A stretch of DNA of 64,000 bases from NCBI RefSeq assembly GCF_002188635.1, contig NZ_NINX01000015.1, positions 62,001-126,000 on the forward strand, written 5' to 3'. Of the stretch, positions 1 to 64,000 are shown piece after piece. Position 1 is the stretch's first letter. Each line of letters opens with the position of its first letter. The position numbers and the translations under genes are program-made. The DNA is from Pigmentiphaga sp. NML030171. GTDB lineage: Bacteria > Pseudomonadota > Gammaproteobacteria > Burkholderiales > Burkholderiaceae_B. The notes below the pieces were generated by a model. It was given only the letters and a program-made list of their open reading frames with translations, searched no databases and was not told the origin of the DNA.

Positions 1-601
1 GACCGAGGTGCGGCGCATCGCTCATGAGCTTGGCCTGTCCAATGCCGCCAAGAAGGACTCCACCGGCATCTGCTTCATTGGCGAACGCCCGTTCCGCGAG
101 TTCCTGAACCGCTACCTGCCCACCCAGCCCGGCCCCATCCTGACGTCCGAAGGCCAGCGCGTGGGCCGGCACGTCGGGCTGTCGTTCTACACGCTGGGCC
201 AGCGCAAGGGCCTGGGCATAGGCGGCGTGAAGGGCCGCCAGCAGGAGGACGGCACCGCGGACGCCTGGTACGTGGCGAAGAAGGACCTGGCGTCCAACAC
301 GCTATACGTGGTGCAGGGCCACGACCATCCCTGGCTGCTGAGCCACGCCTTGCAAGCCCAGCAAGCCTCCTGGATCGCCGGCGAGCCCCCCGCCCCCGGC
401 ACCTACGGCGCCAAGACCCGTTACCGCCAACCCGACGCCGCCTGCACGCTGCAGCACGCCCAGGGCGAAGCCTTCGAGCTGGGCTTCCCCGAAGCGCAGT
501 GGGCCGTCACCCCGGGCCAGTCCGCCGTCCTCTACGATGGCGAAGTCTGCCTGGGCGGCGGAATCATTGCCCTCCCCTCTTGCCCTTCGGGCGCCCGCTG
601 A
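1..601 (+). CDS. mnmA: tRNA 2-thiouridylase MnmA, C-terminal part (5' end outside window)
   Basis: The frame is open at the window edge (first full codon at base 2) and ends with TGA at 599-601, giving about 199 C-terminal residues. MnmA thiolates U34 of tRNA-Lys, -Glu and -Gln in the cytoplasm, taking sulfur from a relay protein. The segment [11 protein letters not shown] near the start carries the second conserved cysteine of the family, the one that holds the persulfide. [18 protein letters not shown] and the [17 protein letters not shown] stretch near the end are also typical. The last residues after GGGIIA (LPSCPSGAR) are encoded mostly by a dispersed hairpin repeat (582-609), which also supplies the stop codon, so the C-terminal tail is probably not functional sequence. 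The identification is firm. Confidence 0.93.
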
Positions 602-609
602 AGGGGGCG
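582..609 (+). repeat. Partial copy of a dispersed hairpin repeat, overlapping the mnmA stop
   Basis: GCCCTTCGGGC followed by an imperfect CGCCC/GGGCG hairpin matches the first two hairpins of the 92-bp unit described at 24083-24347. Here it begins inside the mnmA reading frame and contains its TGA (599-601). The third hairpin of the unit is not recognisable. It lies between the convergent mnmA and DapA-family genes. Confidence 0.6.
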
Positions 610-619
610 GCGCAAGGGG

Positions 620-1543
620 CTACCTCAACCCCGGCATGTCGAAGCCCAGTTCCTCCAGCTTGCCGATCAGCTCCGCCTCTTGCTCCCCCGGCAGCTCGGT
701 CAACGGCGGCCGCACGGCGCGCCAGGCCTGGTCTTGCGCGAAATAAGAGATGATCGCCTTCAGCGCCGGGATCATCGAATACTTCTGCACCAGTTCGCGA
801 GTCTGGGTGACCTTCTGCTGCAGCGCTTCGGCGTCGGGACCCTGCCAGTTGGCGTAGAGCTGGCTGATGGGACCCGGGTTGATGTTGCCGGTGGCCGTGA
901 TGCAGCCCTTGCCGCCCGCGCGCAGGCCGCGCAGCAGCAGTGTTTCGCTGGCGGGGAAGACGTCGAAGCCGGTCGAGGCGAAGGCGTCGATGACGGACTT
1001 GGAGTAGTTCCAGTCGCCGGACGAGTCCTTCAGGCCCACGACGGTGTCGGGATAGGCCTTGATCAGGCGCTCGATCAGCGGCAGCGAGATCGGCACCTGC
1101 GACACGGGCGGGATGTGATACAGGTAGACGCGCAGCGCCGAGTCGCCGACGTTCTCGATGACCTGGCTGTAGTAGCGGAACAGGCCCTCGTCGGGCACGC
1201 TCTTGTAGAAGAACGGCGGCAGCATCAACACGCCGGCCGCGCCGTGCTTGACGGCGGCGGCGGTCAGTTGCGAGGCCTCGGGCACCGAGCAGGCGCCGGT
1301 GCCCGGCATCAGCTTGGCGCCGGGGATGCCGTCGGCGACGAGCCTGCCCATCAATTCGATCTTCTCGGTGGCCGACAGCGAGTTGGCCTCGCTGTTGGTG
1401 CCGAAGATGGCCAGGCCGGCGCAGCCGCTGTCGAGCAGCCACTGGCAATGGCGGGCGAAGCGGTCGGCATCGGGCAGCATGTCGGGCTGGAACGGCGTGA
1501 CGACCGGGGCAAGCAGGCCTTGCAGGCGGGGAGGTGCGGACAT
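620..1543 (-). CDS. Dihydrodipicolinate synthase (DapA)-family aldolase/lyase
   Basis: A 307-residue TIM-barrel class I aldolase of the DapA/N-acetylneuraminate lyase family. The Schiff-base lysine is visible in VVGLKDSSGDW (Lys172) and the catalytic tyrosine in VYLYHIPP (Tyr142). The usual GTTGE substrate-carboxylate loop reads GTNSEA (48-53), so it is probably not the lysine-biosynthesis enzyme; a catabolic 2-oxo acid lyase or dehydratase is more likely. The start MSAPPRL (ATG at 1543-1541) was chosen over an ATG 51 bases upstream because AAGGAAGAGAG sits just before it. A GntR/FCD regulator gene lies 162 bases upstream in the same direction, which fits a sugar-acid or hydroxy-acid catabolic role. 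The substrate cannot be read from the sequence. Confidence 0.82.
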   Translation of the reverse strand: MSAPPRLQGLLAPVVTPFQPDMLPDADRFARHCQWLLDSGCAGLAIFGTNSEANSLSATEKIELMGRLVADGIPGAKLMPGTGACSVPEASQLTAAAVKHGAAGVLMLPPFFYKSVPDEGLFRYYSQVIENVGDSALRVYLYHIPPVSQVPISLPLIERLIKAYPDTVVGLKDSSGDWNYSKSVIDAFASTGFDVFPASETLLLRGLRAGGKGCITATGNINPGPISQLYANWQGPDAEALQQKVTQTRELVQKYSMIPALKAIISYFAQDQAWRAVRPPLTELPGEQEAELIGKLEELGFDMPGLR

Positions 1544-1618
1544 GTCTCTCTTCCTTCTTACGGGGGGTTGATCATTCATGGGGCTGGGCGCCACGTTGGT
1601 CGATGAAACGGCAACCCC

Positions 1619-1701
1619 TCCAGGGCACAGCGGATCCGGCTCCGCCGGGCCGCCAGTGCCGCCCCTCGAGGGGCGCGCGCAAGCGCGTAGGGGTGGGCTC
1701 C
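1619..1701 (-). repeat. Dispersed three-hairpin repeat, second copy
   Basis: Read on the minus strand this about 83-bp segment has the same order as the 92-bp unit at 24083: an AGCCCACCCCTAC start, a short variable hairpin (CGCGC-TT-GCGCG), the CCCCTCGAGGGG hairpin, then a long stem whose core CCGGCGGAGCCGGATCC is identical to the 24083 copy. The outer stem is GGCAC/GTGCC here, a different sequence that still pairs. It fills most of the 162-bp gap between the GntR gene and the DapA-family gene. Confidence 0.7.
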
Positions 1702-1705
1702 ATCC

Positions 1706-2410
1706 TCAGTGGGCTTGGATGCGTTGCAGGCGGGCCATCGCGTTGCTCATGTGGGCATGGGCGGCCTGCCGGGCGGCTGCGGGGTCGTGCGCGGCGATGG
1801 CCTCGTAGATGGCTTCGTGTTCCATCGTGATGTCGGTCAGCCAGCCGGCCAGCTCGCAATTGCGGCGGCTGATGGAAAGCTGGTTGCGGGTATGGCGTTC
1901 CAGGAACTCGAAGAAATCGTCGTAGACCGGGTTGTTGGCGGCGCGCGCGATGGCCCGGTGGAACAGGATGTCTTCCTCGACCCCGTCGCCGCCGCGCAGG
2001 CTGGCCTGGTTCAGGACTTTCAACGCCTGGCGGATCTCCTTGACCTGCGCCGGGGTCGCGCGGGCGGCTGCCAGGGCGGCGGCCTCGGTCTCCACGCCTA
2101 TCCGCAGCTCGAACACCTGCTGCACGACGGCGTTCGCCTCTTGCCGCTCGCCGCCGATGCGGAACGGCCGGCCCGCTGGTGTGGCCGCGACGAAGGCCCC
2201 CAGCCCCTGGCGCGTCGTGACCAGGCCATCGGACTTCAGGCGCGCGATGGCCTCGCGCACCACGGTGCGGCTGACGCCGAAATCGGCGGCCAGGCGTTCT
2301 TCGGTGGGCAGGCGGCTGCCGGCCTCGCGCTCGCCCGACACGATCTGCGTGGCGAGCACTTCGCTGAGCTGCTCGGCCAGGTTGCTGCTGCGCAAGGGAG
2401 TCGATGACAT
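1706..2410 (-). CDS. GntR-family (FadR/FCD subfamily) transcriptional regulator
   Basis: A 234-residue regulator. The N-terminal winged helix covers about residues 12-75 (EQLSEVLATQIVSGEREAGSRLP, then FGVSRTVVREAIARLKSDGLV). The C-terminal all-helical FCD ligand domain follows (ELRIGVETEAAALAAARAT; DILFHRAIARAANNPVYDDFF), with the metal/ligand-binding Asp and His residues of the family. The start MSSTPLRS (2410) was chosen, but an ATG at 2446 in the same frame is possible and neither has a clear ribosome site. It probably controls the DapA-family gene downstream. An operator-like palindrome at 2455-2467 lies just upstream, between this gene and the divergent pnt operon. Confidence 0.88.
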   Translation of the reverse strand: MSSTPLRSSNLAEQLSEVLATQIVSGEREAGSRLPTEERLAADFGVSRTVVREAIARLKSDGLVTTRQGLGAFVAATPAGRPFRIGGERQEANAVVQQVFELRIGVETEAAALAAARATPAQVKEIRQALKVLNQASLRGGDGVEEDILFHRAIARAANNPVYDDFFEFLERHTRNQLSISRRNCELAGWLTDITMEHEAIYEAIAAHDPAAARQAAHAHMSNAMARLQRIQAH

Positions 2411-2454
2411 GCGAAGGCGTGACCGGGGAAGGTTCAAAGCACACATATTGCCCG

Positions 2455-2467
2455 GTTATCATACAAC
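2455..2467 (-). promoter_or_regulatory. Candidate GntR/FCD operator
   Basis: On the minus strand the site reads GTTGTATGATAAC, an imperfect dyad 45 bases upstream of the chosen GntR start. It shares TTGTATGAYAA with the stronger palindrome at 36168-36180, beside the window's other FCD regulator. Autoregulation is inferred from position only. Confidence 0.4.
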
Positions 2468-2635
2468 CCGTCAACCTGGGGACAGCCGCCGGCCGGTGCT
2501 GCCGGCCCTGCCCGGCGCGGCCGATTTGACCGGGCATGCTAGGATGCTCCGGGCGACGCGAGGGGAATCGCAACAGGCCGCGCAAGACGGCAACGCCCTT
2601 GCGTTCGACCGCCACAACGCAACGAGGAGAATCTC

Positions 2636-3760
2636 ATGAAGATTGGGGTCCCGACTGAAATCCGGCCGGGGGAGACACGTGTTGCCGCAACGCCGGAAAC
2701 CGTGAAGAAAATGTCGGCAGGCGGCAACCAGGTACTGGTGCAGGCCGGCGCCGGACGGCTGGCCAGCTTCCCCGACGAAGCCTATGCCGCCGCGGGCGCC
2801 ACGCTGGTGCCCGATGCCGCGCAGGTCTACGCGCAGGCCGAACTGGTGCTGAAAGTCCAGGCGCCGCAGGAGTCCGAGCTGGCGCAACTGCGCGCGGGCC
2901 AGATCCTGCTGGGCATGCTGAACCCCTTTGACGCCGAAGGCCTGGAGAAACTCGCCGCCACCGGCGTGACCGGCTTCTCGCTCGAGGCCGCGCCGCGCAT
3001 CACGCGCGCGCAAAGCCTGGACGTGCTGTCCTCGCAGGCCAACATCGCGGGCTACAAGGCGGTCATCGTCGCGGCCGACCACTACGGCCGCTTCATGCCC
3101 ATGCTGATGACCGCCGCCGGCACCGTCAAGGCCGCGCGCGTCGTCGTGCTGGGCGCCGGCGTGGCGGGACTGCAGGCCATCGCCACCGCCAAGCGGCTGG
3201 GCGCGGTGGTCGAGGCCTCGGACGTGCGGCCCGCCGCCAAGGAACAGATCGAATCGCTGGGCGCCAAGTTCATCGACGTGCCCTACGAGACCGACGAGGA
3301 ACGCGAGATCGCCCAGGGCGTGGGCGGCTACGCCCGGCCCATGCCGGCGGCATGGATGGCGCGCCAGGCGGCGCTGGTGGCCGAACGCTGCAAGCAGGCC
3401 GACATCGTCATCACGACCGCGCTGATCCCGGGCCGCCCCGCGCCCGTGCTCGTCAGCGAGGAAACCGTGGCCGGCATGAAGCCGGGCTCGGTCATCGTCG
3501 ACCTGGCGGTGGAACGCGGCGGCAACTGCCCGCTGTCCCGGCCCGACCAGGTGGTCGAGGCGCACGGCGTGAAGATCGTCGGCTACACCAACCTCGCCGC
3601 GCAGGTGGCCACCGACGCGTCCGCCCTGTACGCCCGCAACCTGCTGGACTTCCTGAAGCTGGTGGTCGCCAAGGATGGCGCCCCCGCCATCCAGCGCGAA
3701 GACGAGATCGTTGCCGCCTGCATGGTGTGCGATGCCAACCGCGTGCTGAGGAACAAGTAA
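2636..3760 (+). CDS. pntAA: NAD(P) transhydrogenase subunit alpha part 1 (NAD(H)-binding domain I)
   Basis: A 374-residue soluble subunit that binds NAD(H) and exchanges hydride with the NADP(H)-binding PntB domain, driven by the proton gradient. The N-terminus [20 protein letters not shown] is the alanine dehydrogenase/PNT N-terminal domain. [18 protein letters not shown] (about residues 176-193) is the Rossmann nucleotide loop, and [13 protein letters not shown] is typical of the C-terminal part. The protein stops after domain I because the E. coli PntA-type chain is split here: the membrane part is the next gene. GAGGAG lies about 7 bases before the ATG. The stop and the next start share one base (TAATG), so translation is coupled. 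Confidence 0.96.
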
Positions 3761-4089
3761 TGGAACTCATCGACCACACCATCATCAACCTCATCATCTT
3801 CGTGCTGGCCATCTACGTGGGCTACCACGTGGTCTGGAACGTCACTCCCGCCCTGCACACCCCGCTGATGGCCGTCACCAACGCCATCTCCGCCATCATC
3901 ATCGTCGGCGCCATGCTGGCCGCGGCGCTGACCGACACCGGCCTGGGCAAGGCCATGGGCGTGCTGGCCGTCGCGCTGGCCGCGGTCAACGTGTTCGGCG
4001 GCTTCCTGGTCACGCGGCGCATGCTCGAGATGTTCCGCAAGAAGCCCAAGGCCGCGCCGGCCGAGGCCGCCAAGCAGGAGGCCCGCTGA
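3760..4089 (+). CDS. pntAB: NAD(P) transhydrogenase subunit alpha part 2 (membrane segment)
   Basis: A 109-residue inner-membrane protein equal to the C-terminal membrane part of E. coli PntA. Three hydrophobic helices are visible, at about residues 8-28, 40-62 and 65-85, followed by a short basic, alanine-rich tail. With PntB it forms the proton channel (domain II) of the transhydrogenase. The start codon shares one base with the pntAA stop, and the stop shares one base with the pntB start (TGATG), so the three genes form a tightly coupled operon. Confidence 0.94.
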
Positions 4090-5522
4090 TGCTATCGCTC
4101 AACGTCGTCACCCTGCTCTACCTGGTCGCCTCGGTGTGCTTCATCCAGGCGCTCAAGGGCCTGTCGCACCCCACGACCTCGCGCATGGGCAATACCTTCG
4201 GCATGGTCGGCATGGCCATCGCCGTGCTGACCACCGCCGCGCTGATCGGCAAGCTCGCCGCCGAGCCGCTGGCCGGCCTGGGCTGGGTCGTGCTGGGCCT
4301 GCTGGTCGGCGGCACCGCCGGCACCATCATGGCCAAGCGCGTGGAAATGACCAAGATGCCCGAGCTCGTGGCCTTCATGCACAGCATGATCGGCCTGGCC
4401 GCGGTGTTCATCGCCATCGCGGCGGTGGCCGAGCCGCATGCCTTCGGCATTGCCGATCCGGGCATCCCCATTCCCACCGGCAACCGCATCGAGCTGTTCA
4501 TCGGCACCTTCGTGGGCGCGATCACCTTCTCCGGATCGGTCATCGCCTTCGGCAAGCTGTCGGGGCGCTACAAACTGCGCGTGTTCCGTGGCGCGCCGGT
4601 GGTGTTCGCCGGCCAGCACATGCTGAACCTGCTGCTGGCCGTCGTCATGGTCGGATGCGGCATCTGGTTCGCGGTCACCCAGGAGTGGACCCCGTTCGTC
4701 ATCATGACGGCCATCGCCTTCGTGCTGGGCGTGCTCATCATCATCCCCATCGGCGGCGCCGACATGCCCGTCGTGGTGTCGATGCTGAACAGCTACTCCG
4801 GGTGGGCGGCGGCCGGCATCGGCTTCTCGCTCAACAACCCCATGCTGATCATCGCCGGCTCGCTGGTGGGCTCGTCGGGCGCGATCCTGTCCTACATCAT
4901 GTGCAAGGCGATGAACCGGTCGTTCTTCAACGTGATCCTGGGCGGCTTCGGCGGCGACGCCTCGGCGGCCGGCGCGGCGGGCGAACAGCAGCAGCGCAGC
5001 GTCAAGTCGGGCAGCCCCGACGATGCCTCCTTCATGCTGACCAACGCCGAGACCGTGGTGATCGTGCCGGGCTACGGCCTGGCCGTGGCGCGCGCACAGC
5101 ATGCGCTGAAGGAACTCACCACCAAGCTGACCGAGAAGGGCGTGAACGTGAAGTACGCGATCCATCCGGTGGCCGGCCGCATGCCGGGGCACATGAACGT
5201 GCTGCTGGCGGAAGCCGAAGTGCCGTATGACCAGGTGTTCGAAATGGAGGACATCAACTCCGAGTTCGGCCAGGTCGACGTGGTGCTGGTGCTGGGCGCG
5301 AACGACGTGGTGAACCCCGCCGCGAAGAACGATCCCAAGTCTCCCATCGCGGGCATGCCCATCCTCGAGGCCTACAAGGCACGCACCATCATCGTCAACA
5401 AGCGGTCGATGGCGGCGGGCTACGCGGGCCTGGACAACGAGCTGTTCTATCTCGACAAGACCATGATGGTGTTCGGCGACGCGAAGAAGGTCGTCGAGGA
5501 CATGGTCAAGGCGGTCGAGTAG
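4089..5522 (+). CDS. pntB: NAD(P) transhydrogenase subunit beta
   Basis: A 477-residue inner-membrane protein with a run of transmembrane helices over roughly residues 1-265, followed by the soluble NADP(H)-binding domain III. Nucleotide-site motifs are PGYGLAVARAQHAL, HPVAGRMPGHMNVLLAEA, VLGANDVVNPAA and KRSMAAGYAGLDNELF. The length matches the family (about 460-480). It is the last gene of the pnt operon and overlaps the 3' end of the convergent hydrolase gene by 17 bases. The enzyme makes NADPH from NADH at the expense of the proton gradient. Confidence 0.96.
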   Translation: MLSLNVVTLLYLVASVCFIQALKGLSHPTTSRMGNTFGMVGMAIAVLTTAALIGKLAAEPLAGLGWVVLGLLVGGTAGTIMAKRVEMTKMPELVAFMHSMIGLAAVFIAIAAVAEPHAFGIADPGIPIPTGNRIELFIGTFVGAITFSGSVIAFGKLSGRYKLRVFRGAPVVFAGQHMLNLLLAVVMVGCGIWFAVTQEWTPFVIMTAIAFVLGVLIIIPIGGADMPVVVSMLNSYSGWAAAGIGFSLNNPMLIIAGSLVGSSGAILSYIMCKAMNRSFFNVILGGFGGDASAAGAAGEQQQRSVKSGSPDDASFMLTNAETVVIVPGYGLAVARAQHALKELTTKLTEKGVNVKYAIHPVAGRMPGHMNVLLAEAEVPYDQVFEMEDINSEFGQVDVVLVLGANDVVNPAAKNDPKSPIAGMPILEAYKARTIIVNKRSMAAGYAGLDNELFYLDKTMMVFGDAKKVVEDMVKAVE

Positions 5523-6417
5523 TACCCGCCGTCCTGCCGCCCTGAAAAAGCGCGCGCAGGACGGCAATCAACGCCATCGGCTGGTCCAGCATCAGGTAAT
5601 GGTGGGCCTGTGGCACGACCACGGGCCCACGCCCATGCCGCAGATGCGCCACGATGCGCTCGGCGTCCTCCTGCCGGATGACACTGCTGAATTCCCCCCG
5701 CACGTAGTCCACGGGAATCTCCAGGCCGGCGAGCAGTTCCGACATGTCTCCCTCGTGCGGGCCCGGCGGCAGGTGGGGATCGAATTTCCACAGCCAGCCG
5801 CCCTGCTGCCGCCTGAGCGCATGGCGGGCGACGTGATCGACCAGGAACGCGTTGTCGCAGGGTTGCGGCGGCGTCAGCCGGTACCGGGCGCGCGCGCTGG
5901 CGAAGTCCGGATACGGTTCGAGCCGGGGACGCCTGGGCGGCGCGGCGTGGCTGGGTGGACTGTCGGCCAGGCGGCAGATGCTGTCCACCGCCACGACGTG
6001 CCGGATCCGGTCGGGAAAATCCGCGGCGGCGCGCAGGGCGCGTGCGCCGCCGAAGCTATGCCCCACCACGACCGCCGGCCCCAGCGCCGCATGCTCGATC
6101 ACGGCGCCGATGTCGGCCGCGAAGCCCTGCGCGGTGTAGGCGGCACGGTGGCCGCTGTCGCCCATGCCCGACAAGTCCATGGACACGACCCGGAAGGCGT
6201 CGGCGAAGTACGGGGCGATGAAATCCCAGTAGCGGGCGTGCGCGCGGTAGCCATGCACGAACAACAGGCCGGGCTTGTGGGTGTGCTCGAGCCCCCAGGC
6301 CAGATAGTGCAGGCGCGCGCCATCGGCCATGACCCAGCATGATTCGGCCGGCCGGGCCATGGCGCGCAGATACCAGTCGGGTCCGGCCGAGGGCGCCGCC
6401 GCTTCGCTCGCCTGCAC
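5506..6417 (-). CDS. Alpha/beta hydrolase
   Basis: A 303-residue alpha/beta-hydrolase fold enzyme without a signal peptide. The oxyanion region is LLFVHGYRAHARYWD, the nucleophile elbow is GHSFGG (Ser121) and the likely catalytic histidine is in PQAHHYLMLDQP near the C-terminus. A GTG at 6417 is the longest start, 3 bases after the stop of the upstream enoyl-CoA hydratase gene; an ATG at 6360 is an alternative. The close spacing makes it an operon partner of that gene, so it may act on a thioester or ester in the same pathway. The substrate is not recognisable. Confidence 0.82.
   Translation of the reverse strand: MQASEAAAPSAGPDWYLRAMARPAESCWVMADGARLHYLAWGLEHTHKPGLLFVHGYRAHARYWDFIAPYFADAFRVVSMDLSGMGDSGHRAAYTAQGFAADIGAVIEHAALGPAVVVGHSFGGARALRAAADFPDRIRHVVAVDSICRLADSPPSHAAPPRRPRLEPYPDFASARARYRLTPPQPCDNAFLVDHVARHALRRQQGGWLWKFDPHLPPGPHEGDMSELLAGLEIPVDYVRGEFSSVIRQEDAERIVAHLRHGRGPVVVPQAHHYLMLDQPMALIAVLRALFQGGRTAGTTRPP
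5528..5565. terminator. Inverted repeat after pntB, possible terminator
   Basis: GCCGTCCTGC and GCAGGACGGC are perfect 10-bp arms separated by 18 bases, starting 6 bases after the pntB stop. The repeat lies within the 3' coding part of the convergent hydrolase gene. There is no T-run, so factor-independent termination is uncertain. Confidence 0.35.
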
Positions 6418-6420
6418 CGC

Positions 6421-7176
6421 TCAGTCCAGGCGGGCTCGGGGTTGCGCGCCGGCGGCATTGAGGACGGATGCATGGCGGCTGGACGCGGCGATGTCCAGGC
6501 GGGCCTGGGCGACCTCTTGCATATGCCGGGCGATGGTGGCGCGGCGCTCGGCCAGCACCAACCGCTTGGTCAGGCGATTGGCATGGAAGGAATTGCCTGC
6601 CAGCTTGCGCGCCAGCGCCAAGGCTTCGGCATAGGGATCGGCGGCGACCCGGTTCACCAGGCGGATGGCCTGCGCTTCTTCGGCCGAGTAGGCCCGGCCG
6701 GTCAGCATGATCTCGAGCGCGGCCGCTTCGCCCACCAGGCCGGGCAACGTGATGTCGCTGATGCCGGATAGCATGCCGTGTTCGACTTCGGGGAAGGACA
6801 GGCGCGCGTCCGGGCCGGCGATGCGCAGATCGCAATGGATGGCCAGCGTCAGGCCAAAACCGATGACATAGCCATGCAGGGCGGCGACCACGGGCTTGGT
6901 GAGTTCCACGCCCACGGACGGAATCGCGTTGGCCAGGATGTCGGTGCCGACGGTGCCGCCGGTCTCTTTCATCGCCTTGAAATCGGAGCCGGCCGAGAAT
7001 GCCCGGGGGCCTGCCCCCCGCATCACCACGGCCCGGACCTCGTCACGCGCCTCGGCCTGCCGCCATATGTCCGCCAGCGCCTGCTTGTGCGCGGCGTCCA
7101 GCGCATTCAGCCGCTCGGGACGATTCAGCGTGACGACGAACACGCCATCGCCCATGCCTTCGAATTCGATGCTCAT
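6421..7176 (-). CDS. Enoyl-CoA hydratase/isomerase family protein
   Basis: A 251-residue crotonase-fold protein. RAFSAGSDFKAM supplies the first oxyanion-hole NH, and the segment around HGYVIGFGLTLAIHCDLRIA the second. SFPEVEHGM carries the position of a catalytic glutamate, while the other common glutamate is not evident (VIGFGL in place of the usual GGG-E type). The start MSIEFEGMG (7176) was preferred over an upstream in-frame ATG because GGAG precedes it by 7 bases. It is divergent from an acyl-CoA synthetase gene, and the two promoters overlap at 7220-7262. CoA activation by that synthetase followed by hydration or isomerisation here is a reasonable inference. Confidence 0.85.
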   Translation of the reverse strand: MSIEFEGMGDGVFVVTLNRPERLNALDAAHKQALADIWRQAEARDEVRAVVMRGAGPRAFSAGSDFKAMKETGGTVGTDILANAIPSVGVELTKPVVAALHGYVIGFGLTLAIHCDLRIAGPDARLSFPEVEHGMLSGISDITLPGLVGEAAALEIMLTGRAYSAEEAQAIRLVNRVAADPYAEALALARKLAGNSFHANRLTKRLVLAERRATIARHMQEVAQARLDIAASSRHASVLNAAGAQPRARLD

Positions 7177-7219
7177 CGATTGCTCCGCCGTGCCCCGGTT
7201 GCAAGGCACATCCTGGACG

Positions 7220-7262
7220 ATTTTAGGAAGAGTTTGTATAGAGCACAACTTGTGTTTATTAT
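7220..7262. promoter_or_regulatory. Overlapping divergent promoters around a perfect palindrome
   Basis: Rightward promoter: TTGTAT (7234-7239), 17 bases, TATTAT (7257-7262), toward the acyl-CoA synthetase. Leftward promoter: TTGTGC (complement of 7243-7248), 17 bases, TAAAAT (complement of 7220-7225), toward the enoyl-CoA hydratase. The palindrome CACAA-C-TTGTG (7244-7254) lies in the rightward spacer and over the leftward -35 box, so one repressor could close both. The IclR regulator encoded at 8848-9624 is the obvious candidate. Confidence 0.55.
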
Positions 7263-7288
7263 GAACATATCGCCCTTCATCGCCCGCC

Positions 7289-8818
7289 ATGAGCATCCCC
7301 GCGCTTCTCGAACAAGCCCGCCGGGCCTGGCCCGACCGCTGCGCCCTGATCGACGCGGACAGCGGCCGAAGCTACGGCTTTCCCGAACTGGTGGGCGAAG
7401 TGTTCGCCTTCTCGCACCGGCTGCTCGCGGCGTTCGACACCCGGCCGGGCGACCGCGTCGCGCTGCTGGGAGACGCCACGCCGGCTTTCCTGTTCGCCGA
7501 CTATGGCGTGATGAGCGCGGGCCGCGTCCGGGTATCGCTGGACCCTGCCCTCGACCCGGCCGAACACCTCGCCCAGTTGCACGACTCCGGCGCGAAGGTG
7601 CTGCTGTACTGCCCGTCGCACGCCGACCGGGTGCAGGCGCTGCGACCGGGCCTGCAGGACTGCGGCATCGATGCCCGTCCGCTCGACAGCCTGGCGGGCG
7701 AAGCCGGGGCGGCCACGACCGGCCTGCATCCACCTGTCCCATGCGAACCGGACCGGATCGCGGCGCTGAACTACACGGGCGGCACCACGGGCATGCCCAA
7801 GGCCGTCGTGCATACGCACGGCAGCTATGCAGCGGCCCTTCACAACATCGTGGCGGCGCGCCGGCCATGGACGGGCGACCGGATGCTGAACATGCGGCCG
7901 CTCTGGCCGATCGCGGCGATATCGCTGCTGGCCCATCTGCTGCAAGGCGGCACGCTCATCCTCGGCGGCCATTTCGAGCCCCGGCGCTTTCTCGAGCTGG
8001 CGGCGCGATACCGGCCGACCTGCACATCGCTGGTCCCCACGCACCTGGTCCGCATCCTCAGGGTGCTGCCCGACGTGCACGTCGATCTCGGCTCGCTGGC
8101 CTGCATCGAAATCGGCGCCGCCGCCATGCCGCCGGAACTGTTCGAGCAGGCAGTGGCCGCCTTCGGTCCCGTTTTTTCCGTCATCTATGGGCTGACCGAA
8201 GCACCGTGGACCTGCTATCGGCCGCCGTCCGCCGCCTCCGAACTGCTGGCCGATCCGGCCGGCACGCTGGGACTGGTCGGCCCCACGACCGACCGCGCCG
8301 AAATCGCCATCGGCGACGGCCGTACCGTCCTGCCCGCGGGCACGGTCGGCGAAGTGCTGATACGCGGCGGCCACGTCATGCAAGGCTATTGGAACCAGCC
8401 GGAGCTGACGGCTGCCGTGCTGGACGGCGCATGGTTCCACACCGGCGACCTGGGCTGTCTCGACGCCCGGGGCCGATTGCGCATACAGGGACGAGCCAAG
8501 GCCATCATCCGCACGGGCGGTAAATCGGTGCAGCCGGCCGAGGTGGAGCAGGTGCTGTGCAGCCATCCTTCGGTGCTCGAAGCCGCGGTCGTCGGCATCG
8601 CGGACCCCGAGTGGGGAGAAATCGTCGCCGCCGCCATCGTCGCGCGGCCCGGCTCCCGCCCCAGCCACGACGAGCTGGCGGCGTTCTGCCGGGAACGCCT
8701 GTCCGCGCACAAGCGCCCCAAGCGCACGGTGTTCATGGACGCCCTGCCGCGCTCCCATTACGGTAAAGTGTTGACCCGGAAGGTCCAGGACGCGATCGCC
8801 GCCGCCCGCCAAGACTGA
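7289..8818 (+). CDS. AMP-binding acyl-CoA synthetase/ligase
   Basis: A 509-residue member of the ANL adenylating superfamily. The phosphate loop YTGGTTGMPKAVVHTH is clear, followed by YGLTEAPWTC (A5 motif), WFHTGDLGCLDARGRLRIQGRAKAIIRTGGKSVQPAEVE (A7/A8 hinge) and the catalytic lysine in RSHYGKVLTRK near the end. The reaction is ATP-dependent CoA thioester formation from a carboxylic acid, passing through an acyl adenylate. The acid is not identifiable. The ATG has no strong ribosome site. It precedes the IclR gene by 29 bases in the same direction and is divergent from the hydratase-hydrolase pair. Confidence 0.88.
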   Translation: MSIPALLEQARRAWPDRCALIDADSGRSYGFPELVGEVFAFSHRLLAAFDTRPGDRVALLGDATPAFLFADYGVMSAGRVRVSLDPALDPAEHLAQLHDSGAKVLLYCPSHADRVQALRPGLQDCGIDARPLDSLAGEAGAATTGLHPPVPCEPDRIAALNYTGGTTGMPKAVVHTHGSYAAALHNIVAARRPWTGDRMLNMRPLWPIAAISLLAHLLQGGTLILGGHFEPRRFLELAARYRPTCTSLVPTHLVRILRVLPDVHVDLGSLACIEIGAAAMPPELFEQAVAAFGPVFSVIYGLTEAPWTCYRPPSAASELLADPAGTLGLVGPTTDRAEIAIGDGRTVLPAGTVGEVLIRGGHVMQGYWNQPELTAAVLDGAWFHTGDLGCLDARGRLRIQGRAKAIIRTGGKSVQPAEVEQVLCSHPSVLEAAVVGIADPEWGEIVAAAIVARPGSRPSHDELAAFCRERLSAHKRPKRTVFMDALPRSHYGKVLTRKVQDAIAAARQD

Positions 8819-8847
8819 ACTCCCTTTAGCGTGAACAGGCCCTAGCC

Positions 8848-9624
8848 TTGCAGACGACGCCAGAACACCGCCAGCCGGATGCCGACAGCACCGGACGGGT
8901 GCAATCCATAGACCGCGCCTTCATGGTGCTGCGCGAACTGGCCAGCACGCCCCAGGGCGCCACGGCGCTGGACCTGTCGCGCCGCACGGGCATAGAACGG
9001 ACCACCGTCCATCGCCTGCTCAAGACACTCGTGCACTGGGACATGGTCACGGCCGACGACGGCGCCTATGCCTTGGGCCCCGAGTGCCTGCTGTTCGCCA
9101 CGGCGCACGCCAGCCGGCTCAACGTGCGGCGCGCCGCGCTGCCCTACGCGGTCGAACTGCAGGAGAAAGTCCTGCACGGCCGTTCCGCGCTGGTGTCGAT
9201 CTCGGTGCCGGCGCGCGACCGGGTCATCATCGTCGAACGCATCTGGACGCCGCGCACGCCGATGAACGTCATCATCGATATCGGCAACCAGTTCCCCATC
9301 GACGATTGCGCCAGCGGCAAAGCCATCCTGTCCACGTATGCCGACGACCTGTGCCTGGCCACGCTGGGCCAGGCCCGTTTCGACAAGGTCCGCCCCGCGC
9401 TGCGGAAAATCCGCCAGGCAGGGGGATTCTGCGCCACCGTGGGCCAGTACAAGCGCGGGCTGGCCTCGCTCGCCTGCCCCTTCCACGGACGGAGCCCGGC
9501 GGCGCTCGGCGCCATCGTCGTCTCCGGACTGGACCTGAATGACTGCCTGGACACGGGCTCGTCGCTGGCACAGCACCTGTACCGAGCGTGCGAGAACGTC
9601 TCGTCCGCGCTCCAGCACGGCTGA
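8848..9624 (+). CDS. IclR-family transcriptional regulator
   Basis: A regulator of up to 258 residues. The winged helix-turn-helix lies in VQSIDRAFMVLRELASTPQGATALDLSRRTGIERTTVHRLLKTL, and the C-terminal GAF-like effector domain includes PIDDCASGKAILSTY. The longest start is a TTG at 8848; a GTG at 8899 just before QSIDRAF is an alternative that keeps the whole helix-turn-helix. The gene follows the acyl-CoA synthetase and likely controls the divergent promoters at 7220-7262, and perhaps the convergent TctC-racemase operon too. Confidence 0.87.
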   Translation: MQTTPEHRQPDADSTGRVQSIDRAFMVLRELASTPQGATALDLSRRTGIERTTVHRLLKTLVHWDMVTADDGAYALGPECLLFATAHASRLNVRRAALPYAVELQEKVLHGRSALVSISVPARDRVIIVERIWTPRTPMNVIIDIGNQFPIDDCASGKAILSTYADDLCLATLGQARFDKVRPALRKIRQAGGFCATVGQYKRGLASLACPFHGRSPAALGAIVVSGLDLNDCLDTGSSLAQHLYRACENVSSALQHG

Positions 9625-9637
9625 CGCCGCGCGGCCG

Positions 9638-10354
9638 TCAGGCCGCCGGGTAACGGCGCGGCCGCAGTCCCGCCTGGAACCAGTTGATCAGCGATACGCC
9701 GTCGAACACCGGAATGCCGAAGCGCTCCGCGATGTCGGCGCTGAACGGCGTCATGTTGGCGCACTCGGACACGATGGCGCCGACGTCCGGATGGCGGTCC
9801 AGCAGCCGCTCGGCGGCCTGGAGCACCTCGACACGCATCGTCTCGTGGCGCGGCACGACATCGCCCGACTTGATGGCGGTGACGAATACCGAGTCGGCCG
9901 GCATGCCCTCGACGGGCGTGCCGGCATCCACGCCCACCGCCTCCAGGTGCGAGGCATGCAGGCTCTCCTTGCTGAAGGTCAGTATCCCCACCCGCTTGTC
10001 CGGCGCGATCAGGCGCTGCGCCAGCGGAACCTGGAGCAGGCTGCTGGAGGCCACGGGCACGCCGCAGGCCGCCGCCAGTTCCCGCTGGTACAAGGCCAGG
10101 AAACCGCAAGTCGTGGCGATGCCGTCGACGCCGCCGGCGACCAGGTCCCGCGCCGCGGCCTTGAAGTCGTCCAGCAACCCCGAGGATTCCAGCGCCATCA
10201 TCTTGTCCGGCGTCGCGCCTTCGACGATGCGGTACTGCACGGGGAAGTCCCAGGTACCCGCATGGCCGACATCGCCCGGCAGGCGGCAAAACCCGGTCTT
10301 GACCATCAGGATGCCGACGGTCACGCCGTGGAAAGTCTTCTTGCGTCCAGCCAC
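9638..10354 (-). CDS. Asp/Glu racemase-superfamily protein
   Basis: A 238-residue protein with the two-cysteine layout of the Asp/Glu/hydantoin racemase superfamily: one cysteine in GIATTCGFLALYQ and one in IVSECANMTPFSADIAE. Superfamily members are cofactor-independent racemases, maleate isomerases or decarboxylases that use one or both cysteines. A GTG at 10354 was chosen because GGGGGA lies 7 bases before it, and longer frames run back into the TctC gene. It is the distal gene of a two-gene operon after a TctC receptor (20-base gap), so it probably acts on the acid imported with that receptor. The exact reaction is unknown. Confidence 0.78.
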   Translation of the reverse strand: MAGRKKTFHGVTVGILMVKTGFCRLPGDVGHAGTWDFPVQYRIVEGATPDKMMALESSGLLDDFKAAARDLVAGGVDGIATTCGFLALYQRELAAACGVPVASSSLLQVPLAQRLIAPDKRVGILTFSKESLHASHLEAVGVDAGTPVEGMPADSVFVTAIKSGDVVPRHETMRVEVLQAAERLLDRHPDVGAIVSECANMTPFSADIAERFGIPVFDGVSLINWFQAGLRPRRYPAA

Positions 10355-10373
10355 CGTTGTTCCCCCGTCCCGA

Positions 10374-11348
10374 TCACTTGGGTTCGATCTTCGCATCCGC
10401 GACAGCCTGCGCGTACTTCTTGCTTTCCTGCCGGACATAGTCGCCGAACTGCTTGCCCGTGACCGTGCCGGCAACCATCCCCTGCTTGTCCAGCCAGGCC
10501 TTGAATTGCGGCGATCCCAGCACCTTCGTCAAGCCAGCCTGGATACGCCTGGACACGGCTTCGGGCATGCCGGCGGGGCCCCACATGCCGTACCACGAGA
10601 CGAAGTCCATGTCGGGCACGCCAGCCTCGCCCAGGGTGGGCACCGAAGGCAACAGCGCGCTGCGGCGCTCGCCCGTGACGGCGATGGCCTTCAGGCGGCC
10701 GGTACTGACGAAGGGCAAGGTAGTCAGCACGGGATCCATGATCGCGCTCAACTGGCCGCCCACGATGTCCGTCAGCGCGGGGGCGGACCCCTTGTAGATC
10801 ACCATCGGGATCGACGTGCCCGCCCGGACGTTGAAGGTTTCCATGGCCAGGTGGCCGCCGGAACCGAAGCCCCCCACGCCAAAGTTGATCTTGTCCGGAT
10901 GCGCCTTGGCCTCTTTGATGAAATCGCCGACCGTGGCGATGCCGCTTTGCGGCGACACGACGAAGACCAGGGGTGTGCTGGCCACCATGCCGATAGGCGT
11001 GAAGTCCTTGTGCAGATCGAAGCGCTGCTTCTCTTTCATCACGAGCGGGTTGACGATGACCGTGCTGGCCGTCAGCAGCAGCACATGGCCATCGGGCTCG
11101 GCGCCGGCGACATATTCCGCGCCGATGTTGCCGGAGGCTCCCGCCCGGTTCTCGACCACCACCTGCTGCCCGAACTCCTCGGACAACTGCGCGGCAAGCG
11201 CGCGCGACAGGGCATCGACCGTTCCACCCGGAACATAGGGCGCGACGATTCGCACCGGCTTGACGGGGAACCCCTGCGCCGATGCCGTGCCCGCCGCAAG
11301 AGCAAGGACAGCCGCCGCGCCCGCCGCCATTCTCTTCATCATCATCAT
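10374..11348 (-). CDS. TctC/Bug-family periplasmic solute receptor
   Basis: A 324-residue protein with a signal peptide (basic start, hydrophobic run, cleavage likely after TASA). The receptor family binds carboxylates or similar small solutes in the periplasm. Family marks are KPVRIVAPYVPGGTVDALSRAL, VVVENRAGASGNIGAEYVA, PDGHVLLLT and YKGSAPALTDIVGGQ. The start is the first of four consecutive ATG codons, which has AGAGGAAG 7 bases upstream. No TctA/TctB membrane genes are nearby. It heads an operon with the racemase-like gene. Confidence 0.92.
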   Translation of the reverse strand: MMMMKRMAAGAAAVLALAAGTASAQGFPVKPVRIVAPYVPGGTVDALSRALAAQLSEEFGQQVVVENRAGASGNIGAEYVAGAEPDGHVLLLTASTVIVNPLVMKEKQRFDLHKDFTPIGMVASTPLVFVVSPQSGIATVGDFIKEAKAHPDKINFGVGGFGSGGHLAMETFNVRAGTSIPMVIYKGSAPALTDIVGGQLSAIMDPVLTTLPFVSTGRLKAIAVTGERRSALLPSVPTLGEAGVPDMDFVSWYGMWGPAGMPEAVSRRIQAGLTKVLGSPQFKAWLDKQGMVAGTVTGKQFGDYVRQESKKYAQAVADAKIEPK

Positions 11349-11420
11349 GAACGCTTCCTCTGGCCGATGGAAGGAGCCGGAGCATCTGCGGGGATGCATG
11401 CCGGCACCCTCGGTTGATTG

Positions 11421-11446
11421 TTCGCAATATGGACAATATGTGCGAA
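11421..11446. promoter_or_regulatory. Inverted repeat upstream of the TctC-racemase operon
   Basis: TTCGCA and TGCGAA are perfect 6-bp arms 14 bases apart, in an AT-richer patch 73-98 bases upstream of the TctC start. ATAT-rich sequence between the arms could serve as a -10 region. The site resembles the GGTTCG/CGAACC repeat at 50340-50362, which also serves an operon with a TctC gene and an IclR regulator. Confidence 0.4.
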
Positions 11447-11525
11447 TCACGGCTAGGTTATGCGCGACGCTCCGTCCGGTCAACGAATTTTTAGGAAGAG
11501 ATTCATGGCGTCCGGAAATGAGGCG

Positions 11526-13181
11526 TCACGGCTCGGCCGACGTCGCGGGCAACAAGGCCGACAGCGTTTCCAGCGTGTCGGCCTCTTCCACCGGCTTGTC
11601 CTGCCGCCAGCGCAACATGCGCGGAAAGCGCACCGCGATGCCGCTCTTGTGGCGCGTGCTGCGCGCGATCCCTTCAAATCCCAGTTCGAACACCAGGGTC
11701 GGCAGTACGCTGCGGACCGGGCCGAAGGTCTCCTGCGTGGTCTTGCGCACGATGGCATCCACCTGGCGGATCTCGTCGTCGGTCAGGCCCGAATAGGCCT
11801 TGGCGAACGGGACCAGGCCGCGTCCGGGCGTTCCCGGAGGCGCGTCCCAGACGGCGAAGGTGTAGTCGGTGTAGAGGCTGGCGCGGCGGCCATGCCCCTT
11901 CTGGGCGTAGATCAGCACGGCGTCCACCGAATAGGGATCCACCTTCCATTTCCACCACAGCCCCACGTCCTTGCTGCGCCCCACGCCGTAGCTGCCGCCG
12001 GCCTGCTTGAGCATCATGCCTTCCACGCCGCGCTCGCGCGAGCTCTCGCGCAGCCGGGCGTAGTCTTCCCAGGAGCTCTCCAGCAGCAGCGGACTGGGCA
12101 GCAACCCGGCACTTCCGGCGTCGGCCAGCAATGCGTCCAATGCGGCGCGGCGCTCGCGCTGGGGCCGGGCGCGCCAGTCCTGGCCCTCCAGCTCCAGCAG
12201 GTCGTAGGCCAGCAACGCCACGGGTATGTCGCGCAGGATGCGCGGGGTCAGGGTCTTGCGGCCGATCCGCTGCTGCAATTGCGCGAAGGGCTGCACCCTG
12301 CCCTCCTTGTGGACCACGATCTCGCCGTCCAGGACGGTCCCTTCGGGCAAGGCCGCCGCGGCCTGGAGCAGCTCGGGAAAACGGTCGCTGACCAGTTCCT
12401 CGCCGCGCGACCACAGCCAGGCTCCGCCCGCGCGTCGCACCAGTTGCGCCCGGATGCCGTCCCATTTCCATTCCACCAGCCAATCGGCGGGCGGGCCCAG
12501 CAGCCGCTCGAAGTCGGCGATATCCGCCTGCAAGGGATGGGCGAGGAAGAACGGATACGGCATCCCGCTTTCCTGGCGGCCGGCAGGCGCCTCGGCCGCG
12601 ATCAGCGCCAGATAGCCCTGGGCCGAGGGCAATGCGTTCAGGTCGGTATAGCCCACCATGCGCTGCGCGATCTCCTTCGCGTCCACGCCGGCCAGCTCGG
12701 CCAGCACGCGCGTCACCAGCAGCCGCGACACCCCCACGCGGAAGCTGCCGGTGATGAGCTTGGTGAAGACCAGCCGGCCACGCGTGTCGAGCCGGCTCCA
12801 GGCCTCCAGCAAGCGGGGCTTCAAGGGTCCGGGGTCCATGCCGCGCAGCGGCAACAGGCTGTGCTCCATCCAGGCGGCCAGGCTGGCATCGTCAGCGTGC
12901 GGCGTGTCGGGCAGCAACAAGGCGATGGTCTCGGCCAGGTCTCCCACGGCCTGGTAGCTTTCCTCGAACAGCCACTCGGGAACGCCGGCGGCCTCGCGCG
13001 CATATTCCTTCAGCAGCTTCGCGGGCACCAGTTGTCGCGGTTTGCCGCCGGCCAGGAAATACACCGCCCAGGCGGCATCGGCCGGCGGCGCATGGCGCAG
13101 GTAGTCGAGCATGGCCGCCCGCTTGCCCAGGCTGGAGGTCGTGGCGTCGAGCGCGGCATAAAGATCGACGAAGGCTTTCAT
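11526..13181 (-). CDS. ATP-dependent DNA ligase, DNA-damage-response (ligase-exonuclease module) type
   Basis: A 551-residue ligase. The adenylated lysine motif is EWKWDGIRAQ (Lys239), followed by LWSRGEELVSDRFPEL and LDGEIVV (motifs Ia-III), VEGMMLKQ (motif IV) and LWWKWKVDP (motif V), then a C-terminal OB-fold with RFPRMLRWRQDKP. An N-terminal helical region of about 200 residues precedes the catalytic core, as in the 'ligase-associated DNA damage response' ligases. Its ATG overlaps the TGA of the exonuclease gene (ATGA at 13178-13181), so the two are co-translated. It is distinct from the essential NAD-dependent ligase and is expected to act in repair. The module's usual helicase gene is not adjacent. 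Confidence 0.9.
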   Translation of the reverse strand: MKAFVDLYAALDATTSSLGKRAAMLDYLRHAPPADAAWAVYFLAGGKPRQLVPAKLLKEYAREAAGVPEWLFEESYQAVGDLAETIALLLPDTPHADDASLAAWMEHSLLPLRGMDPGPLKPRLLEAWSRLDTRGRLVFTKLITGSFRVGVSRLLVTRVLAELAGVDAKEIAQRMVGYTDLNALPSAQGYLALIAAEAPAGRQESGMPYPFFLAHPLQADIADFERLLGPPADWLVEWKWDGIRAQLVRRAGGAWLWSRGEELVSDRFPELLQAAAALPEGTVLDGEIVVHKEGRVQPFAQLQQRIGRKTLTPRILRDIPVALLAYDLLELEGQDWRARPQRERRAALDALLADAGSAGLLPSPLLLESSWEDYARLRESSRERGVEGMMLKQAGGSYGVGRSKDVGLWWKWKVDPYSVDAVLIYAQKGHGRRASLYTDYTFAVWDAPPGTPGRGLVPFAKAYSGLTDDEIRQVDAIVRKTTQETFGPVRSVLPTLVFELGFEGIARSTRHKSGIAVRFPRMLRWRQDKPVEEADTLETLSALLPATSAEP

Positions 13182-14218
13182 GCGTCGTCCGCCGGTGTCG
13201 CCGGATCGCCGATGTCGCCATCCTCTTCGTCGCCATCCTCTTCGTCGCCGTACTCGGTGGCGAAGGTCTCGGCATCCAGGCCGCGCTCGCGCAGCCAGCG
13301 CACCATGGCGTGCGCGCTGCCATGGGTCACGAAGACCCGCTGCGCCCCGGTGGCCTCGATGGCGCGCTGCAAGGCCGGCCAGTCGGCATGGTCGGACAGC
13401 ACGAAGCCGCGGTCCACGCCCTTGCGTCGCTGGTTGCCCCGCACCCGCATCCAGCCGCTGGCATAGCCGTCGGAATGATCCCCGAAGCGCCGGAGCCAGG
13501 GCGAGCCCTGGGCCGAAGGCGGCGCCAGCACCAACGCCCGCCGCAGCATGGACCGGTCGGCAACGTCGGTCACGCGCGGCGCGGCGGGCAAGTCGACGCC
13601 GCTGCGGCGATACGCGTCATTGAGCACGGCCACGGCGCCATGCGCGATGACCGGCCCGATGGCCGGGTCCACGCTGGCCAGGACGCGCTGCGCCTTGCCG
13701 AAGGCGTAGCAGAACAGCACCGAGGCGCGTCCCGCGTCGGCGTTCCGCCGCCACCAGTCGTCGACCTCGCTGAACAGCGCCTCGCGGCCAGGCCAGCGAT
13801 AGATGGGCAGGCCGAAGGTCGATTCGGTGATGAAGACATGGCAGCGCACCGGCTCGAAGGGTGCGCAGGTGGGATCGGCCTCGAGCTTGTAGTCGCCCGA
13901 TGCCACCCAGACCTCGCCGCGATACTCGATGCGCACCTGGGCCGAGCCCAGCACGTGGCCGGCCGGATGCAGGGAAACCCTGACCCCGTTCATCTCCACC
14001 GCCTGCCCATAGTCCAGCGTCTGCAGCGGGATGTCGCCCAGGCGGATGCGCAGCACCTGTTCGCCCGCCGCGGCGGCCAGGTAGGCGCCGTGCCCCGCGC
14101 GGGCATGGTCGGCGTGGGCATGGGTGATCACCGCCCGTTCGACGGGGCGCCACGGATCGATATGGAAGCGCCCGGGCGGGCAGTACAGCCCGTCGCGGGT
14201 GGCGACGACGAGATCCAT
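13178..14218 (-). CDS. Ligase-associated DNA damage response exonuclease (metallo-beta-lactamase fold)
   Basis: A 346-residue protein of the beta-CASP/SNM1-like metallo-beta-lactamase group. The zinc motif is ITHAHADHAR (His33, His35, Asp37, His38), with LHPAGHVLGSAQ and WVASGDYK as further metal motifs and VLSDHADWPAL in the beta-CASP part. The start MDLVVATRDGLY was chosen because family members begin this way; ATG codons 15 bases or more upstream lack a ribosome site. The C-terminus is acidic, with a tandem GDEED repeat from a 15-bp DNA duplication. The stop overlaps the ligase start. Nuclease action on DNA ends before ligation is the family role. Confidence 0.86.
   Translation of the reverse strand: MDLVVATRDGLYCPPGRFHIDPWRPVERAVITHAHADHARAGHGAYLAAAAGEQVLRIRLGDIPLQTLDYGQAVEMNGVRVSLHPAGHVLGSAQVRIEYRGEVWVASGDYKLEADPTCAPFEPVRCHVFITESTFGLPIYRWPGREALFSEVDDWWRRNADAGRASVLFCYAFGKAQRVLASVDPAIGPVIAHGAVAVLNDAYRRSGVDLPAAPRVTDVADRSMLRRALVLAPPSAQGSPWLRRFGDHSDGYASGWMRVRGNQRRKGVDRGFVLSDHADWPALQRAIEATGAQRVFVTHGSAHAMVRWLRERGLDAETFATEYGDEEDGDEEDGDIGDPATPADDA
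13216..13245 (-). repeat. 15-bp tandem duplication in the exonuclease C-terminus
   Basis: CGCCATCCTCTTCGT occurs twice in direct succession (13216-13230, 13231-13245). It encodes DEEDG twice near the end of the exonuclease. The array is in frame, so slippage would change only the acidic tail length by five residues per unit. Confidence 0.85.
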
Positions 14219-14307
14219 CGGCGGTTTCCGCATAAGCCAATAACCGGAAGATATGAGCGCCGCCGGGCGTACACAAGCCGGGGGTCGCAAGCGGATGGTT
14301 CGGTTCG

Positions 14308-14360
14308 TGAGCAGATGTGAACGAGCCGCTTGTACGCCGAGCTTCTGAGCAAATGCGAAT
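14308..14360 (+). promoter_or_regulatory. Two direct repeats TGAGCARATGYGAA
   Basis: TGAGCAGATGTGAAC (14308-14322) and TGAGCAAATGCGAAT (14346-14360) match at 12 of 15 positions and start 38 bases apart. They lie between the exonuclease promoter and the divergent NADPH-FMN reductase, in the 205-bp gap 14219-14423. Paired sites of this kind usually bind a regulator, but none is encoded beside them. The rest of the gap shows no gene. Confidence 0.4.
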
Positions 14361-14423
14361 TTCTTGGTTGGGTTCCGCGGATGGCTGGCTTATGGTGACA
14401 GCCTCGACATTCGGCAGCCCGCC

Positions 14424-15002
14424 ATGCACTCGATACTGACCATTACCGGCAGCCCCTCGGCCGTCTCGCGCTCGACCCTGCTGGCCCAGACCCTGGACGC
14501 GCACCTGGAACAGGCGGGCTATGCCACCCGCTCGCTGAACGTGCGCGACCTGCCCGCCCAGGCCTTGCTGTCGGCCGACACCACCGACGCCCATATTGCC
14601 GCCGCGCTCCGGTCCCTGGCGCCGGTCGATGCCGTGATCATCGCCACGCCCATCTACAAGGCGGCCTACAGTGGAATACTGAAGACCTTCCTGGACCTGC
14701 TTCCCCAGACCGCGCTACAGGGCAAGGTCGTCCTGCCGCTGGCCACGGGAGGCTCGCCGGCCCACCTGCTGGCCGTGGACTATGCCCTGCGGCCCGTGCT
14801 GAACGCGCTTGGGGCGCGGCACATACTCAGCACGGTGTATGCCGCCGATGCGCAGATCACCGGCGACTCGGTCACAGGCTATCAACTCTCGCAGGACATC
14901 GCCGCCCGGCTGCTGGGCGGCTTGCGCGAGCTGAACGCAAGCCTGGGCGTGCGCGTCCCGCGCATCCAGCCGGTGGAAGTGCGGGAACGCCTGTACGCCT
15001 GA
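14424..15002 (+). CDS. NADPH-dependent FMN reductase, SsuE-like
   Basis: A 192-residue flavodoxin-fold reductase. ILTITGSPSAVSRSTLLAQTL is the N-terminal phosphate-binding strand-loop, and ATPIYKAAYSGILKTFLDLLPQ and PLATGGSPAHLLAVDYALRPVL are typical of SsuE-type enzymes. SsuE supplies reduced flavin to a two-component monooxygenase such as an alkanesulfonate monooxygenase. No such oxygenase or sulfonate transporter is next to it here, so its partner is unknown. The start MHSILT (14424) was chosen over an upstream ATG because of the family N-terminus. The following gene is convergent. Confidence 0.85.
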   Translation: MHSILTITGSPSAVSRSTLLAQTLDAHLEQAGYATRSLNVRDLPAQALLSADTTDAHIAAALRSLAPVDAVIIATPIYKAAYSGILKTFLDLLPQTALQGKVVLPLATGGSPAHLLAVDYALRPVLNALGARHILSTVYAADAQITGDSVTGYQLSQDIAARLLGGLRELNASLGVRVPRIQPVEVRERLYA

Positions 15003-15017
15003 CCCGTCACGGCGGGA

Positions 15018-16004
15018 TCAATCGCCGACGATCTTGCGGTCCCGGATGATGGCGCCGAAACGCTTGGCGTCGTACTCGGCACGCTCGTGGAACTGCTCGG
15101 GCGTCATGGGCGCGGGGTCGCCGCCCAGGGCCACCAGGCGCTCGCGGAAGGCGGGCGTGCTCACGATCTTGTTGATCTCGGTATTGAGCTTGGTGACGAT
15201 GTCCTTGGGCGTGCCGGCGGGCGCGTAGAAGCCGAACACGGTGTCGGCATCGAAGCCCTTCAGGCCCGCCTCGTCCAGCGTGGGCACGTTGGGGAACATG
15301 GGCGAGCGCGTCAGGCTGCCCACGGCCAGCATGTTGAGCTTGCCCGACTGCACGTGCTGCATGGCAATGCCCGGGTCGAAGGCGAAGTCGATCTGACCGG
15401 CCAGCAGGTCCACCAGCGCGGGCGCGGCGCCACGGTACGGGACATGGACGGCGCTCACGCCGGCCTGGCTCTGGAACATCTCCGCGGCCAGGTGGGGCGA
15501 GCTGCCATTGCCCGGCGTGCCGTAGGTCAGCTTGCCGGGATTGGCCTTCAGGTAGCCGATGAACGACTTGACGTCGGTGGGCAGCTTGCCCGGCTTGACC
15601 ACCAGGAACACCTTGACCTTGGCGGCCGCGGCCACGGGCGCGAGGTCCTTGATCGGGTCGAAGGACATCTTGGGATAGATGTAGGGGTTGACTGACACCA
15701 TGCCGCCGGAACTCATCAGCAGGGTGTAGCCGTCGGGCGCCGAACGGGCGACCGCCTCGCCGCCGATGTTGCCGCCCGCCCCGCCCTTGTTCTCGACCAC
15801 CACGGGCTGGCCCAGCGCCTCTTGCAGGGGACCGGTGATGGCGCGCGCGATCTGGTCGGCGGCGCCGCCCGGCGGGAAGTTGACCACGACCTTCACGGGC
15901 TTGGTCGGATAGGCTTGCGCCACGGCGCCGAAGGCGACCGCGCATCCCAGCGCGAGCGCGCTCCACCTGGCCGCGAGGGCCGCTTTGCCTGCTTGACGGT
16001 TCAT
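15018..16004 (-). CDS. TctC/Bug-family receptor of the benzoylformate decarboxylase operon
   Basis: A 328-residue receptor with an N-terminal signal peptide (MNRQAGKAALAARW to about VAQA) and the family signatures NFPPGGAADQIARAI, VVVENKGGAGGNIGGEAVA, PDGYTLLMSS and PYRGAAPALVDLLAGQ. AGGAG lies 6 bases before the ATG at 16004. It is the last gene of a three-gene operon after the decarboxylase and the aldehyde dehydrogenase (77-base gap). An aromatic 2-oxo acid is a plausible ligand, inferred from the neighbours only. Confidence 0.91.
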   Translation of the reverse strand: MNRQAGKAALAARWSALALGCAVAFGAVAQAYPTKPVKVVVNFPPGGAADQIARAITGPLQEALGQPVVVENKGGAGGNIGGEAVARSAPDGYTLLMSSGGMVSVNPYIYPKMSFDPIKDLAPVAAAAKVKVFLVVKPGKLPTDVKSFIGYLKANPGKLTYGTPGNGSSPHLAAEMFQSQAGVSAVHVPYRGAAPALVDLLAGQIDFAFDPGIAMQHVQSGKLNMLAVGSLTRSPMFPNVPTLDEAGLKGFDADTVFGFYAPAGTPKDIVTKLNTEINKIVSTPAFRERLVALGGDPAPMTPEQFHERAEYDAKRFGAIIRDRKIVGD

Positions 16005-16081
16005 GTCTGTCTCCTGTTTTGTCATGAACGAACACGGATGCCCGCGTCCGCGCCCGGCCGCGACGGGCGCGAGCGGAGCGA

Positions 16082-17533
16082 TCAGAACGGGTAGTGGCGC
16101 GGCGTGGTCTGCACGGTGATCCAGCGCAGTTCGGTGAACTCGTGGATGCCGGCGTTGCCGCCGAAGCGGCCGATGCCGCTGGCCTTGACACCGCCGAACG
16201 GCATCTGCGCCTCGTCGTGCACCGTGGGGCCGTTGACGTGGCAGATGCCCGACTCGATGCGCTTGGCCACTTGCATGGCACGCGCCACGTCGCGCCCGAA
16301 CACGGCCGAGGACAGGCCGTACTCGGTGTCGTTGGCGCTGTTGATGGCGGCCTCGACGCCATCAACCCGCACTACCGCCTTGACCGGCCCGAAGGATTCC
16401 TCGCCGTAGATGCGCATGTCGGGCGTGACGCGGTCCAGGATGGTGGCGGGCATGAGCGTGTTTTCGGCCTTGCCGCCGCACACCAGCACCGCGCCCTTGG
16501 CCAGCGCGTCGTCGATCATGGCGTTGCAGCGTTCGACGGTAGCCATGTCGACCACCGATCCCAGCACCGCGGGCCCCTTGCGCGGATCCTGCAGCGGCAG
16601 CGACTTGGCCTTGGCGCCGAAGCGCGCGACGAATTCGTCGGCGATCTTCTCGTCGACGATGATGCGCTCGGTGGACATGCAGATCTGGCCCGAGTTGGCG
16701 AAGGCGCCGAAGGCGGCGGCGTTGACCGCCGCGTCCAGGTCGGCGTCGTCCAGGATCACCAGCGGCGCCTTGCCGCCCAGCTCGAGCACGACCGGCTTGA
16801 GGTACTTGGCGCAGGTCTGCGCGATGATCTTGCCCACGCGCGTCGAACCGGTGAAGTTCACCCGGCGCACGGCGGGATGCGAGACCGCGGCCTCGACCAC
16901 CGCGCCGGCATCCGCCGGGTCGTTGGTGACGAAGTTGACCACGCCCGCGGGAAAGCCCGCTTCGTTCAAGGCCTCGACGATCAGCCCGTGCGTGGCGGGG
17001 CACAGTTCGGAGCCCTTGAACACGACCGTGTTGCCGCAGGCCAGCGGCACGGCCACCGATCGCACGCCCAGGATCACGGGCGCGTTCCACGGCGCGATGC
17101 CCAGCACCACGCCCGCGCCCTGGCGCACGGCCATGGCCAGGCTGCCTGGCACGTCGGACGGAATGACCTCGCCGCTGATCTGGGTGGTCAGGGCGGCGGC
17201 CTCCTGCAGCATGCCCGCCGCCAGGTGGACGTTGAAGCCGGCCCACATGGCCGATGCCCCGGTCTCGGCGGCCATCGCCTCGATGAAGGCCGGCGCCTTG
17301 GCTTCGAGCGCCTGGGCGGCCTTGAGCAGCAGCGCCCGGCGCTCGCCCGGGCCGGTCTCGCGCCAGCTCGTGAACGCGCGCGCGGCGGCGTCGACCGCCT
17401 TGGTCATGTCCTCGGGGGTGGCGGCCGGCGCCCGGGTCGCGACCGAGCCGTCGAGCGGATTGCGGCGCTCGAAGGTCGCCTTGCCGGAGGCCTCGGCGGA
17501 TTGGCCGTCGATCAGCATGGTCAGGGTTTTCAT
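16082..17533 (-). CDS. NAD(P)-dependent aldehyde dehydrogenase, benzaldehyde/vanillin type
   Basis: A 483-residue aldehyde dehydrogenase. GIAPWNAPVILGVRSVAVPLACGNTVVFKGSE is the cofactor and substrate segment, LELGGKAPLVILDDADLD carries the general-base glutamate, and FANSGQICMSTERIIV carries the catalytic cysteine. PFGGVKASGIGRFGG is near the end. It oxidises an aldehyde to the acid. The upstream gene is a benzoylformate decarboxylase (43-base gap), whose product is benzaldehyde, so benzaldehyde or a ring-substituted form is the likely substrate. The start MKTLTM has AGGAG 7 bases before it. All key residues are present. Confidence 0.9.
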   Translation of the reverse strand: MKTLTMLIDGQSAEASGKATFERRNPLDGSVATRAPAATPEDMTKAVDAAARAFTSWRETGPGERRALLLKAAQALEAKAPAFIEAMAAETGASAMWAGFNVHLAAGMLQEAAALTTQISGEVIPSDVPGSLAMAVRQGAGVVLGIAPWNAPVILGVRSVAVPLACGNTVVFKGSELCPATHGLIVEALNEAGFPAGVVNFVTNDPADAGAVVEAAVSHPAVRRVNFTGSTRVGKIIAQTCAKYLKPVVLELGGKAPLVILDDADLDAAVNAAAFGAFANSGQICMSTERIIVDEKIADEFVARFGAKAKSLPLQDPRKGPAVLGSVVDMATVERCNAMIDDALAKGAVLVCGGKAENTLMPATILDRVTPDMRIYGEESFGPVKAVVRVDGVEAAINSANDTEYGLSSAVFGRDVARAMQVAKRIESGICHVNGPTVHDEAQMPFGGVKASGIGRFGGNAGIHEFTELRWITVQTTPRHYPF

Positions 17534-17576
17534 GTCAGTCTCCTGCTCTGGAAGAATGGGGATAGTGACGGCGGAA

Positions 17577-19145
17577 TCAGGCGATTTCCACGTCCACCAG
17601 GATGGGCACCGGCGATGCCAGCGCTTCGCGCAGCACACCGGCCAGCTTGGCGGGGTCCGACACCCGGATACCCTGGCAGGCATGCCCGCGCGCCAGCGAC
17701 ACGAAGTCGAGATCGGGCAGGTCGGTGCCGGCAAGCGGGTCTTCGGGCTTGAAGCCGAAGGTCGGGGCGAACTCCGTCAGGGCAGCATAGCGCCGGTTGT
17801 TCAGGATCACGAAGGTGATCGGCAGCTTGAGCTGCGCCGCGGTCCACAGCGCCTGGATGGAGTACATGCTGGAGCCGTCTCCGATCAGACCGATGACCTT
17901 GCTTTGCGGCTTGGCCAGCGCGACGCCCACGGCGGCCGGCATGCTGTAGCCCAGGCCGCCGCTGCACATGGTGTAGAAGGTCTCGCTTTGCAGCATGGGC
18001 AGGTACTTGTGCATGACCGGCCGCGCGCTGGGCGACTCCTCGACCACGATGGAAGCGGGATCGCGCACCTCGGCCAATGTCTGCAGCACGTAGGCCACCG
18101 ACATGGGCGAGGACGGCTCGGCGCGCGGCAGCGGCGCCCGCGGGGCGGGCAGTTCGCGCGCCGGCGGCGAAGCCCGCGCCAGCAGTTCGCGCACGCCCAG
18201 GCTGATGCTGCCCACCGCCGCGGTGCCCACCGGCGCCCAGGCCGCGACCTGCGGATCGTCGGTGAGCTGGACCAGCTTCGCGCCGGGCGGCAGGTGCGGC
18301 CCGAAGCCTTCGACGTGATAGGTGAAGGCCGGCGCGCCGATCACGAAGATGCAGTCGTAGCCACCCAGCATCGAGACGATCTTCTCGCGGATGGCGGGCA
18401 GGAAGCCCATGAACTGGCGATGGTCCTCGGGGAAGCCGCAACGGCCCGACATGGGCGCGACCCACACGCCCGCCTTGTGGCGCTCGGCCAGTTGCACCAC
18501 GTCGTCCCAGGCGCCGTCGCGGTCGACGGAGGCGCCGATGACGAAGGCCGGACGCCGCGCAGCGTCCAGCGCGCCGGCGATCTCGGCCATGACGTCGGGA
18601 TCGGGCCGCAGCAGCTTGCCGACGCGACGCGCCTGGACCGGCTCGCACTCGCGCGACCAGTCGTCCGCGGGCACCGAGATCAGCACCGGACCGCAGGGCG
18701 GCTGCATGGCGATGTAGTAGCCGCGCGCGATCGCCAGTGGAACGTCCTCGGCCCGCGCCGGCTCACAGCTCCACTTCACGTAGGGCTTGGGCAGCTCGGT
18801 GGCCTGCGCCGAATGCAGGAAGGGATCGAAGGGCAGGATGGAGCGCGACTGCTGGCCGGCGGTGATGACCAGCGGCGTGCGGTTCTTGTAGGCGGTGAAG
18901 ATGGTGCCCATGGCGTTGCCCACGCCGGCCGCCGAATGCAGGTTGATGAACGAGGCGTTGCGGCGCGCCTGCGCGTAGCCGTCGGCCATGGCGACCACCA
19001 CGCCCTCGTGCAGCCCCAGCACGTAGTCGAAGTCGCTGGGGAAGTCCAGGAAGAGCGGCAGCTCGGTGGATCCCGGGTTGCCGAAGATGGTGGTCATGTC
19101 GAAGGCGCGCAGCAGGTCGAGCACGGCTTCGCGGACGGTGGTCAT
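17577..19145 (-). CDS. mdlC: Benzoylformate decarboxylase (thiamine diphosphate enzyme)
   Basis: A 522-residue ThDP enzyme that decarboxylates benzoylformate to benzaldehyde. Active-site positions match the Pseudomonas enzyme in number: Ser26 in GNPGSTELP, Glu47 in LGLHEGVV and His70 in INLHSAAG. A further histidine in FTYHVEG (His277) sits where the second catalytic histidine is expected. GDGSSMYSIQALWTA is the ThDP/Mg2+ motif. It is the first gene of an operon with an aldehyde dehydrogenase and a TctC receptor. A divergent LysR gene is 131 bases away. No mandelate racemase or dehydrogenase is in the window, so the pathway may begin at the oxo acid. A related phenylpyruvate or oxalyl-type decarboxylase is less likely given the residue match. 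Confidence 0.87.
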   Translation of the reverse strand: MTTVREAVLDLLRAFDMTTIFGNPGSTELPLFLDFPSDFDYVLGLHEGVVVAMADGYAQARRNASFINLHSAAGVGNAMGTIFTAYKNRTPLVITAGQQSRSILPFDPFLHSAQATELPKPYVKWSCEPARAEDVPLAIARGYYIAMQPPCGPVLISVPADDWSRECEPVQARRVGKLLRPDPDVMAEIAGALDAARRPAFVIGASVDRDGAWDDVVQLAERHKAGVWVAPMSGRCGFPEDHRQFMGFLPAIREKIVSMLGGYDCIFVIGAPAFTYHVEGFGPHLPPGAKLVQLTDDPQVAAWAPVGTAAVGSISLGVRELLARASPPARELPAPRAPLPRAEPSSPMSVAYVLQTLAEVRDPASIVVEESPSARPVMHKYLPMLQSETFYTMCSGGLGYSMPAAVGVALAKPQSKVIGLIGDGSSMYSIQALWTAAQLKLPITFVILNNRRYAALTEFAPTFGFKPEDPLAGTDLPDLDFVSLARGHACQGIRVSDPAKLAGVLREALASPVPILVDVEIA

Positions 19146-19214
19146 GGGTCTCGTCTCCGCGGTGTGATGGTGTGCGGGCCGGGGTCCGTTTCCTGAGCCC
19201 GGCGAATCCCGAGA

Positions 19215-19261
19215 GTATGGCCAGCATACCCTTGCCTGAACATTGCTTTTTCAGGAAAAAG
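19215..19261. promoter_or_regulatory. Two palindromes in the LysR/benzoylformate decarboxylase divergent promoter
   Basis: GTATG-GCCAG-CATAC (19215-19229) contains a T-N11-A core, the classic LysR box. CTTTTTC-AG-GAAAAAG (19246-19261) is a perfect 7-bp-arm palindrome ending 15 bases before the LysR start codon. The first is probably the recognition site and the second an autoregulation or activation site; this assignment is inference. Confidence 0.55.
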
Positions 19262-19276
19262 TCATTACCTTTTGGC

Positions 19277-20188
19277 ATGACTTTCGACATACGCCAACTC
19301 AACGCCTTCCTGGCCGTGGTCCAGCACGGAACGCTGGGCCGGGCGGCGCAAAGGCTGAACATCACCCAGCCCGCCCTGAGCCGCACCATCCGCCGGCTGG
19401 AAGAACAGATCGGCGCCCCGCTGTTCGAGCGCTATGCGACCGGCATGATGCTGACCAGCTTCGGCCAGGCGCTGCTCCCCCACGCCACCCTGCTACAGCG
19501 CGAAGCGGAACAGGCCACCGAGGAAATCGACGCGCTGCGCGGCCTCTCGCGCGGCACCATACGCGTCGGCGCGGTGGCCAGCGCGGTCAGCCTCGTGCTG
19601 CCCATGGCCATCGGACGCGTGCTGGCCCAATGGCCGAACCTGCAGGTCCATCTGCTCGAGGGCGTGGGCGACCTGCTGACCGACGCGCTGCTGACTCACG
19701 ACATCGATCTCGCCATAGGCGTGTCGATGCCGGACACGGCGGACATCTGCGTGATCCCCGACTGCGAATGGCACGACACCAGCCAGATCATTGCCGCGTC
19801 CACGCATCCGCTGCGCAGGCGCGCCCGGCTGCGCCTGGAAGACACGCAAGGCCACAAATGGGTGCTGCCGCCGCGCGGCACGGCGCCGTTCGACGAACTC
19901 ATGCACCTGTTCGCCTCGCGCGGCCTGCCCCCGCCCGACATCGTGGTGGAGACGCGCTCCATCATCGCCATCAAGAGCATGGTGGCCCACGCCGGCTTCC
20001 TGAGCTGGATGCCTCACCCCATGTTCGAGGCCGAGCGCGGCGCGGGGCTGGCCGACACCCTGCCCATTCCCGGCGCGGCCCTGCAACGCCGGCTGATGGT
20101 GTTCCGCCGCACCAAGGGCATTCTTCCCCAGCCGGCCGTCAAGCTGCTGGACGAACTGCGGCTGATGTGGGCGTCTCCTACCCGCTGA
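19277..20188 (+). CDS. LysR-family transcriptional regulator
   Basis: A 303-residue regulator with the N-terminal helix-turn-helix in IRQLNAFLAVVQHGTLGRAAQRLNITQPALSRTIRRLEEQIG and a C-terminal periplasmic-binding-protein-like effector domain starting near residue 90 (GTIRVGAVASAVSLVLP). The start MTFDIRQLN is set by the family N-terminus; upstream in-frame ATGs would lie in the promoter palindromes. It is divergent from the decarboxylase operon and presumably activates it in response to the aromatic acid. Its 3' end overlaps the convergent glcF by 11 bases. Confidence 0.9.
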   Translation: MTFDIRQLNAFLAVVQHGTLGRAAQRLNITQPALSRTIRRLEEQIGAPLFERYATGMMLTSFGQALLPHATLLQREAEQATEEIDALRGLSRGTIRVGAVASAVSLVLPMAIGRVLAQWPNLQVHLLEGVGDLLTDALLTHDIDLAIGVSMPDTADICVIPDCEWHDTSQIIAASTHPLRRRARLRLEDTQGHKWVLPPRGTAPFDELMHLFASRGLPPPDIVVETRSIIAIKSMVAHAGFLSWMPHPMFEAERGAGLADTLPIPGAALQRRLMVFRRTKGILPQPAVKLLDELRLMWASPTR

Positions 20189-21419
20189 CGCGCTTGCCGG
20201 CCAGCGCGGCGTCGACCGCTTCTATCCAGTGCACGACCGGGGTGTCCGTGCCGGCCTGCAGATGCGCCAGGCAGCCGATGTTCGCGGACAGGATGAGATC
20301 GGGGCCGGCCCTGCCCAGCTCGGCGAGCTTGCGGTCGCGCAGCTCACCGGCGATCTCGGGCTGCAGCACCGAGTAGGTTCCCGCCGATCCGCAGCACAGG
20401 TGGCTTTCCGAGAACGGCTGGAGCGCGAAGCCCAGGTCCGCCAGCAGGCGCTCGACCAGCGGCCTCAGGCCCTGCCAATGCTGGAGCGTGCACGGCGGAT
20501 GGAAGACCGGCCGCGCGGCCAGCCGGCCGGCCAACCGCGGAGCCAGCTCGCCCGCGTGCGGCGCCAGCACCTCGGCGATGTCGCGCACCATGCCCGACAC
20601 CCGCGCCGCCCGGCCGGCATAGGCCGGATCGTCGCGCAGGTGGTGCGCGTACTCGCGCACGGTGGCGCCGCAGCCCGAGGCATTCATCACGATGGCCTCG
20701 ATGCGGCCCGCTTCGATGTCGGGCCACCAGGCATCGACATTGGCGCGCATCTGCGCCAGCGCCGCCGCCTGCTGGTTCAGGTGGAAGCGCGCCGCGCCGC
20801 AGCAGCCCGAACCCGGCGCGACCGAGGCCGAGATCCCCACGGCATCGAGCACGCGCAGGGTGGCCGCGTCGATGGCCGGCATCATGGAAGGCTGCACGCA
20901 GCCCGCCAGCATCAGCACCTGGCGCTCATGGCGGCGCCGCGGCACCTGGCCCGCCGGCCGCCGCGGCGGCACCTTGGCCGCCAGCGCGGACGGCAGCAAG
21001 GGGCGCAGCGCCTGCCCCAGCCTCATGGCCAGCCCGAAGGCCGGCGTAGCCAGCGTCCTGCCCAGCACCGCGCGCTTGAGCTGGTCGCCGGGCGCCCTTT
21101 CCACGCGCGTCTCGACCATCCTGCGGCCGATGTCGATCAATTGCCCGTATTCCACGCCGGACGGACAGGTCGTCTCGCAATTGCGGCAGGTCAGGCAGCG
21201 ATCCAGGTGCAACTGGGTGCTGGCCGTGACCTCGCCCCCCTCAAGCATCTGCTTGATCAGGTAGATGCGGCCGCGCGGGCTGTCCAGTTCGTCGCCCAGT
21301 ACCTGGTAAGTGGGACAGGTCGCGGTACAGAATCCGCAATGCACGCACTTGCGCAGGATGGCCTCGGCCTGCCTGCCATCGGGGGTGTCCTTGATCGACT
21401 CCGTCAGCCGTGTCTGCAT
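20178..21419 (-). CDS. glcF: Glycolate oxidase iron-sulfur subunit
   Basis: A 413-residue protein with two N-terminal 4Fe-4S motifs (CVHCGFCTATCPTY at about residue 25 and CLTCRNCETTCPSG at about 75) and two C-terminal CCG-type domains (GSGCCGAARFH and ESHLCCGSAGTYS). It passes electrons from the flavin subunits of glycolate oxidase to the quinone pool. It is the last gene of glcD-glcE-glcF, 18 bases after glcE. The regulator glcC and malate synthase glcB are not adjacent. Confidence 0.93.
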   Translation of the reverse strand: MQTRLTESIKDTPDGRQAEAILRKCVHCGFCTATCPTYQVLGDELDSPRGRIYLIKQMLEGGEVTASTQLHLDRCLTCRNCETTCPSGVEYGQLIDIGRRMVETRVERAPGDQLKRAVLGRTLATPAFGLAMRLGQALRPLLPSALAAKVPPRRPAGQVPRRRHERQVLMLAGCVQPSMMPAIDAATLRVLDAVGISASVAPGSGCCGAARFHLNQQAAALAQMRANVDAWWPDIEAGRIEAIVMNASGCGATVREYAHHLRDDPAYAGRAARVSGMVRDIAEVLAPHAGELAPRLAGRLAARPVFHPPCTLQHWQGLRPLVERLLADLGFALQPFSESHLCCGSAGTYSVLQPEIAGELRDRKLAELGRAGPDLILSANIGCLAHLQAGTDTPVVHWIEAVDAALAGKRVSG

Positions 21420-21437
21420 GGAATGGGTGGTTCGTGT

Positions 21438-22511
21438 CTAGAGGTCGGGATACATGCGGCCGGGATTGAACACCCCTTCCGGATCGAATTCGTTCTTCAG
21501 GCGCCGATGGATGGCGGCCACGGGCGTCGACAGCGGATGGAACACGCCCGACGCCCGCGCCTCGTCCACCGATGCGGCGCGAAACAACGTGGCATGCCCA
21601 CCCGCCAGCGCGGCCGCCTGGCGCACGCGCTGCGCCGGCACGGGCCCGCTCAGCCATCGCTGCGCGCCGCCCCATTCGATCAGCGTGGGCCCCAGGCCCA
21701 GCGGCCGGGTCACCGACGGCAGCGACAGGCGCCACAGCGAGCGCACGGCCAGGAAGGGATGCGTATGGTCGCGCAGCGACCGCCACCATGCCTGGGCCTC
21801 TTCGTCCGGCAACGCCTCGCCGCCCAGCGCCGCGCGTGCCGCCGCGATCGCGGCCTGGGCGCCCGACAGCCGGACGGTCAGGCATCCGCCGCACCAGGCC
21901 GTGGCGCTGACCGGCAACGCCTGGCCGCCCCAGGCATTCATCCGGCGCAGCGCCGTCGCCTCGTCCATCTCAAAACGCAGCGTGGTCTCGCAGGCGGGCC
22001 GGGGCAGCACCTTCAGCGACACCTCCAGGATCGCGCCCAGCGTACCCAGCGAACCGGCCACGAGGCGGGACACGTCATAACCCGCCACGTTCTTCATGAC
22101 CTCGCCGCCGAAACGCAGCACGCGCCCCTGGGCATCCAGCAGGCGCACGCCCAGCACGAAATCGCCGACCGAACCGGCGCTGGCCCGGCGTGGTCCGGCC
22201 AGCGCCGTCGCGATGCAGCCGCCCAGCGTGGCGCCGGCCGAGAAATGCGGCGGCTCGAAGGCCAGCATCTGGCCCTGCTCCGCCAGCATTTCCTCGACTT
22301 GAGCAAGGGGCGTACCCGCCCGGGCGCTCAGCACCAGCTCGCTGGGCTGGTAGTCGATGACACCCGCGTAGGGCGACAGGTCGAGCACGGCATCGTGGTC
22401 CACCGGCAGCCCGTAGAAGCCCTTGGTGCCGCCGCCGCGGATGTACAGCGACTTGCGGCCCACATGGGCCATCAGCACGCGGGCGCGAAGATCGGATAAC
22501 AGAACGTCCAT
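21438..22511 (-). CDS. glcE: Glycolate oxidase FAD-binding subunit
   Basis: A 357-residue FAD-linked oxidase, shorter than GlcD as in the family. The PCMH-type flavin domain is seen in LYIRGGGTKGFYG, VLSARAGTPLAQVEEMLAEQGQ and FEPPHFSAGATLGGCIATALAGPRRASAGSVGDFVLGV, with GGEVMKNVAGYDVSRL following. It pairs with GlcD and GlcF to oxidise glycolate to glyoxylate. The start is 9 bases after the glcD stop. Confidence 0.92.
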   Translation of the reverse strand: MDVLLSDLRARVLMAHVGRKSLYIRGGGTKGFYGLPVDHDAVLDLSPYAGVIDYQPSELVLSARAGTPLAQVEEMLAEQGQMLAFEPPHFSAGATLGGCIATALAGPRRASAGSVGDFVLGVRLLDAQGRVLRFGGEVMKNVAGYDVSRLVAGSLGTLGAILEVSLKVLPRPACETTLRFEMDEATALRRMNAWGGQALPVSATAWCGGCLTVRLSGAQAAIAAARAALGGEALPDEEAQAWWRSLRDHTHPFLAVRSLWRLSLPSVTRPLGLGPTLIEWGGAQRWLSGPVPAQRVRQAAALAGGHATLFRAASVDEARASGVFHPLSTPVAAIHRRLKNEFDPEGVFNPGRMYPDL

Positions 22512-22520
22512 GGCCGGGAA

Positions 22521-24017
22521 TCAGAAGCGGGGGATCTCGGGAAAGCGGATGGCATCGCGGTGCACGTGCCGGCGTCCGTATTCGTTGCACCGGGCCAGCG
22601 TCGGGATGGCCTTGCCCGGATTGAGCAGGCCGGTCGCGTCGAAGGCGTGCTTGATGCCGAAGAAGACGTCCAGCTCCTCGCGCGCGAACTGCACGCACAT
22701 CTGGTCGATCTTCTCGGCCCCCACCCCATGCTCGCCGGTGATCGTGCCGCCGACCTCCACGCACAGCTCCAGGATCTCGGCGCCGAATTGCTCGGCCCGC
22801 TCGACCTCGTCGATGTCGTTGGCATCGAACAGGATCAGCGGATGCAGGTTGCCGTCGCCCGCATGGAACACATTCGCGCAGCGCAGGCCGTACTTGTGCT
22901 CCATCTCGGCGATGGCCGACAGCACGCGCCCCAGGCAGCGGCGCGGGATGGTCCCGTCCATGCAGTAGTAGTCGGGAGAAATCCGCCCCGCCGCCGGAAA
23001 GGCATTCTTGCGGCCGGCCCAGAACAGCAGCCGCTCGGCCTCGGAACCGGAAACCTGCAGGCGCGTCGCGCCGCACTGGGCGAACAGCGCCTCGATCCGG
23101 CAGATCTCGTCGGCCACTTCCTCTTCGGTGCCGTCCGATTCGCACAGCAGGATGGCCTCGGCATCGAGGTCGTAGCCCGCGCACACGAAGGGTTCCACCA
23201 TGTGCACGGCGCGCCGGTCCATCATTTCGAGTCCGGCGGGAATGATGCCGGCCGCGATGACCCGGGCGACGGCATCGCCGGCCGCCTCGACCGACGCGAA
23301 ACTCGCCATGACCACCCGCGCCACGGCCGGACGCGGGATGAGCTTGACCGTGACCTCGGTCACGATGCCCAGCATGCCCTCGGAGCCGATGATGATGGAC
23401 AGCAGGTCCAGGCCGGGCTCGTCCAGCGCCGACGAGCCGAGCTCCAGCACCTCGCCGTCCATCGTGACCACGCGCGCCGCCAGCACGTTGTGCACCGTCA
23501 GGCCGTATTTCAGGCAATGCACGCCGCCCGAGTTCTCGGCCACGTTGCCGCCTATGGTGCAGGCGATCTGGCTGGAGGGATCGGGCGCGTAGTAGAGCCC
23601 GTGGGGCGCGGCGGCCTCGGAGATGGCCAGGTTGCGCACGCCCGGCTGCACCACCGCCAGGCGCGCCTCGGGGTCGACATGGACGATGCGGTTGAACTTC
23701 GCCAGGCCCAGCAGCACACCCTCGGCATGCGGCGTCGCGCCGCCCGACAACCCGGTGCCCGCGCCGCGCGCCACCACCGGCACGCCCATCCGCTTGCACA
23801 ACCGCAGGACCTGCCGCACCTGCTCCTCGGTCTCCGGCAGCACCACGACCATGGGCAACTGGCGGAACAGCGACAGTCCGTCGCATTCGTAGGGACGCGT
23901 GTCCTCTTCCCTGAACAGCACACAGTAGTTGGGAAGCACAGCGCGCAATGCCTGCACCACCTCTACCTGGCGCTCGGCCGCGATCGGGTCCAGCCCGATT
24001 TCTGTTGGGGCGTTCAT
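22521..24017 (-). CDS. glcD: Glycolate oxidase subunit GlcD
   Basis: A 498-residue flavoprotein. The FAD domain contains PVVARGAGTGLSGGATPHAEGVLLGLAKFNRIV and DPSSQIACTIGGNVAENSGGVHCLKYG; the C-terminal FAD-oxidase domain contains FHAGDGNLHPLILFD, GGTITGEHGVGAEK and ATGLLNPGKAIP. The start MNAPTEIG (24017) has GGAG 7 bases before it; an ATG at 24023 is an alternative. It is the first gene of glcDEF. The 265-bp palindromic element lies immediately upstream, so transcription entering from the upstream oxidase gene must pass it. Confidence 0.93.
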   Translation of the reverse strand: MNAPTEIGLDPIAAERQVEVVQALRAVLPNYCVLFREEDTRPYECDGLSLFRQLPMVVVLPETEEQVRQVLRLCKRMGVPVVARGAGTGLSGGATPHAEGVLLGLAKFNRIVHVDPEARLAVVQPGVRNLAISEAAAPHGLYYAPDPSSQIACTIGGNVAENSGGVHCLKYGLTVHNVLAARVVTMDGEVLELGSSALDEPGLDLLSIIIGSEGMLGIVTEVTVKLIPRPAVARVVMASFASVEAAGDAVARVIAAGIIPAGLEMMDRRAVHMVEPFVCAGYDLDAEAILLCESDGTEEEVADEICRIEALFAQCGATRLQVSGSEAERLLFWAGRKNAFPAAGRISPDYYCMDGTIPRRCLGRVLSAIAEMEHKYGLRCANVFHAGDGNLHPLILFDANDIDEVERAEQFGAEILELCVEVGGTITGEHGVGAEKIDQMCVQFAREELDVFFGIKHAFDATGLLNPGKAIPTLARCNEYGRRHVHRDAIRFPEIPRF

Positions 24018-24082
24018 GCACATCTCCAGTAACTTCTGAAGATAGCGTGCCCCCGCTTTCCCCAATAGTGGTATTACCCCCC

Positions 24083-24347
24083 GGGAAGCCCACCCCCTAC
24101 CCGCTACGCGGGCCCCCTCAAGGGGGCGATGCGGGTGGACCGGCGGAGCCGGATCCACCGCATCCTGGGTCTAGTACCTGTTTCTTGAGGGGTGGCACCG
24201 GTGCTATCGCTGGCCGCCAGCGATAGCACCGATGATTCGGTCCAAGATAACCTCCCTAGACCCAGGAAACCGCGGATCTGGCTTTGCCAGTCCGCCGGTT
24301 TCGCCCCCTTGAGGGGGCGCCCGAAGGGCGTAGGGGGTGGGCTTCCC
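24083..24347. repeat. 265-bp imperfect palindrome of two 92-bp three-hairpin units
   Basis: This fills most of the 331-bp gene-free gap 24018-24348. Left unit 24083-24174 and right unit 24256-24347 are inverted copies, both 92 bp. A perfect 15-bp-arm palindrome (GGTGCTATCGCTGGC, one base, its complement; 24200-24230) lies at the exact centre, base 24215. Each unit has a GGGAAGCCCACCCCCTAC end, a 5-bp hairpin with a 3-base loop, the CCCCCTCAAGGGGG hairpin, a long stem and CCTGGGTCTAG. The units differ at 17 positions: 14 form seven base pairs changed on both sides and 3 are in loops. No protein is encoded. Other copies: 1619-1701 and, in part, 582-609. Confidence 0.88.
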
Positions 24348-24348
24348 C

Positions 24349-25764
24349 TCAGCGCGTAGGGGGGGGCAACACCTTCCCGGGATTGAGGATATTCAACGGA
24401 TCGAAAGCCTGTTTCACCTGCCGCATCAGCGCCAGCGCGTCCTCGCCGTGCTCCTCGGCCAGGAATTGCATCTTGTGCAGGCCCACCCCGTGTTCGCCGG
24501 TGCAGGTGCCGTCCATGTCCAGGGCGCGGCGGACCATGCGGCGGTTGATGGCCTCGGCTTCGGCCCATTCGGCCTCGCTGTCCGGGTCCAGCAGCATCTG
24601 CACGTGGAAGTTGCCGTCGCCCACGTGTCCGACCACGCAGGTGGGGAAGCTGGCCTGGGCCAGGTCGGCGTTGGTTGCGCGGATGCAATCGGCCAGCCGG
24701 GAAATGGGCACGCAGACGTCGGTGCTGGAGGCGCGCGCGCCGGGACGCAGCTGCAGGGTGGCGAAATACGCGTTGTGGCGCGCGGCCCAGAGACGGTTGC
24801 GGTCCTCGGGATGCACGGCCCATTCGAAATCCATGCCGCCGTGCTCGCGCGTGATCTCCTGCACCGTCGTGGCCTGTTCCTCGACCCCGGCCGGGCTGCC
24901 GTGGAACTCGAACAGCAGCAGCGGCGTCTCGCGCAGGGTCAGCTTGCTGTAGAGGTTCAACGCGCGCACGGTGGCGGTGTCCAGCAGTTCGACCCGGGCG
25001 ACCGGGATACCCATCTGTATGGTCTGGATGACCGCGGCCACGGCCGCATCGACGCTGGGGAAGTTGCAGACCGCCGCCGACACGGCCTCGGGCTGGGGAT
25101 ACAGGCGCACCGTGACCTCGGTGATGATGCCCAGCGTGCCTTCGCTGCCGATGAAAAGACGGGTCAGGTCGTAGCCCGCCGAGGATTTCTTCGCGCGCCG
25201 CGCCGTGCGGATGACCTTGCCCTGGGCCGTGACCACCGTCAGGGACACGATGTTGTCGCGCATCGTGCCGTAGCGTACCGCGTTGGTTCCCGACGCCCGC
25301 GTGGCGGCCATGCCGCCCAACGAGGCGTCCGCGCCGGGGTCGATGGGAAAGAACAGCCCGGTATCGCGGATTTCGTTGTTGAGTTGCTTGCGCGTGACGC
25401 CGGCCTGCACGGTAACGGTCAGGTCGTCGGGGTTGACCGACAGGACGCGGTTCATGCGGGACACATCCAGCGTAATGCCGCCTTCGATGGCCAGCACATG
25501 CCCTTCCAGCGACGATCCCGAACCGTAGGCGATCAGCGGCACGCCGTGCGCGGCGCAGGCCTGGACGGCCGCCACCACGTCCTCGGTGCTTTCGGCGAAC
25601 ACCACGGCGTCGGGCGGCACCGCCGGATAGGGCGACTCGTCGCGGCCGTGGTGTTCCCGCACGGACGCATTGAGCGACAGGCGGTCGCCGAAATGAGCGG
25701 CCAGCGCATCGAGGCAGGCCTGGGGCACCGGACGGCGCAGCGAGGAAAAATCGGGGGCATTCAT
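24349..25764 (-). CDS. FAD-linked oxidase, D-lactate dehydrogenase (cytochrome)/GlcD-like
   Basis: A 471-residue flavoprotein of the FAD_binding_4 / FAD-oxidase C family. Visible motifs are PLIAYGSGSSLEGHVLAIEGGITLDVSRMNRVL and DPGADASLGGMAATRASGTNAVRYGTMRDNI in the flavin domain, and VGHVGDGNFHVQMLLDPD and DGTCTGEHGVGLHKMQFL in the C-terminal domain. The pattern is closer to D-lactate or D-2-hydroxyacid dehydrogenases than to GlcD. It lies upstream of glcD in the same direction, separated by the palindromic element, whose edge is one base from its stop codon. D-lactate or another 2-hydroxy acid is the likely substrate. Confidence 0.87.
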   Translation of the reverse strand: MNAPDFSSLRRPVPQACLDALAAHFGDRLSLNASVREHHGRDESPYPAVPPDAVVFAESTEDVVAAVQACAAHGVPLIAYGSGSSLEGHVLAIEGGITLDVSRMNRVLSVNPDDLTVTVQAGVTRKQLNNEIRDTGLFFPIDPGADASLGGMAATRASGTNAVRYGTMRDNIVSLTVVTAQGKVIRTARRAKKSSAGYDLTRLFIGSEGTLGIITEVTVRLYPQPEAVSAAVCNFPSVDAAVAAVIQTIQMGIPVARVELLDTATVRALNLYSKLTLRETPLLLFEFHGSPAGVEEQATTVQEITREHGGMDFEWAVHPEDRNRLWAARHNAYFATLQLRPGARASSTDVCVPISRLADCIRATNADLAQASFPTCVVGHVGDGNFHVQMLLDPDSEAEWAEAEAINRRMVRRALDMDGTCTGEHGVGLHKMQFLAEEHGEDALALMRQVKQAFDPLNILNPGKVLPPPTR

Positions 25765-25815
25765 GAATCGACAGCCTGAGGGTGGATCCCCCCGATTCTA
25801 CGCCCTGCCCCCCAA

Positions 25816-28119
25816 TCAGGCCCGCCGCACCGCCGGCGGCACGAAGGCCGTGACCGGCGGCGCGTCGTCAACGCGCTCGATCTCGACCAGGGCGGTCTGC
25901 GCCATCGAGCCCTGCGCCAGGCTCGACGTGCCCTTGTCGAGCGTCACCATGTTCGGATTGCCATGCTTGTCCAGCGAACCGGGCTCGCCGCCTTGCAGCG
26001 GGTCGTACCAGGCCCCGGTGGCGATCTGCGCGACGCCCGGCATCAGGTGCCCGGCCAGCACGGCTCCCGCCAGGAAGGCCCCGCGGTCGTTGAACACGCG
26101 GACCACGTCGCCTTCCCGGATGCCCCGCGCGGCCGCGTCGTCGGGATGCAGGGCGATGGGCTCGCGCCCGGCCACCTTGCTGGCGCGGCTGGCCTGCGCC
26201 GGATCGAGCTGGCTGTGCAGCCGGGTGGCCGGCTGGTTGGACAGGAGGTGCAGGGGATAGCGCGCGGCCTGCGCGCCGCCCAGCCATTCGGCCGGCTCCA
26301 GCCATGCGGGATGGGCCGGGCAGTCCGCGTAGCCATAGCCCTCGATCGTGCGCGAATGGATCTCTATCCGGCCCGAGGGCGTGGCGAGCGGATGGCCCCC
26401 GGGATCGCGGCGGAAATCGTCCAGCAGCACGCAGCCGGTCTCGGGCTGGGGAAAGGCGAATTGGCCGGCCTGCCAGAACGCATCGAACGCCGGCGGCGCG
26501 TAGCCCGACTCCCGGGCCCTGGCGGCGGCGACCTCGTACATGTGGCGCAGCCAGCCCATCTCGTCGCGCCCTTCGGTATAGGCCGCCTCGAAACCCAGGC
26601 GCCCCGCGACCTCGGCCAGGATGTCGAAGTCGTTGCGCGCCTGCCCCACCGGCGGAATGACCTGCCGCATGGCCATCCAATAAGGGGAGTTCTCGTGCGC
26701 CAGGATGTCGTTGCGCTCCATGGTGGAGGTCGCCGGCAGCACGATGTCGGCATGCCGGGCGGCGGGGTTCCACCACGGCTCGTGGACGATGACCGTTTCC
26801 GGCGCCTGCCAGGCGCGCAGGAAACGGTTCAGGTTGGTGTTGTGGTGGAAGGGGTTGCCGCCTATGGAATAGATCAGGCGGATGTCCGGGAACGTGATGG
26901 CCCGGCCGAAGCACTCGATCTGCTTGCCGGGATGCAGCAGCATGTCGGCGATGCGGCCCACCGGCACGTAGGTCTTGATCGCATTGGGCCCCAGCGGCAG
27001 CGTCGGGCGCGGCATGCCCTCGACGCGTGGCGCCGTCATGCCGTTGACCGCGCCGAAGCCGATGCTGAAGCCGCCGCCCGGCAGCCCGATCTGCCCCAGC
27101 ATCGCGGCCAGGGTGACCAGCATCCACACCGGCTGCTCGCCGTGATCGGCGCGCTGCACCGACCAGCTCAGGTTCACCATGGTGCGGCTGCCCGCCATCC
27201 TGCGGGCCAGCGCGCGGATCTGGCCGGCCGCAATGCCGGTGATGGCCGCCGCCCACTCCGCGCTGCGGGGCGGCCCGCCGTCGCGGCCCAGCAGATAGGC
27301 CTCGAAGCGCGCGTAGCCTTCGCAATGGCTGGCCAGGAACTCCCGGTCGTGCAGGCCTTCCGAGGCCAGCGTATGGGCGATGCCGAGCATCATCGCGGTA
27401 TCGGTATGCGGGCGGATGGGCATCCATTCCGAACGGGACGCGGGCGGCTGGTCCGCGCGCGACGGACTGATGGTCACGAACACGGGCCCGCCGCTTCCTG
27501 TGTTCCGGTACCAGTCGGGGTTGTCGTGCACCACCGCGCCGCCGGGGTCGAGCTGGGTATTCTTCAGGGCGGCGCCGCCGAACATCACCATCAGTTCGGT
27601 CGAGGCCATGACTTCCGGCCACGATGCCACCAGATTGGTGATGTCCGAGCGCCCCAGGACGTAGGGCATGATGCCCAGCGCGGCGCCGAAGCTATGGTTG
27701 CCGCGCTTGTCCACGTAGCCGCCGTGCAGGCCCAGGAAACGCTTGAGCACGCTGGGCCCGTGGTGCAGCCGGCCGGCGCTGGCCCAGCCATACGAACCGC
27801 CGTAGATGGCCTCGTTGCCGTGCTCGGCCTTGACCCGGGCCAGCTCGTCGGCGACCAGGCCCAGGGCCTGGTCCCAGCCGACGGGCACGAAGGCGTCGCC
27901 GCCGCGCCCCTGGCCGTTGCGATGGCGCAGGTAGCCCGCCCGGACATAGGGCTGGTCGATCCGCAGCGGCCCGCGCACGATCTCGGGCAGGCCCCGCACG
28001 AAGCTGGCCGGATGCGGGTCGGCGCGGAACGGCACGGTATCGACGATGGCGCCTTGCTCGTCGGTCACCACGTCGTAGACGCCCCAATGCGAGGCGGTCT
28101 GTATGGTTCGGGTCGCCAC
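25816..28119 (-). CDS. Molybdopterin oxidoreductase, biotin sulfoxide/TMAO reductase-like
   Basis: A 767-residue DMSO-reductase-family enzyme. YGGSYGWASAGRLHH near residue 107 is the motif holding the molybdenum-ligating serine of the DMSO/TMAO/biotin sulfoxide reductase group, and there is no N-terminal Fe-S cysteine cluster. PATSTMERNDILAHENSPYWMAM and YPLHLLSNQPATRLHSQLD are typical of the group. There is no twin-arginine signal peptide, so it should be cytoplasmic, favouring a BisC-type role (reducing biotin or methionine sulfoxide) over periplasmic TorA. A GTG start (28119) was chosen because AGGAGG lies 5 bases before it and the N-terminus then matches the family. It follows a broken TctC gene and precedes the FAD-oxidase gene. 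Confidence 0.87.
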   Translation of the reverse strand: MATRTIQTASHWGVYDVVTDEQGAIVDTVPFRADPHPASFVRGLPEIVRGPLRIDQPYVRAGYLRHRNGQGRGGDAFVPVGWDQALGLVADELARVKAEHGNEAIYGGSYGWASAGRLHHGPSVLKRFLGLHGGYVDKRGNHSFGAALGIMPYVLGRSDITNLVASWPEVMASTELMVMFGGAALKNTQLDPGGAVVHDNPDWYRNTGSGGPVFVTISPSRADQPPASRSEWMPIRPHTDTAMMLGIAHTLASEGLHDREFLASHCEGYARFEAYLLGRDGGPPRSAEWAAAITGIAAGQIRALARRMAGSRTMVNLSWSVQRADHGEQPVWMLVTLAAMLGQIGLPGGGFSIGFGAVNGMTAPRVEGMPRPTLPLGPNAIKTYVPVGRIADMLLHPGKQIECFGRAITFPDIRLIYSIGGNPFHHNTNLNRFLRAWQAPETVIVHEPWWNPAARHADIVLPATSTMERNDILAHENSPYWMAMRQVIPPVGQARNDFDILAEVAGRLGFEAAYTEGRDEMGWLRHMYEVAAARARESGYAPPAFDAFWQAGQFAFPQPETGCVLLDDFRRDPGGHPLATPSGRIEIHSRTIEGYGYADCPAHPAWLEPAEWLGGAQAARYPLHLLSNQPATRLHSQLDPAQASRASKVAGREPIALHPDDAAARGIREGDVVRVFNDRGAFLAGAVLAGHLMPGVAQIATGAWYDPLQGGEPGSLDKHGNPNMVTLDKGTSSLAQGSMAQTALVEIERVDDAPPVTAFVPPAVRRA

Positions 28120-28154
28120 GTGTCCTCCTGGGAAGATGGAACGATCGCCGGCCG

Positions 28155-28651
28155 TCAGTCGGCCTGGATCTTCAATTCGTCGATCAGCCGCCCCAACTGC
28201 CGGTAGTCGGCGGCCACCCGGGCTCCGAGCTTTGCGGGCGAGCCCCCCGCCGGCACGGCCGACCATGCCGCCAGCGCGAAGAACGCGTTCCAGGCGCACA
28301 GGCGCACGTCGGGAAACCCGGACTCGGCGATGGAAGGCACATTCGGCAGGAACGGCGTGCGGTCGGGATCCGCCACCGCGATGGCCGTCAATTTGCCTGC
28401 CTTGAGATACTGCCTGACCGGCCCGATCGTCACAAGCGCGACCGGAATGTGGCCCGCCACGACGTCGGTCACGGACGGCGCGACGCCCTTGTAGGGACGC
28501 GCCATGACGTCGGTGTCGCTGCCAGGTGGATAGGCGACCACGATGGTGATAGGCTTTTCAGCATAGCGTTGCGCGTGGCCGGCCGCGCTCCAGCCCCCCC
28601 CCCCGCGACGGCCAAGGCCGCGCCCAACCGCCGACGAGTGATTTTCGACAT
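28155..28651 (-). pseudogene. Broken TctC/Bug-family receptor gene
   Basis: A good start (GGAGGAACGTC then ATG at 28651) opens a signal peptide MSKITRRRLGAALAVAGG, but the frame shifts in a run of 11 G (28594-28604); 12 or 9 G would restore it. Downstream the receptor frame continues as AQRYAEKPITIVVAYPPGSDTDVMAR, then jumps to PYKGVAPSVTDVVAGH, skipping roughly 110-150 residues that normally lie between. The end (to 28155) is intact in frame. Total remnant is about 165 codons against about 325 in intact members. The large internal loss makes it a pseudogene whatever the state of the G run. It sits 35 bases before the molybdoenzyme gene. Confidence 0.85.
28594..28604 (-). repeat. Homopolymer run of 11 G (coding strand) in the broken TctC gene
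   Basis: Eleven consecutive C on the plus strand, within the signal-peptide part of the pseudogene. It is one base off the in-frame length. Such runs slip readily in replication, and can also be a sequencing-error site. Confidence 0.8.
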
Positions 28652-28741
28652 GACGTTCCTCCGTGGAATCCCCGGCACTATAGGAATCGCCCGCTTCTTC
28701 CACTGGCGAGAAACCGTCAGTTTTCGGCGAAGAACCGACAT

Positions 28742-29518
28742 ATGACGCTGCTGCCCGTGCCCCTGCCCGTCGACATGGCGGGCGAGCCGCTGCGCGTCGT
28801 CGTGCGCGAAGGCCAAGCCGGCGAAACCTCGCTCCACACCCACGCCTGCGGACAACTGCTGTATCCCGAGCGTGGCGCCACGCTGCTCCAGACCGGGCAC
28901 CACCTGGTCCGGCTGGGCCCCAGCCGAGCCGCCTGGATCCCTCCCGACCTTCCCCACGCGGTGCTGATGGAGCGCCCCTACCGGTACCACAGCGTGTATA
29001 TCGATGCGGCCGTATATGCCGAGCCGGCCTTTGCCGTGACGGGAATCAGCCCCCTGCTCAGGGAACTGATCTTCGACGCGGGACGCTGGGACGCTTCGCA
29101 CGCCGATGCCTCATCGCGCCATTGGAAGACCCGGGTGATCCTGGACGAGATCCGCCGGGCCCCGCGCGTGGCAGCCGGCCTGCCCATTCCCGAGGACGCG
29201 CGCATCGCCCAGATCTGCCGGGCGCTGGAGGCCGACCCGTCGGATGGCAGGACGCTGGCGCAATGGGCGGCGCAGGCCGGAGCCAGTGAAAAGACGATGC
29301 AGCGCATCTTCGTGAAGCTGACCGGACTGTCGTTCCAGCAGTGGCGCAATCATGCACGCATGACACGCGCGCTCGAGCTGCACGGCCAGGGCCGCCGGAT
29401 GCTCGATATCGCGGTCGAGCTGGGCTATTCCAGCGAAGGCGCCTATTCCCACGCTTTCAGGCAATTCTACGGATACTCGCCCAGCCAGTTGAAGAGAAGG
29501 AAAGCGGAAACGCCCTGA
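28742..29518 (+). CDS. AraC-family transcriptional regulator with N-terminal cupin
   Basis: A 258-residue regulator. The N-terminal cupin sensor is seen in GETSLHTHACGQLLYPERGATLL and AWIPPDLPHAVLM. The C-terminal pair of helix-turn-helix motifs includes LAQWAAQAGASEKTMQRIFVKLTGLSFQQWRNHARM and LDIAVELGYSSEGAYSHAFRQFYGYSPSQLKRR. It is divergent from the broken TctC gene and so may once have controlled that receptor and the molybdoenzyme genes. The ATG has no strong ribosome site. Confidence 0.88.
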   Translation: MTLLPVPLPVDMAGEPLRVVVREGQAGETSLHTHACGQLLYPERGATLLQTGHHLVRLGPSRAAWIPPDLPHAVLMERPYRYHSVYIDAAVYAEPAFAVTGISPLLRELIFDAGRWDASHADASSRHWKTRVILDEIRRAPRVAAGLPIPEDARIAQICRALEADPSDGRTLAQWAAQAGASEKTMQRIFVKLTGLSFQQWRNHARMTRALELHGQGRRMLDIAVELGYSSEGAYSHAFRQFYGYSPSQLKRRKAETP

Positions 29519-29581
29519 CTACAATCCACGCACGGCGATGCCCACAGGGGCATGCACAGGGACCCTGATCATGGAGCATTC

Positions 29582-30139
29582 ATGGGACATCGATTGAGCG
29601 TGATCGCCACGCGCACCGGCGACGACGGCACCACCGGCCTGGCCACCGGACCGCGCGTGGCCAAGGACTCGCCGCGCATCGCGGCCATCGGCGACGTGGA
29701 CGAACTCAACAGCGCGGTGGGCCTGCTGGCGACCGAAGCCTTGCCGCAGGACATCGCGCACGACTTGCTGGACATCCAGCACGATCTGTTCGACCTGGGG
29801 GGAGAACTCAGCATGCCCGGCCACGTCCTGCTGACTGAGGCGCGCGTGGCGCACCTGGACGGCCTGCTGGCCGATTACAACGCCCGGCTGCCGCCGCTGC
29901 GCGAATTCGTGCTGCCCGGCGGAAGCCGGCCGGCGGCCCTGGCCCACATGGCCCGTACCGTATGCCGCCGGGCCGAACGCAGCGTGGTGGCGCTGGCCGG
30001 CGTCGAGACCGTCCATGCGCCGCCGCGGCAATACCTGAACCGCCTGTCGGACCTGCTGTTCGTACTGGCCCGCGCCATCAACCAGGATGCCGGCGCGCCG
30101 GAAGTCCTGTGGCGCTCGGGCCGTACCCGAGGCCTCTAG
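29582..30139 (+). CDS. Cob(I)alamin adenosyltransferase, PduO type
   Basis: A 185-residue PduO-type adenosyltransferase. The N-terminal ATP-binding motif TRTGDDGTTGL, the helix DVDELNSAVGLL and the C-terminal RRAERSVVAL and YLNRLSDLLFVLAR are all characteristic. It transfers adenosine from ATP to cob(I)alamin, making adenosylcobalamin for B12 enzymes. The start MGHRLSVI (29582) has GGAG just upstream. It converges on aroG with only 7 bases between stop codons. No B12-dependent enzyme is nearby. Confidence 0.92.
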   Translation: MGHRLSVIATRTGDDGTTGLATGPRVAKDSPRIAAIGDVDELNSAVGLLATEALPQDIAHDLLDIQHDLFDLGGELSMPGHVLLTEARVAHLDGLLADYNARLPPLREFVLPGGSRPAALAHMARTVCRRAERSVVALAGVETVHAPPRQYLNRLSDLLFVLARAINQDAGAPEVLWRSGRTRGL

Positions 30140-30146
30140 CCGCGGC

Positions 30147-31220
30147 CTACTTGCCGCTGCTGGTCGCCACCAGCCGGCGCGCCTGCACCGCCTGGGCCAG
30201 GCGCTCGAGCACCTGCACCGAGGTATCCCAGTCGATGCAGCCGTCGGTGATGCTTTGGCCATAGACCAGCGGCTTGCCGGGAACCAGGTCCTGCCTGCCG
30301 GCCGTCAGGTGGCTTTCCACCATCACCCCGATGATGCGGTTGTCGCCCGCTTCCATCTGGCGCGCCACGTCGTCCAGCACCTGGGGCTGGTTCTCGGGCT
30401 TCTTGCTGCTGTTGGCATGGCTGGCATCGATCATCACGCGCTGGGCCAGGCCGGCCTTGGCCATGTCCTGGGCCGCGGCTTCCACGCTGGCGGCGTCGTA
30501 GTTGGGCGCCTTGCCGCCGCGCAGGATGACGTGGCAGTCCTCGTTGCCGTTGGTGGACACGATGGCCGACACGCCGCCCTTGGTCACCGACAGGAAATGG
30601 TGGGGCTGGGACGCCGCCTTGATCGCATCGACGGCGATGCGGATGTTGCCGTCGGTCCCGTTCTTGAAGCCCACGGGACACGACAGGCCGGAGGCGAGTT
30701 CGCGGTGGACCTGGCTTTCCGTGGTGCGCGCGCCGATGGCCCCCCAGGAGACGAGGTCGGCGATGTACTGGGGCGTGATCATGTCCAGATATTCACACCC
30801 CGCAGGCAAGCCGAGGGCGTTGATCTCCAGCAGCAACTGGCGGGCGGTGCGCAGCCCCTTGTTGATGTTGAAGCTGCCGTCCAGGTCGGGATCGTTGATC
30901 AGGCCCTTCCAGCCGACCGTGGTGCGCGGTTTCTCGAAGTACACCCGCATCACGATCTCGAGCTCGCCGGCGAAACGGTCGCGCTCGGCCTTCAGGCGGG
31001 AGGCGTATTCCAGGGCGGCCTTGGTGTCGTGGATGGAACACGGCCCGATCACCACCACGAGGCGGTCGTCCATGCCGTGCAGGATGCGGTGCAGCGCCTG
31101 CCGGGTGGAGTAGACCGTCTCCGAGACGTTGGTGGTGCAGGGAAACTCGCGCATCAGGTGCGAAGGCGGAGCCAGCTCCTTGATTTCACGAATGCGCAAG
31201 TCGTCGGTGTTGTGGGACAC
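30147..31220 (-). CDS. aroG: 3-deoxy-7-phosphoheptulonate (DAHP) synthase, class I
   Basis: A 357-residue DAHP synthase catalysing the first step of the shikimate pathway, from phosphoenolpyruvate and erythrose 4-phosphate. Motifs are DDLRIREIKELAPP at the start, VVIGPCSIHD, YFEKPRTTVGWKGLINDP, GARTTESQ, GFKNGTDG and MIDASHANSSKKP. The length is that of the AroG/AroF/AroH type. The start is a GTG at 31220, giving MSHNTDDLRI and preceded by GAGAGG; the frame stays open upstream but the homology begins here. A leader peptide, alternative pairing and terminator upstream (31296-31462) suggest transcription attenuation by Phe/Tyr supply, in addition to any allosteric control. Confidence 0.95.
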   Translation of the reverse strand: MSHNTDDLRIREIKELAPPSHLMREFPCTTNVSETVYSTRQALHRILHGMDDRLVVVIGPCSIHDTKAALEYASRLKAERDRFAGELEIVMRVYFEKPRTTVGWKGLINDPDLDGSFNINKGLRTARQLLLEINALGLPAGCEYLDMITPQYIADLVSWGAIGARTTESQVHRELASGLSCPVGFKNGTDGNIRIAVDAIKAASQPHHFLSVTKGGVSAIVSTNGNEDCHVILRGGKAPNYDAASVEAAAQDMAKAGLAQRVMIDASHANSSKKPENQPQVLDDVARQMEAGDNRIIGVMVESHLTAGRQDLVPGKPLVYGQSITDGCIDWDTSVQVLERLAQAVQARRLVATSSGK

Positions 31221-31295
31221 GATCCTCTCCTGGATTTCAATGATGTCTGGTATGCATGTCTTGGGGGGGTTCGCCCCACCGTTTCGTCCAGGCAC

Positions 31296-31328
31296 AAAAA
31301 AAGCCGCCAGGACGCTGGCGGCTTTTTT
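31296..31328 (-). terminator. Attenuator-type terminator upstream of aroG
   Basis: Perfect 14-bp arms (AAAAAAGCCGCCAG/CTGGCGGCTTTTTT, 31297-31310 and 31315-31328) enclose a 4-base loop. On the minus strand, the direction of aroG, the stem ends in seven T. It lies between the leader-peptide stop (31343) and the aroG start (31220), so it would stop aroG transcription early. The first arm can instead pair with leader bases 31366-31374. Confidence 0.88.
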
Positions 31329-31342
31329 GGGGCAGGAATCCG

Positions 31343-31426
31343 TTAGATACGACGCTTCCTTTCCTCCGCCAGCGGCTTTGGAAATCCAAAAAAGTAAAAG
31401 TAAAAATACGTGGAAGCGTAGTTCAT
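31343..31426 (-). CDS. Phe/Tyr-rich leader peptide of aroG (27 residues)
   Basis: A short ORF reading MNYASTYFYFYFFGFPKP and then LAEERKRRI. It has 5 Phe and 4 Tyr codons, with eight of those nine packed into residues 7-15 (YFYFYFFGF). It ends with TAA 15 bases before the terminator stem. Just after the Phe/Tyr block is CGCTGGCGG (31374-31366), complementary to CCGCCAGCG in the first terminator arm (31321-31313). A second pairing, ACGCTTCC (31419-31412) with GGAAGCGT (31359-31352), could form when ribosomes are absent. This is the classic layout for ribosome-stalling attenuation by amino acid supply. There is no Shine-Dalgarno sequence; the -10 box is 7 bases before the ATG, so the message may be leaderless. 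Confidence 0.82.
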   Translation of the reverse strand: MNYASTYFYFYFFGFPKPLAEERKRRI

Positions 31427-31433
31427 AAAATAT

Positions 31434-31462
31434 ATCGTAGCAGGGGCCGGCCGCTTCGGCAA
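31434..31462 (-). promoter_or_regulatory. Promoter of the aroG leader transcript
   Basis: On the minus strand TTGCCG (31462-31457), 17 bases, TACGAT (31439-31434). The expected start of transcription falls at or within 2 bases of the leader-peptide ATG (31426). The M23 peptidase gene begins 35 bases away in the other direction. Confidence 0.6.
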
Positions 31463-31496
31463 GTAGCGGGCACCGTTCTTGCGGACGGCGGAAACC

Positions 31497-32060
<564 letters not shown>

Positions 32061-32078
32061 GGGCGCCTTCGTGCGTGC

Positions 32079-32942
32079 TCAGCCGAAAAAGGCCAGCAGC
32101 ATCCGGTTCGTCGCCTCGGCCTGCTCGAACTGCACCCAGTGCCCGGCATGGGGAATCACGCGCCACTGGCGCTCGGGCCGGCCGTCGACCCACCACGGCC
32201 CCACCCGGTCCGGATACGCGGTCACGTCGTGCTCGCCCCAGGCGAACAGGATGGGCATGGAAAAGCCGTCCAGGATGCCCTTGGTGGGGCCGCTCTGCGA
32301 CAGGGCCTTGCTGCGAAAGCGCGTGGCCTCGCAGGCCTGGCGGTGCACCGCGACGGCCAGCGCGTCGATGCTGCTTTCGTCGTGCAGCATCAGGGCGCGC
32401 AGGTTGTGGCGCAGGTCCTCGACCAGGGCCGCCTCGCCGCTTGCCAGCCGCCAGTTGACCATCGCGGCCTTCTGCCGGCGCGGCGTGCCATGGCCGGCTG
32501 CGCCCAGCAGGGCCAGGTGCGCCACGCGCCCGCGCCGCGCGGCCAGGTGGGCCGCGCACAGGCCGCCGAACGAGAAGCCGGCCAGGTCGATCGGCGTGTC
32601 CGCTCCCACGAGCTGGTCCAGCGTTGCCGCAGTGGTCGCCACCAGGTGGGGCAGGTCGGCGGGCGGCGTCAGCGTGCCGGATTCGCCGAACGACGGCATG
32701 TCGGGCACCCATACGGTGTGGCGTTGCGCGAGCGCCCCCAGGTTGCGTATCCAGTGCCGCCAGCTGCCGTGCCCGCCATGCAGCAGCACCAGCGGACTCC
32801 CCTGCCCGGCCGAGCGCCAGACGACGCGCGTGCCGGCATGCTCGGCCTCGTGGCGGACGGTGGCGGCATCCATGGCGGCGATGGCCGCCTCGGCCTGGGC
32901 ACGGTCGTCGTTCGGGAACAGGATGGGATCGATGTCGCTCAT
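32079..32942 (-). CDS. Alpha/beta hydrolase
   Basis: A 287-residue alpha/beta hydrolase without a signal peptide. The HG oxyanion motif is VLLHGGHGSWRHWIRNLGAL, the nucleophile is in AGFSFGG (Ser124), the acid is likely in FAWGEHDVTAY and the histidine is in PHAGHWVQFEQ. The pattern resembles meta-cleavage-product hydrolases and similar C-C or ester hydrolases, but nothing nearby supports that pathway. The start MSDIDP (32942) was chosen as an N-terminus of usual length. It stands alone between two plus-strand genes. Confidence 0.82.
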   Translation of the reverse strand: MSDIDPILFPNDDRAQAEAAIAAMDAATVRHEAEHAGTRVVWRSAGQGSPLVLLHGGHGSWRHWIRNLGALAQRHTVWVPDMPSFGESGTLTPPADLPHLVATTAATLDQLVGADTPIDLAGFSFGGLCAAHLAARRGRVAHLALLGAAGHGTPRRQKAAMVNWRLASGEAALVEDLRHNLRALMLHDESSIDALAVAVHRQACEATRFRSKALSQSGPTKGILDGFSMPILFAWGEHDVTAYPDRVGPWWVDGRPERQWRVIPHAGHWVQFEQAEATNRMLLAFFG

Positions 32943-33055
32943 GACGGAGGGGCGGAAGCTGGCCGACAAAGGCGCAAGCTTAACCCGTCGCGGCGGCGGC
33001 CACGGTCCCATCCACTACACTAGCGCCTCTGCACCGATTCTTGACCGTGGCCAGC

Positions 33056-33802
33056 ATGTCCGAACCCGTCCGCCTATCCAAACGCATGTCCGAACTGGGA
33101 CTCTGCTCCCGCCGGGAGGCGGATGAATGGATCAGCCGCGGCTGGGTGCGCGTGGACGGCGCGGTGGTGTCGGTGCTGGGCAGCAAGGTGCTGCCGAACC
33201 AGAAGATCACCATCGAACGCCAGGCCAGCGCCGAACAGGCGCAGCGGGTCACCATCCTGCTGAACAAGCCGGTCGGTTATGTCAGCGGCCAGGCCGAGGA
33301 CGGCTACCAGCCTGCCGTGACCCTGGTCAAGGCCAGCACGCGATGGACCGGAGACCGCTCGCCCATCCGCTTCCAGCCCAGCCAGTTGCGCAGCCTGGTG
33401 CCGGCCGGACGGCTGGACATCGATTCGGTGGGCCTCTTGGTACTGACCCAGGATGGCCGCATCGCCAAGCACCTGATCGGCGAGGACTCCACCGTCGACA
33501 AGGAATACCTGGTCCGCGTGCAATACACCCGTCCGGGACGCCTGCCCGACAGCGACCTGAAGCGGCTCAACCATGGCCTGTCGCTGGACGGCAAGCCGCT
33601 GCGGCCAGCCAAGGTTCGCTGGCAGAACGACGACCAGTTGTCCTTCACGCTGCGCGAGGGCAAGAAACGCCAGATCCGCCGCATGTGCGAACTGGTGGGC
33701 CTGAAGGTGGTGGGACTGAAGCGCGTGCGCATCGGCGGCGTGGCGCTGGGCGACCTGCCGCCGGGGCAATGGCGCTATCTTCGGCCCGACGAACGGTTCT
33801 GA
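33056..33802 (+). CDS. 23S rRNA pseudouridine synthase, RsuA/RluB/E/F family
   Basis: A 248-residue enzyme with an N-terminal S4 RNA-binding domain (RLSKRMSELGLCSRREADEWISRGWVRVDG) and the family catalytic motif PAGRLDIDSVGLLVLTQDG, where the first Asp forms the adduct with uridine. The C-terminal motif is REGKKRQIRRMCELVGLKVVGLKRVRIG. Sequence and length look most like RluF, which modifies U2604 of 23S rRNA, but RluB or RluE cannot be excluded. The start MSEPVRLSK fits the family; a TTG 15 bases upstream is possible. Confidence 0.87.
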   Translation: MSEPVRLSKRMSELGLCSRREADEWISRGWVRVDGAVVSVLGSKVLPNQKITIERQASAEQAQRVTILLNKPVGYVSGQAEDGYQPAVTLVKASTRWTGDRSPIRFQPSQLRSLVPAGRLDIDSVGLLVLTQDGRIAKHLIGEDSTVDKEYLVRVQYTRPGRLPDSDLKRLNHGLSLDGKPLRPAKVRWQNDDQLSFTLREGKKRQIRRMCELVGLKVVGLKRVRIGGVALGDLPPGQWRYLRPDERF

Positions 33803-33803
33803 T

Positions 33804-34766
33804 TCAGTCCAGCGACGCGCCCGATTCCTTGACCGCCGTGGCCCACACCTTGTTGTCGTCGGCCAGCTTGCGGGCGAACTGCTCGGGCGTATTGCACAGT
33901 ACCGATACTCCGATGGCCGCCAGCTTCGCGGCGAACCCCGCGTCCTTGCCCGCTTCCGCCAGCGAGCCGGCGATGCGGTCGATCACCTCGCGAGGCGTGC
34001 CCGCCGGCGCGGCGATGCCGTTCCAGGTTTCCGTGGAAAACCCGGGATAGCCCTGCTCGGCCACCGTCTTGACCGAAGGCAGGTCGGTCGACCGGCGCTC
34101 GCCGGATACCGCCACGACGCGCAGCTTGTCGCTCTTGACGTAGGGCAGGACCTCGGCGACGTTGGCGAAGTACATGGGCACCTGCCCGCCCACCACGTCG
34201 GCGATGGCCGGCGCGCCGCCGCGATACGGGGCGTGGATCATCGACAGGCTGGCGCGCTTGACGAACATGGCCATCGTCAAATGGCTGACCGAGCCGCTGC
34301 CCGCCGAGGCATAGGCGACCTGGCCCGGCCGCGCCTTGATGTAGTCCACCAGTTCCGGCAGGCTCTTGGCCGGGAAGCCGGGATGGACCGCCAGCGCGAA
34401 CTCGTTGGTGGCCACGATGGACACCGGCGCGAAGTCCTTGATGGGATCGTACCGGACCTTCTGCAAGGCCGGAACGATGGCCATCTGCGGCAAGGTGGCC
34501 ATGAACAGCGTGTAGCCGTCGGGCCGGGCGCGCGCGACGTAGTCCGCGGCGATCGCGCCGTTGGCCCCCGGGCGGTTGTCGACCACCACGGTCTGCTTGA
34601 GCTGCGTGGTCAGCCATTCGGCGGTGATCCGCGCGATGCTGTCGGTATTGCCGCCGGCGGCGAACGGCACGACCAGCGTGATCGCGCGCTCGGGCCATGC
34701 CGCATGCGCGGCCCCCGCCATGGTCAGCGAAAGAAGAACCCCTGCAAATCGCCACTTCATTTTCAT
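33804..34766 (-). CDS. TctC/Bug-family receptor of the 33.8-39.2 kb catabolic locus
   Basis: A 320-residue receptor with a short signal peptide (MKMKWRFAGVLLSLTMAGAAHA). Family motifs are ITLVVPFAAGGNTDSIARI, VVVDNRPGANGAIAADYVA, PDGYTLFM and PYRGGAPAIADVVGGQ. GGGGAA is 6 bases before the ATG at 34766. It is the third gene of a leftward operon after the EthD-like gene and the FCD regulator, and its ligand is presumably the substrate of the rightward operon beyond the shared promoter. Confidence 0.91.
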   Translation of the reverse strand: MKMKWRFAGVLLSLTMAGAAHAAWPERAITLVVPFAAGGNTDSIARITAEWLTTQLKQTVVVDNRPGANGAIAADYVARARPDGYTLFMATLPQMAIVPALQKVRYDPIKDFAPVSIVATNEFALAVHPGFPAKSLPELVDYIKARPGQVAYASAGSGSVSHLTMAMFVKRASLSMIHAPYRGGAPAIADVVGGQVPMYFANVAEVLPYVKSDKLRVVAVSGERRSTDLPSVKTVAEQGYPGFSTETWNGIAAPAGTPREVIDRIAGSLAEAGKDAGFAAKLAAIGVSVLCNTPEQFARKLADDNKVWATAVKESGASLD

Positions 34767-34795
34767 GCCATTCCCCGACGTGCGTGGTTGAAAAA

Positions 34796-35464
34796 TCAGG
34801 CTGCGTGATTCATTTCCCGATAGACGTCGCGTGCCTCGGTTTCGGCCGCCTTTACGTGCGCCACGGCCACGGCGCGCGCCTCGCGGGCATCGCCCTTCTC
34901 CAGCGCGCCATAGATGGCCTCGAGCTCGCGCACGCTGTGCTTGGCGCGGCCGGGGCTGGCCATGGTCCGGGCCCGCAGGAAGTTGATGCGTGTCAAGAGG
35001 CCGTGCAGTACCTCGCCCATGACCGCGTTCCCGCAGCATTGGATGATCACTTCATAGAAATCCGCCGTGGCCGAGATGCGCGTCTTCCAGTCCTGCTGGT
35101 CGACGGCGGCGGCAAAGATGTCGAGCGCCTCGCGCATGCGGCGCAGGTCGTCCTGCTTGACGCGCCCGGCCGCCAGCGCGGCGGCCTCGCCTTCGAGCAG
35201 CGCGCGCAGGTGATAGATGTTCTCGGCCTCTTCCCAGCTCAGTTCGGCCACCGACGGCCCCTTGTTGGGCACGATGGTGATGAGCTTTTCCGTCGCCAGC
35301 ACCCGCAGCGCCTCGCGCACGGAAGTGCGGCTGACGCCCAGCAGGCTGCACAGCTTGGCCTCGACCAGCCGTTCGCCCGGCTTGAAGTAGCCGCTGGTGA
35401 TGGCTTCGCGGACCAGGCGCACCGTTTCCTGTTGCACCGAGCGCGGAGAGATCTTCAGGTCCAT
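34796..35464 (-). CDS. GntR-family (FCD) transcriptional regulator
   Basis: A 222-residue regulator: N-terminal winged helix (VREAITSGYFKPGERLVEAKLCSLLGVSRTSVREALRVLATEKLI) and a C-terminal FCD domain (LRALLEGEAAALAAGRVKQDDL; ADFYEVIIQCCGNAVM; HVKAAETEARDVYREM). It lies between the EthD-like gene (16-base gap) and the TctC gene, and probably binds the palindrome ATTGTATGACAAT at 36168-36180, controlling both the leftward and rightward transcripts of this locus. Confidence 0.9.
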   Translation of the reverse strand: MDLKISPRSVQQETVRLVREAITSGYFKPGERLVEAKLCSLLGVSRTSVREALRVLATEKLITIVPNKGPSVAELSWEEAENIYHLRALLEGEAAALAAGRVKQDDLRRMREALDIFAAAVDQQDWKTRISATADFYEVIIQCCGNAVMGEVLHGLLTRINFLRARTMASPGRAKHSVRELEAIYGALEKGDAREARAVAVAHVKAAETEARDVYREMNHAA

Positions 35465-35480
35465 GGGATCGTGTCTCCGG

Positions 35481-36137
35481 TTACAGCGGCGGCAGTTGCC
35501 GGGCCTGGTGGCGGTCGAACAGGTCGTATGTCCCCTTGAACCAGGGCTGAGCGGCGAGGCGCTCGCGCCAGGGCGTGGCGCGGGCCTTCGCGCGGGCCGG
35601 CGACTCCAGCGCGCCGACGTCGTCCAGGTAGTGCAGCGCCAGCCGGTTGTAGCGGCCCGGCTCGCCGTCCTTGACATGGAAGCGCCGCACCGTCCGCCAC
35701 TGGGGGCATTCCAGCAGCAGCGGCACGTGATCCTGCTCGTACCAGGCGTCGAAATCGTCCAGGTGTTCCGTGGGCACGTTGAACCACACGGGATAGAGCA
35801 CCGGGGCATTCAGGGCTTCGGGCGAGGCGTCGCCGGCGCTGCCGATTTCCTCGCACAGGTAGCGGGTGAATCCGGAGACGTTGCGCAGCATCCACGCCGT
35901 TTCCTCGGAAGGATGCTGCTTGATGGCCTGGTAGGCGACGGTGCGCAGCGCGGCCAGATCGTCCATTTCATAGACGGCCAGGTAGTTGCGCTCGGGCGCG
36001 GCGTACCGCTGGGCGCTGACGAAACCGCGCAGGCCCATGCGGATGGGGATGTGCTCGGTGTCGTACCAGTGGTTGAACCTGTCCTCCCACTCGGGGGCCG
36101 GTTTCATTTCCGAGAACAGAATGGCGCGTCCGCGCAT
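35481..36137 (-). CDS. Conserved protein with two ferredoxin-like (EthD/dimeric alpha-beta barrel type) halves
   Basis: A 218-residue soluble protein. Two similar segments, WEDRFNHWYDTEHIPIRM (about 16-33) and LDDFDAWYEQDHVPLLLE (about 125-142), mark a duplicated small domain of the EthD / dimeric alpha-beta barrel kind, each with a W-Y-x-x-x-H-x-P core. Such domains occur in small oxygenases, isomerases or accessory proteins of degradative pathways; the function here is not known. AGGAGG precedes the ATG at 36137. It is the first gene of the leftward operon, under the shared promoter region 36157-36185. Confidence 0.75.
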   Translation of the reverse strand: MRGRAILFSEMKPAPEWEDRFNHWYDTEHIPIRMGLRGFVSAQRYAAPERNYLAVYEMDDLAALRTVAYQAIKQHPSEETAWMLRNVSGFTRYLCEEIGSAGDASPEALNAPVLYPVWFNVPTEHLDDFDAWYEQDHVPLLLECPQWRTVRRFHVKDGEPGRYNRLALHYLDDVGALESPARAKARATPWRERLAAQPWFKGTYDLFDRHQARQLPPL

Positions 36138-36156
36138 GGCGTCCTCCTGACCTTCA

Positions 36157-36185
36157 TTGACTTTATGATTGTATGACAATAACAT
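36157..36185 (+). promoter_or_regulatory. Promoter with a palindromic operator for the catabolic operon
   Basis: TTGACT (36157-36162), 17 bases, TAACAT (36180-36185) form a good promoter toward the DUF1185-amidohydrolase-monooxygenase operon. The palindrome ATTGT-ATG-ACAAT (36168-36180) fills the spacer, where a repressor would block polymerase. On the other strand TACAAT (complement of 36168-36173) could be the -10 for the EthD-like gene. The FCD regulator of this locus is the likely ligand-responsive repressor. Confidence 0.6.
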
Positions 36186-36252
36186 CGTCGAACATTCGGT
36201 TCAACAAGAATTTGAAACCCTCGCCGAGGGTGGCTGACGTCAGGAGCGACAC

Positions 36253-36831
36253 ATGCAATTGAAAGTACGCAGGTGGCAGGCGATCGTGGAAGAGAAGCTC
36301 GAGGAAGCCGGCCGGCCGGCCGACGGATCGCTGCGCAAGGCGGCCATCGTGGCCTTCGTGGAAAACCCCTACGCCGGCCGATATGTGGAAGACCTGTCGC
36401 CCATGATCGAGGCCAGCCCCGAACTGGGCGCCCGCATGGCCGCCCGTCTGCGCGCGGCCTATGGCGACCATCCGATCCTGTCGTACGGCAAGGCCGGCGT
36501 CGTGGGGCTGGGCGGGGAACAGGAACATGCCAACGCGCTGCTGACGACGGCGTCGGCCGAACCCCTGCGCAAGGAGATCGGCGGCGGCAAGGCCTGGATC
36601 TCGTCGGTGACCAAGATCGGCGGACCGGGCACGGTGCTGGACGTGCCGCTGGCCTCCAAGGATGCGCTGTACGTGCGCTCGCTCTATAACGCCATGACGC
36701 TGTATTTCGCCGACGGCCCCCTGCCCGACGAAATCGCGCTGGTGTTCGCCGTCTCCAACCGCGAGCGGCTCAACGCGCGCGTGGGCGGCCTGCGGCTGCG
36801 GGACGTGCAGGGCAAGGACGGACTCGTTTGA
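36253..36831 (+). CDS. DUF1185 'amino acid synthesis' (AmS) family protein
   Basis: A 192-residue protein of the DUF1185/AmS family, recognised from KAAIVAFVENPYAGRYVEDLSPMIEASPELGARMA, LSYGKAGVVGLGGEQEHANALLT and GPGTVLDVPLASKDALYVRSLYNAMT. The biochemical role of the family is not established; members sit in catabolic operons for ring or amide compounds. AGGAG precedes the ATG. It is the first gene of a three-gene operon, 10 bases before the amidohydrolase. Confidence 0.82.
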   Translation: MQLKVRRWQAIVEEKLEEAGRPADGSLRKAAIVAFVENPYAGRYVEDLSPMIEASPELGARMAARLRAAYGDHPILSYGKAGVVGLGGEQEHANALLTTASAEPLRKEIGGGKAWISSVTKIGGPGTVLDVPLASKDALYVRSLYNAMTLYFADGPLPDEIALVFAVSNRERLNARVGGLRLRDVQGKDGLV

Positions 36832-36841
36832 GGAGCACACG

Positions 36842-38038
36842 ATGAAACTCGCCATCGTCAACCTGGGCCGGATACTGACCGGCGAATGGCGCGAGCCCTA
36901 TGCCTCGGGCGACGCCATCCTGATGCAGGACGGGCTGATCTCCAAGGTCGGCACGCTGAGTCCTGCGGAAGTCGAAAGCGCCGACGTGGTCATCGACGCG
37001 GCCGGCACCACCGCCATTCCGGGCCTAATCGACTCGCAGGTGCACAACACCTTCGGCGACTACACGCCGCGGCAGAAGACCGTGGGCTTCCTGGAAAGCT
37101 ACGTGCACGGCGGCGTCACCACCGGCATCACGGCCTCGGAAGTGCACACGCCCGGCCGCCCCAAGGATCCGGCCGGCGTCAAGGCGCTGGCGGTGGCCGC
37201 CCAGCGCTGCTTCCAGGACTACCGTCCGGGAGGCATGCGGGTATATGCGGGCTCCATCATCATCGAACCCGGCCTGGTGGAACAGGACTTCGCCGACATC
37301 GCCGCGCAGGGCGTCTGGCTGGCCAAGGCCGGCTTCGGCGCGGTCAAGACCCCGTACGACTACGTGCAGGCCATAGGCTGGGCCCGCAAGCACGGCATGA
37401 TCACCACCGTGCATACCGGCGGCTCGTCCATACCCGGTTCGTCGGGCATCTGGGCCGAGCACCTGATCGCCATGAACCCGCATGTCTCGTTCCACGTCAA
37501 CGGCGGCCCCGTGGCCATGCCCGACGAGGGTTTTCCGAAGATGGTGTACGAGTCGGAGATCGCGCTGCAGGTCTGCACCGCGGGCAACCTGCGCACCACG
37601 CTCATGCTGGGCGACATGGTGCGCAAGGCCGACCAGTTCGACCGTTTCCTGATCGCCACCGACACGCCCACCGGCAGCGGCATCATGCCGCTCGGCATGA
37701 TGTACACGATCACCCACCTTGCCAGCCTGACCGACATGCCGGTGGAATGGGCCATCGCGGCGGCAACCGGCAACAACGCCCGGGTCTACGGCATCAACAG
37801 CGGTTTCCTGAAGCCGGGCAAGGATGCCGACGTGGTCCTGCTGGACGCCTGCGTGGGCGGATCCAAGGACGATCCGCTCGATGCCCTGCGCAACGGCGAC
37901 ATCGCCGCGGTGTCGGCCGTCGTGACCGCCGGCGTTCCGCGCTTCGTCGGCAAGAGCCGCAACACCCCGGCCGGCAACCGCCCGGTCCGCGTGGCCCGCT
38001 GCGACATTCCCCAGGACTACTCCACCGGAGGCCATTGA
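36842..38038 (+). CDS. Amidohydrolase-superfamily protein, enamidase-like
   Basis: A 398-residue member of the metal-dependent amidohydrolases, with the small N- and C-terminal beta sandwich (ends in VLLDACVGG..AGVPRFVGKSRNTP) around a TIM barrel. The segments GDYTPRQKTVGFLES, HGGVTTGITASEVHTPGRPKD, HTGGSSIPGSSG, HVNGGP and ATDTPTGSG resemble the enamidase of anaerobic nicotinate degradation, which opens a cyclic enamide. The metal motif usually written D-x-H-x-H reads DSQVH here, so the first histidine is glutamine (Gln66); metal content or activity may differ. It is between the DUF1185 gene and a flavin monooxygenase whose ATG follows its stop directly. A nitrogen-ring substrate is possible but not proven. 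Confidence 0.8.
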   Translation: MKLAIVNLGRILTGEWREPYASGDAILMQDGLISKVGTLSPAEVESADVVIDAAGTTAIPGLIDSQVHNTFGDYTPRQKTVGFLESYVHGGVTTGITASEVHTPGRPKDPAGVKALAVAAQRCFQDYRPGGMRVYAGSIIIEPGLVEQDFADIAAQGVWLAKAGFGAVKTPYDYVQAIGWARKHGMITTVHTGGSSIPGSSGIWAEHLIAMNPHVSFHVNGGPVAMPDEGFPKMVYESEIALQVCTAGNLRTTLMLGDMVRKADQFDRFLIATDTPTGSGIMPLGMMYTITHLASLTDMPVEWAIAAATGNNARVYGINSGFLKPGKDADVVLLDACVGGSKDDPLDALRNGDIAAVSAVVTAGVPRFVGKSRNTPAGNRPVRVARCDIPQDYSTGGH

Positions 38039-39247
38039 ATGAGCAAGCACATCGCCATCGTGGGCGCCGGGCCGGTCGGTGTCGTCGCGGCGCTGGCCGC
38101 CGTCCAGCAGGGCTTCCGGGTCTCGCTGTACGAAGCCGAGTCGCGCGTGGACGACAGCCCCCGCGCCGCCACCACCCATAGCTCGACCCTGGAGATGATC
38201 GCCCGCGTGGGGCTGATCGACCGCTTCGTCAAGGAAGGCCTGACGGCGCGCTACTTCCAGTTCTGGGACCAGGCCGCGCAGTCCATGGTGGCCCAGTTCG
38301 ACCACGAGATCCTGAAGGACGACACGCCCTACCCCTTCGTCGTGCAGACCGAGCAGCACAAGCTCGGCAACATGGGCATCGAGAAACTGCGCACGTACGC
38401 GGACGCGGCGGTCCACTTCGAGCATCGCATCACGGCGGTCGCGCAGTCCGGGGACGGCGTGACCCTGACCGCCCAGGCCCCCGGCGGAGAGGTACGCATC
38501 GAGGCCGACTACGTGATCGCGGCCGACGGCGGCCGCAGCGCGCTGCGCAAGGCGCTGGACATCCCGTTCGAAGGCATGACCTGGCCCGAGCGCTTCATCG
38601 TCATCACGGTCAAGGACGACTTCGAGCGCCTGATGGGCTGCTGCTACCGCAACTACCTCGCCCACCCCGACGCCTGGACGAACCTGTTCAAGATCTCGGG
38701 GGACGACATGCAGGGGCGCTGGCGCGCGGTGTTTCCGTCCGGCGTGGACGAGACCGACGAAGAGGCCCTGAGCGACGCCGCGGTGGCCCGCCGCCTTGCC
38801 CACGTGTTCCCCAGGGCCGAGCCCTACGAGGTGCTGCACCGTAACATCTACCGCGTCCACCAGCGGGTGGCGGCGCGCTTCCGGCAGGGCCGGGTGTTCC
38901 TGGCGGGCGACGCCGCGCACGTCAACAACCCCATCGGCGGCCTGGGGCTGAACTGCGGCATCCACGACGCCATGGAACTGGTCGACATGCTGGCCGCCGT
39001 CGAACGGGGCGAGGAAGACGCGTCGGTCTTCGATCGCTACGAGCGCCGGCGCCGGCAGATGAACATCGAGTTCGTGCAGCAGCAGACGGTCAACAACAAG
39101 AAGCGCCTGGAGGAGAAGGATCCCGCCGTGCGCGCGCAGGCGCTGGACGACATCCGCAGGATCGCCGACGATCCGCAGCGGCACCGGCAGTTCCTGCTGC
39201 GCAGCTCGCTGATCGACAGCGTGCGCAAGGCCAGGACGATCGCCTGA
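38039..39247 (+). CDS. FAD-dependent aromatic monooxygenase (group A)
   Basis: A 402-residue class A flavoprotein hydroxylase. The FAD motif GAGPVGVVAALAAVQQGFRVSLYEAE is at the N-terminus, VIAADGGRSALRKAL is the DG motif and GRVFLAGDAAHVNNPIGGLGLNCGIHDAMELV is the GD motif. These enzymes hydroxylate phenolic or heteroaromatic rings with NAD(P)H and O2. There is no signal peptide. Its start follows the amidohydrolase stop without a gap. Together the operon suggests ring hydroxylation plus amide or enamide hydrolysis of an unidentified compound. Confidence 0.88.
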   Translation: MSKHIAIVGAGPVGVVAALAAVQQGFRVSLYEAESRVDDSPRAATTHSSTLEMIARVGLIDRFVKEGLTARYFQFWDQAAQSMVAQFDHEILKDDTPYPFVVQTEQHKLGNMGIEKLRTYADAAVHFEHRITAVAQSGDGVTLTAQAPGGEVRIEADYVIAADGGRSALRKALDIPFEGMTWPERFIVITVKDDFERLMGCCYRNYLAHPDAWTNLFKISGDDMQGRWRAVFPSGVDETDEEALSDAAVARRLAHVFPRAEPYEVLHRNIYRVHQRVAARFRQGRVFLAGDAAHVNNPIGGLGLNCGIHDAMELVDMLAAVERGEEDASVFDRYERRRRQMNIEFVQQQTVNNKKRLEEKDPAVRAQALDDIRRIADDPQRHRQFLLRSSLIDSVRKARTIA

Positions 39248-39254
39248 GGCGCCC

Positions 39255-39272
39255 GGGCCGGTTCGCCGGCCC
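39255..39272. terminator. GC hairpin with TTCG loop between convergent genes
   Basis: GGGCCGG-TTCG-CCGGCCC is a perfect 7-bp stem with a stable UUCG-type tetraloop, in the 24-base gap between the monooxygenase stop and the pqiC stop. No T-run follows, so it is probably a Rho-assisted terminator or 3' end protector for either side. Confidence 0.5.
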
Positions 39273-39883
39273 TATCCCGCCGCGCAGTACGGCGCCGGGC
39301 CGCCGCCCGGCACCGCGCGCACGCTGGCGGCGATGGCATCGGCCACCAGGGCGACCAGCCCCTGGTGGGCCGCCACCACGTCGGCGACCGACCCGCCGGC
39401 CGCGGCCTGCTCGAAGCGGCCCAGGCAGACCTGCCCCGCGCCGCCGGCCGACGGCTTGACCGACCAGGCCACGGTGGCCTCGACCGGTCCGCCCAGGCGC
39501 GCGTCCAGGCGCGAGAACTCGACGTTGATGCGATAGGCGGGCTTGCCCGCCACCCCGCCCTTGGCCACGTCCACCGCGTGCAGCCGGCCCTGGAGCGCCG
39601 AGGACAGGGCATCCTGCAATTCGTCGCCCAGCGTGGCGGACCACCGCTGCCCTTCCAGCATCTGTACCTTCGCGCCATCCTCGCGCAGCACGATCTGGCG
39701 ACGGCGCAGGCGCTCGGGCAGCGCCACCGGGGCGAGGTCGATCACCATGGCCGGTCCGGCCGAGGGCGCGGCGGCCGCGTCCCGGGGCGGGGCCTGCAGC
39801 GTGTAGACGTCGGGCGCCACCGGCGCGGCGCAACCCGACAGTCCCGCGGCCAGCGCCGCCGTGGCCAGCACGAATGTCTTCAT
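39272..39883 (-). CDS. pqiC: PqiC-type lipoprotein (ABC-type transport auxiliary component)
   Basis: A 203-residue lipoprotein: signal peptide with lipobox LSGC (Cys18) and then the PqiC/YmbA domain (VYTLQAPP; RRRQIVLREDGAKVQMLEGQRWSATLGDELQDALSSAL; YRINVEFSRLDARLGG). PqiC sits in the outer membrane, facing the periplasm, and works with the PqiB tube in lipid traffic between the membranes. Its ATG overlaps the pqiB stop (ATGA). The protein is the last product of the pqi operon. Confidence 0.86.
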   Translation of the reverse strand: MKTFVLATAALAAGLSGCAAPVAPDVYTLQAPPRDAAAAPSAGPAMVIDLAPVALPERLRRRQIVLREDGAKVQMLEGQRWSATLGDELQDALSSALQGRLHAVDVAKGGVAGKPAYRINVEFSRLDARLGGPVEATVAWSVKPSAGGAGQVCLGRFEQAAAGGSVADVVAAHQGLVALVADAIAASVRAVPGGGPAPYCAAG

Positions 39884-41520
39884 CGTTCTTCCTTGGGCTT
39901 TCCACGCAGCAGCGACTGCGGGTTCTCTTCCAGATAGTCGGTCAACTGGCGCAGCGAATTGGCCGTGCGCATCAGTTCCCGCAACGCGCGCCGCAGGTCC
40001 TGCTGCATGGGGGCATCCGCCGAGAACGTGCCTTCGGCCGCCTTGAGCGTCTTGCGCGCGTCCTCCATCGTCGCCACGATCTCCGGGGCGACCTGGCCGT
40101 CCAGCCGCTTCACCAGCTTGTCGGCGGACGCCATGGTCTCGCGCATGCCGGCCAGCGCCGCCGTCAGGTCACGGCCGATGGCGTCGAACGGCACCTTGCC
40201 GATCTTGTCCACGATGTCGGCCAGCTTGCCCTGCAATTCATCGAAGGCGCCCGGTATCGTCGGGAATTCGTCCAGGCCGTGGCTGCGGCCCATGTTGGCC
40301 GGCGGCGGCGCACCCTTGAAGAAATCGATGGCGACGTACATCTGACCGGTCAGCAGGTTGCCGTTGCGCAGTTGGGCGCGCATGCCGCGGCGCACCAGCG
40401 CGTCCGTCAGGCGGCGCTCCGCGTCGGCATCCAGCGCGCCCGGCTCGCCGGGCCGGCGCAAGCCCAGGCGCGAGGGATAGAAGTCCACCACCACCGGCAG
40501 CCGGAAGGAATTGGTGGACCGGTCGAACTCGATGCCAATGGAGCGGACGGCGCCTATCACCACCCCGCGGAAGTCGACCGGCGCACCGGGCGACAGGCCC
40601 CGGACCGATTGCTCGAAGTACATCACCACGCTGGTCGCCGGACCGTCGTCGACCTTGAGCGCGTCGTCCTGGTTGCCGGCAAGCTGGAACACGGCATCGT
40701 CCTGCGCCGGCTGCCCCGGCGGCAGGTGGGGCGAGTCGATGAACGAGACGCCGCCCAGCAGCACGGTGGAGATCGATTCGGTCTGCAGCTTCAGGCCGTC
40801 GGCGTCCAGCTTGAGGTTGACGCCGCTGGAATGCCAGAAGCGGGAACTGGTGGTGACGAAGCTGTCGTAGGGCGACCGGACGAATACCCGCACGGTCACG
40901 CCCTTGCCGTTCTGGTCCAGGTCATAGGCCACGACCTGGCCCACGTTGACGCGGCGGAAGTACACCGGCGAACCGATGTCGAGCGAGCCCAGGTCGCCGG
41001 CGTGCAGGACGAACTGCTTGCCCGGCGTGTCGGCCGTCACGATGGGCGGCACTTCCAGGCCCGTGAACGAGTCCTCGCGCTCCTGCGAACGTCCGGCGTC
41101 CACGCCTATGTAGGCGCCCGACAGCAGCGTGCCCAGGCCGCTGACGCCGCTGGCGGCGATGCGCGGCTTGACCACCCAGAAGCGGCTGTCCTCGACGGCG
41201 AAGTTGGCGGCATCGGAGGTCAGCTCGACCTCGACGATGACGTGCGACCGGTCTTCGGCCAGGCGGATGGATTTCACCTGGCCGATGTCCACGTCCTTGT
41301 AGCGGACCTTGGTCTTGCCCGCCTCGATGCCTTCGGCCGAGCGGAAGGTGATGTCGATGGTCGGCCCGCGGGCATACCAGCTGTTGACCGCGAACGAAAG
41401 GCCGGCGATGGCCGCGACGATGGGAATCAGCCAGACCAGCGACGGCAGCCACCGGTTGGGCCGGCGGCGCGCCGGCTCGCCCGGCGTGGCGTCGGCGGGA
41501 GTATCAGGCTTGGTTGTCAT
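39880..41520 (-). CDS. pqiB: Intermembrane transport protein PqiB (MCE family)
   Basis: A 546-residue protein with one N-terminal membrane helix (LPSLVWLIPIVAAIAGLSFAV) and three MCE domains: ITFRSAEGIEAGKTKVRYKDVDIG, LHAGDLGSLDIGSPVYFRRVNVGQV and YFEQSVRGLSPGAPVDFRGVVIGAV. A helical C-terminal region follows, ending in SLRQLTDYLEENPQSLLRGK. PqiB stacks MCE rings into a tube across the periplasm. The length matches E. coli PqiB. It overlaps the upstream pqiA gene by 17 bases and pqiC by 4. Confidence 0.94.
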   Translation of the reverse strand: MTTKPDTPADATPGEPARRRPNRWLPSLVWLIPIVAAIAGLSFAVNSWYARGPTIDITFRSAEGIEAGKTKVRYKDVDIGQVKSIRLAEDRSHVIVEVELTSDAANFAVEDSRFWVVKPRIAASGVSGLGTLLSGAYIGVDAGRSQEREDSFTGLEVPPIVTADTPGKQFVLHAGDLGSLDIGSPVYFRRVNVGQVVAYDLDQNGKGVTVRVFVRSPYDSFVTTSSRFWHSSGVNLKLDADGLKLQTESISTVLLGGVSFIDSPHLPPGQPAQDDAVFQLAGNQDDALKVDDGPATSVVMYFEQSVRGLSPGAPVDFRGVVIGAVRSIGIEFDRSTNSFRLPVVVDFYPSRLGLRRPGEPGALDADAERRLTDALVRRGMRAQLRNGNLLTGQMYVAIDFFKGAPPPANMGRSHGLDEFPTIPGAFDELQGKLADIVDKIGKVPFDAIGRDLTAALAGMRETMASADKLVKRLDGQVAPEIVATMEDARKTLKAAEGTFSADAPMQQDLRRALRELMRTANSLRQLTDYLEENPQSLLRGKPKEER

Positions 41521-42133
41521 GGGCGTCTATGGGGTCCCAGATAAGGCGAGGATCGAAGCTCATCGAAGCGAGCATGGTCAGCACGACCACGGCACCGAAC
41601 GCGATCGCGCCGGGCTCGGGCCGGACGGTGGCCAGCGCATCCAGGCGCACCAGCGAAGCCAGCAGCGCGACGACGAACACGTCCACCATGGACCAGCGCC
41701 CCACGGCCTCGACCATGCCGTACAGCCGGGTGCGTTCGACCGGCCGCCAGGTCGAACGCGCCTGGGCCGTGATGACGAGCATCAGCAATACGACGAGCTT
41801 GAAGATGGGGATGACGATGCTGGCGCAGAAAACCACGGCGGCGACGAAATAGGAGCCGTCCTGCCACAGGTAGACGACGCCGCTCAGGATGGTGTTGGTC
41901 TGCGAGCCCAGCAGCGTGCCGGTGGTCATGATGGGCAGGATATTGGCCGGCAGGTACAGCGCCATGGCGGCCAGCAGGAAGGCCCAGGTGCGGCGCAGGC
42001 TGTCGGGCTTGCGCAGGTGCAGCGCCGCGCCGCAGCGGTCGCACGCGGAGCCGCCGCGCCGGCGGGGATGGATGGCCGAGCACTGCGGGCACTCCATCAC
42101 GCCCGCCTGTGCCGCGGTGCGCACCGGGCTCAT
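41504..42133 (-). CDS. pqiA: PqiA-domain membrane protein (second half)
   Basis: A 209-residue inner-membrane protein. A zinc-ribbon-like segment (CPQCSAIHPRRRGGSACDRCGAAL) precedes the PqiA domain with LLAAMALYLPANILPIMTTGTLLGS and three further hydrophobic helices. It corresponds to the C-terminal PqiA domain of the single-chain E. coli protein. The ATG overlaps the stop of the first pqiA-like gene (ATGA at 42130-42133), and its end overlaps pqiB. The two PqiA halves probably form the membrane base for PqiB. Confidence 0.87.
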   Translation of the reverse strand: MSPVRTAAQAGVMECPQCSAIHPRRRGGSACDRCGAALHLRKPDSLRRTWAFLLAAMALYLPANILPIMTTGTLLGSQTNTILSGVVYLWQDGSYFVAAVVFCASIVIPIFKLVVLLMLVITAQARSTWRPVERTRLYGMVEAVGRWSMVDVFVVALLASLVRLDALATVRPEPGAIAFGAVVVLTMLASMSFDPRLIWDPIDAHDNQA

Positions 42134-42789
42134 GGCCGGTGCTCCGCGGGAGACGGATGGCCGGCCTCGATGGCCTCGGCATGCTCCCACAGGTCGGCCG
42201 GATCGAAGCTGACCACGATCGCCAGCAGCACCGTCAGCGCCCCGAACGCCCACAGCGCCACGCCGGGGATCACGATCGCCATCGCGGACAATTTCACCAG
42301 CGATGCCACGATGCCCAGCATGAAGACCTCGATCATGCCCCACGGCCGCCCCAGCCGGACAAGGCGCACCACCGGGCCGAAGCCGGCCGGGATCCGGCCC
42401 AGCCACAGCGGCACCAGCAGGTAGGCCAGCAGGCCCAGTTCGACCAGCGGCATCAGGATGGTCGTGACGAAGACCAGGGTCGAGACCGACAGCATGTCCT
42501 CCCGCGCCAGTACCCGGACCGCGCCCCAGACGGTGGTGCGCGTGCTCAGGCCCTGGATCTCCATCGTGACGATGGGGAAGGCGTTGCAGCAGACGAAGAC
42601 GATGAGGCTGGCCAGCACCACCGGCAACAGGACTCCGTAGCGCCGTTCGTTGTTCCGGTAGAGCTCGGACCCGCAACGTGGGCAATAGGCCCGCTCGCCC
42701 GGGTCGAGCCGGATCCGGCGGAACACGGCATCGCAGTGTTCGCACAGCTTCAGCGACGTGTCGGCGCGAGGATCGGAATAGTTGGACAT
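42130..42789 (-). CDS. pqiA: PqiA-domain membrane protein (first half)
   Basis: A 219-residue inner-membrane protein with an N-terminal zinc-ribbon-like segment (LCEHCDAVFRRIRLDPGERAYCPRCGSEL) and a PqiA domain of four helices (VLLPVVLASLIVFVCCNAFPIVTMEIQG and following). It is equivalent to the N-terminal half of E. coli PqiA. It heads the four-gene pqi operon, all joined by short overlaps. The start MSNYSDPRAD (42789) was chosen over an ATG 48 bases upstream because the zinc segment then starts at the usual place. Confidence 0.87.
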   Translation of the reverse strand: MSNYSDPRADTSLKLCEHCDAVFRRIRLDPGERAYCPRCGSELYRNNERRYGVLLPVVLASLIVFVCCNAFPIVTMEIQGLSTRTTVWGAVRVLAREDMLSVSTLVFVTTILMPLVELGLLAYLLVPLWLGRIPAGFGPVVRLVRLGRPWGMIEVFMLGIVASLVKLSAMAIVIPGVALWAFGALTVLLAIVVSFDPADLWEHAEAIEAGHPSPAEHRP

Positions 42790-42838
42790 GAAGAGGGCTG
42801 TCCGCTTCCGCCGCGGGCGGATTGGGCAAGAAGACACT

Positions 42839-42854
42839 TACAGACAAGACTGTA
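42839..42854. promoter_or_regulatory. Small palindrome upstream of the pqi operon
   Basis: TACAG-ACAAGA-CTGTA lies 50 bases upstream of the first pqiA start, in the AT-richer part of the gap to the LysR gene. Nearby TATACATA sequence could be a -10 region for pqi. The regulator is unknown; the half-sites face the opposite way to a LexA box. Confidence 0.3.
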
Positions 42855-42904
42855 TGTATATGCCTGCGCCATGATATCGCAGATTGCCGCGGCCGCGCAT
42901 CGCC

Positions 42905-43867
42905 TCACGGCGCCTGGGACAGGGCCCGGGCCTCTTCCTCCAGGCATTCGACCAGGGCCAGCATGGCGGGCGACGGTTCCAGGCTGTCATGGCGTATCAC
43001 CCCGATGGGGCCGAACACCGGTGGCAACTCCACCGCCAGGATCGCCAGCGCATGCCGGCGCGCATGATAGGCGGCCACCGCGCGCGGCATCACCGACAAG
43101 GCCTGGCTGTTGTCCATCAGGACCATGTTGTTCAGCACCGAGGCCGATTCCACCCGCGAGGCCGGACGGACGTCCTCGCGCTGGAACAGCATGTCCAGCC
43201 CCGCGCGCACCGGGCTGCCGCGCGGCGGCAGGATCCACGGATAGGCCGCCAGGTCCTTACAGGACGGCCGTTTCCTGGATGCCAGCGGGTGGCTGGCCGA
43301 CCCGCATACGCACATCGGCTCTTCACCCAGGATGCGCGTGGAGAGTCCGGCACCGGCCGTGCCCGCCCCCAGCCGCGCCACCACCAGGTCCAGCTTGCGG
43401 GTCTGGAGATCGGGCAGCAGCGCCTCGATCGAACCTTCTCGCACCAGCACGTTGACCCCCGCCGTCCGGCGCTCGAGCCGCAACAGCGTGCGCGGGACCA
43501 GGAAGGCGGCGGAGGACGAGTTGATGCCCACGCTCAGGGTCTCGACGCCCAGGCCGCCGGGCTCGGACCATTCCCGTCCCATGCGTTCGAGGTCGCCCAG
43601 CACCCAGCGCGCGTGCCGGATCATCGAGGCGCCGTGCACCGTCGGGAAGGTCCCTTTCGAGGTGCGCTCGAACAACCTGGCCCCGACCATGCCCTCGAGC
43701 TCGGCCAACATCCTGGAGACCGCCGGCTGGGTCGTGGCCATGCGGCGCGCGGCCTCGCCCACGTTGCGCACGTCGTCCATCACCACCATCAGGCGCAGGT
43801 GGCGCAGCCGGAGCCGGCCGCGCAGGTACCAGTCCGCGCGCAGCGCGGTCTCGGAAGCGTCGGGCAT
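42905..43867 (-). CDS. LysR-family transcriptional regulator
   Basis: A 320-residue LysR regulator: helix-turn-helix in LRHLRLMVVMDDVRNVGEAARRMATTQPAVSRMLAELEGMVG, effector domain from about residue 105 (ETLSVGINSSSAAFLVPRTLLRL). It is divergent from the TctC-sulfatase pair and should control it. The palindrome at 43903-43921 is 36 bases upstream of its start. Confidence 0.9.
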   Translation of the reverse strand: MPDASETALRADWYLRGRLRLRHLRLMVVMDDVRNVGEAARRMATTQPAVSRMLAELEGMVGARLFERTSKGTFPTVHGASMIRHARWVLGDLERMGREWSEPGGLGVETLSVGINSSSAAFLVPRTLLRLERRTAGVNVLVREGSIEALLPDLQTRKLDLVVARLGAGTAGAGLSTRILGEEPMCVCGSASHPLASRKRPSCKDLAAYPWILPPRGSPVRAGLDMLFQREDVRPASRVESASVLNNMVLMDNSQALSVMPRAVAAYHARRHALAILAVELPPVFGPIGVIRHDSLEPSPAMLALVECLEEEARALSQAP

Positions 43868-43902
43868 TACATACCAACTTTGATATGGCGATGGCCAAAT
43901 AT

Positions 43903-43921
43903 ATCATTGGACCGCAATGAT
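43903..43921. promoter_or_regulatory. Perfect palindrome between the LysR gene and the TctC-sulfatase operon
   Basis: ATCATTG-GACCG-CAATGAT: perfect 7-bp arms, 5-base spacer. It lies in the 124-base divergent promoter region, in the right place for LysR binding, although the core is not a strict T-N11-A box. Confidence 0.5.
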
Positions 43922-43991
43922 CGAGATCGGCCATCATCTGCCGCAGATGAAACGTCCGCCGCCAGGAACGGGCGTGTCGAAGGAGACAACC

Positions 43992-44954
43992 ATGCTGAAA
44001 TCCGCGACCGGCCTCGTGGCCGCCCTTGCCCTCGCGGCCGGTGCCCAGGCCGCCTATCCCGACCGCCCCGTCACGCTGGTCGTGCCCTCGGTGCCCGGCG
44101 GCGCCGCCGACATGGTGGGCAGGCTGGTGGCCGAGCAGCTCGGCAAGCAGTGGAACGTGCCGATCATCGTCGAGAACAAGCCCGGCGGCGCCACCATCAT
44201 CGGCACCCAGGCGGTGATCAAGGCCGCGCCCGACGGCTATACCCTGCTGCTGGGCATCGACGCCTCGTTCGCCGCGGTGCCTTTCCTGATGGAGAAGATG
44301 CCCTACCAGCCGCAGAAGGACCTGGAACCGGTCGCCACGCTGTCCACCCTGCGCTATGTGCTGGTGGCCTCGCCCACGGCCCCGTTCAAGTCGGTCGAAC
44401 AACTGCTGGCCCAGGCACGCGCCCGCCCCGACACGATCACCTATGCCAGCGGCGGCGAAGGTTCCACCCACCACCTGGGCATGGCGCTGTTCGAGCAGGA
44501 GGCCGGCGTGTCGTTCAAGCACGTGCCGTACAAGGCGGCGCCGCAGGGTTTCGTGGACGTGATGGGCGGGCACATCGACATGATGTTCCTGGCCGCCAGC
44601 ACGGCCATCCAGCCGGTGCGGGGCGGCAAGGTGCAAGGGCTGGCCAACACGGCCGCCACGCCCATCCCCGATCTGCCTGATCTGCCCATGCTCAAGGACA
44701 AGGTGAAGGGCTTCACCTTCGACAGCTGGTTCGGCCTGTTCGCGCCGGCCGGCACGCCGGCGGCGGTGATCGACAAGCTGACCGCGTCCGTCCAGGCGGT
44801 GCTGCGCAATCCGCAGGTGCGCGACAAGCTGCAGGCCCAGGGCCTGGCGGCGGGCGAAGGCGGCCCGCGCGAGCTGCGCGAGCGCATCGCCGCGGACACT
44901 CGCCGCCTCGTCCCCGTCATCGCCAAGATCAAGAGCCAGCAAAGCAAGCCATGA
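43992..44954 (+). CDS. TctC/Bug-family receptor coupled to a sulfatase
   Basis: A 320-residue receptor with a signal peptide (MLKSATGLVAALALAAGAQA). Motifs: VTLVVPSVPGGAADMVGRLV, IIVENKPGGATIIGTQAV, PDGYTLLLG; the usual PYRG motif reads PYKAAPQGFVDVMGGH, a slight change in the ligand-loop region. AAGGAG precedes the ATG by 6 bases. The TGA overlaps the sulfatase ATG (44951-44954), so the two are translated together. A sulfated organic solute is the likely ligand. Confidence 0.91.
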   Translation: MLKSATGLVAALALAAGAQAAYPDRPVTLVVPSVPGGAADMVGRLVAEQLGKQWNVPIIVENKPGGATIIGTQAVIKAAPDGYTLLLGIDASFAAVPFLMEKMPYQPQKDLEPVATLSTLRYVLVASPTAPFKSVEQLLAQARARPDTITYASGGEGSTHHLGMALFEQEAGVSFKHVPYKAAPQGFVDVMGGHIDMMFLAASTAIQPVRGGKVQGLANTAATPIPDLPDLPMLKDKVKGFTFDSWFGLFAPAGTPAAVIDKLTASVQAVLRNPQVRDKLQAQGLAAGEGGPRELRERIAADTRRLVPVIAKIKSQQSKP

Positions 44955-46477
44955 AGCGCCCCAACATCCTGCTCATCACCACCGACCAGCACCGGGGCGA
45001 CTGCCTGGGCTTTGCCGGACGGCGCGTGAAGACGCCGCACATCGACGAGCTGGCTCGCACCGGCACGCACTTCTCGTCGTGCATCACGCCCAACCTGGTA
45101 TGCCAGCCATCACGGGCATCGATACTGACCGGCCTGCTGCCGCTGACCCACGGCGTCTGCGACAACGGCATCGACCTGGACGAGCGCACGGGCGAAGCCG
45201 GCTTCGCCGGCAGCCTGGCCGCGGCGGGATACGCCACCGGCTTCATCGGCAAGGCACATTTCTCCACGCACCACACATTCGCCCGCACCGGCCGGCCCGA
45301 GTGCCAGCACACCGAGGCCGAACTGGGGCCCGACTGGTCGGGTCCCTACATGGGCTTCGGCCACGTGGAACTGGTCGTCGAAGGCCACAACTACTGGCTG
45401 CCCACGCCGCTGCCCGGCGGCCTGCACCATTCTCGCTGGTACTACGGCGACGGGCTGGGGGACATGCGCAACCGCCTCTACCAGACCGACCTGGGACCAC
45501 CCAGCGGCGCGCCGCAAACCTTCAACTCGGCCCTGCCCGTGGCCTGGCACAACTCGACCTGGATCGGCGACCGGACCATCGAATACCTGCGCGCGCATCG
45601 CGACGAGCCCTTCTGCCTGTGGGCCTCGTTCCCCGATCCGCACCATCCCTTCGACTGCCCCGAACCCTGGTCCCGGCTGCATCATCCGGACGACGTGGAC
45701 CTGCCCCGCCACCGTTCCACCGACTACGATCGGCGCCCCTGGTGGCATCGCGCCGCCATGGAAAGCCGGCCGGTGGGCAGCGCCGAGGTCCAGGCATTGC
45801 GACAGAACTTCTCGCGCATCCCCACCCAGCCCGATGCCCAGCTGCGCAACATCATCGCCAACTACTACGGAATGATCTCGCTGGTGGACCACCAGGTAGG
45901 CCGCATCCTCAAGGCCTTGCACGAGTACGGACTGGACGGCGACACGCTGGTCGTCTTCACCTCGGACCACGGCGAATGGCTGGGCGACCACGGCCTGATG
46001 CTCAAGGGACCCATGGCCTACGAAGGCCTGCTGCGCGTGGCCATGGTGGCGCGCGGGCCGGGCGTGCAAGCCGGCGTGCAGGTGCGCGATCCGGTCTCGA
46101 CCCTGGACCTCGCGGCCACGATGTTCGACTACGCGAACACCGCCGCGCTGGGGCCGCAGCACGGCCGGAGCTTGCGGCCGCTGCTGGAAGGCGCGGACGC
46201 CGGCCGGGACTATGCCCTGAGCGAATGGGACGTAGCGGCCTCGCGCTGCGGCGTGGAACTGAAGCTGCGCACGGTACGCACCCGGGACTGGAAACTCACG
46301 CACGAACAGGGCAGCGGCGCGGGCGAGATGTACAACCTGGCCGACGATCCGGACGAGATGGACAACCTGTTCGACGACCCTGGCTACGCGGGCCGGCGGC
46401 GGGAACTGCTGGACATGCTGCGCGAGCGGCCCGATGACCGGCGGCCCGAGCGGCTGCCGGCTTCGGGCGTGGCCTGA
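44951..46477 (+). CDS. Type I sulfatase (Cys-type), cytoplasmic
   Basis: A 508-residue alkaline-phosphatase-fold sulfatase. NILLITTDQHRGDCLG carries the metal-binding Asp12, VCQPSRASILTG has the C-x-P-S-R motif whose Cys51 must be turned into formylglycine, and FTSDHGEWLGDHG supplies the remaining metal ligands. There is no signal peptide, so it works inside the cell on an imported sulfate ester. It resembles choline-sulfatase and related small-substrate sulfatases. No formylglycine-generating enzyme is in the window, so maturation depends on one elsewhere. Coupled to the TctC gene by an ATGA overlap. Confidence 0.9.
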   Translation: MKRPNILLITTDQHRGDCLGFAGRRVKTPHIDELARTGTHFSSCITPNLVCQPSRASILTGLLPLTHGVCDNGIDLDERTGEAGFAGSLAAAGYATGFIGKAHFSTHHTFARTGRPECQHTEAELGPDWSGPYMGFGHVELVVEGHNYWLPTPLPGGLHHSRWYYGDGLGDMRNRLYQTDLGPPSGAPQTFNSALPVAWHNSTWIGDRTIEYLRAHRDEPFCLWASFPDPHHPFDCPEPWSRLHHPDDVDLPRHRSTDYDRRPWWHRAAMESRPVGSAEVQALRQNFSRIPTQPDAQLRNIIANYYGMISLVDHQVGRILKALHEYGLDGDTLVVFTSDHGEWLGDHGLMLKGPMAYEGLLRVAMVARGPGVQAGVQVRDPVSTLDLAATMFDYANTAALGPQHGRSLRPLLEGADAGRDYALSEWDVAASRCGVELKLRTVRTRDWKLTHEQGSGAGEMYNLADDPDEMDNLFDDPGYAGRRRELLDMLRERPDDRRPERLPASGVA

Positions 46478-46493
46478 GACGGCGGCCCCAATC

Positions 46494-47315
46494 CTAGGGC
46501 TCCCGGGAAGACTCGGGCTTGAACCGGCCCAGCCCCCTGGAAACCTGATCGGCCGACTCGACCAGCCTGGCCAGATAGCGATCCACCGCCTCGACCGATG
46601 TCATCACCGACGAAAACCAGGTCAGACCCAGCGTGGCGGCGACGCCGCCATGGTGGAAAACCGGAACAGCCAGCGTGCAGGACTGCTGGCTGAGCTCGGG
46701 CACGCGCAGGGCGTACCCCTGCCGCCGGGTCTCCTCCAGCAGGCGCTCCAGCCCCTCGGGGTCATGCGCCAGCGCGTCTTCCTCGCGGCCCGTGCGGCGC
46801 ACCACGTCCAGGATGAACTCGCGCTCCTGCGGATCGCAGAATGCAAGGTAGGCCAGGCCCAGCGCCCGCCCCACCAGGCTGCGCCGAAGGTTGATCGACG
46901 AATGCAGCAGCGACAGCGGCGACTGCGGAATGGTGCTGTAGCGCACCACCATCGCGTCGATGTCCAGCAGCGCCAGCGTGACCGGCCACTTGAATTCGCG
47001 CGTCAGCGCGTCGCACACGGGCGTAGCCACCTCGATCACCTGCGGCTGGTGGTTGTAGCCGCAGCACAGCGACGCCACGCCCGAGGCGAGGTAGTACGCG
47101 CCGAACCGCACCGATTGCGCCACCAGCCCCTTGGCTTCGAACGTGCGCAGCAGCCGTGCGATCGTGGACTTGGGTATGCCGGTGCGCCGGTGCAGATCGT
47201 CGATGCTCGATACCGACTGCCGGTTCAGGGCCTGCAACAGCTCGATCGCCCGCTCCACGCTGCGGATGCCGCCGCGGGCGCGTTCGTCCGGCGCGTCCGG
47301 ATGCGGCCGGGTCAT
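46494..47315 (-). CDS. IclR-family transcriptional regulator
   Basis: A 273-residue regulator: N-terminal winged helix (IRSVERAIELLQALNRQSVSSIDDLHRRTGIPKSTIARLLRTFEAKGLV) and a GAF-like effector domain, with LLHSSINLRRSLVGRALGLAYLAF in place of the more usual short activation loop. Its ATG overlaps the stop of the isomerase-family gene (ATGA, 47312-47315), so the regulator is the last gene of its own operon. The inverted repeat at 50340-50362 is its likely target. Confidence 0.88.
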   Translation of the reverse strand: MTRPHPDAPDERARGGIRSVERAIELLQALNRQSVSSIDDLHRRTGIPKSTIARLLRTFEAKGLVAQSVRFGAYYLASGVASLCCGYNHQPQVIEVATPVCDALTREFKWPVTLALLDIDAMVVRYSTIPQSPLSLLHSSINLRRSLVGRALGLAYLAFCDPQEREFILDVVRRTGREEDALAHDPEGLERLLEETRRQGYALRVPELSQQSCTLAVPVFHHGGVAATLGLTWFSSVMTSVEAVDRYLARLVESADQVSRGLGRFKPESSREP

Positions 47316-47731
47316 GCCGGCTGCGCCTCGGCGGCACCGGCCGCGGCGCGCGCCGCCATGTGCTGGCGATAGGTGCTGAGGCGGTAGCCAAGATCGGGCG
47401 AAGCCTCTTCCACATGCATGGAGATAGCAATGGGCAAACGGTCGGACAAGGGCTTGAATCGTGCGAGGATGGCAGCGAACAAGCGGTCGGTCGACGCCTT
47501 CTTTACCTGCGGATCCCGGCCAGGCAGCGTGCGCAGGACAAGATGCACGAAGACGTTGTCGGGGTGGGCGTCGGCGATGCGGTAGCGCCGGACCGGCACC
47601 GCGCGGGTACGCAGCCCGGCCAGCGGAAAGACACCGTCGGCCGCCACCTCGCGGTGTATGTCATCGAGCAGCGCGTCGACATCGACGTGCGACTCCAGGT
47701 TGTCGGAATACTCCATCCACAGATGCGGCAT
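47312..47731 (-). CDS. 5-carboxymethyl-2-hydroxymuconate isomerase (HpaF)-family protein
   Basis: A 139-residue tautomerase-superfamily protein. Pro2, the catalytic N-terminal base after Met removal, is present in MPHLWMEYSDNLE, and the end of the domain (PIAISMHVEE, LGYRLSTYRQHMA) matches the CHMI family. Family enzymes isomerise ring-cleavage products of homoprotocatechuate. This points to an aromatic-degradation operon, but the dioxygenase and hydrolase are not in the window, so the substrate may differ. Confidence 0.84.
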   Translation of the reverse strand: MPHLWMEYSDNLESHVDVDALLDDIHREVAADGVFPLAGLRTRAVPVRRYRIADAHPDNVFVHLVLRTLPGRDPQVKKASTDRLFAAILARFKPLSDRLPIAISMHVEEASPDLGYRLSTYRQHMAARAAAGAAEAQPA

Positions 47732-47746
47732 GTCTGTCCCCCTGGC

Positions 47747-48763
47747 TTACTGGATGCGCAACTGATGGCGCTGGATGAAACCTGCGATGTCCCGCGCCTC
47801 GCCACGATACTTCTTGCCGAAATCCGCAGCGCTCTGCACGTCCAGGATGATCCCCTCTTCGCCCAGCTTGCTCTGGACCGCGGGATCCCTGAGTGCGGCA
47901 TTGATGGCCGTATTGAGGCGCTCGACCACCTCGGGCGGCGTGGAGGGCGGGGCGAACACGCCCAGCGCGCCGCTGGCATTGAAGCCCGGCGCGCCGCTGC
48001 GGGCGATCACCGGCAGCCTGGGAAAGGCGGGGCTGGGATCGGGCGAACCTATGGCCAGCGCCCGCACGGTACCGCTTTGCAGATGGCCGGCGGCCAGCGA
48101 CGAGGAACCGAAGATGGCCTGCACCCGGCCGCCCAGCATGTCGGTCAGCATCTGGGCCGCGCCCTTGTACGGCACCGCGGTCATCTTCAGGCCAAAGGCC
48201 GCGTTCAGGTGCTCCAGCGCGAAATGGTTGGGCGAACCGATGCCGCTGGTGCCGAAGTTGTAGATGCCCGGCCGGCTCTTGACCAGCGCCACGAACTCCT
48301 CGAAGGTCTTGGCCGGAAAATCGGCGCCAACCAGCAACAGCGTGGTCGGCCGCCCCACCGAGGCCACCGGGAGCAGGCCGTTGACCGGATCGAAGCTGAG
48401 TCCCTGGTTGGTGGCCGCGGCGATCTGCAACGAGGTGTAGGCGGTGAAGAGGATGGTATGGCCGTCGGGTTTGGCCTTGGAGGCGAGGTTGGCGCCGACC
48501 AGGCCCGCCGCCCCACCCTTGTTCTCGGGCACGACGGCCTGGCCCAGCATGGGGGCCAACACGGCCGCCAACTGGCGCGCGACGGTATCGACGATGGCGC
48601 CGGGCGGATAACCGATCAGCATGGTCACGGGCTGGGTGGGATACGGCCCCTGGGCCTGCGACGGCGCGGCGGCCAGCAGCGCGAAAACGGCGCCCAGCAG
48701 GCGCGCGGCGGTACGGACGGCGCGTGGGCAAGCGCGCGCCGCCGAAAGCTCGGAACGGTACAT
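47747..48763 (-). CDS. TctC/Bug-family receptor of the CHMI operon
   Basis: A 338-residue receptor. The signal peptide is long and arginine-rich at the start (MYRSELSAARACPRAVRTAARL) with cleavage likely after APSQA. Motifs: VTMLIGYPPGAIVDTVARQL, VVPENKGGAAGLVGANLA, PDGHTILF and PYKGAAQMLTDMLGGR. GGAG is 6 bases before the ATG. It lies 15 bases upstream of the CHMI-family gene in the same operon. Confidence 0.9.
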   Translation of the reverse strand: MYRSELSAARACPRAVRTAARLLGAVFALLAAAPSQAQGPYPTQPVTMLIGYPPGAIVDTVARQLAAVLAPMLGQAVVPENKGGAAGLVGANLASKAKPDGHTILFTAYTSLQIAAATNQGLSFDPVNGLLPVASVGRPTTLLLVGADFPAKTFEEFVALVKSRPGIYNFGTSGIGSPNHFALEHLNAAFGLKMTAVPYKGAAQMLTDMLGGRVQAIFGSSSLAAGHLQSGTVRALAIGSPDPSPAFPRLPVIARSGAPGFNASGALGVFAPPSTPPEVVERLNTAINAALRDPAVQSKLGEEGIILDVQSAADFGKKYRGEARDIAGFIQRHQLRIQ

Positions 48764-48800
48764 GATGTCTCCAGGAATGAATCGTTATGGGTGGCGCGCC

Positions 48801-49634
48801 TCAGGCGCCGGCGGCCGGATCCTCGTAGTCGGCCGAGTTGCAGATCCAATGGTGCGCGATGAAATCGCGCCGTGGCGGTGAAAACACGTCGATCAGCAGG
48901 TGGTAGCCCGGTCCGACGCCCTCCGTGGTGTGGACCAGATTGACCGGGATCACCAGCAACGTGCGCGGATCGGCCTGCACATGCAGGTCGTCGCGCCAGC
49001 GCGTCGCGTCGTTGCCCCAGGGCGTGCGCAGGTGGTGCACGAACTCGCCCTCGATGGCCAGCGAGCCTTGCTCGAAGCGCGCGTGGCTGTGGGGGCTGAG
49101 CTGCGTGCGGTCGCGCGGACCGTCGTATTCGACCCAGTTGATGCTCAGGGTATCGGTCTGCAGCATCTTCAGGCGCTTCTTGTCGGGTGGCGCAATGATA
49201 TCGTCGACGGGAATCACGACCAGCTCGCCGGCCTTGCGCACGCGGCGGAACGCCGGGGTCGAGGCGACGACGCGCGGATCGTGCTCCACGGCATTCAGGT
49301 AATCCTGCTCCGCCAGGTCCGGGCGCGAACTGGCGATCAGAATGCCCGGACCCGGCGCATCCAGCGTGACCGTGCAGCGCCCGGCCGGCACGATGCACAG
49401 CGAACGGCCGGGCGCATCGGCCCGTCCCCCTTCGTACTCGATGTGCGCGCCCGCGCCCGGCAGCAACAGCAGCAGTTCGTGCTCGCTGCGCGCCGCATGG
49501 GGCTGGGTGCTGTCTATCCATTCGACCGAGAAATTCTGGGCACGGCCGATGCGCCGGCCACCGGCCGTCAGCGGGTTGTCCAGGTCGATCAGGTCTGCGT
49601 CGCGCAGCACCGTGGAGTCGTTGTCGCTTGCCAT
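48801..49634 (-). CDS. Bicupin-like protein of unknown function
   Basis: A 277-residue protein with two cupin-type halves. The first (HELLLLLPGAGAHIEYEGG, IVPAGRCTVTL) lacks the histidines of a metal site. The second (SPHSHARFEQGSLAIEGEFVHHLRTPW, LLVIPVNLVHTTEGVGPGYH) has several histidines and a glutamate that could bind a metal. Cupins in such operons are often dioxygenases or isomerases, but no specific reaction is visible. It is between the flavin reductase-like gene and the TctC gene, with short gaps. Confidence 0.72.
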   Translation of the reverse strand: MASDNDSTVLRDADLIDLDNPLTAGGRRIGRAQNFSVEWIDSTQPHAARSEHELLLLLPGAGAHIEYEGGRADAPGRSLCIVPAGRCTVTLDAPGPGILIASSRPDLAEQDYLNAVEHDPRVVASTPAFRRVRKAGELVVIPVDDIIAPPDKKRLKMLQTDTLSINWVEYDGPRDRTQLSPHSHARFEQGSLAIEGEFVHHLRTPWGNDATRWRDDLHVQADPRTLLVIPVNLVHTTEGVGPGYHLLIDVFSPPRRDFIAHHWICNSADYEDPAAGA

Positions 49635-49656
49635 GGCTGGATTCGTAGCGTGTCGT

Positions 49657-50283
49657 TCAGTTGAGCGGAGGGTTGGGGCGGGACAGCTCGACGAGTTCGC
49701 CGACGGAGGAATACTGCGAGCCGCCCAGACGGGTCAGCGGACGCGTGCGGGCGACGTCGAAATGGCCCTGTGCCGTCATGAACGCCTCGTCCAGGTGCAC
49801 GCCGACGATGCGGCCGAATACCACCGAGCTGCGAGTCTCGCCGGGCCGCTCGGGCTCGATCTCGACGATGCGCAGCAGCGTGCATTCGAGATGGGCGGGC
49901 GAGGCGCCCACGCGCGGCGGGCGAACCTTGACGCTGGCGAGCTTCTCCAGCCCCGCCAGCGCGAACTCGTCGGTGCCGTGCGGCACGTTCAGCGAAGTCT
50001 GGTTCATCGCCTCGCGCAGGTCCCAGGTGACCAGGTTGGCGACGAATTCCCCGGTGGCGCGGACGTTGGCCAGCGTGTCCTTCTCCGGGCGGTCGCCCGC
50101 GGCGTTGCACGAGAAGATCAGCACCGGCGGCGCGGTGGAGACGAGATTGAAATGCGAGAACGGGGCGAGGTTGGCCACGCCCGTGGCGCTGAGGGAGCTG
50201 ATCCAGCCTATCGGCCGCGGCGCGACGATGGCGTTGAACAGGCTGCGCTTGAAACCGGGTGCGGTCTCGGGATCGAGAAACAT
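49657..50283 (-). CDS. Flavin reductase-like FMN-binding protein
   Basis: A 208-residue protein of the flavin reductase-like domain family: VAPRPIGWISSLSATGVANLAPFSHFNLVSTAPPVLIFSC is the FMN-binding core, followed by EFVANLVTWDLREAMNQTS and HLECTLLRIVEIE. Members reduce flavin for a partner monooxygenase or act as small oxidoreductases. It is the first gene of the leftward operon flavin reductase - bicupin - TctC - CHMI - IclR. No flavin-dependent oxygenase is next to it. Confidence 0.85.
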   Translation of the reverse strand: MFLDPETAPGFKRSLFNAIVAPRPIGWISSLSATGVANLAPFSHFNLVSTAPPVLIFSCNAAGDRPEKDTLANVRATGEFVANLVTWDLREAMNQTSLNVPHGTDEFALAGLEKLASVKVRPPRVGASPAHLECTLLRIVEIEPERPGETRSSVVFGRIVGVHLDEAFMTAQGHFDVARTRPLTRLGGSQYSSVGELVELSRPNPPLN

Positions 50284-50339
50284 GGCGGCGGGATGGGGGT
50301 AGCGGGTGACGGGCGCAGCGGCGACGGTCCGCCGCGTGC

Positions 50340-50362
50340 GGTTCGCGAAAAATATACGAACC
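50340..50362. promoter_or_regulatory. Inverted repeat upstream of the flavin reductase-CHMI-IclR operon
   Basis: GGTTCG and CGAACC (6-bp arms, 11-base AT-rich spacer), 57 bases upstream of the first gene. On the minus strand TATATT inside the spacer could be the -10 box, so bound protein would cover it. The half-site GTTCG occurs in known operators of IclR-type regulators of aromatic catabolism, and the operon ends with an IclR gene. Confidence 0.45.
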
Positions 50363-50449
50363 CGCGCGGCACGCTGTCCATCGACATTTCCCGACTTTTC
50401 TCCCAGTGGAAAGCTCGGCCGCCGCCGGGCCTTCCCCAGGCGCGGCCGC

Positions 50450-51910
<1,461 letters not shown>

Positions 51911-51959
51911 GGATGGGTGATAAGGAAATCGTTGCGAAACGCGGCGGGCGCCACGGGGT

Positions 51960-52775
51960 CTACAGTACACGATGGCGCAGCGCGGGCAGCGCGGCGCGCA
52001 CCTCGGCGATGCGGGCGGGATCCAGCAGGCCGTCGACCACGCCGGGGCCCTCGGGCAGCACGGACTGCACCGTTCCCCAGGGATCGACCAGCATCGCGTG
52101 GCCCCAGGTCCGGCGCCCGTTGGGGTGCGTGCCGCCCTGCGCCGGCGCCAGGACGTAGCACTGGTTTTCTATCGCGCGGGCGCGCAGCAGGATTTCCCAA
52201 TGCGCCTGGCCTGTGGTGTAGGTGAAGGCGGCCGGCACCAAAATCAAGTCCACCTGGCCCAGCGCCCGGTACAGCTCGGGAAACCGCAGGTCGTAGCAGG
52301 TGGACAGGCCCACCCGGCCCCAGGCCGCGTCGAAGCCCACCGGCGAGGCACCGGGGCGGATGCTCTGCGCCTCGTCGTAGGACTCGGCGCCGCGGCGGAA
52401 GTTGAACAGGTGGATCTTGTCGTAGCGCGCGAGCGTGCGGCCGTCGGGGCCGTAGACGAACGCGGTGTTGTAGACCCGGTCCGGATCCGGACACTCCAGC
52501 GGCAGGGTTCCCCCCGCCAGGTAGATGCCGTGCCGGCGCGCCTGGGCGGACAGGAACGCCTGGACCTGGCCGTGTCCCTCGCGTTCGCGGATGGCCACTT
52601 TCTCGCGGTCGCTGCGGCCCATGAAACAGAAATACTCGGGCAGGGCCACCAGGTTGGCGCCCCGGCCGGCGGCTTCGGCGATCAGGGCTTCGGCGTCGGC
52701 GAGGTTGCGCGCCACGTCGGGGGTCGAAACCATCTGGATGGCCGCCACGCGCACGGCGGGGTCGGAAGCTGTCAT
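51960..52775 (-). CDS. Carbon-nitrogen hydrolase (nitrilase family), deaminated-glutathione amidase-like
   Basis: A 271-residue nitrilase-superfamily enzyme with the complete Glu-Lys-Cys triad: LPEYF (Glu47), YDKIHLF (Lys120) and [12 protein letters not shown] (Cys160). Length and motifs match the NIT1/YbeM branch, which removes deaminated glutathione as metabolite repair; other amides are possible. It lies between yhdP and tldD, all leftward, an arrangement of housekeeping genes seen in this bacterial group. Confidence 0.9.
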
Positions 52776-52830
52776 GGGCGGGGGTTCCTGGCTGTGTGTT
52801 GCACGGGCATGCGGCTATTGTCGCGCAGAA

Positions 52831-55800
52831 TCACGGCGGTGGTGCCGCCGGCTCGGCCACGGGCGGTGCCGTTTCCTTGCCCGCCGCATCGACCTTGGTG
52901 CTGCCGACCTTGGCCACCTGGGGGTCGGTCCAGGTGCCGGTGACCTCGTACTGGTAGGCCAGGACCTTGGACAGCGGATCCTTCAGCAGCAACTGGGCCA
53001 GGAACACGCTCAGCCCCACCGCGGGGTTGACCGCCAGCCCGTACAGCAGCGAGGCGGCGCCGGCATCTAGCTTGGGCACCACCACCACCTGCAGGCGCTG
53101 GGTCTCGTGCGCCAGGTCGGCATCGCCGGCGATGACGACGGTGGCGTTCACGCCGTTCATCTTGAAATCGTCGGTATGGGCCACGCCGTTGGCGATGGCC
53201 GCGTGCGCCCGTATCGTGTCGTAGGCGAAGCCTTCGCTGAAGATATCGCGGAAATCCAGCGTCACCCGGCGCGGCAGCGATTGCAGCGACAGCACGCCCA
53301 GCAGCTTGGCGATGCCCGGCTCGGCCTTGAGGAACTGCCCCTTGTCCAGCGACAGCTCGACCTTGCCGGACAGGCTCGCCAGGTCCAGCGTGTAAGGCAG
53401 GCCCCGCCACGATACCTGCGCCGACATGCTCCCCGTCCCGCCCGCCATGGCGCCGTGCACGCCCATGCGCTCGAGGAACTTGCCGGTGTCGGCCAGCTTG
53501 AGCACCGCGTCGAGCGACATCGCGCGCCGGCCTCCGGGGCGGGCGCCGGTTTCCAGCTTCCAGACGCCCGAACCGTCCAGCTCGGCGTCCGGGTTTTTCA
53601 CGTTCAACCGGCGCAGCCGCCATTCGCGGCCCCGGTCGGAACTCTGGGCCAGCACCTCCAGCCGTCCCAGCGCCTTGCCGAACAGTTCGAAGTGCTCGGC
53701 CACGAGATCGATTTCCGGCACGTCCTGGTCGTCGGCGGCGGGCTCGTCCAGCGCGCCGCCGCGATCCGCGTCCTCGGTCTCGCTGTCGACCACCAGCCGC
53801 GACAGCCGCGCGCTCAGGCGGTTGGGCCCTTCGCCGCCGTGGGTTTCGGCCCATGACAGGCGGCCGGCCAGCTGGGCCGACTCGACGTCGGCACGCCAGT
53901 TGGCGTTGCCGCCTGTCTCCTGCCGCACGGCGTACAGCGTGACCTTGTCGAGCTGGCGGCCATGCACGCGCAACACCGGGGTCGACAGGCTGATGCGGTT
54001 CAGGGGAATGTCCGCGCCCCCGCCCTGGCCAGCCCCCGCCGCCGGATCCCTGGGCGGCTCGAACTCCGCGGCCACCTTGCGCAGTGCGTCCACGTCGACC
54101 TCGGGCAGGGAAGCGCTCACGCTCAGCCCCGGGCCGCCGATCGTGGCCGCGCGGTTGATGCCGATGGCCCCCCGCACGGCGGCCACGGTGCCGGCGGACG
54201 CGTAGTCGCGTTCGACGTGCAGGTTGACGGCGGGCCCCAGGCTGCCGGCGAACCAGTCCATCCGGGGCTTGTCCGCCGTGGCGGCGTTTCCGCTCCATTC
54301 CAGCCGCGACGGGCGCGCCTCTTGCGCGGTCTTGCCCAGCGGCGCGGGCAGGTCGGCCGCCAACCCCACCAGGTCGGACTCCACCAGCACGGTGGGCGTC
54401 TTGCCGGGCGGGATCCGCACCGAGGCCTTGTAGGCCGTGCGGCCGGACAGCCGCGCCATGCCGGGGGCCTTCCACCAGAAGCCCAGCGCCGCGGCCGATG
54501 CGGAGCCCTCGGCCCGCAGCAGGTCCGTGCCGTCCGGCTGCGGGCCGCCGGACAGCTTCAGCGGGCCGTCCAGAGCCATGCCCGCCACGTTGCGCAGGGC
54601 GATGCCATGCTGGTCGAAGGCCACCGTCCCGGTCAGCCGCGAGAAAGGCGGCACGGCGGGCGCCAGGGAGAAATCGTTGCCCGACAGCCGGACCTCGCCC
54701 TTGACCTGCACCTCGGCATGGCCGGGATCCGCGTCATGGTGGTCGAGCGGAATGCGCAGGGACAGGGGCACCACGAAGTTGCCGCTGGCGGAGGCGTCGT
54801 CCAGCGCGCCGCCTATCATGTGTCCCACCGGCGAGCGCTTGACGAAGGCCAGGAACGCCGGCGCCGCCCCGCGCGTCTCGCCATCGATCTCCAGCAGCGG
54901 CCCATGCTCGAGGTTGGCGATGGCCGCGCGCGTGCGCCCCATGGCCACGGTCGTCGCGCGGTCCACCCGCACGCGGCCTGAGCGGACGTCCACGCCCATC
55001 GACACCCGGTCGAACACGAGATCCCCCGCGAGGTCTTCCAGCCGGGGCCAGAACTCGCCTCGCGCCAGGGGTTCGGGCAGGTAGTCCAGGGTCACGCCGC
55101 TGACCTTGCCTGCCACCCGGAACTCCCCGGACTTGTCCGCGCCGTAGGGAAAGGTGTCCAGGTCGCCGCGCAGGCGCACGGCCACGTTCTCGGCCTGTCC
55201 CGAGACCAGCGCATGCTGGAGCCAGGTCCGGACGTCCGCGCCGACCACGATGGGGATGTAGCGATGGACCTCGCGCACGTCGGCGCGCGCCAGCGTGCCC
55301 CGCAGGTCCAGGGTGCCGGCGGGCCCGCGGCCCTGGCTGCTCCAGTTGCCGCTGAAACTGCCCTCCACGCCGCGGCGGCTGAAATCCAGGCGCTCGACGT
55401 CGACCGTCCAGGCGCCGTCGGCCCCCTTGCGGGCCGCGGCCCGGACATCGAAGACATCCATGGGCAGGTCGGGCTCGGCGAACACGCCCGGAAAACGCAG
55501 CACGGCGTCGCGCGCGTGGACGTCGACGCGTCCGCCCTGCGCGTCCACCTCGATGCTGCCCCGCAGGTTGGAGAACCCCGGCCGTTGCGGATGGTGGCCA
55601 TCGTTGACCGCCGGTTCCGGCGCCGCCGCGATCGACAGCCCCGAGAACGCCGCGCGCCCCGATACCCCGGTGGGCTGCGCGGGCGCCCCCTGCCAGCCCA
55701 ACCGCAGTTCGTCGATCCGGCCCTCGGGCCGCAGCTCGGCCAGCTTCTCGCGCGCCGCCGCTGGCAGGGGCAGGCGGTCCGCCAGATGCAGGCCGGTCGC

Positions 55801-56898
55801 GAGATCGAATCCGTCCACCTCGAGCTGCGTGGCGGGCGGCGTGCCCTGGCGCCCCGGAGTCCAGGTGGCGGCCAGCCGCTGGGGATGCAGCGCCAGGCCA
55901 TCGGCGGTCGCCGCGTCCAGCCCGGCCAGGTCCAGCTGGTAGCCGCCGCCGGCCACCGGGGACAGCTCGGCCCGGCCCGCCAGCCTGGCGATGTCCAGCG
56001 GCGGCAGGTCCGGCCCGAGCTGCACGCTCAGGTCGCGCAAGGCCAGGCGCGCGCTGCCGGAGCGGATTCGTCCACGGTCGTAGTCCATCCAGGCCCGCAG
56101 GTTGCCCGCGCCCTGCCGAGGCTCGCCCGGCAGGTCCAGCCAGGGCCGCCATCCCGCCAGGTCGACGCCGTCCAGCGCCGCGTACAGCGACCCCCGCCAT
56201 TGCTGCGGATCGGAGGCGTCCAGCGTGAACCAGCCATGCGTGAAGTCCGCGCGCACGTCCAGCATGGACCCCAGCGCGGCGGGCGGCTCGGCCCTGAGCG
56301 CGGCACGGTGGTGGCGCCCGGTGTTGCGCATCACGAAGGCCACGTTGCCGATCTCCAGCGGCGGCGCCTCCCGCCGGGCATCGTTCCACCGCAGGCGGGC
56401 GCCGCGTACCACGACCTCGCGCTGGGACAGCAGCCAGTCCAGGCCTTCGCGCGATCCGCCCCGGGCCTGGGGATCGACTTCCCAGCCGGCGATCCAGTAG
56501 CGCCCCTGCCCATCGCGGCGCGCCTCGAGTTCGGGCGCGTCGAGCTGCAGGCGCAGCAGGCGCGGCTCCAGCACCAGCAGGCTGCGCCACGACAGGATGG
56601 CCGACACGCGAGGCAGGACCAGCCCGGACTGCCCGGAGGCATCCGACACCTGGACGGAGGACAGTTCGAAGCTAGGATGCAGGCCCAGCCATTCGGCATC
56701 GATCCGGCCTATGGTAACCGAGGCCCCGATCGCGCGGCCGACCATGCGCTCGATGCCCGGCCGGTAGTCGTCGATAGCGGGCAGCACGGCGTAGCGCACG
56801 ACCACCAGGGCAACCGCGAACAGGAAATAGGCGGCCAGGATCACCCAGACCAGGGGCCGCACCACGAGGCGATAGAGATAGGCTAGGTCGATATGCAC
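52831..56898 (-). CDS. yhdP: YhdP-family AsmA-like protein
   Basis: A 1355-residue protein with one N-terminal membrane helix (VVRPLVWVILAAYFLFAVALVVVRYAVL, about 11-38) and a very long periplasmic repeat-rich region of the AsmA-like/DUF3971 kind. It ends with an AsmA C-terminal type segment (DAGAASLLYGLAVNPAVGLSVFLAQLLLKDPLSKVLAYQYEVTGTW). YhdP-type proteins form long lipid-binding grooves bridging the inner and outer membranes and carry phospholipid outward. The start is a GTG at 56898 without a clear ribosome site. It is divergent from glnE across a 164-base gap that holds CTTATGC twice (about 56992-57008) but no obvious gene. Confidence 0.88.
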   Translation of the reverse strand: MHIDLAYLYRLVVRPLVWVILAAYFLFAVALVVVRYAVLPAIDDYRPGIERMVGRAIGASVTIGRIDAEWLGLHPSFELSSVQVSDASGQSGLVLPRVSAILSWRSLLVLEPRLLRLQLDAPELEARRDGQGRYWIAGWEVDPQARGGSREGLDWLLSQREVVVRGARLRWNDARREAPPLEIGNVAFVMRNTGRHHRAALRAEPPAALGSMLDVRADFTHGWFTLDASDPQQWRGSLYAALDGVDLAGWRPWLDLPGEPRQGAGNLRAWMDYDRGRIRSGSARLALRDLSVQLGPDLPPLDIARLAGRAELSPVAGGGYQLDLAGLDAATADGLALHPQRLAATWTPGRQGTPPATQLEVDGFDLATGLHLADRLPLPAAAREKLAELRPEGRIDELRLGWQGAPAQPTGVSGRAAFSGLSIAAAPEPAVNDGHHPQRPGFSNLRGSIEVDAQGGRVDVHARDAVLRFPGVFAEPDLPMDVFDVRAAARKGADGAWTVDVERLDFSRRGVEGSFSGNWSSQGRGPAGTLDLRGTLARADVREVHRYIPIVVGADVRTWLQHALVSGQAENVAVRLRGDLDTFPYGADKSGEFRVAGKVSGVTLDYLPEPLARGEFWPRLEDLAGDLVFDRVSMGVDVRSGRVRVDRATTVAMGRTRAAIANLEHGPLLEIDGETRGAAPAFLAFVKRSPVGHMIGGALDDASASGNFVVPLSLRIPLDHHDADPGHAEVQVKGEVRLSGNDFSLAPAVPPFSRLTGTVAFDQHGIALRNVAGMALDGPLKLSGGPQPDGTDLLRAEGSASAAALGFWWKAPGMARLSGRTAYKASVRIPPGKTPTVLVESDLVGLAADLPAPLGKTAQEARPSRLEWSGNAATADKPRMDWFAGSLGPAVNLHVERDYASAGTVAAVRGAIGINRAATIGGPGLSVSASLPEVDVDALRKVAAEFEPPRDPAAGAGQGGGADIPLNRISLSTPVLRVHGRQLDKVTLYAVRQETGGNANWRADVESAQLAGRLSWAETHGGEGPNRLSARLSRLVVDSETEDADRGGALDEPAADDQDVPEIDLVAEHFELFGKALGRLEVLAQSSDRGREWRLRRLNVKNPDAELDGSGVWKLETGARPGGRRAMSLDAVLKLADTGKFLERMGVHGAMAGGTGSMSAQVSWRGLPYTLDLASLSGKVELSLDKGQFLKAEPGIAKLLGVLSLQSLPRRVTLDFRDIFSEGFAYDTIRAHAAIANGVAHTDDFKMNGVNATVVIAGDADLAHETQRLQVVVVPKLDAGAASLLYGLAVNPAVGLSVFLAQLLLKDPLSKVLAYQYEVTGTWTDPQVAKVGSTKVDAAGKETAPPVAEPAAPPP

Positions 56899-57062
56899 GA
56901 AGAAACGGCGGAACGCAGTCGTTCCGTCGAAGCGGCCGCTGTGGCCTGGATGGATGAATCGGGAAAATGAAAGCTTATACCGCCCCGCATGTCTTATGCT
57001 GGCTTATGCGCAAAACTTCTTCGTGGCGCACAATTCTGTAACGTACTGCCACAACTTTCGCC

Positions 57063-59840
57063 ATGACAGACACTTCGCTGCTCACCCCCGCGCTTTCCTG
57101 GTCGGGCCACCTGCGCCGACGCATAGACGCCCAGCCCGACTACGGACGGTGGCTGGCCGACGCGATGACCCGGCCGGTCGACGTCCAGGCCCTGGCCGCC
57201 TGGTTCGACGAATTGTGCACGGCCCGGGGCGTGGCCGCGGCCGGCCCCCTCCCGGTGGCGGACTGCCGCGCGGTGCTGCGCAGGCTGCGCGAGCGCGTGT
57301 TCTGCACCGTCATGGCCCGCGACCTGGCCGGCCTGGCGCCGCTGGAGGAGGTCGTGGGCGCCATGACCCGCCTGGCGGACCTGGCCATCGAGCAGGCCTA
57401 CCGCAGCGTGGCGGCCGAACTGGCCGAGGTGCACGGGATCCCGCGCGAGGCCGCCTCCGGCCTGCCGCAGGAAATGCTGATCGTGGGCATGGGCAAGCTG
57501 GGCGGCGAAGAACTGAACGTCTCGTCCGACATCGACCTGGTCATGCTGTACGGCGACGAGGGCGAGACCGACGGGCGCAGGCCCATCTCCCATCACGAGT
57601 TCTACGGCAGGCTGACGCGGCGCATGATGCCGGTCATCTCCGAGATCGACGCCGACGGCCACGTGTTCCGCACCGACCTGCGGCTGCGGCCCGACGGCGA
57701 TGCCGGGCCGCTGGCCTGGAGCCTGGACGCCTTCGAGAACTACCTGGTCTCGCAGGGACGGGAATGGGAACGCTATGCCTGGCTGAAGGCGCGGCGCATC
57801 GAGGCCCAGGCGTTCGAGGGCAGCGACCCCGCCAGCCAGGCGGCGCAACTGGAGGCGCTGCGGCGGCCTTTCGTCTACCGCAAGTATTTCGACTTCGATG
57901 CGCTGGCGGCGCTGCGCGCGCTGCGCGAGCGCATACGCGAGGACTGGAACCGCCGCTCGTACAACGGCACGGGCAGCCAGGCCACGCAGGCCGACAACGT
58001 CAAACTGGGCGAAGGCGGCATCCGCGAGATCGAATTCGTGGTCCAGCTCTCGCAACTGATACGCGGCGGCCGCACGCCGACGCTGCAGGAGCGCGGCCTG
58101 CTGGCCGCGCTGCATGCCGAGCGCGAGGCCGGCCTGGTCCAGCCGGAGGATGCCGTGCGCCTGGAGGCCGCCTACCGCTTCCTGCGGCGGGTCGAGCATG
58201 CCCTGCAATACCGCGAGGACCAGCAGACCCACCTTCTGCCCCAGGACGACGAACGGCGCGCCGAACTGGCCCGCGCGCTGGGCTTCGACGATCCCGCCGG
58301 CTTCGAGCGCACGCTGACCGCGCACAGGGAATTCGTCGAAACCACCTTCCGGGGCGTCTTCGGCCAGAACGAAGGCGATCAGTCACCGGGGGACCGCGGC
58401 GCGGCCGACCCCGAAGACGAACTGGTCGCGCGCATACGCGCGACCCTGCCGGCCGAGGCCGACAGCCTGCTGCCGCGCGCCTCGGCGCTGCTCGACAGCC
58501 CTCGCATACGCAGCCTGCCCGACAACAGCCGGCGGCGCCTGGCCGCCCTGCTGCCGGCCGCCGTGGACGCCTGCGCCGGCACCAAGGCGCCCGCCGCCGC
58601 GCTGGTCCGCATGTTCGGGCTGATCGAGCACATCGCCCAGCGCAGCGCCTACATGGCGCTGCTGGCCGAGTATCCCGACACGCTGGCGCGCGTGGCCCGC
58701 ATCTTCGCGGCCAGCGACTGGGCCGCGGGCTACCTGACCCGGCATCCGCTGCTGCTGGACGAGCTGCTGGACTGGCGCACGCTCATGGTGGAGCCCGACC
58801 TGCCCGCCATGGCCCGCAAGCTCAGCGACGAACTGGATGCCTGCGTGATCGACGGCACCGGCGCGCCCGACGTCGAGCGGCAAATGAACCTGATGCGCGA
58901 CACGCAGCGCCAATGGGGCTTCCACCTGCTGGCGCAGGACCTGGAAGGCCAGTTGACGGTCGAGCGGCTGGGCGACTACCTGTCCATGGTCGCCGACATC
59001 ATGCTCGAGGAAACGCTCAAGCGCGTCTGGTACAGCGTGTCCAGGGACGAAGGCCGCACGCCCGCGCATTTCGCGGTCATCGCCTATGGCAAGCACGGCG
59101 GCAAGGAGCTGGGCTACGCCTCGGATCTCGACCTGGTGTTCCTGTTCGACGACCCGCGCGAGGACGCCGGCGAGATCTACGCCCGCTTCGGCCAGCGCAT
59201 CCTGTCATGGCTCGGCTCGATGACCGCCTCGGGGCGCCTGTACGAAGTGGACCTGCGCCTGCGCCCCGACGGCCAGGCCGGGCTGATGGTGATCTCGACC
59301 GAGGCCTTCGAGCGCTACCAGAAGGAGCACGCCTGGCCCTGGGAGCACCAGGCCATCACGCGCGCCCGCTTCGCCGCCGGGGATCCCGAGGTGGGCAGGC
59401 AGTTCGAACGCATCCGGCGCGAGGTGCTGCTGATGCCGCGCGACGCCCGCCAACTGGCCGACGAAGTCATCGCCATGCGCCGCAAGATCAGCGAAGGCCA
59501 TCCCAACCGCACGCCGGACTTCGACCTCAAGCACGATCCGGGCGGCATGGTGGACGTCGAGTTCGTCACCCAATACCTGGTCCTGCTGCACGCCCGCGAG
59601 CACGAGATCCTGGTACAGAACCTCGGCAACATCGCATTGCTGCGCCTGGCCGCCGAAGCCGGCCTGATCCCCGCCGACCTGGCGCGGCGGGTGGGCGATG
59701 CCTACCGTACCCTGCGGCGGGAACAGCACGCGCTGCGCCTGCAGGACGTGGAAAAGGCTCGCGTGCCGCAGGAGGCCCTGACGGCGGAACGTGCCGCCGT
59801 GATCGAACTGTGGGAACAGGTGCTGGGCCCCCGTTCCTGA
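57063..59840 (+). CDS. glnE: Bifunctional glutamine synthetase adenylyltransferase/adenylyl-removing enzyme
   Basis: A 925-residue GlnE (E. coli about 946). The two nucleotidyltransferase domains are seen in [26 protein letters not shown] (about 143-168, adenylyl removal) and [24 protein letters not shown] (about 676-699, adenylyl transfer), each with its G-x-D-x-D metal motif and a GlnD PII-uridylyltransferase-like helical region after it. It switches glutamine synthetase activity according to nitrogen status through PII. A GC stem GGGGG-CGTCGT-CCCCC (59848-59863) follows the stop but has no T-run. Confidence 0.96.
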
Positions 59841-59956
59841 GATCCCCGGGGGCGTCGTCCCCCGTCTTCCCCTTCCCCCGATTCCCGCCGGAAGCGGCAC
59901 GCGGCCGCTCGCCCGCTGCTCCACCCTACCTAGGGTTTCACACAGGTCTTATTTTT

Positions 59957-59985
59957 GAGTTTTTTACGTAATATGCAAAAAACTC
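59957..59985. promoter_or_regulatory. Inverted repeat in the AT-rich promoter of the VOC-IclR operon
   Basis: GAGTTTTTT and AAAAAACTC form perfect 9-bp arms around 11 bases, in the AT-rich patch 59940-60033 between glnE and the VOC gene. TTCAAT (59990-59995), 17 bases, TATTAG (60013-60018) is a possible but weak promoter next to it, and GGCGA-TTAT-TCGCC lies in that spacer. The patch is markedly lower in GC than its surroundings. The IclR protein encoded at 60597 is the likely binder. Confidence 0.45.
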
Positions 59986-60033
59986 GAATTTCAATGGCGA
60001 TTATTCGCCACATATTAGATTATATTTTCCATC

Positions 60034-60600
60034 ATGCCCCAAAGACCCGGTCTTTCCTTCAGCCACGTCGGCATCTTCGTCACCGATATCCAGCGGATGG
60101 CCGATTTCTATTCGCAGGTCCTGGATTTCACGATCACGGACCGTGGCATGCTCGACGGCCCCCATGGCCCGATCGAACTGGTGTTCACCAGCCGCGATCC
60201 GGACGTCCACCACCAGATCGTGCTGGTGTCCGGGCGGCCCGCCGATCTCCGCTTCAACGTCATCAACCAGTTGTCGCTGATGGCCGACTCGCTGGAAACC
60301 CTGCAGCGCTACCATCGCCGCCTGGTCGGCGCGGGCGTCGCAGAACTGGCGCCCGTCACGCACGGCAACGCGCTGTCGCTGTACTGCCGCGACCCGGAAG
60401 GCAACCGGCTCGAGCTGTACATCGACACGCCCTGGTACGTGTCGCAGCCCATGCGCGTGCCCATGCCCATCGAGCTGCCGCCGGCCGAACTCATGGCCTG
60501 GGCCGAGCGGCACGCGCGCGCCCTGCCCGGTTTCCGCAGCCGCCAGGAATGGCGGGCCGACATGGCCCGGCGCATGGGCGTGGAGCAGGCGCCCGCATGA
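60034..60600 (+). CDS. VOC-family protein (glyoxalase/extradiol dioxygenase fold)
   Basis: A 188-residue protein. FSHVGIFVTDIQRMADFYSQVLDFTITDRG gives the first beta-alpha-beta motif with a metal histidine, and CRDPEGNRLELYIDTPW gives the second, with the metal glutamate. Another histidine region is DVHHQIVLVSG. The features fit a metal-dependent vicinal-oxygen-chelate enzyme, such as a ring-cleaving dioxygenase or lyase; the exact type is unknown. The C-terminal 45 residues are an added tail. There is no ribosome site before the ATG. Its stop overlaps the IclR start (ATGA, 60597-60600). Confidence 0.83.
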   Translation: MPQRPGLSFSHVGIFVTDIQRMADFYSQVLDFTITDRGMLDGPHGPIELVFTSRDPDVHHQIVLVSGRPADLRFNVINQLSLMADSLETLQRYHRRLVGAGVAELAPVTHGNALSLYCRDPEGNRLELYIDTPWYVSQPMRVPMPIELPPAELMAWAERHARALPGFRSRQEWRADMARRMGVEQAPA

Positions 60601-61340
60601 CGGAAAGCGCATCCAGCCTGGGCCGCATGCTGATGCTGCTCGATGCCTACACGCACGACCGGTACGCCTGGACGGTGGACGACCTGGCCAGCCACTTCGG
60701 CTTCACCCCCTCGTCCACCTACCGCTACGTCAAGGAATTGTGCGCGGCGGGCTTGCTGATACGGCTGCCGCGCGGCATCTACGTGGTGGGCGCGCGCGTG
60801 GTCGAGCTCGAGGCCCTGATCCGCGAGACCGACCCGGTCACCCGTGCCGCCCAGCCCATCCTGCGCGACCTGGCGCAGGAAACCGGCTGCCACGTGCTGC
60901 TTTCGAACGTCTACGGCGAGCACCTGCTGAACGTGGCGCACGAAGCCGGCGTCGAGCCGCTGGAATTGACCTACATGCGGGGCAAGAGCCTGCCCTGGTT
61001 CCGCGGCGCGCCTTCGCTGTCGGTGCTGGCGTTCTGGCCGCGGGCGCGGGTACGCAGCCTGTTCGAGCAGACCCACCCGGACGCCGGCGAGCAGGCCTGG
61101 AACGCCACCTGGGCCGGCCTGAAGGCCATACGCAAGGCGGGATACGCCATCAGCCACGCCGGGCTCGATCCCGACGTCATCGGCTACGGCGTGCCCGTGA
61201 TGGCCGAGGATGAAGTCATCGGAACGATCTCGCTGGTCTGTTCGAAACAGCGGGGGGAGTTCCTCAACGGCGCGGCCCTGGGGGCCGTGCTGCAACAGAA
61301 AAGCCGCGAGATCTCCGCCCGCCTGCAGGCGGCGGACTGA
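60597..61340 (+). CDS. IclR-family transcriptional regulator
   Basis: A 247-residue regulator with the winged helix in LGRMLMLLDAYTHDRYAWTVDDLASHFGFTPSSTYRYVKELCAAGLL and a GAF-like domain, containing LSNVYGEHLLNVAHEAG and YGVPVMAEDEVIGTISLV. Coupled to the VOC gene by an ATGA overlap, and 59 bases before the TctC gene. It probably regulates the three-gene operon from the repeat at 59957-59985. Confidence 0.87.
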   Translation: MTESASSLGRMLMLLDAYTHDRYAWTVDDLASHFGFTPSSTYRYVKELCAAGLLIRLPRGIYVVGARVVELEALIRETDPVTRAAQPILRDLAQETGCHVLLSNVYGEHLLNVAHEAGVEPLELTYMRGKSLPWFRGAPSLSVLAFWPRARVRSLFEQTHPDAGEQAWNATWAGLKAIRKAGYAISHAGLDPDVIGYGVPVMAEDEVIGTISLVCSKQRGEFLNGAALGAVLQQKSREISARLQAAD

Positions 61341-61399
61341 GCGGCCACACGCGCGCCTCGACGGGCCGCACGAAAACGGGGACGAAGAGGAGACCCACC

Positions 61400-62383
61400 A
61401 TGCATGACACGATCACCGGCCGCCGCCAGGCCCTCGCCGCCGCCGGCATCCTGGCCGCGGTATTGGCGGGCCCCGCGCACGCGCAGACCACCTACCCCAA
61501 CCGGCCGATCAAGCTGCTGGTCGGCTTCGCGGCCGGAGGCGGCAGCGACGTCGTGGCCCGGCTGGTCGGCAAGGCGCTGTCCGAGCGGGTCGGCCAGCCC
61601 GTCATCGTCGAGAACCGCGCCGGCGACGGCGGCAACATCGCCTCGGCCCAGGTCGCCAAGAGCGAGCCCGACGGCTACACGCTGGTCCTGATGACCAGCG
61701 GCCACGGCACCAATGCCGCCATGCGCAAGGACCTGCCCTTCGAGCCGGTCAAGGGTTTCAGCTGGATCTCCACGATCACGACGTATCCGTTGACGCTGGC
61801 CGTGGCGCCGTCCTCGCCGATCAAGTCCTTCGACGACTTCGTCCGCCGCATCAAGACCGAAAAAGACCGCTACACCTACACCTCGGTCGGCGTGGGTACC
61901 GCCATGCATCTCGTGGGCGAATGGATCATGGCCGAAAGCGGCGGCAGCGCGCTGCACGTGCCGTTCAAGGGCGGCGCCGGCCCGATGACCGAGCTGCTGG
62001 CCGGACGCGTGGACGTCATGATCGACACCATGACCAACACCGCGCCGCTGTTCAAGTCGCAGCGCGTGCGGCTGCTGGCGACCACCGCGCCCAAGGGCGT
62101 GCAGGCGCTGCCCGGCGTGCCGAGCGTGGCCGACACGCTGCCGGCGGTGGTCTTCGAATCGTGGCTGGGCATCGCCGCGCCCGCCGGCACGCCCGCCGAC
62201 GTGGTCGCGCGCCTGAACCGCGAATTGCGCGCGGTGCTGGATACGCCCGCCGTGCACCAGCAACTGGTCGACTGGGGCGGTTCGCCGCGGGCCTCCTCGC
62301 CCGACGAATTCCAGGCCCGCGTCGAGAACGACATCCGCCGGCTGCGCGCCGTCGTGGTCCAGCGCAACATCCAGGCCGAATGA
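61400..62383 (+). CDS. TctC/Bug-family receptor of the VOC-IclR operon
   Basis: A 327-residue receptor; the signal peptide runs to about GPAHAQ, with RR near the start (TGRRQALAAAG). Motifs: IKLLVGFAAGGGSDVVARLV, VIVENRAGDGGNIASAQVA, PDGYTLVLMT and PFKGGAGPMTELLAGR. GAGGAG lies 7 bases before the ATG. The receptor presumably captures the substrate of the VOC enzyme. Confidence 0.91.
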   Translation: MHDTITGRRQALAAAGILAAVLAGPAHAQTTYPNRPIKLLVGFAAGGGSDVVARLVGKALSERVGQPVIVENRAGDGGNIASAQVAKSEPDGYTLVLMTSGHGTNAAMRKDLPFEPVKGFSWISTITTYPLTLAVAPSSPIKSFDDFVRRIKTEKDRYTYTSVGVGTAMHLVGEWIMAESGGSALHVPFKGGAGPMTELLAGRVDVMIDTMTNTAPLFKSQRVRLLATTAPKGVQALPGVPSVADTLPAVVFESWLGIAAPAGTPADVVARLNRELRAVLDTPAVHQQLVDWGGSPRASSPDEFQARVENDIRRLRAVVVQRNIQAE

Positions 62384-62398
62384 AAGGGGCGCGGGCGC

Positions 62399-62749
62399 TC
62401 AGCCCGCCAGCCACCTCAGCAGCCACAGCGTGACCATGCCCGCGCCTATCATGGCGATCGTGTTGCGGGTGGCCACCATGACCGCCACCGCGATCACGGC
62501 GGCCAGCGCGCGCCAGTCGAACACCGGCAGGCCGCCCGGCGCCCATGGCAGCAGGTCCGGCACGATCACGGCCGCCAGCGCCGCGGCGGGCGCATAGCGC
62601 AGCGCCCGCCTGACGCCTTCGGGCAGGGGCACGTTGTCGCCCAGCAGCAGGAAGCCGGCGCGCGTGAGCACGGTGCACAACGCCAGCGCGATGATGACCA
62701 GCCAGACGTACAGGGAATCGGATACCGGCGGCAGGGTGGACGGACTCAT
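62399..62749 (-). CDS. azlD: AzlD-family branched-chain amino acid export component
   Basis: A 116-residue membrane protein with four hydrophobic helices and the AzlD signature TRAGFLLLGDNVPLPEGVRRALRYAPAAALAAVIVPDLL. With AzlC it forms a branched-chain amino acid exporter. The ATG overlaps the azlC stop (ATGA at 62746-62749). Confidence 0.88.
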   Translation of the reverse strand: MSPSTLPPVSDSLYVWLVIIALALCTVLTRAGFLLLGDNVPLPEGVRRALRYAPAAALAAVIVPDLLPWAPGGLPVFDWRALAAVIAVAVMVATRNTIAMIGAGMVTLWLLRWLAG

Positions 62750-63501
62750 GCCCCCGCCTCCTTGCGGCGCTCCAGCGCCCGCTCCGTGGCCACGCCGGCC
62801 CAGACGCCCGCCACGACCGCCAGGACCAGCCCCAGCCGCAAGGGTAGCGGCTGGCCGGCCCACCCCACCAGGGATGCCGCCCCGACCGCCGCGGCCACAG
62901 GCCAGCTCGCGACCATGGGCACCACGATCGCGATCAGCGCCAGCACCGCGGCGAACTCCAGCGACCACGACTGCGGCACCACGGCGCCCAGCAGGATGCC
63001 GGCCACCGAGCACACCTGCCAGGTCAGCCAGTTGCCCACCGCCGATCCCAGGAAGAACCAGGTCTGCTCCGGCGTGCCCTTGACGGCGGCATCGCCGTAG
63101 CGGGGCATGAACAGCACGAAGCCGATGTCGCTCGTCAGGAAGCCCAGTCCCAGGCGGCGCCAGCGCGAGTAGCGGCGGAAATACGGGTGCAGCGCCGCCG
63201 CGAAGATCACGAATCTCAGGTTGACCACGCAACCCGCGGCGAACACCAGCCAGACCGGGGCGCCCGCCACGATCAGCGGCAGGGCGGCCAGTTGCGCGGA
63301 GCCGGCGTACACCAGGAAGGTCATCGCCAGCGCCAAGGTCTGGCTGAGGCCGATCTTGACCATGGCCACGCCGCTGACCATGCCCCAGACGCCGATCGCG
63401 ATCGTGGTCGGGGCCAGCGCCTTCAGGCCCGCGACGACGGCCGCCCGGCGCTCCTGGGGGGACAGACCGGGCACTGCGGCGGACGGGCGCATGGCGGACA
63501 T
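62746..63501 (-). CDS. azlC: AzlC-family branched-chain amino acid exporter
   Basis: A 251-residue inner-membrane protein of the AzlC (YgaZ) family. LAPTTIAIGVWGMVSGVAMVKIGLSQTLALAMTFLVYAGSAQLAALPLI and AAGCVVNLRFVIFAAALHPYF are typical, with about seven helices. It exports branched-chain amino acids together with AzlD. It is divergent from ilvE, a branched-chain aminotransferase, so the two sides handle the same amino acids. An ATG at 63492 is an alternative start. Confidence 0.9.
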   Translation of the reverse strand: MSAMRPSAAVPGLSPQERRAAVVAGLKALAPTTIAIGVWGMVSGVAMVKIGLSQTLALAMTFLVYAGSAQLAALPLIVAGAPVWLVFAAGCVVNLRFVIFAAALHPYFRRYSRWRRLGLGFLTSDIGFVLFMPRYGDAAVKGTPEQTWFFLGSAVGNWLTWQVCSVAGILLGAVVPQSWSLEFAAVLALIAIVVPMVASWPVAAAVGAASLVGWAGQPLPLRLGLVLAVVAGVWAGVATERALERRKEAGA

Positions 63502-63668
63502 GGGATCGGGGGGGAACGGCGGCGGGCTCCCGGCGAAGGCCGGCCGGGAAGGAGTAAAGTTATGGCTCGCAGCTATTGTAAGTGATTACCCGAATCTCCC
63601 TGGATTCCCGGGAAGCGGCGGGCGTGGACCCCTGCGCGCCCGCTTCGCCGCTGGATCCTGTCGCAGAT

Positions 63669-63677
63669 TGGTACAAT
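63669..63677 (+). promoter_or_regulatory. Extended -10 promoter of ilvE
   Basis: TGGTACAAT is an extended -10 element (TG, one base, TACAAT) ending 27 bases before the ilvE ATG. No good -35 box lies at the usual distance, as is common with extended -10 promoters. Confidence 0.5.
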
Positions 63678-63704
63678 ATCTGGTTCATTTCGGAGATCCC
63701 CATC

Positions 63705-64000
63705 ATGTCGATGTCAGACCGCGACGGCTTCATCTGGTACGACGGCAAGCTCGTGCCCTGGCGTGAAGCCAACACCCATGTGCTCACACACTCTCTGCAC
63801 TACGGGTTGGCGGTATTCGAGGGTGTGCGTGCGTACAAGACCGACATCGGAACCTCGATCTTCCGGCTCAAGGAACACACCGACCGCCTGGTCAACTCGG
63901 CCCACATCTACCAGATGCAGATCCCGTACAGCCGGGAAGTCCTGATGGAAGCGCAGAAGGAAGTGGTCCGCGTCAACAAGCTGGAATCCTGCTACCTGCG
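63705..64000 (+). CDS. ilvE: Branched-chain amino acid aminotransferase, N-terminal part (runs off window)
   Basis: The first 98 codons are in the window. The sequence begins MSMSDRDGFIWYDGKLVPWREA and includes THVLTHSLHYGLAVFEGVRAY and IFRLKEHTDRLVNSAHIY, diagnostic of the fold-IV PLP-dependent branched-chain aminotransferase. It interconverts leucine, isoleucine and valine with their 2-oxo acids. The ATG at 63705 has GGAG 9 bases upstream; a second ATG two codons later is possible. The gene is divergent from azlCD. Confidence 0.93.
   Translation, partial: MSMSDRDGFIWYDGKLVPWREANTHVLTHSLHYGLAVFEGVRAYKTDIGTSIFRLKEHTDRLVNSAHIYQMQIPYSREVLMEAQKEVVRVNKLESCYL

Follow-up and report, generated by a model that had tools for sequence, protein, structure and literature searches.

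The gene aroG, which encodes a class I-alpha DAHP synthase, is very probably controlled by a ribosome-mediated transcription attenuator. It is preceded by a short ORF rich in codons for products of the pathway and by a predicted terminator, and an antiterminator that excludes this terminator lies just beyond the control codons, as is expected of such attenuators. The leader represents a broad RNA family, apparently uncatalogued, whose mechanism is most likely a known one. In this report, 'the window' designates the whole stretch of DNA analyzed, 64,000 nucleotides long.

A previous sequence-only reading had proposed, in order on the minus strand, a promoter (TTGCCG-17-TACGAT), an ORF of 27 codons whose residues 7-15 read YFYFYFFGF, a 14-bp terminator stem with seven T after the ORF stop, and aroG, and had seen in this arrangement the trp/phe attenuator plan applied to a DAHP synthase, with both Phe and Tyr codons. 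All parts are present between 31462 and 31220, residues 7-15 of the conceptual translation read as stated, and the -10 box is in addition an extended one. The features of the locus are as follows.

29552-30139, plus strand: cobalamin adenosyltransferase gene, the nearest gene on one side of aroG and its leader
30147-31220, minus strand: aroG, class I-alpha DAHP synthase, 357 amino acids; GTG start at 31220, GGAG at 31230-31227
31296-31328, minus strand: predicted intrinsic terminator, AAAAAAGCCGCCAG / CGTC / CTGGCGGCTTTTTT and T run, from folding and rule-based finding; arms 31328-31315 and 31310-31297 (14 bp), T run of seven at 31302-31296
31313-31321, minus strand: antiterminator 3' arm CCGCCAGCG, also part of the terminator 5' arm and loop
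31343-31426, minus strand: leader peptide ORF MNYASTYFYFYFFGFPKPLAEERKRRI, 27 codons and TAA, recognized by the ORF found upstream of aroG in relatives
31352-31419, minus strand: helix 1, ACGCTTCC (31419-31412) with GGAAGCGT (31359-31352), both arms within the leader ORF, from folding and covariation
31360-31384, minus strand: internal hairpin, TTTCC (31384-31380) with GGAAA (31364-31360) and GCC/GGC inside, from folding
31366-31374, minus strand: antiterminator 5' arm CGCTGGCGG, inside leader codons 18-21, from pairing
31382-31408, minus strand: control codons 7-15 (YFYFYFFGF), the predicted ribosome stall region
31426, minus strand: predicted transcription start, on the first base (A) of the leader ORF
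31434-31442, minus strand: extended -10, TGCTACGAT (TGC-TACGAT), from sequence
31434-31462, minus strand: promoter, with -35 TTGCCG at 31462-31457, a 17-nt spacer and -10 TACGAT at 31439-31434
31479-32060, plus strand: M23 peptidase gene, the nearest gene on the other side of aroG and its leader

The aroG product scores above the cut-offs of NCBIfam NF006723 (AroG) and TIGR00034, and also matches Pfam PF00793. It is the sole match to TIGR00034 in the whole genome, which holds one class I-alpha DAHP synthase and no match to the class II enzyme; the remaining type gives one match, at 113 bits against a cut-off of 267.75, which is probably KdsA. aroG is the only recognized DAHP synthase of the genome. 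Since both nearest genes lie on the opposite strand, it seems to stand alone behind its leader. The aromatic cluster of the leader ORF is unusual within the window: among 592 distinct mini-ORFs of 10-62 amino acids on both strands, only two contain a stretch of 8 residues with 5 or more aromatic ones, the leader ORF with 7 and one other with 5.

Conservation was assessed at several phylogenetic depths, using 11 genus genomes (one of them the window's own), 60 further family loci (20, and another 40 picked for coverage of genera), and named relatives representing the best 80 loci of a longer list; one place occurs in both sets, with the same leader (L014 and L101). A leader ORF with an aromatic cluster is found upstream of aroG in 11/11 genus genomes and in 57/60 further family loci, the exceptions being L124, L129 and L133. 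Second aroG copies (58-59% identity), present in two genus genomes (L012 and L013), have no such leader. Among the best 80 named relatives, ORF and terminator were detected by rule in 59, to which L045 was added by eye and L062 by RNA model, making 61. These carriers include Burkholderia and its relatives, Cupriavidus, Oxalobacteraceae and Xanthomonadales, as well as Bradyrhizobium, Mesorhizobium, Devosia and Phenylobacterium. In the same set, no leader was found at Rhodocyclales, Methylotenera, enteric, Enterovibrio and some other loci, nor at Ferrovum L091; the upstream sequence of Ferrovum L068 is too short to judge. The enteric and Vibrionaceae loci L087, L090 and L093 have no such leader, the L090 mini-ORF (5 aromatic residues in 8) being accompanied by no such terminator. 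Farther out the distribution is patchy: an order-wide search found the leader in 9 of 29 new loci and a phylum-wide search in 10 of 29 by rule, plus L224 by eye, in samples that are best protein matches and not random, several of them already in the earlier sets. In total, the terminator rule is satisfied in 126 of 133 leader-bearing loci (118 distinct). Among the seven others, the terminator is visible by eye in L045 and L145, the element lies about 470 nt upstream of aroG in L062, and L051, L055, L084 and L090 were counted as being without it. The sequence-only reading had staked its case on leader codons and helices being conserved in close relatives; the codons do recur in the genus, in the family and in several other families, and the helices are considered below.

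Association of the element with aroG was examined with a covariance model of the family leaders (R1), blind to the neighboring gene and used with strict filters, which was searched over 150 genomes of the order. With E of at most 0.001, 33 of them had matches; the window's genome has one match. aroG lies beside the match in 25 of 30 returned loci, including 20/20 of those with E below 9e-5, two of which (G000 and G015) had helped to build the model. The loci devoid of a nearby aroG (L176, L178, L180, L181 and L185; E 9.7e-5 to 5.8e-4) were interpreted as terminators that match by chance, and for five weaker matches no locus was returned. Moreover, the presence of the leader follows the AroG tree. 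Of its 105 rows, 73 carry the leader, 31 lack it and 1 is unknown, six of these states having been assigned by hand; 8 changes suffice against a shuffled mean of 27 (0/500 as low). In this tree, 17 alpha-type and 9 xanthomonad-type rows form one clade (SH-aLRT 99), which joins Alcaligenaceae with weaker support (84); L088, titled Lysobacterales, is placed elsewhere. This pattern fits, without proving, a transfer of leader and gene together.

The helices were evaluated on A1, a MAFFT alignment of 61 distinct family leaders (L135 left out) that was fitted to no structure. The terminator helix is paired in 93.6% of cells. For the antiterminator, the sequence-only reading had claimed a perfect pairing, and indeed CGCTGGCGG (31374-31366) can pair with CCGCCAGCG (31321-31313) in the first arm of the terminator; this helix is paired in 92.3% of cells, with two-sided changes in 4 of 9 pairs. 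Compensated forms include CACTGGCGG/CCGCCAGTG, CCTGGCGG/CCGCCAGG, CCGGCGG/CCGCCGG and GAGGCGGT/ACCGCCTC, in a pair list that covers 110 of 126 loci, its finder having found no hairpin in 16. Tested leader by leader (L018 left out), the antiterminator beats mononucleotide shuffles at p<0.05 in 96 of 117 cases, where about 6 are expected; the result is weakest in alphas (8/15) and xanthomonads (5/9). The further helix of that reading, ACGCTTCC/GGAAGCGT or helix 1, brings N-terminal against C-terminal codons and covaries, with two-sided changes in 7 of 8 pairs and 74.3% of cells paired. One of its positions is GC in 18 rows, UA in 13, AU in 4 and unpaired in 18, and its first pair is unpaired in 31 of 58 rows. 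The internal hairpin (UUUCC/GGAAA around GCC-GCU-GGC) overlies the antiterminator arm; its two helices are paired in 96.1% and 95.1% of cells, with one two-sided pair only in each. An inner antiterminator helix (GGGAA/TTCCC, AGGAA/TTCCT), conserved by eye, was rejected: it reaches p<0.05 in 5 of 117 leaders, which is chance, and on the MAFFT alignment four of its pairs are paired in 35.7% of cells and the fifth in 21.4%.

Taken together, helix 1, the two helices of the internal hairpin and the terminator have 51 two-sided cells against 24.6 in shuffles (0/500 as high) and 89.3% of cells paired against at most 58.4% when slid, a slide of +3 giving 47 two-sided cells against the 51. Two of the five measures exceed shuffles only weakly: pairs with a two-sided change number 11 against 8.1 in shuffles (18/500 as high), and pair types 36 against 34.2 (128/500 as high).

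These data bear on the idea that the terminator is constitutive, the ORF being a small gene for a functional peptide or an independent small RNA, and aroG being expressed by constant read-through. The terminated RNA, of about 131 nt, would indeed be a small leaderless mRNA, like rnTrpL of S. meliloti, which is reported to act in trans together with its peptide peTrpL (PMC7298713, PMC7143759). Such an arrangement would not predict mutually exclusive pairing with compensating changes, and the constant company of aroG at the 20 best matches and along the AroG tree also argues against it; we consider it highly unlikely.

Attenuation requires that the position of the ribosome decide between the two folds, and the geometry of the leader is compatible with this. 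The leader RNA folds at -44.2 kcal/mol in the terminator form (z = -3.2; 0/200 shuffles as stable), and the antiterminator is the best fold of 31389-31312. The distance to the start of the antiterminator arm in the window is 7 nt from codon 15 and 13 nt from codon 13. Under a rule that counts from where the densest 8-residue stretch ends up to the arm's GGCGG core, the median spacing is 11 nt in the window's genus, in other Alcaligenaceae, in xanthomonads (all nine) and in alphas, 14 nt in Burkholderiaceae and 17 nt in Oxalobacteraceae; the window itself has 17 nt by the same rule. In a fold model with an assumed ribosome footprint of 12 nt past the A-site codon (L135 and L018, of doubtful frame, being left out), 116/116 leaders form the antiterminator with the ribosome in the cluster and none with the ribosome at the stop codon, a result to be read beside controls in which the stretch from cluster to terminator was shuffled, since nearly half of them (275/580) are also switch-like. 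For the window, the model gives the antiterminator a probability of 0.61 when codon 16 occupies the A site and of 0 when codon 17 does. When no ribosome is present in the model, genus RNAs prefer the antiterminator until the second arm of the terminator is made (median probability 1.00), helix 1 of these leaders failing to outcompete the antiterminator before the terminator is complete; Oxalobacteraceae and xanthomonads favor the closed form (0.15 and 0.39).

We infer the following course of events. Transcription would begin at the leader AUG or right beside it, with a ribosome trailing RNA polymerase on the nascent, probably leaderless RNA. With Phe-tRNA and Tyr-tRNA both plentiful, the ribosome would reach the stop codon and cover CGCUGGCGG; the terminator would then form and transcription would end before aroG. 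If either Phe-tRNA or Tyr-tRNA were short, the ribosome would stall in the aromatic codons, leaving CGCUGGCGG, 7 nt past codon 15, free to pair with CCGCCAGCG, which would block the terminator and allow aroG to be transcribed. Without a stalled ribosome, the antiterminator arm may be sequestered by helix 1 and the internal hairpin. The attenuator plan suggested by the sequence-only reading is supported by conserved codons, exclusive pairing and covariation.

The predicted start deduced from the position of the -10 and from the genus leaders, in which no Shine-Dalgarno pattern precedes the ORF, gives this scheme a particular form. Counted from the end of the -10, base 8 is the A of the ATG; transcription therefore probably starts right at the initiation codon, which would make the leader ORF leaderless. 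Of 67 distinct family upstream regions, 63 have an extended -10, TGNTANNNT, whose end lies 5-9 nt ahead of the leader ATG (genus 11/11, other regions 52/56), where shuffles give about 0.5. The four others are L118, L134, L135 and L153, and the assigned leader start codon is wrong in L135, probably also in L134 and L153. Among genus leaders the Shine-Dalgarno pattern is found in 0/11 before the leader ORF and in 11/11 before aroG; 15 of the other 56 family leaders match it, all 15 via AGGA inside the -10. With patterns that, for the four groups that follow, were picked after the sequences were read, a promoter occurs at about the same place in 9/9 xanthomonads and in 14/16 alpha regions (0.25 and 0.14 expected); in Burkholderiaceae a TATAAA lies mostly 35-39 nt upstream of the leader ATG (12/13), and in Oxalobacteraceae a TATAGT mostly 25-27 nt upstream of it (9/12). 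Similar starts are known elsewhere: the upstream motif of leaderless mRNAs in Bradyrhizobium is an extended -10, TGnTA (PMC4842269), and the trp leader RNA of S. meliloti starts at its AUG (PMC7298713, PMC10117765).

The aromatic codons themselves vary between lineages in number, order and kind. Trp codons are found in 0/7 distinct leaders of the window's genus, 9/55 of other Alcaligenaceae, 11/13 of Burkholderiaceae, 2/12 of Oxalobacteraceae, 4/7 of others, and in all distinct leaders of xanthomonads (9/9) and alphas (15/15), that is, 24/24 for these two groups. The lack of a Trp codon in the window leader counts against the attenuator reading, as DAHP synthase also feeds Trp synthesis.

Stalling might instead depend on the peptide, as in nascent-peptide arrest of the TnaC or ErmC type, the ribosome responding to free phenylalanine, tyrosine or a drug and not to tRNA charging. 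Two features would suit an arrest peptide: a strongly aromatic composition and, in many leaders, an apparently conserved C-terminal part (PLAEEG). This conservation is explained by RNA pairing, because the same stretch is antiterminator and hairpin sequence; the internal hairpin likewise offers a reason for PKPLAEE looking conserved, and Oxalobacteraceae read AVE there with the RNA pairing kept. Arrest peptides also make residue-specific contacts, unlike the varying leader codons. We therefore regard peptide arrest as very improbable, and a response to tRNA charging by way of the attenuator as the better account of the leader.

Direct binding of an aromatic compound or of uncharged tRNA, by a riboswitch or a T-box and with no role for translation, would fit the fact that a biosynthetic gene is preceded by a conserved leader RNA able to adopt two folds. 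None of the 4227 Rfam families reaches threshold on the leader, nor in 15 relatives; no riboswitch or T-box family is among the seven matches listed up to E = 10 for 28000-34000, and none has a gathering-score match in the 15 relatives. Together with the retention of an ORF with aromatic codons over many lineages, these results make direct binding the least credible of the alternatives, with hardly any chance of being correct. The known attenuator family RF01859 (Phe_leader) gives 23.3 bits (E = 1.6) against a gathering score of 55, with 77 model positions skipped and mainly the terminator matched. Other candidates were rejected: the weak matches to RcsR1 and STnc480 overlap the palindromic terminator on the other strand, and BjrC1505 reaches 19.6 bits against 50, scans of two Bradyrhizobium loci (L053 and L058) having given nothing at gathering level in its support. 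RcsR1 of S. meliloti is transcribed from the same position as rnTrpL.

The proposed ribosome-mediated attenuator has counterparts among described systems. Enteric pheA and pheST leaders comprise a Phe-rich leader ORF, an antiterminator, a terminator and a downstream gene of Phe metabolism. The window has the same plan of ORF, antiterminator, terminator and gene as these attenuators (RF01859), but the gene downstream is aroG, and the leader alternates between Phe and Tyr codons. An attenuated DAHP synthase gene is not new as an idea, because it was proposed for aroF (cg1129) of C. glutamicum, which is preceded by a Phe-Tyr-Phe leader peptide (PMC4046766); this species differs in being an actinobacterium, in which aroF is one of two DAHP synthases. 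The attenuator of S. meliloti trpL has a leaderless leader ORF and is ribosome-dependent (PMC7298713, PMC10117765, PMC7143759). Its RNA starts at the leader AUG, as predicted from the promoter for the aroG leader, but it senses Trp and controls trpE(G). Tables of PMC2659441 and PMC1173090 list attenuators at Shewanella aroF/aroH and Vibrio aroA-tyrA, and table 7 of the latter one at the gyrA-serC-pheA-tyrA cluster of Bordetella parapertussis, not at aroG; these entries likewise represent suspected attenuation of DAHP synthase or aromatic genes, in other genes or lineages. No description of a proteobacterial aroG leader was found in the literature searched, and older comparative papers may mention one. 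Neither 'aroG' nor 'leader peptide' occurs in the main texts of the start-site studies of Burkholderia (PMC4603805) and Bradyrhizobium (PMC4842269).

Judging from its sequence, the leader appears to make expression of the genome's only recognized DAHP synthase depend on how far tRNA-Phe and tRNA-Tyr are charged. Because no Rfam family reached threshold, Rfam-based annotation will overlook this element. DAHP synthase is the entry to the shikimate pathway, and its control in enteric bacteria is taught as repression by TyrR and TrpR plus feedback inhibition. As a tentative broader reading, which we hold at slightly under an even chance, the leaders would form one old, unrecognized RNA family, a leaderless attenuator that moved with aroG through betas, xanthomonads and alphas while codon swaps re-tuned its sensor, from Phe/Tyr in the window's genus to Phe/Tyr/Trp in alphas and xanthomonads. 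If this were true, one short ORF would report on Phe, Tyr and Trp, the pathway's three end products. Leaders with and without Trp codons offer a natural set, with which the rule that links codon to signal, and the part of leaderless initiation in attenuation, are directly testable.

Two genomes of the genus carry a second aroG (loci L012 and L013), 58-59% identical to the aroG of the window, and inspection of the regions upstream of these second copies revealed no attenuator leader of the window type. Within the family, no leader was found upstream of aroG at L133, one of the three loci without it among 60 further family loci; there, the sequence immediately 5' of aroG (200-800) resembles the 3' end of another protein gene, which from its appearance we take to be TldD-like.

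At the Undibacterium locus L062, an attenuator-like RNA (1894-2032) lies about 470 nt from the downstream aroG, with other sequence separating its terminator from the gene. On plasmid pPAN2 of Paracoccus pantotrophus (L244, 1193-1304), the region 5' of aroG holds a weak form of the element, with an E value of 0.0044, together with an ORF encoding SFYWFRY and a terminator-like hairpin.

Elsewhere in the window, the ORF at 28155-28703 (minus strand) is apparently a shortened receptor gene of the tricarboxylate-transporter kind, presumably Bug/TctC-like, and is possibly degraded.
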